Of a stretch of 35,409 nucleotides of DNA, positions 1 to 35,409 are shown piece by piece. Both the position numbers and the translations under genes were made by a program. Where the stretch lies: positions 1-35,409 of IMG/VR virus record IMGVR_UViG_3300038701_001150. One strand, 5' to 3'. The notes beneath the pieces were generated by a model. It was not told where the DNA came from, ran no database searches, and saw nothing but the letters and a program-made list of their open reading frames with translations. Source of the stretch: a virus. Position 1 is the stretch's first letter. Every line of letters begins with the position of its first letter.

Positions 1-36
1 ATTTGTAATTCCATTTCTAATATATTTAATATCCAT
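1..36 (-). CDS. Partial 5' end of the 45-aa gene that spans the circle junction
   Basis: The minus strand reads an ATG at 36-34 and the first 12 codons of the gene present in full at 35181-35318, then runs off the window edge. A strong Shine-Dalgarno, TAGGAGGATA on the minus strand, precedes the ATG. Position 1 is A where the right-end copy (35283) has T, changing codon 12 from Lys to Asn; as the terminal base, this may be an end artefact. On the closed circle this entry and 35181-35318 are one gene. Confidence 0.85.
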   Translation of the reverse strand, partial: MDIKYIRNGITN

Positions 37-127
37 GATATCCTCCTATCAACGAAGGCACTGCCATAAGCAATGCCCTCTATGATATTAAGAAAGCACA
101 CTATTCGGATATGAATAGTTTGTCTCT
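2..127. repeat. Left copy of terminal direct repeat (circular overlap)
   Basis: Bases 2-127 are identical to 35284-35409, an offset of 35,282. The repeat covers the start of the 45-aa gene, an intercistronic hairpin and the last 40 bases of the 108-aa gene. It carries no recognisable transposon or att features. The likeliest reading is an assembly overlap of a circular or circularly permuted genome, as expected for a headful-packaging P22-like phage. A true short terminal repeat cannot be excluded from sequence alone. Confidence 0.95.
57..77 (-). other. Intercistronic hairpin between the 108-aa and 45-aa genes
   Basis: GGCACTGC (57-64) pairs with GCAATGCC (70-77): an 8-bp stem with one G-U pair and a 5-base loop. 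No T-run follows on the minus strand, so it is not a classic intrinsic terminator. It may be an RNA-processing or stability hairpin, or a partial attenuator between the coat region and the tail genes. The same hairpin recurs at 35339-35359 because of the terminal repeat. Confidence 0.5.
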
Positions 128-414
128 GGTCTAAAAACTATAAAGTCAATTGTTTCTGACGCTTCATCAATTGCACCGGATGTTGTATTCATAACAGTGA
201 TTTTAAGACTGTCATCTTCATCAACATAACACTGAACAATTGCCAATCCAGCCTCAAGAGTTGGTTTAACCGCCATAACGATATCACCAACACGGACACC
301 CGTAAGCGTCGCGTCCTCTAGTTCGGTTGTATTTGCTGCGACAGAACCTAGATCGACTGTAGCTTGCATTATTGTAATACTGCGGCAGTTGCCCGCCATA
401 ATTCCTACACTCAT
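88..414 (-). CDS. Small virion-type protein downstream of coat (108 aa)
   Basis: The gene lies directly after the coat gene in the late operon, the usual place of a decoration or coat-associated protein. The sequence is beta-rich and lacks signal or membrane segments. Its pattern (DLGSVAANT near the N-terminus, GVRVGDIVMAV in the middle, IDFIVFRPE near the C-terminus) resembles small structural proteins found after coat genes in many podoviruses; that resemblance is from memory. AGAAAGGAAC serves as ribosome-binding site and partly overlaps an upstream hairpin (423-440), which may limit translation. A decoration role is inferred from position only. Confidence 0.7.
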   Translation of the reverse strand: MSVGIMAGNCRSITIMQATVDLGSVAANTTELEDATLTGVRVGDIVMAVKPTLEAGLAIVQCYVDEDDSLKITVMNTTSGAIDEASETIDFIVFRPETNYSYPNSVLS

Positions 415-422
415 TTTAGTTC

Positions 423-458
423 CTTTCTAAGTTTAGAAAGAAGGGGGCTAGCCCCTTC
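423..458 (-). terminator. Tandem hairpins after the coat gene, possible attenuator
   Basis: Leaving the coat stop on the minus strand, the first hairpin pairs GAAGGGG (440-446) with CCCCTTC (452-458), 7 bp with loop GCTAG. It is followed by the broken T-run TTTCT. The second is an 8-bp perfect hairpin, CTTTCTAA (423-430) with TTAGAAAG (433-440). Its arm runs into the Shine-Dalgarno of the 108-aa gene. The pair looks like a leaky terminator or mRNA-stabilising element that keeps coat message above downstream messages; this function is inferred. Confidence 0.55.
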
Positions 459-468
459 CATCGATTGA

Positions 469-1686
469 TTAAGCAGGTAATGCACAACCCCATTCAGGAC
501 GTACCGCATCAAAGCCATACAGAACATCGTAACGGGTTTTTACAACACGTGTATTACCGTCAAAGTAACGAACGATATTGACTGTAATTCCGTCAACTGT
601 CTCAGTGGCCACAAGCTCTTCACCTTTTGGGGTGTAAAGAGGAACTGTAACCATTTTGAATGCTGACTTGTGCAATGCAATATTCTGGATGAATGCTTCG
701 CTTTCACCACCAACAAACACAAGAGCCGCATCATCAGCAGGAAGTGCAGATACGTTTTTGCGTGGATCTGTAGCTGACGCATACAAAGCTGGGGAAATCC
801 CAATCTCAGTGGTTGTCGCAGATGTCACAACAAATTGCTGTAATACACCGACCATAGTCTGTTTTGTAATTGGGTGAACCTTAAATACACCTGCAATTGT
901 AAAAACAGAACCAACAGTTACGGCAGTTGAAAACCCATCAACAGTAATTGAAGTTGAACCCTCAGCAACAGAAGCATCGTTAATCGCTCCGCCTGTTTGG
1001 TCAGCACCGTTTGTGTGTGATGGAACCATTTCTGTTTCAATCCATTCAAAACCGTCTGCACGCCCCATATAGCCCATTTCATACTGTTCGGCAATCTTTT
1101 CAGATGATTGAAAAACACCTTTACGAGCATCAACAGCTTTAGCACCTGATGCAGAGTTTAAGAACAACATGCGGTCATTTTGTGGGCATAGATCACGAGC
1201 TAAACGTGTGCGAGATGCGAGAACATCACTAGTCGTGAAGTTATTCGAACCAGGTGTACCAGCAGAGTTGTAAAGCTTATCTGCAACGATACCGAAACAA
1301 CGGCTTTCAATGCTGTGAGCCAATGAATCAGCAGCAGGCATACCAAAACGCTCTAGCGCGCGTGCAACATCAATATCAGTTGCCAACTCAAGAGAGTCAA
1401 AGCTATCGGCGGTTGTCGCTGTCTTGTTCAAAACTAGTGCAGCTTTTTCTTCTTTAATGTCGCCATTATAAGAAGAGACATCCAAATTATCCTGCTGGAC
1501 AATTTTACGTGTTGGAATAGTTGTGTAAATTGTGTCACCGGGCTTATGCCCTTTGACTGCATCATATTCAGACGAATCCGCTTTTGATACAAACTTACAT
1601 AATTGTAGGTTGTCACGAAGTCTTTCCGCAACACCCTTTGCAAACAGCCCTGGGCCGTTCTTAATGGTATTTACTGTATTAGCCAT
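469..1686 (-). CDS. Major coat protein, P22 gp5-like (405 aa)
   Basis: This is the icosahedral shell protein. Length (405 aa against about 430 in P22), order (portal, scaffold, coat) and the C-terminal pattern ending DAVRPEWGCALPA fit the P22 coat family. The middle part (about residues 235-320, including SITVDGFSTAV and VGSVFTIAGV) looks like the inserted beta domain of that family. It starts with ATG at 1686 behind GAAAGGAT, 19 bases after the scaffold gene. Two hairpins follow its stop. The family call is from recognition of sequence pattern and synteny, not from alignment. Confidence 0.88.
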   Translation of the reverse strand: MANTVNTIKNGPGLFAKGVAERLRDNLQLCKFVSKADSSEYDAVKGHKPGDTIYTTIPTRKIVQQDNLDVSSYNGDIKEEKAALVLNKTATTADSFDSLELATDIDVARALERFGMPAADSLAHSIESRCFGIVADKLYNSAGTPGSNNFTTSDVLASRTRLARDLCPQNDRMLFLNSASGAKAVDARKGVFQSSEKIAEQYEMGYMGRADGFEWIETEMVPSHTNGADQTGGAINDASVAEGSTSITVDGFSTAVTVGSVFTIAGVFKVHPITKQTMVGVLQQFVVTSATTTEIGISPALYASATDPRKNVSALPADDAALVFVGGESEAFIQNIALHKSAFKMVTVPLYTPKGEELVATETVDGITVNIVRYFDGNTRVVKTRYDVLYGFDAVRPEWGCALPA

Positions 1687-1705
1687 TTTTTTATCCTTTC
1701 AATAG

Positions 1706-2521
1706 CTATGACTTCAAGCCCAAGTTCCTAAGAACTGAACCTTCCATCAAATTTTTTGTTGTTTTTAATTGCCCCTTTGAACCCTTCATAGGCTCAGGGG
1801 CAGGGGCATAATTTTGCTGTGGTTTGCGGCCTAAAAGCTGCACCCCACGTTGCTCGGCAGAAATGATCATATTTGCAGCGACATAAGGGTTGGCATATCG
1901 TAATGATTCCAAACGTCCTTCTTTTGCCAACACATAAGCGGCTAGAGGAGCATTATCTATATCGTGAAAGATATTCGTAACAACCTCTGGTAACGAATCC
2001 AGTACCTGCGTATGCTGGCCAACAACCTGCTGAAAATCCGGTATAGATTTTGCTGTTTCTTGTGCCTGCATTGCAATGTATTGATTGCGCTGCTCGATTA
2101 AAGCTTCTTGCTCTTGCGTTAGCTGTGTCCTTTGCTTTTCCGTATCAGTCTGCTGTAATTGCGTTTTGACTAAGGCATCCATTGTTGCTTTTAGATACTC
2201 TTCCATTGTCTCAAAATCGTCTGGGTTGACTGATTTAACATCCGGTTTTGTGTTTTCTATTTCAGCAATTTTTGCCCTAACTTGCTCTAGTTCGGCGCGA
2301 AGCTTATTGACTTGCTTTTTCTTTCTTGAGTACGCATTTTCAAACTTGTCAGGCCATTCTGTCTTATCCCCTAAATTTTCAGGGTCTTCGGCAGAATTAA
2401 CGGCTTCTTCTTGATTGTCGTTTGGTGTTTCGTCTGTCTGATCAACAACATTATCCGCCACGGCATCAACCTCTGGCGTTTCAATTGGTGTATCGACTAC
2501 CTCATTAAGTGTTTCAGTCAT
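1706..2521 (-). CDS. Scaffolding protein (271 aa)
   Basis: It lies between portal and coat, the scaffold position in P22-like phages, and overlaps the portal stop by 8 bases. The first 60 residues are very acidic (TPIETPEVDAVADNVVDQTD). Residues about 65-155 form a charged Gln/Glu/Lys-rich coiled coil, and the C-terminus is basic (KGSKGQLKTTKNL, then VLRNLGLKS), as in scaffolds whose basic tail binds coat. It would direct procapsid assembly and then leave the shell. Low sequence conservation means the call rests mainly on position and composition. Confidence 0.8.
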   Translation of the reverse strand: MTETLNEVVDTPIETPEVDAVADNVVDQTDETPNDNQEEAVNSAEDPENLGDKTEWPDKFENAYSRKKKQVNKLRAELEQVRAKIAEIENTKPDVKSVNPDDFETMEEYLKATMDALVKTQLQQTDTEKQRTQLTQEQEALIEQRNQYIAMQAQETAKSIPDFQQVVGQHTQVLDSLPEVVTNIFHDIDNAPLAAYVLAKEGRLESLRYANPYVAANMIISAEQRGVQLLGRKPQQNYAPAPEPMKGSKGQLKTTKNLMEGSVLRNLGLKS

Positions 2522-4529
2522 ATAGTCCTCTTCCGTTTACGTCTGCGCTGAATTGCGCGACTTCGTTTAACGTGCTTTCACGTTGTTCCATGGCTGCTTT
2601 TGAGGTCTTAAGTCCTGCCTCATACGCCTTTAACTCTAATTCTTGTTTTCTTAATGCCAGATCACCAGCCGTCTTTTGCTCATCAAGACGAAGTTTGGCA
2701 ATCTCTATCTGGTGCTTTCTTAAATCAGCATCATTATCAAACTTCTCAGCACGGGCTTTGATTTCAATCTCTTGTTGCTTATCTACAAGCTGTTGCTGCA
2801 ACTGGCTTATTTGGCCCTGTAACGCTTGAATACCTTGCTGCATTTGCTCGTTTTGTGATTGCAATGCCATGACTTGCGGGTCAAGCTCTTCATCAAGGAT
2901 TTTCGGGTCAATGATCTTTCTCATTCGATCAGACATAGCCTGCGCCCCTGCAAAATCAGAATACTTAAACATTAAATCGCCCATGACATTCATAAGCTGC
3001 GGCTGTGTTGTTAAGACTTTCTCAAAGAAAGCGGAGGCCTCTTGTCTCATTGTGGCATATGATGCACCCGTGACAACCTGAATTGTATATGATCCGTTTG
3101 TCAGATAATAATGACGCTCTTGCCCCTCAACTAACTCACCATTGATACCAACACGGTCGTTTGTCTCTTCCTTGCCAATAATCTGGGCTATTTGTGGCTC
3201 ATTATGGATGCGACTTATCATGCTGTACATTATTCGCCCTGCATGACGTATGGCCCGCGTTAGGTTGTCAGCAAAGTGATAAACAACTCTATCACCTTCA
3301 CGCTGCCTGTTGCCTATCGCAATACCTGATATAGCGTTGTCCTGTTGCCCTAAAAAGCTGTCGTAAAGCCCCATTGTCGAGCGGATATCCATAACTGATT
3401 GCTGGCGGGCTTGAACAATACCGGAAGGAATTTGAACAGGTGGTGTAAACTGTGGGGGGTTTGCAGGACGGCCGCTTGCATCCGTTCCTTTATAGCGCAA
3501 TACAGCCGCCTTGTCAGGATTAGTCCAATCCTCTGCGTAATCTTCTACTGTGCCTTCAACCGCCGTTATATGCGCCTTGGGGGCCTTCATAAGCAATTCA
3601 GCTTCCGTGCTAGCCCAATAATTATGAAGCTGCTGCGCCTGTTTAGATCGACGAATAAGCGACAACAGATTGCGCTTTCCGTCCACCCATGATTCTTCGC
3701 CATATACAGGAACGATGGGGATGTATTCGGCTGGGAATGTGGTTTCTTTTAAAATATCTCTGCCGGATAGCTTATAACGCTTTACAATTCTACGGCTTGT
3801 CTTGCGTTTTTTTTCAAATTCAGGCTCTTTGTCGCTTTCGATTTGTTGCCCGAAATCATCAATGGCAATCCAATAAGGCTCTTCTTCAATTTCAAAATAT
3901 TCAGCAACTATAATATAGTCATCTTCACAATCCACACCGTCAATTTGAAAAGATACCGGATCAAAGCTAGGGTAATCTTTTTTAAATTCTTCTTTGTGCA
4001 TTTTATCAAAGACAAACGCACATTTCATATCACTGCCATCCGGCTCAATCGAATTAGGATCAATCAAAACAGACGCAGGATTAATAACGCGGTCAATAAA
4101 TATTTCTTGATTAAAAGATGTTTGGTCTATGTAATCATGATCAAGGCGGAAGAACCCGATAGACGACTTAACCGCAAAGTTCGCAGCCGTATCAAACGCA
4201 TCGTCGGCATTTGATCGAACTAAAATTTCCCTGATTTTTCCTTCAATAATTTCAGCAGTTTCGACATCACCGCCATCGGCCGCAATTACCTCAATTGAGG
4301 GCGTATTCATGCGTATATCATTCGATACCTGATTAACAAACTGCGATAGCTGGTCTATCTGCAAAACAGGCTTGCCAGCAAGTCTACGGCTTTTTGCGTC
4401 TTGCGCATCCCATTGCGAATTAGGCTCGTCAGAAAGAAACTCTAAGTCCTCTTTGTGTTTATCAAAGATTTCCCGCCAATACTCACTGTATTGCTTTGCT
4501 TTTTCGTTATATTCTTGAATATCAGACAA
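2514..4529 (-). CDS. Portal protein, P22 gp1-like (671 aa)
   Basis: The dodecameric portal ring is the DNA entry and exit channel and the terminase docking site. The N-terminus (EYWREIFDKHKEDLEFLSDE, SQWDAQDAKSRRLAGKPVL, then DQLSQFVNQVSNDIRMN) is typical of the P22-type portal family, as is NPASVLIDPNS further in. Residues about 575-650 form a Gln-rich coiled coil, matching the C-terminal barrel of P22 portals. Length is near the 725 residues of P22. It starts behind AGGATGG. The 112 bases between it and TerL contain only a 13-codon ORF without ribosome-binding site. Confidence 0.92.
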   Translation of the reverse strand: MSDIQEYNEKAKQYSEYWREIFDKHKEDLEFLSDEPNSQWDAQDAKSRRLAGKPVLQIDQLSQFVNQVSNDIRMNTPSIEVIAADGGDVETAEIIEGKIREILVRSNADDAFDTAANFAVKSSIGFFRLDHDYIDQTSFNQEIFIDRVINPASVLIDPNSIEPDGSDMKCAFVFDKMHKEEFKKDYPSFDPVSFQIDGVDCEDDYIIVAEYFEIEEEPYWIAIDDFGQQIESDKEPEFEKKRKTSRRIVKRYKLSGRDILKETTFPAEYIPIVPVYGEESWVDGKRNLLSLIRRSKQAQQLHNYWASTEAELLMKAPKAHITAVEGTVEDYAEDWTNPDKAAVLRYKGTDASGRPANPPQFTPPVQIPSGIVQARQQSVMDIRSTMGLYDSFLGQQDNAISGIAIGNRQREGDRVVYHFADNLTRAIRHAGRIMYSMISRIHNEPQIAQIIGKEETNDRVGINGELVEGQERHYYLTNGSYTIQVVTGASYATMRQEASAFFEKVLTTQPQLMNVMGDLMFKYSDFAGAQAMSDRMRKIIDPKILDEELDPQVMALQSQNEQMQQGIQALQGQISQLQQQLVDKQQEIEIKARAEKFDNDADLRKHQIEIAKLRLDEQKTAGDLALRKQELELKAYEAGLKTSKAAMEQRESTLNEVAQFSADVNGRGLYD

Positions 4530-4641
4530 TACTATCCATCCTGTTTAAGACCAGTTTGTAATAGCATTGCATGATGCAAGCCGCATTAAAGCTACGCGCG
4601 TGGCGATAGCAAAATAATTTTAACACTTGACACGGTTAATA

Positions 4642-5913
4642 TCAAGCCCCCATCCACCCGTTACCTCTTATATTCATAGCGGTCTTAAATGGGTCATCTT
4701 TTTTAATCAAACCACCCTTACGCATACTCGCTGCCCTCGCGGCGTACCTGGCAGCGTCTGCGCCGTTACTTGACCAATCATGTAATGGTGACTTCTTAAA
4801 CGCCTGTCTATTATCATCCCATTCATAATGATAACTCTCAAGGGCTTTAATGCCTTGCTTGCAACCTTCCGCATCAAAAACAGAGTATTGCAATGTTTGA
4901 CGCACAAGCTCGATGCCCGCCGTTATGTCTTGTTCTCTTTCAAGAACAATATTGGATAATCCAAGTTGCGAAAGCTGTATAGACACACTTTCACCCCTGA
5001 TATTACCATGACCCCCATCATGCGGCAGGTAATGACTACTGTAGTTATATTTCTTGGTTTTTACTACGTCAACATAGTGTTGTAATTGTTCCCCTGCATT
5101 CTCGTAATATTCAAGCCATCTTAATTCACGCCCGACAAACTGTAAGCACCATATGGAAGTGGCATCACCGAAGCCTAAGTCCCAAGCGGTAAAAACCTCG
5201 CATGACGGGTCGTAAGGAACGCGAGTAATGCGCCCTTCATCTCTGGCTTGCGTTATCTGCTTGGCATAGACTGCGCCGTTTCTACGTGTATCAGGCTCGC
5301 CTTCCCAAACATGATTATAAGCATCCTCGTCTTTGGCGAGCAATGCCTTTCGTTCGTCATTCAATACTTCAGGGAAAAAAGGATTATCGCGCCATGATAC
5401 TTTTTTTACAAATGCGTTTTCAGGCGGATATTTTACAAACCTTTCATATGTCGGGTCAGTGGCGTTTTTTGGATTGAAAGAAATCCATATCTCTGAACTA
5501 TCCTTACGAATAGTCGGGATAAGAACCTCCCATGATACATCGGAAACCTTCTCGGCTTCCTCAATAAAACATATATCAATGTTGGCCATTGATTTGATCT
5601 CAGTAATGTTATGCTTTAAACCTTTAAAAAGAAACTCACTGCCATTCTTCCCGATAATAGTGGCTTTTTGTATTTCATAGAATTTTCTTAAAGTATCATT
5701 ACTGTTTATGATATCGCTTAATAACTTATGCACGGATTCCTGTATTGAGCCCTGTAATTCCCTCGCGCATAATATCCTGATTTTTTTTTGCGCTGCGAGT
5801 ATTAACAATGCCCGACATATACTTTCAGACTTCGCGCCGCCACGGCCACCATAATAAACTTTATAACGATGCGGTTTGAATAAATCCTGAAATGATTGTG
5901 GAATTGTTATCAT
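4642..5913 (-). CDS. terL: Terminase large subunit, TerL (423 aa)
   Basis: This is the packaging motor ATPase and headful nuclease. Walker A is GGRGGAKS at residues 22-29, Walker B is ICFIEEAE ending near residue 120, and the coupling motif SFNP lies at 145-148. The C-terminal RNase H-like nuclease shows D245 and D250 in AWDLGFGDATS, D299 in LPHDGGHG, and a last acidic site in GADAARYAARA near the C-terminus. It belongs to the Terminase_3/PBSX-type group. The start codon overlaps the TerS stop as ATGA, showing translational coupling. Confidence 0.95.
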   Translation of the reverse strand: MITIPQSFQDLFKPHRYKVYYGGRGGAKSESICRALLILAAQKKIRILCARELQGSIQESVHKLLSDIINSNDTLRKFYEIQKATIIGKNGSEFLFKGLKHNITEIKSMANIDICFIEEAEKVSDVSWEVLIPTIRKDSSEIWISFNPKNATDPTYERFVKYPPENAFVKKVSWRDNPFFPEVLNDERKALLAKDEDAYNHVWEGEPDTRRNGAVYAKQITQARDEGRITRVPYDPSCEVFTAWDLGFGDATSIWCLQFVGRELRWLEYYENAGEQLQHYVDVVKTKKYNYSSHYLPHDGGHGNIRGESVSIQLSQLGLSNIVLEREQDITAGIELVRQTLQYSVFDAEGCKQGIKALESYHYEWDDNRQAFKKSPLHDWSSNGADAARYAARAASMRKGGLIKKDDPFKTAMNIRGNGWMGA

Positions 5914-6191
5914 TCACCGACAAATTTTACGATTAGTTCGTTATCGGTAGGTTTGCCATCTTTATCAAGGTTTTGCCGTTCTTCTCTAGCAAGTTTTGGG
6001 TAAACATACTCAATGTATTTGTTAATTGTATCTAATGCTTTTGCAGGGTCATCTTGTGCTACTCTATCCAGCCATTGTGTTAAATGCGGGGCTGAATGCT
6101 CCAAAAGCCCATTAAGGGCTTCTTTAAACTCTTGTGTTGTTTTGTTTGGTGTGCCTCTAGTGCGACCACCTGTCTTTGTGCCTTTTGCCAT
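5910..6191 (-). CDS. terS: Probable terminase small subunit, TerS (93 aa)
   Basis: It lies immediately upstream of TerL with an ATGA overlap, the standard TerS place. The basic N-terminus GTKTGGRTRGTPNKTTQEF is common in small phage terminase and DNA-binding proteins. A helical middle (residues about 20-70, LLEHSAPHLTQWLDRVAQDD) could provide oligomerisation, and the acidic end could contact TerL. At 93 residues it is short for a TerS. It would recognise the packaging-start site; the function is inferred from synteny and N-terminal pattern. Confidence 0.7.
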   Translation of the reverse strand: MAKGTKTGGRTRGTPNKTTQEFKEALNGLLEHSAPHLTQWLDRVAQDDPAKALDTINKYIEYVYPKLAREERQNLDKDGKPTDNELIVKFVGE

Positions 6192-6234
6192 CTAAACCCC
6201 TCTACAGTAGATAAGACGCTTGATATAGCTACAG

Positions 6235-6273
6235 TTACTTTTTACCCTTGCCGCCTTTTTTCTTACAAGCCAT
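6235..6273 (-). CDS. Candidate 12-aa Lys/Gly-rich mini-gene
   Basis: The minus strand reads ATG at 6273-6271, codons for MACKKKGGKGKK and a TAA. The start lies two bases after the stop of the 95-aa gene. A good Shine-Dalgarno (GGAG, seven bases upstream) overlaps that gene's end. Half of the 12 residues are lysine. The site and spacing suggest translational coupling and a DNA- or RNA-binding peptide, but an ORF this short may occur by chance. Confidence 0.4.
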   Translation of the reverse strand: MACKKKGGKGKK

Positions 6274-6275
6274 AA

Positions 6276-6563
6276 TTATCTCCAAACGATTGAGTAATCA
6301 AGATCAGGTGATGTTGACCCCTCAAGCTCGACCTTAAGCTGCATAGATCCAACGCTATCCTCAATAATTTTTGATCCTGCTTCAGTCATACCTTCAACGG
6401 TTGTCCAATCCAGGTCTTCTGACGATCTTATTTTTATATTGAGAGTTCCGCCGCCGAAGTTTTCATTAGTGTCTGTTCCTACTTCAATGCGGACAGATTT
6501 TGCGCCTTTAGCTATATCGCTCGATCCGTTAGCGGAAAAATTTCCTGAAATTATATCTGTCAT
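6276..6563 (-). CDS. First late-operon gene, small structural-type protein (95 aa)
   Basis: This is the first gene after the late promoter and terminator. It is beta-rich and acidic with no membrane or signal segment. The pattern (FSANGSSDIAKGAKSVRIEV, NIKIRSSEDLDWTTVEGMT, SMQLKVELEGSTSPDLDYSI) looks like a small beta-sandwich virion or neck protein of the type often annotated as hypothetical near terminase genes. I do not recognise a named family. Translation starts at ATG 6563 behind AAAGGTGAAG. A decoration or head-completion role is a guess from composition and position. Confidence 0.65.
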   Translation of the reverse strand: MTDIISGNFSANGSSDIAKGAKSVRIEVGTDTNENFGGGTLNIKIRSSEDLDWTTVEGMTEAGSKIIEDSVGSMQLKVELEGSTSPDLDYSIVWR

Positions 6564-6589
6564 GACTTCACCTTTGTAATTACAAAAAT

Positions 6590-6595
6590 ATTATA
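6590..6595 (-). promoter_or_regulatory. Candidate late promoter -10 box
   Basis: The minus strand carries an exact TATAAT here, 27 bases upstream of the ATG of the first late gene and just downstream of a strong terminator. The region 16-18 bases upstream is T-rich from the terminator tail and holds no recognisable TTGACA. A perfect -10 with no -35 suggests an activator-dependent promoter. It would drive the whole leftward late operon through the circle junction. Confidence 0.6.
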
Positions 6596-6607
6596 CACGT
6601 AGTTTCT

Positions 6608-6649
6608 AAAAAAGAAAAGCCCCTAAGACTGGTCTAAAATCTTAGGGGC
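6608..6649 (-). terminator. Intrinsic terminator for leftward early transcripts
   Basis: GCCCCTAAGA (6619-6628) and TCTTAGGGGC (6640-6649) form a perfect 10-bp stem with an 11-base loop. On the minus strand the stem is followed by TTTTCTTTTTT (6618-6608). This is a textbook rho-independent terminator, placed right before the late promoter. It would insulate late genes from early or middle leftward transcription unless antiterminated. Confidence 0.9.
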
Positions 6650-6696
6650 GGTACTCAGGGAGAAATTCACTTATGCTATGAACTTGATTAATCTTA

Positions 6697-6828
6697 CTAC
6701 CCTGTTTTTGTAATTGCAACATATAAATTCCGCACCCTGATAAGATATTCTTCAAGCTGCGCGTCGGTCATTTGTTTGACAGGTGCGTTAAAGGTGTTTT
6801 CCATTTTTATTATTTCAGATATTTTCAT
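6697..6828 (-). CDS. Small unknown protein (43 aa)
   Basis: The minus strand reads ATG at 6828 to a TAG at 6697-6699. A strong purine-rich Shine-Dalgarno (AAGGAAGGGAAG) lies just upstream, and an exact TATAAT (6853-6858) lies about 25 bases before the ATG. The product is helical and ends VKQMTDAQLEEYLIRVRNLY plus a short tail. It sits alone between a promoter and a terminator, so it is probably a separately regulated short transcript. I do not recognise the family; a small regulatory protein is possible. Confidence 0.65.
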   Translation of the reverse strand: MKISEIIKMENTFNAPVKQMTDAQLEEYLIRVRNLYVAITKTG

Positions 6829-6852
6829 GGTCTTCCCTTCCTTTGTGCAGGT

Positions 6853-6858
6853 ATTATA
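6853..6858 (-). promoter_or_regulatory. -10 box of the 43-aa gene
   Basis: The minus strand has TATAAT, followed by ACCTGCACAAAGGAAGG and the start of the 43-aa gene. The spacing would give a short leader beginning around 6846. No TTGACA-like -35 is seen at 16-18 bases upstream. It resembles the boxes at 6590 and 7211 in having a perfect -10 only. Confidence 0.5.
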
Positions 6859-6888
6859 GCTGCGGGAAGTTAAGGAAGGGTTAAAGAA

Positions 6889-6983
6889 ATCCCCACCGTA
6901 GCGTGATCAAATCGCAAGAGGATGGGGATATTACAAAAAAGTGAATCCCCTAGTGGGGCTTCTGATGACGTTGCAGCGTCATC
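6889..6983. other. Hairpin cluster in the early/late spacer
   Basis: Three inverted repeats lie here. ATCCCCA (6889-6895) pairs with TGGGGAT (6923-6929). CCCC (6947-6950) and GGGG (6955-6958) enclose TAGT. GATGACG (6964-6970) and CGTCATC (6977-6983) enclose six bases. On the minus strand the last two follow each other and are succeeded by ATTCAC and a T6 run (6940-6935), so they could form a weak terminator for the GcrA transcript. No gene is visible between 6829 and 7036. Confidence 0.45.
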
Positions 6984-7021
6984 TTCCAATAACAACCCAA
7001 ATTATGCGTTTGGAGCCAACC

Positions 7022-7033
7022 AGAAAGGAGGTG
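7022..7033 (+). promoter_or_regulatory. Perfect extended Shine-Dalgarno, or anti-SD mimic on the minus strand
   Basis: AGAAAGGAGGTG on the plus strand is complementary over its length to the usual alphaproteobacterial 16S rRNA 3' end. It stands five bases before an ATG (7037). Read on the minus strand, the transcribed direction of this region, it gives CACCTCCTTTCT, the same sequence as the rRNA tail itself. The first reading implies a translated plus-strand mini-gene; the second implies an RNA that could pair with Shine-Dalgarno sites. Confidence 0.5.
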
Positions 7034-7036
7034 GTA

Positions 7037-7102
7037 ATGGGCTGTGTGGAGGATAATTTTGTCGCTCCGCCTTCATTTTTTAGCATACTGATTCTGAATT
7101 AA
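7037..7102 (+). CDS. Candidate plus-strand mini-gene (21 aa)
   Basis: ATG at 7037 to TAA at 7100-7102 encodes MGCVEDNFVAPPSFFSILIL plus Asn. The only support is an ideal Shine-Dalgarno at optimal spacing. The C-terminal half is hydrophobic. It lies opposite to all neighbours, and I see no clear plus-strand promoter. The perfect ribosome-binding sequence may instead belong to a minus-strand RNA element. Confidence 0.3.
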   Translation: MGCVEDNFVAPPSFFSILILN

Positions 7103-7153
7103 CAAGAGATAAATAATTATAAAACTATCGGACGTTCCCCATCGGGGTATTAG

Positions 7154-7228
7154 TTGAGGGATGGGCAGGCTCGGTTTAATCCATATTCAGCCACTAGTAT
7201 GCCCTTGTAAATTATACCGCACCCTCAA
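7154..7228. ncRNA. Nested stem structure downstream of the GcrA-like gene
   Basis: Three nested inverted repeats share one axis: TTGAGGG (7154-7160) with CCCTCAA (7222-7228), GGGCA (7163-7167) with TGCCC (7200-7204), and GGCT (7168-7171) with AGCC (7189-7192). The sequence ACCCTCAATT occurs at 7221-7230 and again at 7256-7265, so the outer arm has a second partner. The element is in the 3' region of the GcrA transcript and also contains a TATAAT box. It may be a 3' structured RNA or small RNA. I do not recognise an Rfam family. Confidence 0.35.
7211..7216 (-). promoter_or_regulatory. Third TATAAT box in the spacer
   Basis: The minus strand reads GCGGTATAATTTAC. The box is exact, again with no TTGACA at the expected distance. 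No standard ORF follows at once; a 14-codon GTG ORF at 7194-7150 has no ribosome-binding site. A transcript from here would run through the nested stems and the anti-Shine-Dalgarno-like sequence at 7033-7022, so it could produce a small RNA. Confidence 0.4.
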
Positions 7229-7259
7229 TTGAAAGTCCGCCGTTTCCGTTAACGAACCC

Positions 7260-7754
7260 TCAATTCAAGATGCCTTTTCGCCTTAGATAATCCACCTTAT
7301 ACATGATTTGCGTATATTTCAAATTCATCCTATAGGCAATATCGCTTGGCGCCATACCCTCGTTATAGGCTGCGATTAATTCAGCGAGCCTTTGTTTTGT
7401 CCAGGTCTTTGGCGCGTTCTCGCTATGAGCTTCCTCAAAATGCTTTTCGCAATAGCTGCCTCGCGTGATTTGCTCTCCACAAACGTATCCTTTGACCTGC
7501 ATAAATCGGCAGTGGTGACTTTCAACATCGGATAACGGTATTCCTTCCACGTTTTCAGGTATAACTTCACGGATAATCGGCGCGGGCTTAAATACAGGCG
7601 GCTTTGTGCTAAGCCCTAATCTTCCAGCTTTACCGATAACCGCGTTCCTTGACTTACCTATTGCGTTCCCTATAACCGCAGCTGACCATTCTTTGGCCCC
7701 CCATCGCGCTTTCAAAAACTCGACATCTTCCTCTGTCCATGTTGTTTTACCCAT
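7260..7754 (-). CDS. GcrA-family transcription regulator with a second HTH (164 aa)
   Basis: The N-terminus (WTEEDVEFLKARWGAKEWS, then IGKSRNAVIGKAGRLGL, residues about 6-48) is the GcrA DNA-binding helix-turn-helix. Residues 70-108 match the GcrA C-terminal part: GIPLSDVESHHCRF, then VCGE and SYCEKH, giving C82, C92, C102 and H105. GcrA in Caulobacter binds sigma-70 and activates promoters carrying methylated GANTC. Residues 116-164 are extra and resemble the first HTH (WTKQRLAELIAAYNEGMAPS). The gene begins directly after the stop of an interrupted ORF. It probably retunes host sigma-70 transcription or activates phage promoters. Confidence 0.85.
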   Translation of the reverse strand: MGKTTWTEEDVEFLKARWGAKEWSAAVIGNAIGKSRNAVIGKAGRLGLSTKPPVFKPAPIIREVIPENVEGIPLSDVESHHCRFMQVKGYVCGEQITRGSYCEKHFEEAHSENAPKTWTKQRLAELIAAYNEGMAPSDIAYRMNLKYTQIMYKVDYLRRKGILN

Positions 7755-7907
7755 CTAACACCCTATCCATTCCCCTGCCCAAAGCTTTACACCACCCATA
7801 GGGCAAAAATTATCATGACACCATTGCCTAAGTTGTGCTTTAAGGGTAATCTTATTACCTACCCAGTCTACGTCATAAATGCGCTACCTGTTTACATTAA
7901 TGGTCAT
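7755..7907 (-). pseudogene. Amber-interrupted small gene (about 50 codons)
   Basis: The minus strand reads ATG at 7907, six further codons (TINVNR), an in-frame TAG at 7886-7884, and then 42 codons that look like coding sequence (IYDVDWVGNKITLKAQ, RQWCHDNFCPMGGVKLW). These end in TAG immediately before the ATG of the GcrA-like gene. After the amber there is no ATG, GTG or TTG before the Met in PMGG. The zero-base junction to GcrA and the protein-like composition suggest a former gene broken by a point mutation, or an amber readthrough. Other genes here end normally in TAG, so recoding is unlikely. Confidence 0.5.
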
Positions 7908-7929
7908 TTTGCGGCCTAATTTTGTTGGG

Positions 7930-8505
7930 TTATTTGTTTGCTCGAATTTTAGTCCTTTTTTTCCCTGGATACCAAGAAAAAACTGTATTTCTTTTTCTGA
8001 TAAGCTTATTCAAATCTTCTGCCGCTTTTGCTATTTCAGGTGCGACATCTTGAACATAAGTATCCTCTGGTAAAATATCTGAATAATATTCGTCTATATC
8101 TATTTCATGGGGGTGTCGCGGCTCACAGATTAAAAGTTTAATTTGTGACAAATTATCAATTTCGTTATCATCTGCCCACCCTTCCAAATCATCTAATGAA
8201 AAAAAATATTCATCACTTTCCCATAAAAAAAGAGGCTCACCTTTCCATTCTTGAAATTCCATAGATTCAAATCTTTTATTAGATTTTTCTAGGCGGCATT
8301 CACTGCAACAAGTCCACATCTTTTCATGCTCATTACCGCATTCACAAATCTTATGAGTGCAACCATCATATCTGGCTAACCTTTCAGCCGCAGCATCGTT
8401 TTCACCGCTTCTTACAAAAAGGCCATTTGAGCTTAACCAACCAGAAAAATTTGTTTTTTGAGCTGCATTTTTTGAGTTGTATAATATTTTCTCCATATCC
8501 CTCAT
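7930..8505 (-). CDS. Conserved phage protein with Cys-rich zinc-ribbon-like segment (191 aa)
   Basis: Residues about 49-70 read CTHKICECGNEHEKMWTCC and continue to another Cys, a likely metal-binding knuckle. It is followed by acidic segments (FLWESDEYFFSLDDLEGWAD) and a C-terminal EDTYVQDVAPEIAKAAEDLN, then SWYPGKKRTK. I remember this arrangement from unnamed proteins in tailed phages and prophages of Proteobacteria, where it is often a single-copy early gene. The function is unknown. ATG 8505 follows GGAGAAAGG; a second ATG three codons in is possible. It belongs to the leftward early operon. Confidence 0.7.
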   Translation of the reverse strand: MRDMEKILYNSKNAAQKTNFSGWLSSNGLFVRSGENDAAAERLARYDGCTHKICECGNEHEKMWTCCSECRLEKSNKRFESMEFQEWKGEPLFLWESDEYFFSLDDLEGWADDNEIDNLSQIKLLICEPRHPHEIDIDEYYSDILPEDTYVQDVAPEIAKAAEDLNKLIRKRNTVFSWYPGKKRTKIRANK

Positions 8506-8534
8506 CCTTTCTCCGCTTGTGCGGGGTTATTGTC

Positions 8535-8804
8535 TTAAATCGAAATCAAAATGTATTTATCTCGAACCTTGTTTGCAAACCTTAGAATACATTGCTTAGT
8601 TTCAAGGGTATCTTGATTTTTAAAATCAAATTTGATATCCCAATCATCACCACCACGCTCAACCTTATCCAATAACTTAAGGGCTTTGCGGATAATTTTC
8701 TTAGATTCATCTGATATAAACAAATCAATACCGCCCGCGACTTCACTTTCACGACAACTAATCAATGTATTAAAATCTTCCAACGCCTCTTTTGCTTTAG
8801 TCAT
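8535..8804 (-). CDS. Small unknown early protein (89 aa)
   Basis: I place the start at ATG 8804 because it overlaps the previous stop as TGATG and follows GGGGGC. An upstream ATG at 8816 would add four residues. The protein is highly charged and helical (KKIIRKALKLLDKVERGGDD, then KFDFKNQDTLETKQCILRF). No membrane segment, signal or known motif is seen. It is probably a small host-takeover or regulatory protein, but this is only inferred from the operon. Confidence 0.6.
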   Translation of the reverse strand: MTKAKEALEDFNTLISCRESEVAGGIDLFISDESKKIIRKALKLLDKVERGGDDWDIKFDFKNQDTLETKQCILRFANKVRDKYILISI

Positions 8805-9220
8805 CACTGCCCCCAAGTTAAATAAAATTTCAGGTCATCGTGATCCATTTCATCAAGGCAACGCTCTGCGGATTCCCTAGACATAAATATTTGTCCGCCT
8901 GGGCAATCCCTACAAAAGCTAATTTCTTCTTCATCTAAGAATAGAACAACAGAACTTTCACACTCCCAATCCGCATATTTCAATAGCTGCGTTTCAATCT
9001 CGCGCCTACGTGCTAGTTTTTCAAGCCATTCACGGGATTCCGAGACGTTACCCTGTCTCGCTTCTGGTTTATAACTTATATCGTACGGAAATTCTTCGAT
9101 ACTTCCGTCAGCGCACAAACAAAAAATCTCATCCCCAACCGCAAACCCCCCATTCACAATCAAATCACGTTCGGCCTGTAACTTCGCTATTTCAGCGTCA
9201 ATTTGTTCTAGTGTTTTCAT
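8804..9220 (-). CDS. Unknown early protein with N-terminal coiled coil (138 aa)
   Basis: Residues 1-22 form a short coiled coil (LEQIDAEIAKLQAERDLI). The middle is acidic and helical, and the C-terminal part has paired cysteines (ISFCRDCPGGQIF) followed by SRESAERCLDEMDHDDLK. This general plan, a coiled-coil start plus a small alpha/beta domain, occurs in unnamed phage early proteins; I cannot name the family. Start ATG 9220 follows GAGGATAAA. It is coupled to the next gene by a one-base stop/start overlap. Confidence 0.62.
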   Translation of the reverse strand: MKTLEQIDAEIAKLQAERDLIVNGGFAVGDEIFCLCADGSIEEFPYDISYKPEARQGNVSESREWLEKLARRREIETQLLKYADWECESSVVLFLDEEEISFCRDCPGGQIFMSRESAERCLDEMDHDDLKFYLTWGQ

Positions 9221-9227
9221 TTTATCC

Positions 9228-9455
9228 TCAATTCAATATTGCCATACATGTTTCATAACTTTGCGTCTGCTGACACGCGGCCATACCATCATCACAGGCA
9301 GACAGCATAATCATAGCGCATAAGACGATTACAAGCCCCGTGACGCGGCTGAAAGACTCAAGCCATATGCTGGGCTGCTTTTTCACCCGAAGGCTCTCCA
9401 CGGGCTTTAAAATCGGATTTACTGATTTTGTGTAGTAATTGGTTTTGTATTTCAT
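9228..9455 (-). CDS. Small lipoprotein or membrane-anchored early protein (75 aa)
   Basis: I choose ATG 9455 over the in-frame ATG at 9488 because the conserved leader TAACGAAAGGCAAG ends just before it. Residues 1-34 are basic and polar. Residues about 37-54 are hydrophobic (VTGLVIVLCAMIMLSAC) and end in the lipobox-like LSAC, then a Cys-containing tail (DDGMAACQQTQSYETCMAIL). If processed, only about 22 residues would remain outside, a size seen in superinfection-exclusion lipoproteins. The long basic N-terminus is unusual for a signal peptide, so a simple bitopic membrane protein is also possible. Confidence 0.65.
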   Translation of the reverse strand: MKYKTNYYTKSVNPILKPVESLRVKKQPSIWLESFSRVTGLVIVLCAMIMLSACDDGMAACQQTQSYETCMAILN

Positions 9456-9478
9456 AATCTTGCCTTTCGTTATCTTGA

Positions 9479-9528
9479 TGATACTCACCCAAACGAAACG
9501 GCAAGTTTTGATATGTGAGTGAGTATCA
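9479..9528 (-). promoter_or_regulatory. Perfect 10-bp inverted repeat in the lipoprotein-gene leader
   Basis: TGATACTCAC (9479-9488) and GTGAGTATCA (9519-9528) are exact reverse complements with a 30-base spacer. They lie between the promoter -10 (about 9560) and the ribosome-binding site (about 9460) of the 75-aa gene. They could be a pair of operator half-sites or an mRNA leader hairpin. I did not see the 10-mer elsewhere in the window. Confidence 0.55.
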
Positions 9529-9558
9529 TAAAAATCATATCTTTGCCGCTTGTGTGAT

Positions 9559-9596
9559 TAGAATACCACGGACGAAATGAATGTCAAATAGTTTTT
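9559..9596 (-). promoter_or_regulatory. Early promoter, AAAAACTATTTGACA family (copy 3)
   Basis: On the minus strand AAAAACTATTTGACA (9596-9582) includes a consensus -35 TTGACA (9587-9582). A -10 candidate TATTCT (9565-9560, spacer 16) or ATTCTA (9564-9559, spacer 17) follows. The box overlaps the last codons of the upstream gene. The same 15-mer occurs at 13447 and 16859 on the plus strand. It drives the 75-aa gene and probably the genes down to GcrA. Confidence 0.8.
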
Positions 9597-10077
9597 ATAG
9601 CTCCTCATATCTAATTTGATAACCCAAGTAACCGTTTAAATACTGGTTGAAATAACTCTTTGCCTGATCTGCGCCCTTAAAATTCACCAAGTGTTTTTTA
9701 TGTTCGCGCATCTCCGCCAGATATGTTTGTTTGTTTTTATTGAAATAATCTGACTGCATCAAATACCATGAAACTGTTTTTGACCTCGTTATAGCCTCAC
9801 ATGGTCTTGCCTTGCCAATCTGCTTTAAGTCATCTCTTTCCGCATCCCAGCGTTTATAATCCTGGCATTTTTTGCGTATCTCCGCAGGCGTTGGCATGTT
9901 GGAATGATTTTCAATCCAGTATGTGAAAGCGCGGTTTATGTATGAATTATCGAAGTCTTTGAGAACCTGATAAAACCCAAGGCAGATATTTTCAAGTGAC
10001 GCTGTGCTTTTCCCGAACGTGTTAAAAATATCGTAACTTTGCCTAACGTAATTGCTTATGATCTGCATCTTGTCCAT
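9595..10077 (-). CDS. Probable replication accessory protein, helicase-loader position (160 aa)
   Basis: It overlaps the O-like replication gene by 35 bases, the typical place of a helicase loader (lambda P or DnaC analogue). The N-terminal half (FGKSTASLENICLGFYQVL, then YINRAFTYWIENHSNMPTPA and EIRKKC) resembles the small helical domain seen in phage helicase-loading or inhibitor proteins, where a Pro-Thr-Pro-Ala-Glu turn is common. There is no Walker A motif, so it is not a DnaC-type ATPase. The function is inferred from order and pattern only. ATG 10077 follows GGAGAAATCAA. Confidence 0.55.
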   Translation of the reverse strand: MDKMQIISNYVRQSYDIFNTFGKSTASLENICLGFYQVLKDFDNSYINRAFTYWIENHSNMPTPAEIRKKCQDYKRWDAERDDLKQIGKARPCEAITRSKTVSWYLMQSDYFNKNKQTYLAEMREHKKHLVNFKGADQAKSYFNQYLNGYLGYQIRYEEL

Positions 10078-10807
10078 TTGATTTCTCCATTTCGATTATT
10101 CGGAGCTGCGCCCGCTTGATTGCCTCGTCAGCTTCATCCGATTTTGTTTGTTTCTTTGGTTTTATATTAACCTGATAGTCATCTTTCCATCCTTTTTTAG
10201 ACAACCACCTAAACCCTTGCTTTGTTTTACATCCGTTTGTGTGGCAATAATCCATATATTTTATCAAACCATCCATAATAACTTCATGTGTCGTTTCCTT
10301 AGCGGCTTTAAAATATTCTTTCATTGCATCATGCTTGCTGCCCTTAGTGACTTCGTAAGGTTGATATGCTTTCCAAAATTCTTCAAATTCGCCTATATTA
10401 TTTTCTGTCTCTGTCTCTGTCTCTGTCTCTGTCTCTGGGGTTACGGAATCCATGGAATTATTGTACTGTTTCGTTACGGTTTCGTTACATTCAATGTCAC
10501 AGCCATTTTCACGGGCATTAATCAAAGTAATAAATCCACCTTTTCTAATTTCGTCCAAAGAAGATAAAAATACTTTTTCATTCATCCGTAGCCTGAATGT
10601 AATCTCTTCGTAACTATCTCGTATCAATCCCGATACGGGGTCTTTATCTTCACTTGCTAAAAGCCAAAGCATAGGAAGTAATGCACGAGCATCTGCGCTC
10701 ATGCGGTGATACTTAAAGTTATCTAGCATGGTTTTATGAAAGCGAATCCAAGGAGGCTTGCGGTCTTTATAAGATTGATATGAAGACCAGTTTATAATTT
10801 TAATCAT
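10043..10807 (-). CDS. O-like replication initiator with winged-helix N-terminus (254 aa)
   Basis: Residues 1-105 resemble the N-terminal domain of phage replication proteins (WIRFHKTMLDNFKYHRMSAD, then LLPMLWLLASEDKDPVSGLI, SYEEITFRL). A linker of alternating Glu and Thr (about residues 124-135) leads to a C-terminal domain containing EEFWKAYQPYEVTKGSKHDA and TKQGFRWLSKKGWKDDY, common in O-like or DnaD-like proteins for helicase recruitment. The linker is coded by a perfect hexanucleotide repeat (10405-10437). As in lambda O, the origin may lie within the gene. The phage has no helicase or polymerase of its own, so it must recruit the host replisome. Confidence 0.72.
   Translation of the reverse strand: MIKIINWSSYQSYKDRKPPWIRFHKTMLDNFKYHRMSADARALLPMLWLLASEDKDPVSGLIRDSYEEITFRLRMNEKVFLSSLDEIRKGGFITLINARENGCDIECNETVTKQYNNSMDSVTPETETETETETENNIGEFEEFWKAYQPYEVTKGSKHDAMKEYFKAAKETTHEVIMDGLIKYMDYCHTNGCKTKQGFRWLSKKGWKDDYQVNIKPKKQTKSDEADEAIKRAQLRIIEMEKSNGQDADHKQLR
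10405..10437. repeat. Five-copy CTGTCT tandem repeat inside the replication gene
   Basis: CTGTCT repeats exactly five times from 10405 to 10434, followed by CTG. On the minus strand it encodes alternating Glu and Thr between the two domains of the replication protein. The period of six keeps the frame, so copy-number change would alter linker length without breaking the gene. Repeats inside an initiator gene could also be origin iterons, though these are shorter and more uniform than lambda iterons. Confidence 0.85.
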
Positions 10808-10864
10808 CTTACATATCTCTCAATTTAATTTTAATAATTTTAGTTATCATTTTAGTTTCTGGCA

Positions 10865-10924
10865 TAAAAAAACCCTTAAATGATACCCCTTAGCTTGCGG
10901 ACTAAGGAATATCGTTTAAAGGTT
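10865..10924 (-). terminator. Strong intrinsic terminator after the IbrA-like gene
   Basis: On the minus strand AACCTTTAAACGATA, a mismatch, and CCTTAG form one arm. CTAAGG, a mismatch, and TATCATTTAAGGGTT form the other, with an eight-base loop. A seven-base T-run follows (10872-10866). The stem is about 20 bp with small bulges. It ends the IbrB-IbrA transcript and isolates it from the replication genes starting at 10807. The remaining spacer 10925-11005 holds only short GC-rich inverted repeats. Confidence 0.85.
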
Positions 10925-11005
10925 TTAATGCGCTCCGCAAGACGCGCTTAATATTTATAAGGGGCTGATTGCAACAGTACACCCCGCACTTGTATTATAT
11001 CCATT

Positions 11006-12226
11006 TTAATTAGATATTAAAGGAACATTTTCTTCTAATGATTTTTGCTTTTTCATCTGTTTAAATTTTTGCCAAGCTTCACTTTTCGGCTGCGTCTGCC
11101 CAAGTCCTTTACACCAATAATCATTTCTTAACAAACATTTACACATTCTTCGCCAAGATGGAGCCCAGCATTTTGCTTCCAGTTCAAGGGGGGCTTCTTG
11201 TGGTATATCTTCATATCCCCTTGTATGCCAGCCGCGTATAAATTTTTTAAATCGTTCTTCATAATGTTTTCTGGTTGGCGGCGGCAAAGTTCTTAAAAGC
11301 ATATTCGTAAAGCTTTGCCATGTGTGGCCTTCGGGTTTTGTTATTTTATTATAGCCGTTTATGTTCCCGCTTTCTTGTATATACAAAGAGCCGCTGTTCG
11401 CGCCACTTACCCTTGTCACTAACTTAAACCATGTTTCTGGTTCTATTATATGATAAAGCCATAAGCCTTTTCTTTGGTCGTCTCCATATGGCTGACAAAG
11501 CCTTTGGTCTGATAATGGAACGCCTGCCATCTGCATCTTGTCATATATAGGATTATGGCATTTTTTAGTAACTGCGATATATTTCCAAATATCATCAGCG
11601 AGCCAATCATATATAGGATAAACATTGTAAACTTTATCAACAATTTTTGTTGTGTATCTACGCGCCTTCATCATGAGGTCTTTCTTTTCCCATGTGGCGA
11701 TGGCGCAATAACGGTGAAGGCTTTCTTGCGCCCTAATTCCAATAAACCCCGCCGTTAGCTTCCCCTGCCCGTACCATTCGCCAAACAAAACTATAAATTC
11801 TTCAAATTCCATTTTTGGAAAGGCAAACGGGTAATCATCAACACCTTTTGCGAATTTCGGCTTTTCACGTATCCAAATATCTTTTTTATCTTCATCCCAC
11901 GCACACCATTGAGGTTCATAATTTGTTAAGGCATTTCTTAATTTCATCGGAACACATATCCAATGAGGATCAATATTATCCTTGTACAATTCAAACATTT
12001 CCAAGGCGTGTTTTATTGTGTCACTGTATTGGGCTTCCAAATCTATAAACATAACTCCAACTTTAATGTTTCTTTTAATAGCCTCTTCCATAACAAGATG
12101 GAATAAAACGGTGCTATCTTTCCCCCCAGAAAAAGCTATAAAAGAGCGCTCAACATCATCTAAAGTTCTTGAAATTCTTTCTTTCGCAGCTTCATATACA
12201 TTTTTTTGTAAATATCTTTTACCCAT
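11006..12226 (-). CDS. ibrA-like: IbrA-like PAPS-reductase-family PP-loop protein, DUF3440 type (406 aa)
   Basis: The N-terminus carries the PP-loop SGGKDST (residues 33-39), which in this superfamily binds ATP or adenylated sulfate. Later motifs include FIGIRAQESLHRY, YPIYDWLADDIWKY, HNPIYDKMQMAG and RVSGANSGSLY, which I recognise as the IbrA/YbdN (DUF3440) group. The C-terminal part is Cys- and Trp-rich (AKCWAPSWRRMCKCLLRNDY). It starts eight bases after the IbrB-like gene behind AGAGGTTAAT and is followed by a terminator, so the two form one operon. In E. coli, IbrA with IbrB activates genes for immunoglobulin-binding proteins; the chemistry is unknown. Related PP-loop enzymes include DndC of DNA phosphorothioation. 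Confidence 0.85.
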   Translation of the reverse strand: MGKRYLQKNVYEAAKERISRTLDDVERSFIAFSGGKDSTVLFHLVMEEAIKRNIKVGVMFIDLEAQYSDTIKHALEMFELYKDNIDPHWICVPMKLRNALTNYEPQWCAWDEDKKDIWIREKPKFAKGVDDYPFAFPKMEFEEFIVLFGEWYGQGKLTAGFIGIRAQESLHRYCAIATWEKKDLMMKARRYTTKIVDKVYNVYPIYDWLADDIWKYIAVTKKCHNPIYDKMQMAGVPLSDQRLCQPYGDDQRKGLWLYHIIEPETWFKLVTRVSGANSGSLYIQESGNINGYNKITKPEGHTWQSFTNMLLRTLPPPTRKHYEERFKKFIRGWHTRGYEDIPQEAPLELEAKCWAPSWRRMCKCLLRNDYWCKGLGQTQPKSEAWQKFKQMKKQKSLEENVPLISN

Positions 12227-12234
12227 ATTAACCT

Positions 12235-13410
12235 CTAGTAAATATCTGATTGTCTGGTTGTTTTTGCTTCGTTCATGGTTAATTCATTCATGCCACGATA
12301 TTTTAAGTATTCGTTTAAATATTTTAGGGCAATTTCATCGGCTGCATTTTGCTCTTCTTGAGTTAATAACTGCCATCCGCCACGAAATTCAGAAGATACA
12401 CCTGTTTCATAGCAAACCGCGGCTTGGCCTAGCCAAGCCAATCTATTCATAGCCTCATTGGTTAAATAATGTTCACATGAGTTTTCCCACTCTGTAACAA
12501 CACCACGCAAGGCTTTATCAAAACGCTCTGTATCTTTTAATAGGTTTGCAAAAGCTTGATGGCAGTCTTCTTTTCTCATGCCTTCTGGCGGTTTTGTTGC
12601 GTAAAATCCCGCTTTGTGGCATTCCCATTTGTCGAATGTATGAAACACGCGTTTTTCGTCGCTTGTGTTCACGGTTCTAAATTCTGTATCATCATCTTGA
12701 TAATCATCAACATGACCTTTTAAATCCTCAAAATCGTCTTCTGAAATAAATCCTTCAGCTTCCCAAGCCTTAGAGAACTCTCCGTCTGCGAATATTTCTT
12801 GCAATCCTGTAATTTGACAAAGGCGTAAAACTTCATCTTCATCCATCCCTAACTCTTTGCAAATACGGCTGTTTGTCCAATTGCGGCGTTTTAACTCAAT
12901 AACCATGTCTGACATAGCTTCAACTTTGTGTTTACCTCTTGCACGGTTATGCCTGACGGTGGATGCCATGCGATGTTCTCTATCGACTTGTTCGGCGCGT
13001 ATTTGAACAACAGGAAGGTATCCTTTAACCCGCGCTGTAATTTCTTTACACTCTTTACCAACTCTATGGCGGTGAAATCCATCAACAACCACAATATCGT
13101 CACCTTCTTCATTAGCCACAATAGGCTGCGTGTAACCATCAGCATCAATTGAGGTTCTCAATAGTTCCATTTCAGGTGGAGCGACACTGTTAGGATTATA
13201 ATCGTTAGCTTTTACTTTGCTGTTTATAACCCACTTAACAAAATCTACTGGCTCACTTTTAAATGGCGAAATTTTATGTAATTTTTCACGTATTGCATTT
13301 AATTGAGTTATCTTTTCTTCAATAGGTAAATTATTAAGATGATCGCATAAATCATCTATATTAAATTCTTTATCTTGATCTTTTGCAGCTTCTAATAAAT
13401 CGTATTGCAT
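12235..13410 (-). CDS. ibrB-like: IbrB-like ParB/Srx-domain protein with C-terminal extension (391 aa)
   Basis: Residues about 48-215 match the IbrB/YbdM ParB-like family: PFKSEPVDFVKWVI, ANDYNPNSVAPPEMELLRTS, DGYTQPIV, VVVDGFHRHRVGKE (DGFHRHR at 110-116) and RMASTVRHNRARGKH (147-161), then an HTH-like segment (SRICKELGMDEDEVLRLCQ). ParB/Srx folds often bind or hydrolyse nucleotides. Residues about 245-391 are an added domain (VFHTFDKWECHKAGFYATKP, CEHYLTNEAMNRLAWLGQAA, SSEFRGGWQLL) that I associate with other unnamed phage proteins. The E. coli relatives are much shorter. The start follows the shared leader ATAACGAAAGGCGGG. Confidence 0.82.
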   Translation of the reverse strand: MQYDLLEAAKDQDKEFNIDDLCDHLNNLPIEEKITQLNAIREKLHKISPFKSEPVDFVKWVINSKVKANDYNPNSVAPPEMELLRTSIDADGYTQPIVANEEGDDIVVVDGFHRHRVGKECKEITARVKGYLPVVQIRAEQVDREHRMASTVRHNRARGKHKVEAMSDMVIELKRRNWTNSRICKELGMDEDEVLRLCQITGLQEIFADGEFSKAWEAEGFISEDDFEDLKGHVDDYQDDDTEFRTVNTSDEKRVFHTFDKWECHKAGFYATKPPEGMRKEDCHQAFANLLKDTERFDKALRGVVTEWENSCEHYLTNEAMNRLAWLGQAAVCYETGVSSEFRGGWQLLTQEEQNAADEIALKYLNEYLKYRGMNELTMNEAKTTRQSDIY

Positions 13411-13507
13411 GTTCCCGCCTTTCGTTATTTATAAACCCTATCACAAAAAAACTATTTGACAACTATTTTATTGACGGTTATAAAAGATATAACGAAAGGT
13501 AAGTAAA
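13411..13507. promoter_or_regulatory. Divergent early control region
   Basis: This 97-bp spacer serves the IbrB-like gene leftward and the DGQHR gene rightward. Both genes have a TAACGAAAGG leader, so the region is flanked by the inverted pair CCTTTCGTTAT and ATAACGAAAGG. The plus-strand promoter (13456-13484) is consensus. On the minus strand a -10-like TATAAA lies directly before the IbrB leader, but I see no good -35. GTTATA-AAAGA-TATAAC (13478-13494) is a small perfect inverted repeat over the plus -10 and could be an operator. Confidence 0.7.
13447..13484 (+). promoter_or_regulatory. Early promoter, AAAAACTATTTGACA family (copy 1)
   Basis: TTGACA lies at 13456-13461 and TATAAA at 13479-13484, with the ideal 17-base spacer. 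The first 25 bases (13447-13471) are identical to those at 16859-16883, well beyond the -35, and 15 of them recur on the minus strand at 9596-9582. It drives the DGQHR-Erf-NinB-GapR-RusA operon. Confidence 0.9.
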
Positions 13508-14305
13508 ATGTTAAAAAATGAAATTATAAATGTAACCCCTGAAATAGCTTCTTCTATTTTAGGTAATAACAAAAAAAATAGACCAATAAGCAGCCCTACC
13601 GTTAATAGGTACACAACATTAATGTTAGACGGTAAGTGGCATTTTAATGGTGAGCCTATTATTATAGCCAATGACGGTACATTACTAGACGGGCAGCATA
13701 GATTATATGCAATAATAAAATCAAAAATGGCGCAACAATGCCTTGTTGTTTCTGGTGTATCTACAGATGCTTTTCCCACCATTGACACTGGCAAAAAAAG
13801 AACTGCATCCGATGCTATAGCAACATATGATGAAAAGTATCAAAAATATAGGATTATCATTGCGGCGGCGGTTGCACATATATTCCACTTTAAAACAGGT
13901 GAATATAAAAATTCTGATAGAAAAGTTACAGACCATAACGATGTAATAAAATTTTTAGAAAATAATCCTCGCGTGCTTGAATCCGTCATTGTTGCATCTG
14001 GATTAAATTACGCTAAAAAATTATGCCCTGCATCTGCTTTGGCCGCGCTTCATTTTCTTTTTTCTCAAAAAGACTACAGTTTAGCAAAAGAGTTTTTTGA
14101 AAAGTTAAATAGTGGTGAATATCTTTTCGATGGCCATCCTGTTTTAACTTTAAGAAACAAATTGGCAGACATTAGCATGACACCTGGATCAACAAAAAGC
14201 CGAGATATTATACCTTATATTGTAAAAGCTTGGAACTTATTCAGAAAAAAACAATCATGCAAGCGTCTTTACCTTAATCAAGATGCACCAACAATTATAG
14301 AATAG
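13508..14305 (+). CDS. DGQHR-motif protein (265 aa)
   Basis: The motif GTLLDGQHRLYAII (D61-G62-Q63-H64-R65) with upstream ISSPTVNRYTTLMLDGKWHF places this in the DGQHR/ParB-Srx-like group known from phages and from DndB-type proteins linked with DNA phosphorothioation. Residues about 85-105 (DAFPTIDTGKKRTASDAIA) and a helical C-terminal part (SALAALHFLFSQKDYSLAK, TPGSTKSRDIIPYIVKAW) follow the usual pattern of the phage members. The enzymatic role is unknown. It is the first gene of the rightward operon and diverges from an IbrB-like gene that also has a ParB/Srx domain. Confidence 0.8.
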   Translation: MLKNEIINVTPEIASSILGNNKKNRPISSPTVNRYTTLMLDGKWHFNGEPIIIANDGTLLDGQHRLYAIIKSKMAQQCLVVSGVSTDAFPTIDTGKKRTASDAIATYDEKYQKYRIIIAAAVAHIFHFKTGEYKNSDRKVTDHNDVIKFLENNPRVLESVIVASGLNYAKKLCPASALAALHFLFSQKDYSLAKEFFEKLNSGEYLFDGHPVLTLRNKLADISMTPGSTKSRDIIPYIVKAWNLFRKKQSCKRLYLNQDAPTIIE

Positions 14306-14314
14306 GATAAATCA

Positions 14315-14968
14315 ATGAGTGATAAGAATGTATTTCAATTAATATCTGCGGTGATGAAAGATTTATCAGAGGTTGGTATATCTAAAAACCAAAAGAACAC
14401 ATTTGACAACTATGTTTTCAGGGGAATTGATGATGTTTATAACACATTATCAAAAATCCTATCAAAGCATGGCCTGTTAATTATGCCGAACATTATCAAC
14501 CAGCACACTACGCAAGTCCAAACGCAAAAAGGCGGCGTGATGAACCATACAACATTGCAGGTAATTTACACGTTTATATCATCACATGACGGAACTACGC
14601 ATAGATTAAAAATGCGCGGCGAAGCGTTAGATAGAGGCGACAAGTCTATCAATAAGGCATTCACAGCTGCATATAAATATCTTTGCCTTCAGGTGTTTTG
14701 TATACCTTTACAGGGCAATGAGGATGCAGACAGTGAAAGTCATGTGATAGACCAGCGTCCGATGGAAAAGACGGGTAATAAAGTTTTAGACAGGGCTATA
14801 AACGACTATGTAACGCAGCTTAACCAATGCGCAAATATAGACGACTTAAAGGCCACATATAAAACGCTTTATAAGTATGCAGAGGAAAGCGGAGCAACAC
14901 AAGACCAGCTTGATATATTGGAAATGCAAAAGGATAACAAAAAAGAGCAATTATCAGTCAATCAATGA
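14315..14968 (+). CDS. erf: Erf-family single-strand annealing protein (217 aa)
   Basis: The ERF signature is clear: YVFRGIDDVYNTLSKILSKH (residues about 33-52), GLLIMPNI, then GEALDRGDKSINKAFTAAYK and YLCLQVFCIPLQGNEDADS (about 102-140). Such proteins form rings on ssDNA and promote strand annealing for phage recombination and genome circularisation, as P22 Erf does. The C-terminal 65 residues are helical and charged, as expected for a partner-binding tail. It starts behind AGGATAAATC and is followed by a remnant HNH gene and NinB. A Redbeta or RecT protein is excluded by these motifs. Confidence 0.92.
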   Translation: MSDKNVFQLISAVMKDLSEVGISKNQKNTFDNYVFRGIDDVYNTLSKILSKHGLLIMPNIINQHTTQVQTQKGGVMNHTTLQVIYTFISSHDGTTHRLKMRGEALDRGDKSINKAFTAAYKYLCLQVFCIPLQGNEDADSESHVIDQRPMEKTGNKVLDRAINDYVTQLNQCANIDDLKATYKTLYKYAEESGATQDQLDILEMQKDNKKEQLSVNQ

Positions 14969-14972
14969 TTAA

Positions 14973-15230
14973 TGCGGCGCAGTCGAAAATATACAGGCTG
15001 CGCATATACGGGCAAACAGTGATGGCGGTATGGGTATAAAGCCAAGCGATAACCGTGTGCTGCCTTTGTGTTTTAAGTGCCATGATATTCAACATAAGCA
15101 AGGTGAATATACATTCTGGGGCGGTTTTGACGGTGTTATAAAAGCAATAGAGTTGGCTTTGAGTTTATACCCGTTAAAACTAAACCTGATAAGAGAGAAA
15201 ATTATAAGAGCAAAAAAGGATTTGTTTTGA
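14973..15230 (+). pseudogene. 5'-truncated HNH endonuclease
   Basis: In one frame the sequence reads CGAVENIQAAHIRANSDGG then MGIKPSDNRVLPLCFKCHD, IQHKQGEYTFW, the pattern of small phage HNH nucleases (AAHIR, GGxGxKPSD, LPLCxxCHxxQHxxGE). The frame is closed by a TAA at 14970-14972. The first start codon is ATG 15030, after the AAHIR histidine. The family's N-terminal Cys pair is missing. A 24-codon ORF from ATG 14965, overlapping the erf stop as ATGA, ends at 15039 over ATG 15030 and could allow reinitiation. Only a 66-aa C-terminal part would be made, probably inactive as a nuclease. Confidence 0.65.
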
Positions 15231-15610
15231 AATTTATATTAATCAATGAAGATGTTAAACAAAACTGCTTAAAGCATCTTTTAAGCTTATATGCGGATGG
15301 AAAAAATGAGGTTGTTTTTCAGGAATCCATCACTAAGCGGACGTTAAATCAGAACGCCTTAGCTCATAAATGGCTAGGTTTAATCTGCGATTATACAGGC
15401 GACCATATAGACGACTTAAAAGACAACATTAAAGACGCTATGGGAGAATATAAAATTATTGAAAAGAACGGTAAAGATTACATTAAATATAATAGTTCAG
15501 CAAAGTTTTCAGTAAAAACAATGATGAATTTTATGACAGCAATAGAAATCATGGCAGGGGAACTAGGGATAGTTTTGCCATCAGCTCAATATTATGGATT
15601 AACAATATAG
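15227..15610 (+). CDS. ninB: NinB-like recombination protein (127 aa)
   Basis: The motif TKRTLNQNALAHKWLGLICD (residues about 36-55) and the C-terminal SSAKFSVKTMMNFMTAIEIM, then AGELGIVLP, are typical of the NinB/Orf family. Lambda NinB binds ssDNA and acts in the phage recombination pathway with annealing proteins. The start is TTG at 15227, overlapping the previous stop by four bases and preceded by AAGGATTTG; the next Met would remove the N-terminal beta strand. It belongs with Erf, the SSB-tail protein and RusA. Confidence 0.85.
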   Translation: MKFILINEDVKQNCLKHLLSLYADGKNEVVFQESITKRTLNQNALAHKWLGLICDYTGDHIDDLKDNIKDAMGEYKIIEKNGKDYIKYNSSAKFSVKTMMNFMTAIEIMAGELGIVLPSAQYYGLTI

Positions 15611-15623
15611 AAAGGACTAAACA

Positions 15624-15872
15624 ATGACAGACCAAACAAAAAACGTAGCAGGTGAACGCTTAAAAAGCTTTATAGAGAGAATTGAGCGGCTATTGGAGGA
15701 AAAGCAGGCCATAACGGACGATGTTAAGGATGTCTACTCAGAAGCCAAAGGAACAGGGTTTAGCACTAAGGCCATCCGTGAAATCGTAAAGCTGCGCAAG
15801 ATTGACCGTGATACACGCGCCGAACAAGAGGCTATTCTTGAAACATATCTAACAGCCATCGGAGAGAAGTAA
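15624..15872 (+). CDS. gapR-like: GapR/UPF0335 (DUF2312) nucleoid-associated protein (82 aa)
   Basis: The whole sequence follows the family: [59 protein letters not shown], then [11 protein letters not shown]. GapR of Caulobacter is a coiled-coil dimer or tetramer that clamps overtwisted DNA ahead of replication and transcription forks and helps type II topoisomerases. Length is normal and no residue block is missing. Phage copies may help rolling or theta replication or modify the host nucleoid. It starts behind AGAAAGGAC and overlaps the next gene as TAATG. Confidence 0.92.
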
Positions 15873-16138
15873 TGACATACGACAACAACAATACAGGGGC
15901 CTTGTTTAAGAACGACAAAAAACAAACGGACAGACATCCTGATTACAAGGGATCATGCGAGATTAACAATGTTCAAATGTGGGTTTCCGCATGGCTTAAA
16001 AAGGACAAGAACAACAATACATATATGAGCCTGTCTTTCCAGCCGAAAGAGCAACAAGCCCAGACGCAACATAACGAGGCTAACGCATATCAACCGCAAC
16101 CGGCGCAAGATGATTTTGATGATGAGATTCCTTTTTAG
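15872..16138 (+). CDS. SSB-tail protein, probable ssDNA-binding (88 aa)
   Basis: The last residues, DDFDDEIPF, copy the acidic C-terminal tip of bacterial SSB, which recruits recombination and repair enzymes. The first part (GALFKNDKKQTDRHPDYKG, then EINNVQMWVSAWLKKDKNNN and YMSLSFQPKE) resembles small one-domain proteins common in alphaproteobacterial phages. They are probably OB-like but lack the full SSB length. The Gln-rich linker precedes the tip as in SSB. It sits in the recombination operon. Direct ssDNA binding is inferred, the tip is visible. Confidence 0.7.
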   Translation: MTYDNNNTGALFKNDKKQTDRHPDYKGSCEINNVQMWVSAWLKKDKNNNTYMSLSFQPKEQQAQTQHNEANAYQPQPAQDDFDDEIPF

Positions 16139-16140
16139 GC

Positions 16141-16338
16141 ATGAAGCTGCTTTATGAAGAACAAGGAAACCAGCATAAAATATACGGGGATGCATTAAGT
16201 TATCCATTGTTGTATTGTATATATGCGGAACACAAAGACTATAAGGCCAAGGATAGGGATGACGGGTTGATCTATATCGCTGGTTTTAAAACAAAAAAAG
16301 AGGCTTGGGATTATTATCAAAAAAGGTGCAAGATATGA
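16141..16338 (+). CDS. Small unknown protein (65 aa)
   Basis: It starts two bases after the SSB-tail gene and shares ATGA with the next. Composition is mixed with many aromatic and Lys residues (SYPLLYCIYAEHKDYKAKDR, then IYIAGFKTKKEAWDYYQK). The C-terminal half looks like a short beta-alpha unit. No family recognised. A clear ribosome-binding site is not seen; translation is probably coupled. Confidence 0.55.
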   Translation: MKLLYEEQGNQHKIYGDALSYPLLYCIYAEHKDYKAKDRDDGLIYIAGFKTKKEAWDYYQKRCKI

Positions 16339-16547
16339 CGGAAACACAAGAAAAATACTACAAAGAGATTATGATGTACCATAAGAGGATGGGGAAATGG
16401 CCTTCAATGGGCATGATTGCTGACTTGTTAGGACTAGATCGATCGACTGTTACCGCAACCATTAACCGCATGATAAGAGATGGTCACGTCAAGCCTGAAA
16501 ACGCATGGGAATGGGGTAAAGTCAAACGGATTATGATCTGTGATTGA
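16335..16547 (+). CDS. Small winged-helix DNA-binding protein (70 aa)
   Basis: I choose ATG 16335, which overlaps the previous stop as ATGA and follows AAAAAGGTG. Residues about 7-50 form a MarR/LexA-like helix-turn-helix: EKYYKEIMMYHKRMGKWPSM, then GMIADLLGLDRSTVTATINR and MIRDGHV. It probably acts as a phage transcription regulator on DNA. It lacks any LexA-type protease domain, so it is not a self-cleaving repressor. The operator is not known; candidate sites are the inverted repeats at 13478-13494 and 9479-9528. Confidence 0.7.
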   Translation: MTETQEKYYKEIMMYHKRMGKWPSMGMIADLLGLDRSTVTATINRMIRDGHVKPENAWEWGKVKRIMICD

Positions 16548-16860
16548 ACTGCCGTTCCCGCCGTCAATTCTAAACCCAAACCGCAAAGCACATTGGGCGG
16601 TAAAGTCAAAAGCATTCAAAAAATACAAAAACGAATGCGCTTGGATTGCAAAACAAATGCAGCCATGCACTGAATTTTATTTAATCATTCACCCGCCAGA
16701 CAACCGCCGCCGCGATAGGGACAACATTATAGGCGCACTAAAGGCCGCACAAGATGGCTTAGCACTTGCATGGGGTATTGATGACAGCAAATTTACAATC
16801 ATGTATTCTACACTTCAAGAGCCTGTAAAGGGCGGGAAAATAATCATTAAAAAGATATAA
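16540..16860 (+). CDS. rusA: RusA Holliday-junction resolvase (106 aa)
   Basis: The start ELPFPPSILNPNRKAHWAV and the acidic cluster NRRRDRDNIIGALKAAQDGL, AWGIDDSKF hold the catalytic Asp set of RusA (D59 and D61, with D81/D82; the family needs three Asp). RusA dimers resolve branched DNA in phage recombination and can help packaging. The start is GTG at 16540, overlapping the previous stop by eight bases; there is no later start that keeps the conserved N-terminus. The end overlaps promoter copy 2. Confidence 0.9.
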   Translation: MIELPFPPSILNPNRKAHWAVKSKAFKKYKNECAWIAKQMQPCTEFYLIIHPPDNRRRDRDNIIGALKAAQDGLALAWGIDDSKFTIMYSTLQEPVKGGKIIIKKI

Positions 16861-16897
16861 AAACTATTTGACAACTATTTTATATCGTGCCAATATT
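16859..16897 (+). promoter_or_regulatory. Early promoter, AAAAACTATTTGACA family (copy 2)
   Basis: TTGACA is at 16868-16873. A weaker -10, CAATAT (16891-16896, spacer 17) or AATATT (spacer 18), follows. The first 25 bases (16859-16883) equal copy 1. The box begins in the rusA stop codon. It drives the downstream accessory operon starting at 16919 behind the leader TTAACGAAAGGCAAG. Confidence 0.85.
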
Positions 16898-16918
16898 CTT
16901 TTAACGAAAGGCAAGATC

Positions 16919-17272
16919 ATGAACACACTAGATAAAATTAAAAACTCAATCGAAATAACAAACGCATACAAATCACATTATGACGTAAACTTTACCGTGC
17001 ATGAAAACGACTTCACGTTGCGCGGGTTTGGTGACAGTGCATATTGCGATGAACTAGACTTAAACGGCGTGTGCATTTCAATGGAAAACTTAAACGACAT
17101 GCAATTCAATATTGATGATCAGGTTATGCCATTATCTTCAATTATCGCTCTTATTGACATTGATATTCAAACTGCCGCTGCTGTTTATGACGCTGAAACG
17201 GAGCTTTATACGATAGACGAAGATCGTATGTGCCGCGAAATATCATCACCATTTTTCACAGGGAGGATTTAA
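16919..17272 (+). CDS. Unknown acidic early protein (117 aa)
   Basis: ATG 16919 is chosen because the leader TAACGAAAGGCAAG directly precedes it; an upstream in-frame ATG at 16868 overlaps the promoter. The product is acidic, with Cys at several places (SAYCDELDLNGVCISMENLN) and alternating beta strands (MPLSSIIALIDIDIQTAAAV). No signal or membrane segment. It is the first gene of a strong early transcript and so may be an abundant host-takeover protein or inhibitor. Family not recognised. Confidence 0.65.
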   Translation: MNTLDKIKNSIEITNAYKSHYDVNFTVHENDFTLRGFGDSAYCDELDLNGVCISMENLNDMQFNIDDQVMPLSSIIALIDIDIQTAAAVYDAETELYTIDEDRMCREISSPFFTGRI

Positions 17273-17273
17273 G

Positions 17274-17627
17274 ATGAAACTATTTGGATTTTACATTACA
17301 CGGACTGACTGGGAAACACTTTATAATTTTGAGCGCAAAGAAACAGTGAAGCAACGATCTCAAATGTGCAACCTTATAACCGCTAACCGTGGCTTGTGGG
17401 ATGAGATACATAAATTAGAGGCGCAATTAAAAAAGGCCAAATACGTCACTGAGGAAGGCGGCAAGGTTCATGATACTATCACTGGCCGGTTTACATCAAA
17501 GAAAAAGCTTGTGCATGATCAAATGCGGGCTGATAAGGCATATAAGGAAGCGCAAGCACTGGCAGAACCGCAGCCAAGCGATAATTGCACAATAGGCCGT
17601 TATGATGACATTAAGGGGGCGAAATGA
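17274..17627 (+). CDS. Unknown protein with central coiled coil (117 aa)
   Basis: It follows the previous stop by one base, behind GGGAGGATTTAAG. The middle (residues about 30-60, CNLITANRGLWDEIHKLEAQ, then LKKAKYV) is coiled coil, and the part after it (GGKVHDTITGRFTSKKKLVH) is basic. The N-terminus (KLFGFYITRTDWETLY) is not a signal peptide. This plan is seen in unnamed phage proteins; no function is visible. It is linked to the next mini-gene by ATGA. Confidence 0.58.
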   Translation: MKLFGFYITRTDWETLYNFERKETVKQRSQMCNLITANRGLWDEIHKLEAQLKKAKYVTEEGGKVHDTITGRFTSKKKLVHDQMRADKAYKEAQALAEPQPSDNCTIGRYDDIKGAK

Positions 17628-17716
17628 TAACGACATTAGCAAAATGCCGAATGCCTATTCAGGCGGCGAATGACAACACAGCAACATTTAGCTTATTTAA
17701 TTGGTTAAGACGATGA
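17624..17716 (+). CDS. Candidate mini-gene in ATGA chain (30 aa)
   Basis: ATG 17624 overlaps the preceding stop as ATGA, and its own stop overlaps ATG 17713 of the next gene in the same way. AAGGGGGC stands five bases upstream. The peptide begins MITTLAKCRMPIQAAND and ends with FNWLRR. The two-sided coupling makes translation likely, although the product may only serve to relay ribosomes. Confidence 0.5.
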   Translation: MITTLAKCRMPIQAANDNTATFSLFNWLRR

Positions 17717-17907
17717 CCGGAATATACAAATACGGCTTTTTAAGCGTCTGTGGCGCGGTGTTTATCCTCGCGCTATACCTTGCCGCCTATGGTGCTATAG
17801 ATCGCGCCTATGCGTTTGCCAGGTACATGAATGGCGGCATGTCAGCGCATGATGTTGAGTGCGCTTTGGATGGCCATAACAGATATAAGATAGACGTAAC
17901 CCCATGA
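17713..17907 (+). CDS. Small single-span membrane protein (64 aa)
   Basis: Residues about 7-28 are hydrophobic (YGFLSVCGAVFILALYLAAY), forming one membrane helix, with a short tail (MNGGMSAHDVECALDGHNRY) on the other side. ATG 17713 is chosen for the ATGA overlap; a TTG four codons earlier is possible. The tail has one Cys and one His but no motif. It may be a membrane-acting early protein. It has no lysis-gene neighbours, so a holin role is unlikely. Confidence 0.6.
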   Translation: MTGIYKYGFLSVCGAVFILALYLAAYGAIDRAYAFARYMNGGMSAHDVECALDGHNRYKIDVTP

Positions 17908-17960
17908 CCGCGATTAGTCAAAACGGATGGTTTTTAATAATAGATTGGAGTGATGTATGA
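17904..17960 (+). CDS. Candidate 18-aa mini-gene in ATGA chain
   Basis: ATG 17904 overlaps the stop of the membrane-protein gene, and its stop overlaps ATG 17957. The peptide is MTAISQNGWFLIIDWSDV. No strong Shine-Dalgarno precedes it. It fills exactly the space between two genes with coupled junctions on both sides, the main reason to list it. Confidence 0.35.
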   Translation: MTAISQNGWFLIIDWSDV

Positions 17961-18223
17961 GTGAAGTATTCTCTGATAAAAACGGGGTTCCTATTCAAAA
18001 GCACGATCTTTTAAAAGTTTATCATTTTACAGGGGCGCGGCGTAAAAAGCATTATATGTATAAGTATGTTATTCAGGACGAAGCGGATTTTAGTAAAGAC
18101 TACTTTACAATATCTAGTTTATCAGAATGTGGACACTGTTATCATGTACCCAAACACTCAGGTATAAGCCCTGATATAGAGATAATCCAAGGAACTAACT
18201 TTGTTGAAAGAACAAAACGATGA
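17957..18223 (+). CDS. Unknown small protein (88 aa)
   Basis: ATG 17957 follows TTGGAGTGATGT. The sequence is beta-rich and looks like a small barrel: NGVPIQKHDLLKVYHFTGAR, then KHYMYKYVIQDEADF, FTISSLSECGHCYHVPKHSG. The N-terminal pattern (DKNGVPIQKHDLLKV) resembles small phage proteins with an SH3-like or KOW-like strand start. The Cys-Gly-His-Cys group could bind metal. I cannot assign a function. It shares ATGA with the next gene. Confidence 0.58.
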   Translation: MSEVFSDKNGVPIQKHDLLKVYHFTGARRKKHYMYKYVIQDEADFSKDYFTISSLSECGHCYHVPKHSGISPDIEIIQGTNFVERTKR

Positions 18224-18639
18224 GTGATAAAACTACGTCAGTAAATATGTGGAGGATACCAAACGCATCAGGCATTATTGTGGATGGTGTCGAGTATGTT
18301 AATTTTGAAGATGTTAGAGAATACTTAAGTCAATACACTTTCATCCACGACAACCCTGAATATGACGTTATTCCGAAGGGTGAAAACATTATCTGCCAAG
18401 GGTCAATGATGTACAATCCTAACAATCACAAGATTGTCGACCTTGATGAATACCACGTTATCAAAAAGAGTGATGTCGATGTGGATGCGATGGAGGCTTT
18501 GGATAGACTAAACTGGATACAAAAATTCGTGATGCACACAGATGGACAAAGACCAAACTGGACAGATGATTTCAATTTAATCCGCACCACCCTCATAGCA
18601 CAGTCAAAACCAACGACAAGTGACGGGGAGGGTGAGTGA
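18220..18639 (+). CDS. Unknown acidic protein (139 aa)
   Basis: The start overlaps the previous stop as ATGA. The sequence begins MSDKTTSVNMWRIPNASG and continues with IIVDGVEYVNFEDVREYLSQ, a mixed beta/alpha start. Asp, Asn and aromatic residues are frequent. No catalytic motif, membrane segment or repeat is seen. The last residues (PTTSDGEGE) lie over the Shine-Dalgarno GGGGAGGG of the following membrane gene. Confidence 0.55.
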   Translation: MSDKTTSVNMWRIPNASGIIVDGVEYVNFEDVREYLSQYTFIHDNPEYDVIPKGENIICQGSMMYNPNNHKIVDLDEYHVIKKSDVDVDAMEALDRLNWIQKFVMHTDGQRPNWTDDFNLIRTTLIAQSKPTTSDGEGE

Positions 18640-19034
18640 TGAAGTTTTTTTTAGATAGTATATCTCGTGTAATAATAGGTTTGTGGATCGGTATTATGGG
18701 TTCGCTTTTTCTATTTTTCGTGGCAGTTGTATCAGCCGTTGATCCTTGGTTTATTGGATATGTTGTTTTATCTGTATTGTGTGCTTGTGCTATGAAAAGG
18801 TTGGACAACCGTAATCCAGAATCTAGTATGAATGATTTACAAATGTGGTTGGATGCGGCAGATACAAACACGATTGTTAAAAAATCAGGGGATGTATACG
18901 CTATTATTGATAAATCAGGCGGTAATGTTTTTCGTGCTAAAACAGCTAATATACCTTTAAAAGGAAGTATTAACGGTCTAGGCGCACTTGATTTTCAGGG
19001 AATAAATGGGGGAACGCAAAATGACAAACAATAA
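18639..19034 (+). CDS. Two-span membrane protein with a LamG-like fragment (131 aa)
   Basis: ATG 18639 follows GGGGAGGGTGAGTG; GTG 18636 is an alternative. Residues about 8-55 are two membrane helices (IIGLWIGIMGSLFLFFVAVV, then FIGYVVLSVLCACAM). Residues about 68-128 (LQMWLDAADTNTIV, GDVYAIIDKSGGNVF, NGLGALDFQG) resemble the start of the last domain of the spike (LLWLDASDTGTISV, VTQWDDKSGNAHH, NSLNVVDFG, residues 859-914 there). Only about one quarter of that domain is present. It may be a gene-fusion relic or a membrane display of a carbohydrate-binding piece. It ends inside the next gene. Confidence 0.6.
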   Translation: MKFFLDSISRVIIGLWIGIMGSLFLFFVAVVSAVDPWFIGYVVLSVLCACAMKRLDNRNPESSMNDLQMWLDAADTNTIVKKSGDVYAIIDKSGGNVFRAKTANIPLKGSINGLGALDFQGINGGTQNDKQ

Positions 19035-19299
19035 AACACCGTTGCAAAAGGCTTTGGATGACATCATAGGTTTATCGGGCGCGACATACTATGATGTTGG
19101 ACAAGCTAACGAAGAACACGCCGTTGTGTTAGTGCGACACATGTCCACGGTATTAAATGCGCTTAAAGCCGCACAAGCCTATGAAGATTTACCGAGCAAG
19201 GTTAAGGGGATGCAAACCTATAAATTAAATGAGGAACACCCTGACATACTAATTAAACGTGAAGACATCCTAACCCTACTAAAAGAAACAAAATTATGA
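19021..19299 (+). CDS. Unknown small helical protein (92 aa)
   Basis: I choose ATG 19021 (GGGGGAACGCAAA upstream); ATG 19006 with AGGGAATAA is a possible alternative. The sequence is helical: QKALDDIIGLSGATYYDVGQ, then HAVVLVRHMSTVLNALKAAQ and DILIKREDILTLLKETK. It overlaps the membrane-protein gene by 14 bases and couples to the next by ATGA. No family recognised. Confidence 0.55.
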   Translation: MTNNKTPLQKALDDIIGLSGATYYDVGQANEEHAVVLVRHMSTVLNALKAAQAYEDLPSKVKGMQTYKLNEEHPDILIKREDILTLLKETKL

Positions 19300-19484
19300 T
19301 ATCATATAGAGGTGAGCAATTAATTAATCAATTCATGGAGCAGCACATGTGTAATAAGCCTTTAAAGCCACAATTCGAACTCGTCCGTCAGCCTGATACT
19401 TCCGACACCATAGTTAAGATTGAAGTGCGGCCCGAACCTGAAACAAATCACGGATTAAAACTAAAAGGATGTGAACTGAAATGA
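19296..19484 (+). CDS. Unknown small protein (62 aa)
   Basis: The start overlaps the previous stop as ATGA. An internal ATG at 19335 follows GAGGTGAGC at some distance and may be used instead. The product is charged with a short helical start (MISYRGEQLINQFMEQHMC) and a beta-like end (TIVKIEVRPEPETNHG). The last codons carry AAAGGATGTGAAC, the Shine-Dalgarno of the next gene. Function unknown. Confidence 0.5.
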   Translation: MISYRGEQLINQFMEQHMCNKPLKPQFELVRQPDTSDTIVKIEVRPEPETNHGLKLKGCELK

Positions 19485-19801
19485 AAAGATTAACCACCGC
19501 TTTAATGTTAGCCGCCGCGCCTGTCGCAGCACAAGAACAACCCGCCGCGCTTTTACCTCTGTTTGAGTGTGGTGATACCAAAGAGATGTTTAAACAGCTT
19601 AAAGAGAAGTTTAACGAGGCCAATGCTTTTATTGGTGCAGGTGATCCCCGCTTGATGGATACGCTTTGGATTAACGAGGAAACAGGCTCTTATACAATAG
19701 TTAGATCAAATGTGCAGGATGGCGTGTCATGTGTTGTCTTAAAGGGCATTGCAGGGCAGTTAAGCAAGCCTAAGAATGTTGTGCCGAAAGTTCCTAGTTA
19801 A
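19481..19801 (+). CDS. Secreted periplasmic protein (106 aa)
   Basis: MKRLTTALMLAAAPVAAQEQ is a short signal peptide with likely cleavage after VAA near residue 17. The mature part is about 89 residues with two cysteines, FECGDTKEMFKQLKEKFNEA and VQDGVSCVVLKGIAGQL, which could form a disulfide in the periplasm. There is no lipobox, so it is soluble rather than anchored. It might act in superinfection exclusion or envelope change; this is inference. It is the last gene of the rightward operon, and its stop shares TTAA with the minus-strand gene's stop. Confidence 0.65.
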   Translation: MKRLTTALMLAAAPVAAQEQPAALLPLFECGDTKEMFKQLKEKFNEANAFIGAGDPRLMDTLWINEETGSYTIVRSNVQDGVSCVVLKGIAGQLSKPKNVVPKVPS

Positions 19802-20151
19802 TCTTCGGGATCAGTATACCATTCTACGGGAAATTCAAACTCTGTGTAAGGCTCACCACCTAATGCGGCATAGCTGTCTTTCCAGCCGTCAAACTCTGGA
19901 TTAACAGAGAGACTTTTAAAAAACCATACACCAGTTGGTGATAGTATAGGCGTTGCCCATGTGCGAACCTTTGCTTTATTAGGCTCGTTTTCACCTGTGG
20001 CGGCATTCTTTGGAACTACGCCCTTGCCTTCGCCGTCTTCAATAATCGTGTAGCCGTTGCCAGCGTACCACCCCTCGGCGATTGTATCAATTGTCGCTAT
20101 TGCTGATAGTGCCGCTTCCTGCGTATCAAATCCAAGTGCTAAATATGTCAT
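19798..20151 (-). CDS. Small protein downstream of the spike (117 aa)
   Basis: It overlaps the spike stop by four bases and is the last gene of the leftward late operon. The sequence (LALGFDTQEAALSAIATIDT, then WATPILSPTGVWFFKSLSVN and FEFPVEWYTDPED) has no membrane or signal segment. Genes in this place often code for spike or fibre assembly factors or small virion proteins, which is the best guess. It converges with the plus-strand early operon without an intergenic terminator. Confidence 0.6.
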   Translation of the reverse strand: MTYLALGFDTQEAALSAIATIDTIAEGWYAGNGYTIIEDGEGKGVVPKNAATGENEPNKAKVRTWATPILSPTGVWFFKSLSVNPEFDGWKDSYAALGGEPYTEFEFPVEWYTDPED

Positions 20152-23100
20152 AGATCAGTCCACCCCGCGCCCCATTTGTCGGACAAATAGTTTCCAAGTT
20201 GATTTTTCTCTGCTGTAGTAAGGACTTTATTATAAACAATAACCTCGGCCATAACACCATCCAAACCTGAACCAGTAGGTGTTAGATCGTATTTACCAAG
20301 CAATGTAATCTCATCAAGAATATTCGGGAAAAGCGTTCCTGACGAACTACTCGTCGGAGAATCCTCAACCCCGCCTCTAAATAACTTTGACGCGGCAATA
20401 TCTGTACCAGATGCCCGTTCAAACATTAAAATGTTATCAACACCTGTCGCTGGAACTGAATATGTCTCGTTACCGTTGTTAAACCGCCAAGCATAAGCCC
20501 CGCCGCCAGTAGCTTGGATGATCTCACGGTCTGTTGTGACCGGCACGTCTTTTCCTAAAAGCATGAAAGTATCCGCGCCTGTAACATTCGCGTCAATATT
20601 TAGGACAAAGACCATCGTACAATCAGGATTACCAGTTAAACCAAGCGCGTCTGATCGGGTTAAAAATTCACTAGTCCCAAAATCAACAACATTGAGACTG
20701 TTCATTGTTCTTGTACCGCTCACAGGGCGTTCTGCACCTACGGTTTGAGCAAGGTGATGGGCGTTCCCCGATTTATCATCCCATTGAGTGACATCACTAC
20801 CACTGACTGAAATAGTACCCGTATCCGAAGCGTCCAACCACAACAAACAATTTGCAATAGATGTCGGGAAGAATGCCGCCGATGGGGTAGCTGTTGCCGA
20901 TGCGCTAAACGTACCAGTTCCAAGTGAATTAACCGCTGCCACACGGAAATAATACAGCGTTCCGTTTGTAAGTCCTGTAACCGTCGCCGTTGTCGCGCTG
21001 CTTGTTCCATCCGCAAATGTCGTCCAAGTTGCGTCATCGGTTGAATATTGAACTACATAATCAGTCGGCGAAGGCGTTGCGTAAGTGTTATCCCAAATAA
21101 GAGATACTTGAGTATCACCGAGTGTCGCTGTTAATCCTGTAACCTGTGCAGGTGCCGTATCAGGGAAAATCGTTGTTCTGTCCACACGGTATTGTCTAAT
21201 CTGACTTCCTGCCGATGTTGGTGCCCAGTATGTTAAAAGCACAATCTGATCGTTGTCAGCATCATAGAAAACATCCCCATAACCGCTGTCTTCCGCCGCG
21301 CTATCAACAATGTATTGTTTCCAGTTTTCACCACGGTCATAAGAGTAGTACATACCAGGGGTTCGCCCAGGTCTGTGCCCTGTCAAACCACAACCGACAA
21401 GACGTGCGTCATGCCACCAATTTGCCTCACCCATAAGATGATCGAACGATAAGAAACGAGGGCGACTAAACAGGATATCTTGTGTAACATCCTCAAGCGC
21501 GGATAATGTTGTCCAATCTGTATCCGTTGTTACTCTGTAAGTCCTTGCTGCGTTTGTTGTTCGCATCATCCCTACCGCACGACCATTACCGAGGTATTCC
21601 ATACCCATTTCGATAATGTCATCAGTATAGGTGCCGATATAGTTGACGAACTCAAGAGTTGCACCGTTATCGTCTGTCTTCCACACACCGCAACGGGCAG
21701 TTCCTGAAGCCCCTGCATTTTGCTGGATACGCCCACAAATATAAACAAACCCGTCATCTTCATTGTAATAATCATCATCCGTAGCGTAAATGAAATCATC
21801 ATTGACGGACGGGACGTTAAAGGTAATCTGTGACCATGCTGACCACGTCACCCCGTTGTCGGTTGATCTTGTAAACCAAGTGCCTTCACCACTCACACCG
21901 TAGCGAATTTTCCATGAATAAACACAAATGTCACCGTTAGGCATAACAATAACCCAAGGCTCGCCCGGGCCTTCACTATCCCCTGGAGCTGCGCCTGTCG
22001 GATAACCTGTCCATCCTGTCAAGCTTCCGCCCGCCAGCGTTGTATCCCTTGCTGTCCATGTCGCGCCATAATCGTCTGAAAATCTAAGGTATAACACACC
22101 GTCCGATGCAGCATGTGCCGAACTCTCGACAAAGCACATTATGAGGTTACCGTCAGCCATAACACCAACGGCGGGGCGACCAATGAATTTATTTGTCGGA
22201 GCTAAACCATCCTCAATGACTGTATAATTAACAGGGATTGCAGATGCGTCAGCCACATAGGTTTCCATGCTCGATAAGTCTGTGCCTGTCAGGGCAGAAC
22301 TATAAGACGCGAATTTACGATCACCGCGACCACCGTTTGATCTAAACTTGGTATCAGTCGTCGCAACGGATTGACGCGCATCACCGACTTCATATGTTGT
22401 TTCTGTTCCGTTTGCAGTCAAAGCCGCTTCGGAGTTAGGATTCATATCCATTACGCTAAACGGATTGCTGAAATACCCCGATGTAAATTGCTGAAAACCG
22501 TTCGCGGCAGGGAAGGCTTGAAATGCACCGTGAAGGTTAATAAGGCCGCCGTCTGTGATGCTCTTATCTTTAACCAAAGCTGGACAAGTCTGGCCCCAGA
22601 ATGTCGAAGGCGTACCGTCAATAATTAATCCAGCATAGGAATAATTACCGTTATACCCATAAACCCAGCGGTTAGCATTGTCTGTACCTAAACCATCCTG
22701 CAACGGGAAATATAGCGTCGGGCTTGTGCCACGGGCGATAGACAATTCAGCAATGGAGCCGTTAAAGAAATCAGTCGGTGTTCCATCCCATGCTGTCGAG
22801 CTATCCCCACGCATAAACAAGGCTGGAATTGTCTGTAAAATATTACGTGTTCCAGCGTCAGTAACCGTGTCAATTTCAACGCCGTCCACTGTAAGCGTGA
22901 ATGTACTTCCTGATCTTTCAGCGACAACCAAATGCCAGCCTGTTGTGACTGTACCACCAGAAAGATCAACTGTACTTATTACCCCGTCATCACCTAGGAA
23001 TAAGCTCCATGTGTCATCCGCTTTTTGTCTGATTAATAAACGCCCGTTTCCAGCAGTCGATATATATTGTGCGAAGAAGTTACGTTGCGCTCCGAGTGAT

Positions 23101-23420
23101 TGCACGCGGACATACATGGAAACCGTCCAATCCTCCGTTGCGGGAAGCTTTGAAGCCTCACGAAGGTTGACGTACATTGCCGAGCCGTCACCAGTCAAAC
23201 ACCGCGTATTAACTATAGGGGCATAGTCCTCACCTGTTGCGGCGAGGTTTTGTAAAATCCATTTATTGTTGTATTGGCTTGTCGCGTAAGCTGTGCCATC
23301 CAAGAACCACTGTAGTAAACCTGCGGGCGTGTTGGGGGTGAATGGGGCTATACCTATATCTCCAAGTATACCAATCAGCGTGTCCTTAATTGTATTCTGA
23401 ATTGTGTTCACAATTGTCAT
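20148..23420 (-). CDS. Large tail spike with LamG, sialidase-like propeller and FN3 domains (1090 aa)
   Basis: Residues about 75-240 form a LamG/concanavalin-like domain (WTVSMYVRVQS, GWHLVVAERSGSTFTLTVDG, FFNGSIAELSIARG). Residues about 400-745 look like a sialidase/BNR propeller with four Asp-box-like turns: FSDDYGATW (447-455), STDNGVTW (519-526), KTDDNGAT (581-588) and SYDRGENW (693-700), plus an RP near residue 415. Residues 756-847 are a fibronectin type III domain. Residues 858-1090 are a second LamG-like domain (LLWLDASDTG to DKWGAG). It probably binds or cleaves host surface glycans. No head-binding domain is seen, so it may attach through the fibre at 26627. Confidence 0.8.
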   Translation of the reverse strand: MTIVNTIQNTIKDTLIGILGDIGIAPFTPNTPAGLLQWFLDGTAYATSQYNNKWILQNLAATGEDYAPIVNTRCLTGDGSAMYVNLREASKLPATEDWTVSMYVRVQSLGAQRNFFAQYISTAGNGRLLIRQKADDTWSLFLGDDGVISTVDLSGGTVTTGWHLVVAERSGSTFTLTVDGVEIDTVTDAGTRNILQTIPALFMRGDSSTAWDGTPTDFFNGSIAELSIARGTSPTLYFPLQDGLGTDNANRWVYGYNGNYSYAGLIIDGTPSTFWGQTCPALVKDKSITDGGLINLHGAFQAFPAANGFQQFTSGYFSNPFSVMDMNPNSEAALTANGTETTYEVGDARQSVATTDTKFRSNGGRGDRKFASYSSALTGTDLSSMETYVADASAIPVNYTVIEDGLAPTNKFIGRPAVGVMADGNLIMCFVESSAHAASDGVLYLRFSDDYGATWTARDTTLAGGSLTGWTGYPTGAAPGDSEGPGEPWVIVMPNGDICVYSWKIRYGVSGEGTWFTRSTDNGVTWSAWSQITFNVPSVNDDFIYATDDDYYNEDDGFVYICGRIQQNAGASGTARCGVWKTDDNGATLEFVNYIGTYTDDIIEMGMEYLGNGRAVGMMRTTNAARTYRVTTDTDWTTLSALEDVTQDILFSRPRFLSFDHLMGEANWWHDARLVGCGLTGHRPGRTPGMYYSYDRGENWKQYIVDSAAEDSGYGDVFYDADNDQIVLLTYWAPTSAGSQIRQYRVDRTTIFPDTAPAQVTGLTATLGDTQVSLIWDNTYATPSPTDYVVQYSTDDATWTTFADGTSSATTATVTGLTNGTLYYFRVAAVNSLGTGTFSASATATPSAAFFPTSIANCLLWLDASDTGTISVSGSDVTQWDDKSGNAHHLAQTVGAERPVSGTRTMNSLNVVDFGTSEFLTRSDALGLTGNPDCTMVFVLNIDANVTGADTFMLLGKDVPVTTDREIIQATGGGAYAWRFNNGNETYSVPATGVDNILMFERASGTDIAASKLFRGGVEDSPTSSSSGTLFPNILDEITLLGKYDLTPTGSGLDGVMAEVIVYNKVLTTAEKNQLGNYLSDKWGAGWTDL

Positions 23421-23447
23421 GCTGAATTATACCCTAAAATATTCCCA

Positions 23448-23663
23448 TTAACAAACCCTAGATTGATCCCGCATGACGACGTAATCTTTAAGCCATTCAA
23501 CCGTTTCACGGCAATCAGGCAAACACGCCTGTAATTCATCATGCAATTTCAATTGTCTCTTTTGCGAATAGTTTATCACGTCAGGACAAGATATGCTAGG
23601 CGGTCGCGTTGAGCAGCCGCTTAAAAAACTCATCATCATCAGGGCGATTATTCCGAATTTCAT
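23448..23663 (-). CDS. Rz1: Rz1-like outer-membrane spanin lipoprotein (71 aa)
   Basis: ATG 23663 (Shine-Dalgarno AAGGGAAAA) starts MKFGIIALMMMSFLSGCSTR, a lipoprotein signal with lipobox LSGC and cleavage before C17. The mature protein has a Pro-rich start (STRPPSISCP), as in Rz1 proteins, and several Cys. It overlaps the end of the Rz gene by 68 bases in another frame, the usual nested spanin arrangement. With Rz it fuses inner and outer membrane in the last lysis step. Confidence 0.8.
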   Translation of the reverse strand: MKFGIIALMMMSFLSGCSTRPPSISCPDVINYSQKRQLKLHDELQACLPDCRETVEWLKDYVVMRDQSRVC

Positions 23664-23832
23664 TCTGTTTTTCCCTTGTTTCAATCTGCTTCGTTTGCTG
23701 ATCTGCCAAGCACAACCTGTATCCAACCGAAGTAAGGTAGTGATATGCGCCAAGCAAAATGATACCGATAGCCGCTGATAATAACAACGGGATAACGATC
23801 TTCCTGTTTTTGAATAGCGTCAAAATCCACAT
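23596..23832 (-). CDS. Rz: Rz-like inner-membrane spanin (78 aa)
   Basis: Residues about 10-30 are a membrane anchor (RKIVIPLLLSAAIGIILLGA), followed by a periplasmic coiled coil (LADQQTKQIETREKQNEIRN). The protein is short for an Rz, but size, topology and the nested lipoprotein fit. The ATG is close to a TATACT (-10-like) sequence, and no good Shine-Dalgarno is seen, so the start is less certain. It is separated from the other lysis genes by the HD-HNH island on the opposite strand. Confidence 0.75.
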   Translation of the reverse strand: MWILTLFKNRKIVIPLLLSAAIGIILLGAYHYLTSVGYRLCLADQQTKQIETREKQNEIRNNRPDDDEFFKRLLNATA

Positions 23833-23876
23833 GTTTTAGTATAGCATTTATTTTAAAGTTGGGATATTATTTTGAC

Positions 23877-24551
23877 ATGAATAAACACGATATCAGAAAA
23901 GTGTTTAATGAATCCGCCTTAGTGGATTGTATTTCGTATTCAGGCAATCTTGTATCCATCACCAAGCCCAATCCGGATAATATTCAAATCGAAGATATCT
24001 GCATGGGTCTTTCACGCGCATCACGCTATAACGGCCAGCTTCGCGTTAATTACAATGTCGCGCAACACACAACCCTTGTCGCTGATCTATTGTTGTACTT
24101 TCCGACGCTATGGGGCAGCGAGAGACGAACCAGCAAGTCAATGGATACACTACAACGCTATGCCCTGTTGCATGACGCTGCCGAGGCTTATACAGGCGAT
24201 ATAACCAAAAACATTAAAGAGGCTATCAAAAAGAAAACCAGCGTCCTGGAGGACTTGGAAAATGCCCTTGATGAGGCCGTCCATGAAAAATTCGGGATGC
24301 AATTCCCGCTTGATAAGAAAACTAAACGTGTATTAAAGGCCGCTGATCATGCGGCTTTTTTTATAGAAGTTAATTCATTCGCAACACCTGCACAAAGAGA
24401 TCGCGGCTTAGTGAATGTCGTCGCTGACTTCATTCGCGCCAAGGGTATCAATCCTGATTTCTTCGATACCCATAAAATTAAATGCATTAATAGCAGTATG
24501 GCCAAGTCTGCCCTGCAAAACAGAATGAGGCTGTGTTTTGGGCAAGGTTAA
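23877..24551 (+). CDS. HD-domain phosphohydrolase, YfbR-like (224 aa)
   Basis: The HD metal site is visible: VAQHTTLVADLLLYF then ALLHDAAEAYTGDITKNIK (H and HD followed by E and D), with a later D in LKAADHAAFFIE. The start (SYSGNLVSITKPNPDNIQIE, then DICMGLSRASRYNGQ) is that of phage and bacterial 5'-nucleotidase-like HD proteins. These dephosphorylate deoxynucleotides and may tune the dNTP pool. ATG 23877 is preferred to an in-frame TTG at 23859, though its ribosome-binding site is weak. It lies opposite to the late genes around it and overlaps the HNH gene. Confidence 0.85.
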   Translation: MNKHDIRKVFNESALVDCISYSGNLVSITKPNPDNIQIEDICMGLSRASRYNGQLRVNYNVAQHTTLVADLLLYFPTLWGSERRTSKSMDTLQRYALLHDAAEAYTGDITKNIKEAIKKKTSVLEDLENALDEAVHEKFGMQFPLDKKTKRVLKAADHAAFFIEVNSFATPAQRDRGLVNVVADFIRAKGINPDFFDTHKIKCINSSMAKSALQNRMRLCFGQG

Positions 24552-24804
24552 TCGTAAAGGCAAAGTCGTTCGCCAATTCAATGAGCTAAACGGACAATGC
24601 CCTTACTGCCGCGAAAAAATGACACTGGAACTTGGATATCGCAAAACCGCCACAATAGACCACATAAAACCAACCAGCAAAGGCGGCGCGAGAGATGCGT
24701 TTAATGAGGTTGTGTGTTGTTCGGAATGCAATACACTGAAAGGCGATAAGCCGCTGCATGAGTTTTTAGTATTGTTACACGTCAGAAAGATGGCTCTTGC
24801 TTAA
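24538..24804 (+). CDS. HNH endonuclease (88 aa)
   Basis: CPYCREKM (residues about 20-27), then TIDHIKPTSKGGARDAFN and EVVCCSECNTLKGDKPL give the full HNH set: two Cys pairs for zinc, the His of DHI, and Asn of FNEVV and CNTLKGDK. The start is TTG at 24538 in the end of the HD gene, preceded by GAGG. Such small nucleases may act in packaging or as homing enzymes. The small size and adjacency to an opposite-strand insert suggest mobility. It converges with and overlaps the 68-aa late gene by 30 bases. Confidence 0.85.
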   Translation: MGKVNRKGKVVRQFNELNGQCPYCREKMTLELGYRKTATIDHIKPTSKGGARDAFNEVVCCSECNTLKGDKPLHEFLVLLHVRKMALA

Positions 24805-24981
24805 CTCAGCCATATAAGTGCAATCCGCAACCGTTAAATTTTTACCGTCGTAAGTTCTAAACGTAACCTCACCCCACTCAAGATCAACCCGCGTATAATT
24901 ACTGCGCACTTGCGGCAAAACACTTATGCTACCACCGTTTTTAAACTTAACTGATCTGATGCGTGGTATTGAGTTTTTCAT
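24775..24981 (-). CDS. Small unknown late protein after the endolysin (68 aa)
   Basis: ATG 24981 shares its first base with the endolysin stop (TAATG). An upstream Met would lie inside the endolysin gene. The sequence is beta-rich (FKNGGSISVLPQVRSNYTRV, then WGEVTFRTYDGKNL) without signal or membrane segment. It overlaps the HNH gene on the opposite strand. A lysis accessory or small virion role is possible but not shown. Confidence 0.55.
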   Translation of the reverse strand: MKNSIPRIRSVKFKNGGSISVLPQVRSNYTRVDLEWGEVTFRTYDGKNLTVADCTYMAELSKSHLSDV

Positions 24982-25361
24982 TAATATGACCAAACCCAAG
25001 GTGAAGGGAAACCATCCGTGGCAAAACCTAAGTGCAAGAACCTGCCGCCTGTACTGTGCTGGCTAACCCCTATTCTCGGAACGACATATTCAAAAGCAAG
25101 GTTTAGCAAATGATAAGCATTCTCACCTCGGCACGCAATATCAACAGCAAGCCCTAATGTGTGTTCGCCTGGGTATGCTTTACCAACCTCAAAAGGATGC
25201 GACTTATCACGATATCCTGACGTTACAATAATTGGTTTAGGATAGACATTGCGTATTTTTTGCAGGGTATCGAGAACAATAGGCTGCATATCATTGCGGC
25301 CTGTATGTGAGCAATCAAATTCTTCCTTAGTGAAGTTCTTGTATTTTGACCAATCAATCAT
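24981..25361 (-). CDS. Endolysin, M15 D,D-peptidase type (126 aa)
   Basis: Motifs of the phage M15 peptidase family are clear: NFTKEEFDCSHTGRNDM, IVTSGYRDKSHPFEVG, then GEHTLGLAVDIACRG with zinc His and Asp, and RFLHLGFA with the last zinc His, ending SPWVWSY. It cleaves peptide cross-bridges of peptidoglycan. It has no signal peptide, so it needs a holin. I start it at ATG 25361 (GGGAAAG upstream); an in-frame ATG at 25370 adds three residues. It overlaps the preceding membrane-protein gene. Confidence 0.88.
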   Translation of the reverse strand: MIDWSKYKNFTKEEFDCSHTGRNDMQPIVLDTLQKIRNVYPKPIIVTSGYRDKSHPFEVGKAYPGEHTLGLAVDIACRGENAYHLLNLAFEYVVPRIGVSQHSTGGRFLHLGFATDGFPSPWVWSY

Positions 25362-25557
25362 CTTTCCCATGCCTCATTTTAACGGCTGCCCGTGTTGCTG
25401 GATAAAAGGCCGATAATGGCAGCACAACCGCTCCGATTAACAATGCTAAGTCACCAAGGTCAACGCCTTTAGATATCCCGTAAATCCCCATTACAACGCC
25501 GATTAGTGTTGCTATTAACGCGGCGCGATACTCGGATGATTTACTTCCCCTTGTCAC
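25354..25557 (-). CDS. Two-span membrane protein in the lysis cassette (67 aa)
   Basis: GTG 25557 is chosen because it follows GGATGGAAAAGC and keeps a short overlap with the holin gene; an ATG at 25602 would overlap it more. Residues about 12-32 and 36-57 are hydrophobic (ALIATLIGVVMGIYGISKG, LALLIGAVVLPLSAFYP), giving two helices and a basic tail (RAAVKMRHGKDD). It lies between the holin-like and endolysin genes. It could be a second holin or antiholin. Confidence 0.65.
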   Translation of the reverse strand: MTRGSKSSEYRAALIATLIGVVMGIYGISKGVDLGDLALLIGAVVLPLSAFYPATRAAVKMRHGKDD

Positions 25558-25750
25558 GCTTTTCCATCCGCTCTTTGTGATCCCAGTACCATTTATAAAC
25601 AAGAAACCCTAATTGAACCACCACATAAGCAAGTGTAGCAACCGCGACCATCTCATTAAGAGTTATTGTTGAGTATACAGTTCCCGCAAGTGCAGGGGCC
25701 GCTTTAATCGTCTGCTCGACTGTTTCCTGTTTCATGTTATGGTACGCCAT
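25541..25750 (-). CDS. Holin-like protein with one membrane helix (69 aa)
   Basis: The polar N-terminus (MKQETVEQTIKAAPALAGTV) is followed by one helix of about 20 residues (MVAVATLAYVVVQLGFLVYK) and a charged tail (WYWDHKERMEKRDKGK), the plan of a T7-like class II or III holin common in alphaproteobacterial phages. It would make pores in the cytoplasmic membrane to free the M15 endolysin. ATG 25750 follows GGGAAAACTAAA; ATG 25735 is also possible. The 66 bases upstream hold only a weak 8-codon ORF. Confidence 0.72.
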   Translation of the reverse strand: MAYHNMKQETVEQTIKAAPALAGTVYSTITLNEMVAVATLAYVVVQLGFLVYKWYWDHKERMEKRDKGK

Positions 25751-25816
25751 TTTAGTTTTCCCGTGATAATAATATTACAATAATTTTAACGCTTTTTCCA
25801 TGGTAACTTCATAAAA

Positions 25817-26230
25817 TCACCAAACAAATTTCCCACCGATACGAACGGCAACAAACTCAACCCATCGCCGCAACCATGACCGATTTAAAAACTTCATGGA
25901 CTTTCTGTATATTTTATCAGCATCGGCACGAGTATAACAAATCTTCTCGCCTTCGTCAGTAAACACTATGCCTTCAAACTCATAAAACCAGTCATGAATT
26001 AGTACCTCTTTGAAATACCGATCATCACGACGCTTTACGTAGCCTAGCGTTAGGACTTCAATAATTTTGTAAACACTCTTACCGTCAAAATCAAAACCTT
26101 CGGGGATGGTAAAACATTTCAACTCGCCATTTATATAGATAGAAAATTGATAATCCGATTTTACGACAAAGTGATTATCGCCGTAATATATAATATCAGG
26201 ATTAGGGAGTGATTTAATTCGAATATGCAA
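25817..26230 (-). CDS. DUF1353-family protein (137 aa)
   Basis: The core (FTIPEGFDFDGKSVYKIIEV, then FKEVLIHDWFYEFEG, ADADKIYRKSMKFLNRSWL and RRWVEFVAVRIGGKFVW) fits DUF1353, a phage family near lysis genes with a conserved HDW/HDxL core. Its role is unknown; a lysis or peptidoglycan link is often assumed. I place the start at TTG 26230 (GAGG nine bases upstream), because the region before it is the DUF4376 gene in another frame. The longer frame back to 26353 looks non-coding in composition. Confidence 0.75.
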   Translation of the reverse strand: MHIRIKSLPNPDIIYYGDNHFVVKSDYQFSIYINGELKCFTIPEGFDFDGKSVYKIIEVLTLGYVKRRDDRYFKEVLIHDWFYEFEGIVFTDEGEKICYTRADADKIYRKSMKFLNRSWLRRWVEFVAVRIGGKFVW

Positions 26231-26627
26231 CGTCAAAAGCCTCTTCGATTGATGCTTTGGATGGGAATGGCGTAATAGCGTGCGCCTCTGTAACGGCCTT
26301 TTCAGCACTGAAACACTTTTGAACATGTTGCCCAACTGCTGTTGCAATGGCACTGATTTGAGCCGCTGTAAGTGTTACAAAGCCCGCGTCCGTTTTCCAG
26401 TCGATCGATGTATTTAAAGCAACCGCCCCATTAAGGTTAGTACGGCTCTCCGTATCCGTTTGAACCGTCACACCCGATACAGTTATGCCGCCATTCTCTT
26501 TGGCGCGTCTGTAGGCCTTTATATGGTCTGTTATTGCCTTTGCTTCGGTTGCGGTTGTTTCCGCATTGCGAGCGGCTATTTCTTCTTGTGTTAAATCTAC
26601 CAGTTCGCCATTAACTAATTTTTGCAT
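26214..26627 (-). CDS. DUF4376-family tail-associated protein (137 aa)
   Basis: It shares a base with the fibre stop. The C-terminal domain (GGITVSGVTVQTDTESRTNL, DWKTDAGFVTLTAAQISAIA, HVQKCFSAEKAVTEAI-like) is typical of DUF4376. Its members often follow tail fibre genes and may be virion or assembly proteins. Residues 1-45 are a helical, Ala/Glu-rich start that also resembles fibre-assembly proteins. No enzymatic motif is seen. Confidence 0.78.
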   Translation of the reverse strand: MQKLVNGELVDLTQEEIAARNAETTATEAKAITDHIKAYRRAKENGGITVSGVTVQTDTESRTNLNGAVALNTSIDWKTDAGFVTLTAAQISAIATAVGQHVQKCFSAEKAVTEAHAITPFPSKASIEEAFDVAYSN

Positions 26628-28255
26628 TATGCACCTGCCAATCCGTAAAGTGTGAATACGCCATTTTCTATGTTGCCGCTAGATGCCAATATTCTAATCC
26701 TATCGTGGGCTGCTGCCTCGTTCCGTGATCCGCCGAATATAGTAGCAGCGCGGGCTGTTCCTATTGCATGTGTTGAATGACCGTGAATGTAAGTATAAAG
26801 CCCTGTTTCCGCTGGATCGTCGATATAGACTATCCCTGCACATAAGCCAAAACTAGCGTCATTACTAGCGGCCGTTGTTAGATATAATTCAGAATTTGCA
26901 CCACCTGAAAGAACCTGTGAACCGCCCGCTTGTTCACTTGATGCCGTTGTTGTGTAATCACTTGCGCCGCTGTCAAAAGTGCCGCCATTACCAAGGCGCA
27001 TTGAAAGCAAAACTGCATTATTGACCATTTCAACACCACTAAAAACTATCGCGTAGGTCTTATACGTGCTATCAATCCCACTCGTAAAATCAACACTCGC
27101 AACCGCGCTTGTGACGGTTTGTGGTGTGCCTATTGGAACCCAGCCGCCTGACTGTATCCCATCCAACTGCGCCTTCGTCACATAATCCTGTGCGCTTGTG
27201 CCGTCCGCCATATTCACCAGTTTATGTGTACTCGCGCCAGACATATTGCCGCCAAGGGTTGAGTTTGCAGAACCGCCAGCGCCCCATAAGATGCAATCAT
27301 TTCCATTACTTGATTTTAACGCCGCTCCCGCCGTTGTCGCCGCAACAACCCCACTGGTTGCAGAAACCGCTCCCGTTTCACCTATAGCCCCGCGCACGCC
27401 GCTTAATTTTATCGTCCAGTCATCTAGTGTTCCTGATCCGAATGCAGCGTCTACAGTGACTGTTAAAGTTGTGCCTGAATATGACGCGATTTGCCCTGTC
27501 ATGTAGTTTACTAACGGATCGGCATCGCTTGTAATAATAACCCATTGGCCTGCTGTAACAGAAAGTCCAGCGTCAACCGTAAACACTTTAGAACCTGTAC
27601 CTATAGCAAGGCTTGTTGTCGATGTAATTGCAACAGTACCAGCCGCTGCCTCAGCCGCATTTTGTGCCGCGACCGCTGCTGTTTCTGCTGCCTCTGCCGC
27701 CGCCGCTGCTGCGCTGGCTGCCCCTAACAGTTTAGTAGGCGCATAAACATAAATGTTATTTGTTCCGCTGGAAGGGGCAGAATTAAATGTCAATGAAGTG
27801 CCTGACAAAGTATAAGCAGACGGATTTTGAACATTATATCCAACATCCCCGCTTTCATCATTAACAAACACAAGAATGTCCTTGCTGTCATCACCAAGGC
27901 TTTCAGTCAATGTAAAAACTGTTTGTGATCCCGTACCTGAAAATGACTGAAAGAATGGATCGCCGGATTCGTTTAATGCTGTAAATGATGTTACATTATC
28001 AATTGACTTTACCAGCGCGTCATTTACGTCATACAAGTCAAACCGATATGATCCTTGTATCCAGATTTGATTTTGCGGCCTTCCAGCAGCATCCAAAGGG
28101 ATAGGGTTAGGATTAACAACCGTGGCCGCGTCTGTTGTGAATGTATCTTTTAATGATGTTGTTCCGGCTGAATAAGTGAAAATATAACCGTTAGCTAACG
28201 GCTCCCCGTCACTATCTAAAAACTGCCAGAATGGGTCTGTGAATATAACTGCCAT
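26627..28255 (-). CDS. Tail fibre/spike with head-binding-like N-terminus (542 aa)
   Basis: The N-terminus (FTDPFWQFLDSDGEPLANGY, then IFTYSAGTTSLKDTF and NPIPLDAAGRPQNQIWIQGS, YRFDLYDVND) is the domain used by many podoviral fibres for attachment. Residues about 105-170 form a beta domain, then an Ala-rich coiled coil (AASAAAAAAEAAETAAVAAQ, near 178-200). The C-terminal part (QSGGWVPIGTPQTVTSAVAS, then TYIHGHSTHA, ENGVFTLYGLAGA) looks like a receptor-binding beta domain. With the 1090-aa spike it probably forms a two-protein adhesin system. Confidence 0.82.
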   Translation of the reverse strand: MAVIFTDPFWQFLDSDGEPLANGYIFTYSAGTTSLKDTFTTDAATVVNPNPIPLDAAGRPQNQIWIQGSYRFDLYDVNDALVKSIDNVTSFTALNESGDPFFQSFSGTGSQTVFTLTESLGDDSKDILVFVNDESGDVGYNVQNPSAYTLSGTSLTFNSAPSSGTNNIYVYAPTKLLGAASAAAAAAEAAETAAVAAQNAAEAAAGTVAITSTTSLAIGTGSKVFTVDAGLSVTAGQWVIITSDADPLVNYMTGQIASYSGTTLTVTVDAAFGSGTLDDWTIKLSGVRGAIGETGAVSATSGVVAATTAGAALKSSNGNDCILWGAGGSANSTLGGNMSGASTHKLVNMADGTSAQDYVTKAQLDGIQSGGWVPIGTPQTVTSAVASVDFTSGIDSTYKTYAIVFSGVEMVNNAVLLSMRLGNGGTFDSGASDYTTTASSEQAGGSQVLSGGANSELYLTTAASNDASFGLCAGIVYIDDPAETGLYTYIHGHSTHAIGTARAATIFGGSRNEAAAHDRIRILASSGNIENGVFTLYGLAGA

Positions 28256-29770
28256 TTATTGTTTTTCCCTTACTATATTTACAGTATTTTTGGGTATTAT
28301 TCTAGATAATACTTTTTGAGCTTCTTTTGGCGGTAATTGCATTATCAATTGATTAGGGTTTCCACCTTGCTCAATTAAACGAAGAACATCTTCGGCTTTT
28401 CCTCTAGCGATATATTTCTGCCCTTGCCTAGCGACAGTCCCCACCGCTGGCAATATCCCAGTACTTAAATATCCCCCAATAACAGGTAAAGCCGTATTAC
28501 CAACACTTAAAGAGCTTCCTAAATCAAATCCAAATTTACCTAGAGTTTTTAAAATACTTTCACCTGCTGTTTGTGTCGCGGCAAAATTTAATTGCTTTAA
28601 CTCATCTTTTGTGAAACCTCTTGTCTTCTTAGGATTATTGACAAATTTTTTAAGTTCTCTTTTGAGATAATTTGCGTCACCTTCTGATTTTTTTACAATA
28701 TCAGAAATTGCATCAAACTTGCTTTTTTTTGCCCATTCAGAACGCGCCGTTTTAAGTGCATTAATGGCGTTTGGGTCATTTGTGATAATATCATCAGGTT
28801 TCACGGATGTGATCGCATCGTCCATAGCTGACATGATTTGTTTTGCTTTTCGCGCATTTACTTTATCGGTAAAATTTCCAGCAACCTCACCAAACAATTG
28901 CCGCCACTGATCAAAGCCCTCAACGGTTATATCTCCGTTTAAAACCTCTTCTTTCATATCTTCCATGAGGCCGATAACTTTATCATGTAAACGAGGATTT
29001 AGCTTTTCACTCGTTAAGGCTTCTTGCATTTGACGGTAAACATTTGCAGCGGATTGAGGTTTTAATGTCGCGCCACTTTCGCGCATGGCCTGATAGGCAG
29101 ATTGAGACCGTTGCTTGATAGCATCAGATGCAGCTTGTAATTGCTCAACATCTCTTGCTTTAAATCCTTTATACGTGTTCTCCAAACCTTTTGAAGACGA
29201 TTTTACCAAAGCACCCGCGGCAGGTACAGCCCCGCCAAAAGCACCGCCAAGAACAGCACCTTGTCCAGCAGACTCAAGCCGTACGCCTTCTTCTCCAGTG
29301 CCAAGTCCATATAGTCCGCCAGATGCCGAACCCGCAAGTGCGCCCTTACCAATACGCGCTGGCAAACCACCACTCCCAATAAAACGTGCAGTAGCGGCTC
29401 CCGCTTTTGTTCCAAGTCCGGCAATCCCTGTTCCAATTGATCCTCCTATTTCAGACCCTATAGCTGTGATAGGACGCTCTTCCCTAAATTGGCTTATGCG
29501 CCCACGCTCTTGATCTAATAACTCATTGTAGCTCTGGCCTATATCTTTACCAGATATTAATGACAAAGGCAAAGCCCCTACACCAGCAACAATTTCATCA
29601 CCAAATCCGAATGTTGCGCCTTGTAATGCCCCACGCGCTGCGCCTTCTACTGTATTCATTTGCGTGGATGTTTCAGGAAACTTTTGCGCTATCAAATCTC
29701 TGATTTGCTCTTTAGGCATATCAGGCGGAAAAGCAACAACATCTCCATTAGGCATAGTTACATTTTGCAT
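28256..29770 (-). CDS. Large ejection-type internal virion protein (504 aa)
   Basis: The N-terminus (MPNGDVVAFPPDMPKEQIRD, then LIAQKFPE) is a short fold often found at the start of phage internal proteins. A Gly/Ala-rich region (residues about 40-190, GALQGATFGFGDEIVAGVGA, SGGLYGLGTGEEGV, GAVLGGAFGGAVPAAG) with membrane-active character follows, then a long helical part. It is third of three large proteins between the tail-neck and fibre genes, the place of P22 gp7, gp20 and gp16. It would be ejected into the cell envelope. Exact equivalence to a P22 protein cannot be stated. Confidence 0.72.
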   Translation of the reverse strand: MQNVTMPNGDVVAFPPDMPKEQIRDLIAQKFPETSTQMNTVEGAARGALQGATFGFGDEIVAGVGALPLSLISGKDIGQSYNELLDQERGRISQFREERPITAIGSEIGGSIGTGIAGLGTKAGAATARFIGSGGLPARIGKGALAGSASGGLYGLGTGEEGVRLESAGQGAVLGGAFGGAVPAAGALVKSSSKGLENTYKGFKARDVEQLQAASDAIKQRSQSAYQAMRESGATLKPQSAANVYRQMQEALTSEKLNPRLHDKVIGLMEDMKEEVLNGDITVEGFDQWRQLFGEVAGNFTDKVNARKAKQIMSAMDDAITSVKPDDIITNDPNAINALKTARSEWAKKSKFDAISDIVKKSEGDANYLKRELKKFVNNPKKTRGFTKDELKQLNFAATQTAGESILKTLGKFGFDLGSSLSVGNTALPVIGGYLSTGILPAVGTVARQGQKYIARGKAEDVLRLIEQGGNPNQLIMQLPPKEAQKVLSRIIPKNTVNIVREKQ

Positions 29771-30972
29771 TATTTAAAATACTCCTGCCATGAAACCGCG
29801 CTTTTATCTTCTTGCGGCGCCTGACCTTTTATGAATTTATCTAAACCTTTAGGGTAATAACCATAATCTAATTTAAAGCCCTCTGCTGTGTTTTTTAAAG
29901 CCTGTGTTCTTATGCGCTTATAATTTTCTAAGTTATCTTTTAATTCACTTGGACTTTGCGACTGGTCTAACGCCACTCTTGCATTTTGTAATAATGATAA
30001 TTCTCTCTCTGATATAGCGCCTAATGCCCCGCCTGTAGGTGAAGCGTCACGCATGGCTTGCAATGTACTGAAAGCACTATCGGCTTGAATTGTTGATAGT
30101 GTAGCCTCAAGGTTTTTAGCCCCACTTGCAGGGATAGATGTCAAAAAAGTACCTAAACCCGCTGTCCATCCACTCGTGTTATCTATAGCCTTATCAATCG
30201 TGTCAACCATGTTTTGTGTATCATCGCGCATTGAATTAAATGCCAATTCTGCTTTTGGCATTGCTTTTTGTTTTTGCAAAGTTTCCTTTTGACGCTCTGC
30301 ATTTAATTTAGCATTTTCCATTTCAACCTTACGGACATCTGCCAAATAATCAGCCATAGCCCTTTCGCGTGTTACAGGTGATAAACTACTTAAGTCTGGC
30401 TTCGTAGGAGCAGGCAATCCCATCTGTGTAGGATCAACCATCATATTATCTTGTAATGGCGGTAAATAATCCTCATTGGCCATATTATAAGCACCGTCAC
30501 CCGCAACATCCGCAAAGCCAAATTCGCTTGGCTGCCCCATACGAGGCAATGGGATTTGCGATGCACCAACTTCAGGAACAATGCCCTGCCCGCGCATAAC
30601 GCTAGGTGGTTGATTTATAACTTGCGATGGATTTGCACCCATAAGGTCAAAATAAGATTGATTTGTGACGCGGTTTCCAAGAGTATCCACCGATACTTTT
30701 GCTCTTTGCGCTATATCTGCGGCTTGAAGTTGTGCCTGTAATTCAGGCGGCAAATTCTCTACACCACCTGCTTTTATAGCTTCAGCAAGAATTTGTTGAG
30801 TGTCGTATTCCTTCGGCGCGTTTAAAACCTTTTCAGCTTGTGCAATTTGTAATTCACCAAGCTTTGACTGTTGCCCTCGCTGCTTAGCCTGCGCCATTAA
30901 CATCGCCTTTTGACGGTCATAATCCGCTTTTGATTTAATATTGCCAAACACGCTTGGATCAAGTTGAAACAT
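29770..30972 (-). CDS. Ejection-type helical virion protein (400 aa)
   Basis: The protein is mostly helical, with a Gln/Lys/Ala coiled coil at the start (RQKAMLMAQAKQRGQQSKLG) and another near residues 205-240. A conserved phage segment follows (TSGWTAGLGTFLTSIPASGA, KNLEATLSTIQADSAFSTLQ, AMRDASPTGGALGAISEREL), known from internal or DNA-transfer proteins of podoviruses. It shares a base with both flanking genes (tight coupling). It should be one of the proteins injected to form the DNA channel. Confidence 0.72.
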   Translation of the reverse strand: MFQLDPSVFGNIKSKADYDRQKAMLMAQAKQRGQQSKLGELQIAQAEKVLNAPKEYDTQQILAEAIKAGGVENLPPELQAQLQAADIAQRAKVSVDTLGNRVTNQSYFDLMGANPSQVINQPPSVMRGQGIVPEVGASQIPLPRMGQPSEFGFADVAGDGAYNMANEDYLPPLQDNMMVDPTQMGLPAPTKPDLSSLSPVTRERAMADYLADVRKVEMENAKLNAERQKETLQKQKAMPKAELAFNSMRDDTQNMVDTIDKAIDNTSGWTAGLGTFLTSIPASGAKNLEATLSTIQADSAFSTLQAMRDASPTGGALGAISERELSLLQNARVALDQSQSPSELKDNLENYKRIRTQALKNTAEGFKLDYGYYPKGLDKFIKGQAPQEDKSAVSWQEYFK

Positions 30973-32675
30973 TAAAATAAACCTCCTAATAAGCGGCTTA
31001 ATGATCCTTGAAGGATATTGCCTTCATCATCATATCCACCGCCAAAGATATTGCTTAACGCTTGGTTACGGTTGCCGATTTGAGCCGCCTGGGCTGCCGC
31101 TTGGCCTTGCGCGCCTTGGCCGATAATTGACCCTAATCCACTCGCCGCACCAAATCCTTGATTGGCAAGCCCCATTTGACGGTTGAAGTAATCATTATAA
31201 GTTTGATCTGCTAAACCTTGGCCATATTCCTGCGCGGCTTTTAACGCTGCGCCTGATTGACCCATCCCCTGTGCCGCCAGTGATCTTTCAAGGGCTTGAT
31301 TGCCTTGCTGCAATCTGAATTGATAACCGGGATCATTCTGCAACGCCTCAAGTGACGGGGCCTGTAAATTCGCCAATGCTGTTTGCCCAGCCTGTGCATA
31401 TGGGTTTAACTGCGCCGATGCTTGTTGTTGCGCTTGCTGATACAAGCGTGATATTTCATCAATATCGTCTTTTCCCTGCATGTAGCCATAAATATCGCCA
31501 CCTGCGCTTAATAGTGAACCTAGTTTCATTGGTTGTCCTCCGATAGTCAATCCCGTGTTTGCTGTTTGAAATAAATCTTGCGCGCCGCCAAGTAATCCTG
31601 TTCCCGGCTTAGCTGGCCCGAATACGTCAGGAGGTAATTGTTGGTCAAAAGAACCTAACCCCGGTATTTGTCCGCCGCCTTGCAAATAACCACCCGCGCC
31701 GCCTAAAATAGCCCCTAAGCCTGCATCTTTTAAGTTGCCAGCACCCAAGCCGCCAGACGCACCAGTTAAAGCCCCTGTGAAGGCCTGTTGGCCGACTTGG
31801 CCTAATCCTAAGCTTCCACCTATGGAAGAACCAAAACCGCCACCAAGGCCACCAAATGCCGCGCCTTTTAATGCGCTTGATAAGTCGCCACCAGACGCCA
31901 ATCCACCTAACCCGCCAGTAACCGCACCTGCAAGAGCTTGTGGTGTTGAAAACCCTGCGAGAATTGAAGATCCAAGACCGCCACTAAGGCCAGCACCAGA
32001 ACCTGCCGCAACGCCTGTCGCGGCAGGGGCAGTAAACGCACCAGCGATAGCAGGCGCTAACAATGCGCTGCCCGCAATAGTTAAAGGAAGCAATGCTGGG
32101 CCTGATACAAAGTTTTTAAGAAAAGACCCAAAACCCCTATCTTTTTTGTGTGATTGGATGTAACTATTTGATGCGTCACTATTTGATTTATTAACATCGG
32201 GTCGTCCTGAGAATAAGTTCAACTCCGCCAATGCTGCAGGCATTGCATCTTGTACAGATATACCGCGCTGGTTGGCTATATTTTGCGCCTCTTGCTGCAA
32301 AAATGATTGCGCCGCTTGGCTTTGCGCACCACTCAAATCAAATTGACCAGTACTTGGCGATATACTGGCTGAATTACCGAATAAGTCCTTTTGTTGAAAT
32401 GGCGTTCCATATCTTGAATAATCCTGCGATCTTGTAAATGGATTACCCTGATAATCTGTCCGCACGCCGTCACGGGTAAACCCATAACCACCGAACATTT
32501 GTTGAGGAGTAACACCTTCACCAAGGGTTACTCCATAATCAGCGGCATTAAATGGATTTTGTTGTGATGCAACCTTACTAGTGTCCATAAATGGAACCAA
32601 AGCACCAGCTTGATAATCACCAAAAAACTGTGGCGATAATCCTGTTTGTCTCAATTCTTGTGGTGTACTAATCAT
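30972..32675 (-). CDS. Gly/Ala-rich ejection-type protein (567 aa)
   Basis: Residues about 185-340 are very rich in Gly and Ala with hydrophobic stretches (ALLPLTIAGSALLAPAIAGA, GLGGGFGSSIGGSLGLGQ), a probable membrane-interacting part. From about residue 445 there is a recognisable phage pattern: NDPGYQFRLQQGNQALERSL, AAQGMGQSGAALKAAQEYGQ, YNDYFNRQMGLANQGFGAAS. That pattern is common in podoviral DNA-transfer or internal proteins. It overlaps the 142-aa gene by four bases. It is likely ejected with DNA. Confidence 0.72.
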   Translation of the reverse strand: MISTPQELRQTGLSPQFFGDYQAGALVPFMDTSKVASQQNPFNAADYGVTLGEGVTPQQMFGGYGFTRDGVRTDYQGNPFTRSQDYSRYGTPFQQKDLFGNSASISPSTGQFDLSGAQSQAAQSFLQQEAQNIANQRGISVQDAMPAALAELNLFSGRPDVNKSNSDASNSYIQSHKKDRGFGSFLKNFVSGPALLPLTIAGSALLAPAIAGAFTAPAATGVAAGSGAGLSGGLGSSILAGFSTPQALAGAVTGGLGGLASGGDLSSALKGAAFGGLGGGFGSSIGGSLGLGQVGQQAFTGALTGASGGLGAGNLKDAGLGAILGGAGGYLQGGGQIPGLGSFDQQLPPDVFGPAKPGTGLLGGAQDLFQTANTGLTIGGQPMKLGSLLSAGGDIYGYMQGKDDIDEISRLYQQAQQQASAQLNPYAQAGQTALANLQAPSLEALQNDPGYQFRLQQGNQALERSLAAQGMGQSGAALKAAQEYGQGLADQTYNDYFNRQMGLANQGFGAASGLGSIIGQGAQGQAAAQAAQIGNRNQALSNIFGGGYDDEGNILQGSLSRLLGGLF

Positions 32676-33100
32676 CGCGCTTCACAAACCCCTAATATTG
32701 TCGTCAATGTTGTAACCCCAGACCATGCCGGAACATAAATTCTATTTAATGCAGCATTTGCGATACCTATGCCGCCGCCTGTTGTATTTGTTACCACTGT
32801 GCAAAAACCGTTGCTGTTAATATCAAGAGGAAAGTTATCGACATATGTTGTGCCGGCCGTTGCACTTGTCGAAGTATCAGGGTCAATATCAATTCTAAAA
32901 AATACAAGGTATTGAGATAAACGATAAAACCGACCTGTAATATTAGGGGTTCCACTTATTGTTAAACCTGTAAATGATGGCAGCCATTCTTCGCCTGCAT
33001 CGCCCTCAAAATTCTGATTAAAGAATAGCGTCCACGGCAAAGTCGGTAATCCATTTTGATCTAAAACTTGCTGTTGAATAGGTGCAGGGGATACCGTCAT
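32672..33100 (-). CDS. Small tail or neck protein (142 aa)
   Basis: It lies between gp10-like and the first ejection gene with four-base overlaps on both sides. The N-terminus (PAPIQQQVLDQNGLPTLPW, then TLFFNQNFEGDAGEEWLPSF) is a pattern I know from small proteins near podoviral tail genes. The rest is beta-rich with Thr and Gly. It may be a small tail-tip or plug protein. P22 has the needle (gp26) at this position, but this protein lacks the long coiled coil of gp26. Confidence 0.62.
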   Translation of the reverse strand: MTVSPAPIQQQVLDQNGLPTLPWTLFFNQNFEGDAGEEWLPSFTGLTISGTPNITGRFYRLSQYLVFFRIDIDPDTSTSATAGTTYVDNFPLDINSNGFCTVVTNTTGGGIGIANAALNRIYVPAWSGVTTLTTILGVCEAR

Positions 33101-34491
33101 CGAAGGAAGCTCCCTGTTAATGCTTTTTTAACTTTTGCTGATATTCTGATTTTAAAAGTCATTTGCTCTGCTATTCCTAAACGCCTAAACGATACTTTCG
33201 TCAAATACTGACCTACTTTACCTATGGCGGTATTGTACCAGTTTGACCACGTTCTTGCGCCGTCTTTGGATAGCTGCAATGATATTAATGGATTTAAATC
33301 GTCAGGATTGCCGACCCCTGTTTCCATACTAATATCAAGCCGATTATAGCGCATTCTTTTGTCCATGTCACTAATATGCGTGTAAATTCTTTCACTGACG
33401 ATATTCTCCCCTGCATCGTCAAAATAATTCAAAGACATATCATAAATCTTGCCGTTACGGCGATCCCCGACAAGATGTTTACCAAAAGCAAACGTCGCGC
33501 ATTGTGCTAAGTGAGGTGATAAGTTACCATTATTATTGTAGCTTCTTTCATGCCATTGTTGCGTCGAAATATCATAAACCAGTGTTGTTTCCAAACCACC
33601 GCCTGTTAAGGCATAAAACGTATGACCATCTTCTTGATATACCCATGATGTTATTTCTTCAGGTGCAGTGGCTTTTGATATCATAATATTAATAGGCTCG
33701 TTTGATATCGGCTGCGGAATAAACCCTTGCGCTCTAAAAACGATACCCGATCCATACTTATCGCCACCAAGCCAAAACACACTGTTATCAACGTCTTGAA
33801 TAGAATGTGGCGCGACTATACCCGTTTCAGCAACTGCCCCACTAATGCGCCTAAACGGAAAGTTACTTGCTCCCGTGTTTGTCCATATCTCTGTTGTGCG
33901 TGTTCCGAATAACCAAAGCTGACCCAATGCATTTTTAACACATAAAAGCTCGTCAGGATTGCTTTCCGCTGTTGCGAAATCTAATGCATCCCATGACGTT
34001 CCATCACCTAGGGCAGATATATAAAATCGCCCCGAACCCGCGTCCGTTACAACAAAATAATTGTCAATAGCTGTTAAAAATCCAACCGTTGCGGGCAAAT
34101 CTGCATCCGTTACTCTTGCAAAGCTGTTGCTGGAATACGTCATCATATATAAATATATGCCGTCGCAAATCCCTAGTTGCGTATTATTCTCATTAATAGA
34201 AACATTACCTGTTGAGGTTAAAAGAGAACCACGGCTTGTTGTCGATCCGTCAGCAAGAACTTCATAAAGTGTTGCCCCCGCTATAAAAAAACAACGTCCA
34301 TTTGACGACGTAAAAGCTTGCCTGTTACCTAGCGCGCCTGTGTCTGCAAAATCAATCAGCCCTGGCGTTCCGTATAATGCGCTTGTTTCTTTTCCTGTTT
34401 GGTCAAATACAGGGAAAAAGTTTATCGTTCTTTGCGCATTAAAAGGTAGAGACCTTTGTTGATATGTTTCACCAACTAAACCGATTTTCAC
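33097..34491 (-). CDS. P22 gp10-like tail-hub (packaged-DNA stabilisation) protein (464 aa)
   Basis: The start (LVGETYQQRSLPFNAQRTIN, then FFPVFDQTGKETSALYGTPG) and later repeated beta strands (LWLFGTRTTEIWTNTGASNF, VFWLGGDKYGSGIVFRAQGF) match the gp10 family of P22-like phages. Gp10 forms the hexameric hub below gp4, closes the portal after packaging and carries the spikes. Length is near the 472 residues of P22 gp10. It overlaps gp4-like by four bases, giving the P22 order gp4, gp10. Confidence 0.85.
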   Translation of the reverse strand: MKIGLVGETYQQRSLPFNAQRTINFFPVFDQTGKETSALYGTPGLIDFADTGALGNRQAFTSSNGRCFFIAGATLYEVLADGSTTSRGSLLTSTGNVSINENNTQLGICDGIYLYMMTYSSNSFARVTDADLPATVGFLTAIDNYFVVTDAGSGRFYISALGDGTSWDALDFATAESNPDELLCVKNALGQLWLFGTRTTEIWTNTGASNFPFRRISGAVAETGIVAPHSIQDVDNSVFWLGGDKYGSGIVFRAQGFIPQPISNEPINIMISKATAPEEITSWVYQEDGHTFYALTGGGLETTLVYDISTQQWHERSYNNNGNLSPHLAQCATFAFGKHLVGDRRNGKIYDMSLNYFDDAGENIVSERIYTHISDMDKRMRYNRLDISMETGVGNPDDLNPLISLQLSKDGARTWSNWYNTAIGKVGQYLTKVSFRRLGIAEQMTFKIRISAKVKKALTGSFLR

Positions 34492-35180
34492 GTAAATCTC
34501 CCGGGATATAAAATATCAACATCAAGCTTTTCAATATATGTATCCAATGGAATTGAACGAGATACCGCGCTTTTAATCGCGCCTTTACTTTGCCCCGCAA
34601 TATCAAATGTAACCTGATCTACCTGAACCCCATATTCCCCGGATGTCTCAACTGCCAGATTATAAATTAATGCGCGCTCCCAGCCCGAAGGCAAATCTAT
34701 AACCGTGTCAAGTGTTGCAAATTCCGTCAAAGGCTTTTCACTGCGAATATAAACCGTTAAGCCTGCATATGGCTCGCCGTAAAACGAAATCCTATTCAAA
34801 GGATATGCTGCCTCAACCGCCATCAATTCAGGGATTGTATTTGTATCTTTATTCTGAATGCTGTCATAAACTTCAAGCGGAATTATTTTTAACGGATAAT
34901 CGGTGTTTCCCTGCCTTATAAATGCAGATAATATTTTAATAGGTCTTGTTGTGTCAAAATCACCACCCACACCCATTGTATATGTCGCCTGATCGCTAAC
35001 TAAAGGAAAGTTCTCAATCTGCCTTGAGTTTATAATAAGCTTTTCATTAACCCATGATCCGACCATAGCATTAAGCGAATATAAACCATCTATAGCCTCG
35101 TCACCTGATAATGATTCTTGCTTGGTCAAAACGCCATTTTTTTGAAATGCTTTAGTTACAATCTCGCGGGCTGTTGTCAT
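34488..35180 (-). CDS. P22 gp4-like tail accessory protein (230 aa)
   Basis: The sequence (REIVTKAFQKNGVLTKQESL, DEAIDGLYSLNAMVGSWVNE, IDLPSGWERALIYNLAVETS, then GEYGVQVDQ) fits the gp4 group, the head-completion adaptor that binds under the portal. P22 gp4 is 166 residues and also has muralytic activity; this one is longer, as in many distant relatives. I cannot see the P22 catalytic residues with certainty. ATG 35180 directly follows the stop of the 45-aa gene (TAA-ATG). Confidence 0.82.
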   Translation of the reverse strand: MTTAREIVTKAFQKNGVLTKQESLSGDEAIDGLYSLNAMVGSWVNEKLIINSRQIENFPLVSDQATYTMGVGGDFDTTRPIKILSAFIRQGNTDYPLKIIPLEVYDSIQNKDTNTIPELMAVEAAYPLNRISFYGEPYAGLTVYIRSEKPLTEFATLDTVIDLPSGWERALIYNLAVETSGEYGVQVDQVTFDIAGQSKGAIKSAVSRSIPLDTYIEKLDVDILYPGRFT

Positions 35181-35318
35181 TTATTTAGCTTTCTTTTTAG
35201 CTTTTAGCTCACTAACTTTTTCTTCCTTAACAACTACCCAGCCCGCACGCTCTAACGCCTCACGCGCTGAAACATTTGCTGTTTTTGTAATTCCATTTCT
35301 AATATATTTAATATCCAT
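35181..35318 (-). CDS. Small basic protein before gp4-like, spans the circle junction (45 aa)
   Basis: ATG 35318 with a strong Shine-Dalgarno (TAGGAGGATA) runs to TAA 35181-35183. Residues: a short start (MDIKYIRNGITKTANVSARE), a helix-strand (ALERAGWVVVKEEKVS) and a Lys/Ala-rich end (ELKAKKKAK). The stop touches the ATG of gp4-like. Short basic proteins between coat and head-completion genes are common in P22-like phages; function unknown. The 5' part is repeated at window position 1-36. Confidence 0.75.
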   Translation of the reverse strand: MDIKYIRNGITKTANVSAREALERAGWVVVKEEKVSELKAKKKAK

Positions 35319-35409
35319 GATATCCTCCTATCAACGAAGGCACTGCCATAAGCAATGCCCTCTATGATATTAAGAAAGCACACTATTCGGATATGAATAG
35401 TTTGTCTCT
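35284..35409. repeat. Right copy of terminal direct repeat
   Basis: Identical to 2-127 over 126 bases. It lets the late operon run without a break from the 108-aa gene into the 45-aa and gp4-like genes. The base before the repeat differs (T at 35283, A at 1). Confidence 0.95.

Follow-up and report, generated by a model that had tools for sequence, protein, structure and literature searches.

The ibrB-ibrA locus

The window analysed here is the entire IMG/VR virus record IMGVR_UViG_3300038701_001150 (35,409 bases), which contains capsid, portal, terminase and tail genes of a phage. Its minus strand encodes an IbrB-like protein (12235-13410; 391 aa, with the motif DGFHRHR) and an IbrA-like protein (11006-12226; 406 aa, with SGGKDST at residues 33-39), and its plus strand encodes a divergently oriented 265-aa protein with the motif DGQHR (13508-14305); the open reading frames of all three were found where an initial annotation of this DNA had placed them.

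The ibrB-ibrA transcript ends at an intrinsic terminator (10869-10926, minus strand) that consists of a near-perfect 25-bp hairpin in the minus-strand RNA with a T-run at its end. A 151-nt stretch folds at -48.7 kcal/mol, compared with -33.5 +/- 3.6 kcal/mol for shuffled sequences (z -4.2), and none of 200 shuffles folded as well, in agreement with the initial description of an operon closed by a strong terminator. The divergent control region spans the 97 bp (13411-13507) that separate the starts of the divergent genes. It holds the repeat AAAAACTATTTGACAACTATTTTAT (13447-13471), of which an identical copy is found at 16859-16883, and the shared leader ATAACGAAAGG on both strands (13418-13428, minus; 13489-13499, plus); leaders of the form (A/T)TAACGAAAGG precede both divergent genes and two further operons. 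A sequence resembling TTGACA-17-TATAAA lies on the plus strand inside and past the repeat at 13447-13471. The divergent promoter that had been proposed for this gap is thus backed by repeats and leaders common to other operons. Together, ibrB and ibrA probably make up an early operon driven by a promoter of their own. No RNA element known to Rfam was found within the window.

Relatives and distribution of the IbrA-IbrB pair

The two proteins belong to the same family as IbrA/IbrB of the E. coli ECOR-9 genetic island and of phage PhiR5_2, and as YbdN/YbdM of E. coli K-12, all encoded by adjacent genes; the names IbrA and IbrB reportedly date from 2002. IbrA of the window is 39-40% identical to IbrA and YbdN of these systems over its full length (YbdN, 40%), and IbrB is 53% identical to YbdM over the 198 aa of its ParB part. 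The gene order is B-A in the window and A-B in E. coli, and the window IbrB has an extra C-terminal domain that is found neither on YbdM nor on IbrB of PhiR5_2. Listeria lmo1310/lmo1309, a chromosomal pair of core genes, has the same domain pair (DUF3440 and ParB) by description, and was listed as a putative toxin-antitoxin system by neighbourhood only, through guilt by association (PMC7020466).

In 76 of 81 viral lineages, IbrB (with the IbrC domain described below) lies near IbrA and is invariably encoded on the same strand as it. IbrA is beside IbrB at 80 of 81 cellular loci; among phage isolate records, 216 and 218 were found for the two members, with near-identical host tallies. Isolates that have the family include two phages of laboratory hosts, Kamiyu (M. 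smegmatis) and CHPC1230 (S. thermophilus). The pair that the initial annotation had singled out as uncharacterised is therefore real and near-obligate. Both here and in many relatives it is accompanied by genes of replication and recombination, an SNF2 helicase gene adjoins IbrA at 13 cellular loci, and a GNAT-like protein is encoded between IbrA and IbrB at about 11. Several isolate phages have additional ParB-fold genes, of another family, beside IbrA, and several have a terminase or an annotated methyltransferase near it. In Clostridia, chromosomal copies of the pair adjoin housekeeping genes, and in E. coli K-12 ybdNM, an operon repressed by CitR (PMC9068703), is located beside ybdL and citR-dsbG-ahpC. 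No paper on the biochemistry of IbrA or IbrB was found in the literature.

IbrB and a third component, IbrC

IbrB matches the ParB-like family phrog_2159 (E 4e-69). Its ParB-fold part (residues about 1-225; 12736-13410, minus strand) comprises a ParB/Srx N-domain and a helix-turn-helix, and is matched by Foldseek to Noc, KorB and ParB (E 8e-6; 7nfu and 8qa9, E about 1e-5). IbrB shares the ParB N-fold, a GxxR loop and the helix-turn-helix with these CTP-dependent DNA clamps, but lacks the ParB motif ENxQR, in place of which RxNRAxGxH is present in 200 of 212 IbrB homologs (DG[FY]HR is present in 208), and has IbrC instead of the usual C-terminal domain. No ParA is annotated beside IbrB among the isolate phages examined. 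The fold identifies a putative ParB/KorB-like DNA-binding domain, which is predicted probably to bind a nucleotide as well.

The C-terminal domain of the window IbrB (residues about 253-376; 12283-12654, minus strand) is a previously unnamed domain, here called IbrC, and is a conserved third part of the module in phages. By lineage, IbrC is a separate open reading frame in 44, fused to IbrB in 23 and missing in 15; standalone IbrC genes of isolate phages lie within B-C-A operons, and only 3 of 81 cellular loci have it. The IbrA tree shows 15 or more changes of gene order, across which IbrC stayed with the pair. The domain has the conserved motifs WEC and W..SCEHYLTN..NR.AW.GQA, and its region of the predicted structure has pLDDT 93-98. 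It matched nothing in PHROGs, only DUF1367 below threshold in Pfam (E 8e-4) and no fold in the PDB, the matches of the IbrB model being confined to the ParB part; among the matches listed from BFVD, ParB proteins predominated and no IbrC was recognised. The module very probably consists of IbrA, IbrB and IbrC, so that the real third component was missed by the initial annotation, which had chosen the DGQHR protein.

The active site of IbrA

IbrA combines a PP-loop ATP-pyrophosphatase domain of the PAPS-reductase fold (residues about 1-235; PF01507, E 2.3e-15, 57.5 bits against a cut-off of 22.5) with a DUF3440 domain (residues about 235-400; PF11922, E 2.8e-35, 122 bits against a cut-off of 25). 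Its AlphaFold model (pLDDT 90) has CysH and CysD as its top matches in the PDB and is similar also to FAD synthase and tRNA PP-loop enzymes. In an alignment of 205 homologs, S33, G35, K36, D37, S38, E64, R165, E168, R172, D207, D212, Y228 and R242 are invariant, and no cysteine is. IbrA shares the fold, SGGKDS and R..ES..R with CysH, CysD and DndC, but differs from them in the absence of the catalytic ECGxH and of conserved cysteines and in the addition of DUF3440. Judged from these sequences, IbrA keeps a complete ATP-cleaving (adenylating) PP-loop active site without a conserved cysteine.

Possible functions of the module

We tentatively favour a mechanism of DNA modification by IbrA, IbrB and IbrC, to which we give a real chance, somewhat short of an even one, because the pair is near-obligate, IbrC is retained, IbrA has an invariant active site but no invariant cysteine, IbrB has a ParB/Noc/KorB fold with a helix-turn-helix, and the neighbouring genes are related to DNA. 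IbrB, with IbrC, would load on DNA and bring IbrA to it; IbrA would spend ATP on adenylating, and thereby activating, a group carried by the DNA or by a molecule linked to it; and the product would be a cysteine-independent modification that may shield or mark the phage genome. The effect of IbrAB on transcription in E. coli would then follow from the mark or from the binding of IbrB. The entire explanation, composition and mechanism taken together, is advanced just as tentatively. From the initial reading a DNA-directed function is retained as the most likely, without the membership of the DGQHR protein.

Against DNA modification it counts that E. coli K-12 carries ybdNM, yet to our knowledge has no unexplained DNA modification, and that no conserved set of base-modification genes lies alongside the phage IbrA-IbrB loci. 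The housekeeping surroundings of the clostridial copies and the core status of the Listeria pair (PMC7020466) suggest a role beyond phage DNA. The E. coli evidence is also regulatory: PMC7649339, citing Sandt 2002, describes activation of prophage eib genes by IbrAB. A purely regulatory role, with no modification of DNA, is the main rival: IbrB would be a KorB/Noc-like DNA clamp acting at promoters of the phage or the host, with IbrA as its nucleotide-sensing or allosteric partner. IbrA and IbrB have been named prophage transcriptional regulators (PMC8813620), many phage annotations call the pair a co-activator of prophage gene expression, and KorB, among the structural matches of IbrB, is a repressor. 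We consider such a role rather unlikely, since a catalytic site wholly invariant across 205 diverse homologs exceeds what a pure regulator would need, and helicase, GNAT and recombination genes are among the neighbours.

It is less probable that IbrA synthesises or alters a small molecule, a free nucleotide or a tRNA, and that IbrB, as a ParB/Srx-type kinase or NTPase, shares this substrate and does not act on DNA. ParB/Srx folds include the small-molecule and protein phosphotransferases SerK, SbnI and sulfiredoxin, and this reading would suit the resemblance of IbrA to FAD synthase and tRNA enzymes and the position of ybdNM next to ybdL and citR-dsbG-ahpC, but IbrB retains a helix-turn-helix after its ParB fold and the phage copies often lie within DNA-processing modules.

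Sulfur chemistry, whether DndC-like phosphorothioation, PAPS reduction or base thiolation, is very improbable and is not supported by the IbrA sequences. The PAPS-reductase domain, the weak similarity to DndC and the presence of C372 in 170 of 205 homologs point towards it; on the other side, deep-branch phage IbrA proteins lack nearly all of the cysteines common elsewhere in the family, ECGxH occurs in none of the 205 homologs, and the DndC model TIGR03183 gives 32.4 bits against a cut-off of 290.4. Sulfur transfer by IbrA was rejected on cysteine conservation. Phage genes annotated as PAPS reductases have often been read as genes of sulfur metabolism (e.g. PMC10434257), and the present results suggest that this label misleads when it is applied to members of the IbrA family.

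Hundreds of phages, E. coli K-12 and Clostridia carry IbrA and IbrB, whose biochemical role is not given in the papers found; IbrC, the case against the cysteine chemistry implied by annotation, and the presence of ybdNM in K-12 open the question to testing in a laboratory strain. The module might even represent a new class of DNA-modification machine, in which a PP-loop enzyme independent of cysteine and Fe-S clusters, put onto DNA by a ParB-type clamp whose nucleotide pocket has diverged, would mark the genomes of many unrelated phages, and cellular versions (YbdN/YbdM and relatives) would lack IbrC and have GNAT or SNF2 helicase instead in some lineages, but we regard this as unlikely.

The DGQHR gene

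The DGQHR protein matches phrog_5931 (function unknown; E 3e-62), and its gene opens an early operon that also contains ERF (14315-14968) and NinB (15227-15610). The DGQHR motif is the feature that it has in common with DndB and other DGQHR proteins. DGQHR genes were found in 86 of 50,697 phage records, so that about 0.14 chance co-occurrences would be expected across 81 lineages. The 131 further IbrA loci, from 80 other lineages, held no such gene, except for a degenerate DGQHR-like gene (NGKHTSN) two genes from IbrA in one relative (L088), and no IbrA, IbrB or IbrC was found at any of 89 DGQHR loci. The co-occurrence check proposed initially thus gave no linkage beyond the window apart from that relative, and these two-way counts eliminate the DGQHR protein as a third component: the gene shares the control region with the module and is a neighbour only.

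A joint system of DGQHR protein, IbrB and IbrA, as first suggested, is scarcely credible in view of these counts and of the same promoter repeat and leaders serving other operons too, despite the common 97-bp control region with its near-identical leaders, the degenerate gene in L088 and the second ParB-fold gene beside IbrA in several phages. The accompanying analogy to phosphorothioation by DndC and DndB fails for both proteins, on the cysteines and DndC score of IbrA and on the Pfam DndB model (PF14072), which did not hit the window protein and hit 2 of 10 DGQHR family members below threshold (best E 0.0017); kinship of the DGQHR protein with DndB was rejected on this basis and on the lack of a relative in the PDB. 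A viral scan with the single DGQHR sequence gave no matches, and one with the family alignment gave at least 585.

Organization of the ibrBA operon and the DGQHR gene

Reading of the window ORFs recovered the three genes of the initial annotation exactly, with their motifs and divergent layout: ibrA (11006-12226) and ibrB (12235-13410), both on the minus strand, face away from a gene encoding a DGQHR protein (13508-14305, plus strand). IbrA contains PF01507 and DUF3440. Among PHROGs, IbrB falls in a ParB-like family and the DGQHR gene in one of unknown function. The strong terminator proposed after ibrA is present as a 25-bp hairpin and T-run (10869-10926, minus strand, 3' of ibrA), a stretch whose folding energy is 4.2 s.d. 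more favourable than that of shuffled sequence. The window, one complete IMG/VR virus record, encodes major head, scaffold, portal, terminase, head closure, DNA ejection and tail proteins. A further protein (23859-24551, plus strand) matches phage deoxynucleoside 5'-monophosphate phosphatases and, more weakly, dATP triphosphohydrolases; genes of this type occasionally accompany modified-nucleotide phages.

The proposal that all three genes form one system was contradicted by neighbourhood counts in both directions. IMG/VR was scanned with IbrA and IbrB, and 135 distinct flanked loci were recovered; counted once per contig, and with the window and two isolate phages included, the IbrA loci numbered 132, in 81 lineages at 80% identity. 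No further DGQHR protein was found in these 132 loci by a profile derived from 85 phage sequences, except in a single locus, where a distant relative whose motif is degenerate (NGKHTSN) lies two genes beyond IbrA (L088:5167-6063), and neither IbrA, IbrB nor IbrC (defined below) was found in 89 DGQHR loci (about 1.2 Mb); many loci in these counts are fragments with short flanks, and the relatives counted are those detectable by profile. As DGQHR occurs in 86 of 50,697 phage records, about 0.14 chance co-occurrences are expected in 81 lineages. The adjacency in the window is the reason that the window was noticed. The DGQHR gene is not part of the IbrA/IbrB module. In isolate phages it typically belongs to the early genes and neighbours those for a repressor, replication or recombination; in the window it is the first gene of a run with ERF, NinB and RusA. 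Its protein did not pass the DndB model.

The sole link between the DGQHR gene and IbrB in the window is their common control region, whose repeat and leader also head further operons, four operons of this phage being so marked. The repeated early promoter/operator (AAAAACTATTTGACAACTATTTTAT or core AACTATTTGACA) is located at 9582-9593 (minus), 13447-13471 (plus) and 16859-16883 (plus), and the leader (A/T)TAACGAAAGG at 9463-9473 and 13418-13428 (minus) and 13489-13499 and 16901-16911 (plus). This sharing suggests a single phage regulon covering ibrBA and the DGQHR operon.

A conserved third component

The pairing of IbrA with IbrB, itself already known, was borne out: across the 81 viral lineages no gene other than IbrB accompanies IbrA almost throughout, IbrB always lies on the IbrA strand, and the two families match 216 and 218 phage records, respectively, with near-identical host tallies. 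E. coli K-12 YbdN and YbdM are full homologs of IbrA (40% over 396 aa) and IbrB (53% over 198 aa). An extra C-terminal domain (residues about 253-376) accounts for the greater length of the window IbrB relative to YbdM.

This domain, here named IbrC (C in gene orders), is a conserved, phage-associated third part. A profile search placed it in an ORF of its own in 44 lineages and in a fusion with IbrB in 23, and did not find it in 15; these counts are biased toward C-bearing loci, since the IbrB scan peptides came from the C region. Only three of 57 IbrA-seeded loci, the closest relatives, are without IbrC (L023, L039 and L057), and in two of these a contig end or incomplete ORF truncates the locus near IbrB. 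Cellular loci have IbrC in 3 of 81 cases and the plain A-B arrangement in 77. The gene orders are B-C-A, BC-A, C-A-B and A-B-C; on a quick IbrA tree of 78 lineages, in which some branches are weak and a long-branch warning was raised, order changed at least 15 times and C was retained in most. One contig carries two distinct IbrA copies (L061:208-1524 and 2873-4123) on either side of one IbrB plus IbrC gene. IbrB adjoins IbrC in all three isolate phage records that have it, and B-C-A operons occur in Pseudomonas phage Amjad_SA and Microcystis phage Mwe-JY13. The standalone IbrC gene of the latter (L002:13930-14355) is misannotated as 'ParB/sulfiredoxin', the match being to the C-terminal domain only and not to the ParB fold. 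IbrC has no match in PHROGs, a sub-threshold match to Pfam DUF1367 and no structural match in the PDB, though the model is confident in that region.

Predicted activities of IbrA and IbrB

Every one of 205 IbrA proteins, of viral, isolate and cellular origin, retains S33, G35, K36, D37, S38, E64, R165, E168, R172, D207, D212, Y228 and R242. The IbrA model (pLDDT 90) matches CysH, CysD, FAD synthase and tRNA PP-loop enzymes. The CysH ECGxH motif is absent from all 205 proteins, and no cysteine is invariant (best column 170/205); PAPS reduction and a conserved Fe-S or persulfide route are therefore not expected. From the invariant site and structural matches, IbrA is predicted to retain cleavage of ATP into AMP and PPi and to adenylate some target. 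The IbrB model (pLDDT 88) matches Noc, KorB and ParB; the QP and GERR loops of an aligned ParB correspond to IbrB TQP and DGFHR, whereas ENxQR is replaced in position by RxNRAxGxH (200 of 212 IbrB proteins), so that nucleotide use of other than the standard ParB kind is plausible. A literature search found no description of the cysteine-free active site, the altered ParB motif, or the third component's identity or its shuffling and fusion.

Possible function and gene neighbours

These comparisons establish an invariant adenylating site, a DNA-binding-type fold, near-obligate pairing and a phage-associated third part. IbrB and IbrC may load on DNA and bring IbrA there, where IbrA would use ATP to activate a group of the DNA itself or of a molecule linked to it. 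DNA is favoured as the target by placement in replication/recombination modules or near terminase, and by SNF2, GNAT and annotated methyltransferase neighbours in some lineages. The main rival is a separate regulatory mechanism, which would account for the activation of prophage eib genes by IbrAB reported at second hand (PMC7649339, PMC8813620); under the DNA-marking model, that activation might instead result from the mark. Chromosomal versions adjoining housekeeping genes, CitR control of the ybdNM operon (PMC9068703) and the Listeria pair (PMC7020466) warn against a phage-specific function.

In 13 genome-assembly loci, an SNF2 helicase gene precedes IbrA on its upstream side. A GNAT-like protein adjoins IbrA in some phages and lies between IbrA and IbrB in Clostridia chromosomes (L285, L297, L301, L303), in operons adjoining housekeeping genes; L241 and L095 are also of this group, the GNAT gene of L095 being 3' of a B-C-A operon. 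Deep-branch IbrA genes of Mycobacterium, Arthrobacter, Bacillus and Rhizobium phages are flanked by IbrB and by a further ParB-fold protein from a different family (L311, Kamiyu; L312, Laroye; L313, Bacillus 031MP002; L314, Rhizobium P11VFA), with terminase within a few genes downstream in Kamiyu and Laroye. In 16 lineages, a lone gene of 72-109 aa equivalent to the C-terminal ~80 residues of IbrA (the DUF3440 end) lies near full-length IbrA (L104-L108, L120-L139; e.g. L108:2295-2555, L121:10895-11155). In E. coli K-12 (L228, 632000-639000), ybdNM is located between ybdL (methionine transaminase) and citR-dsbG-ahpC, and several of these neighbours are thiol or sulfur related.
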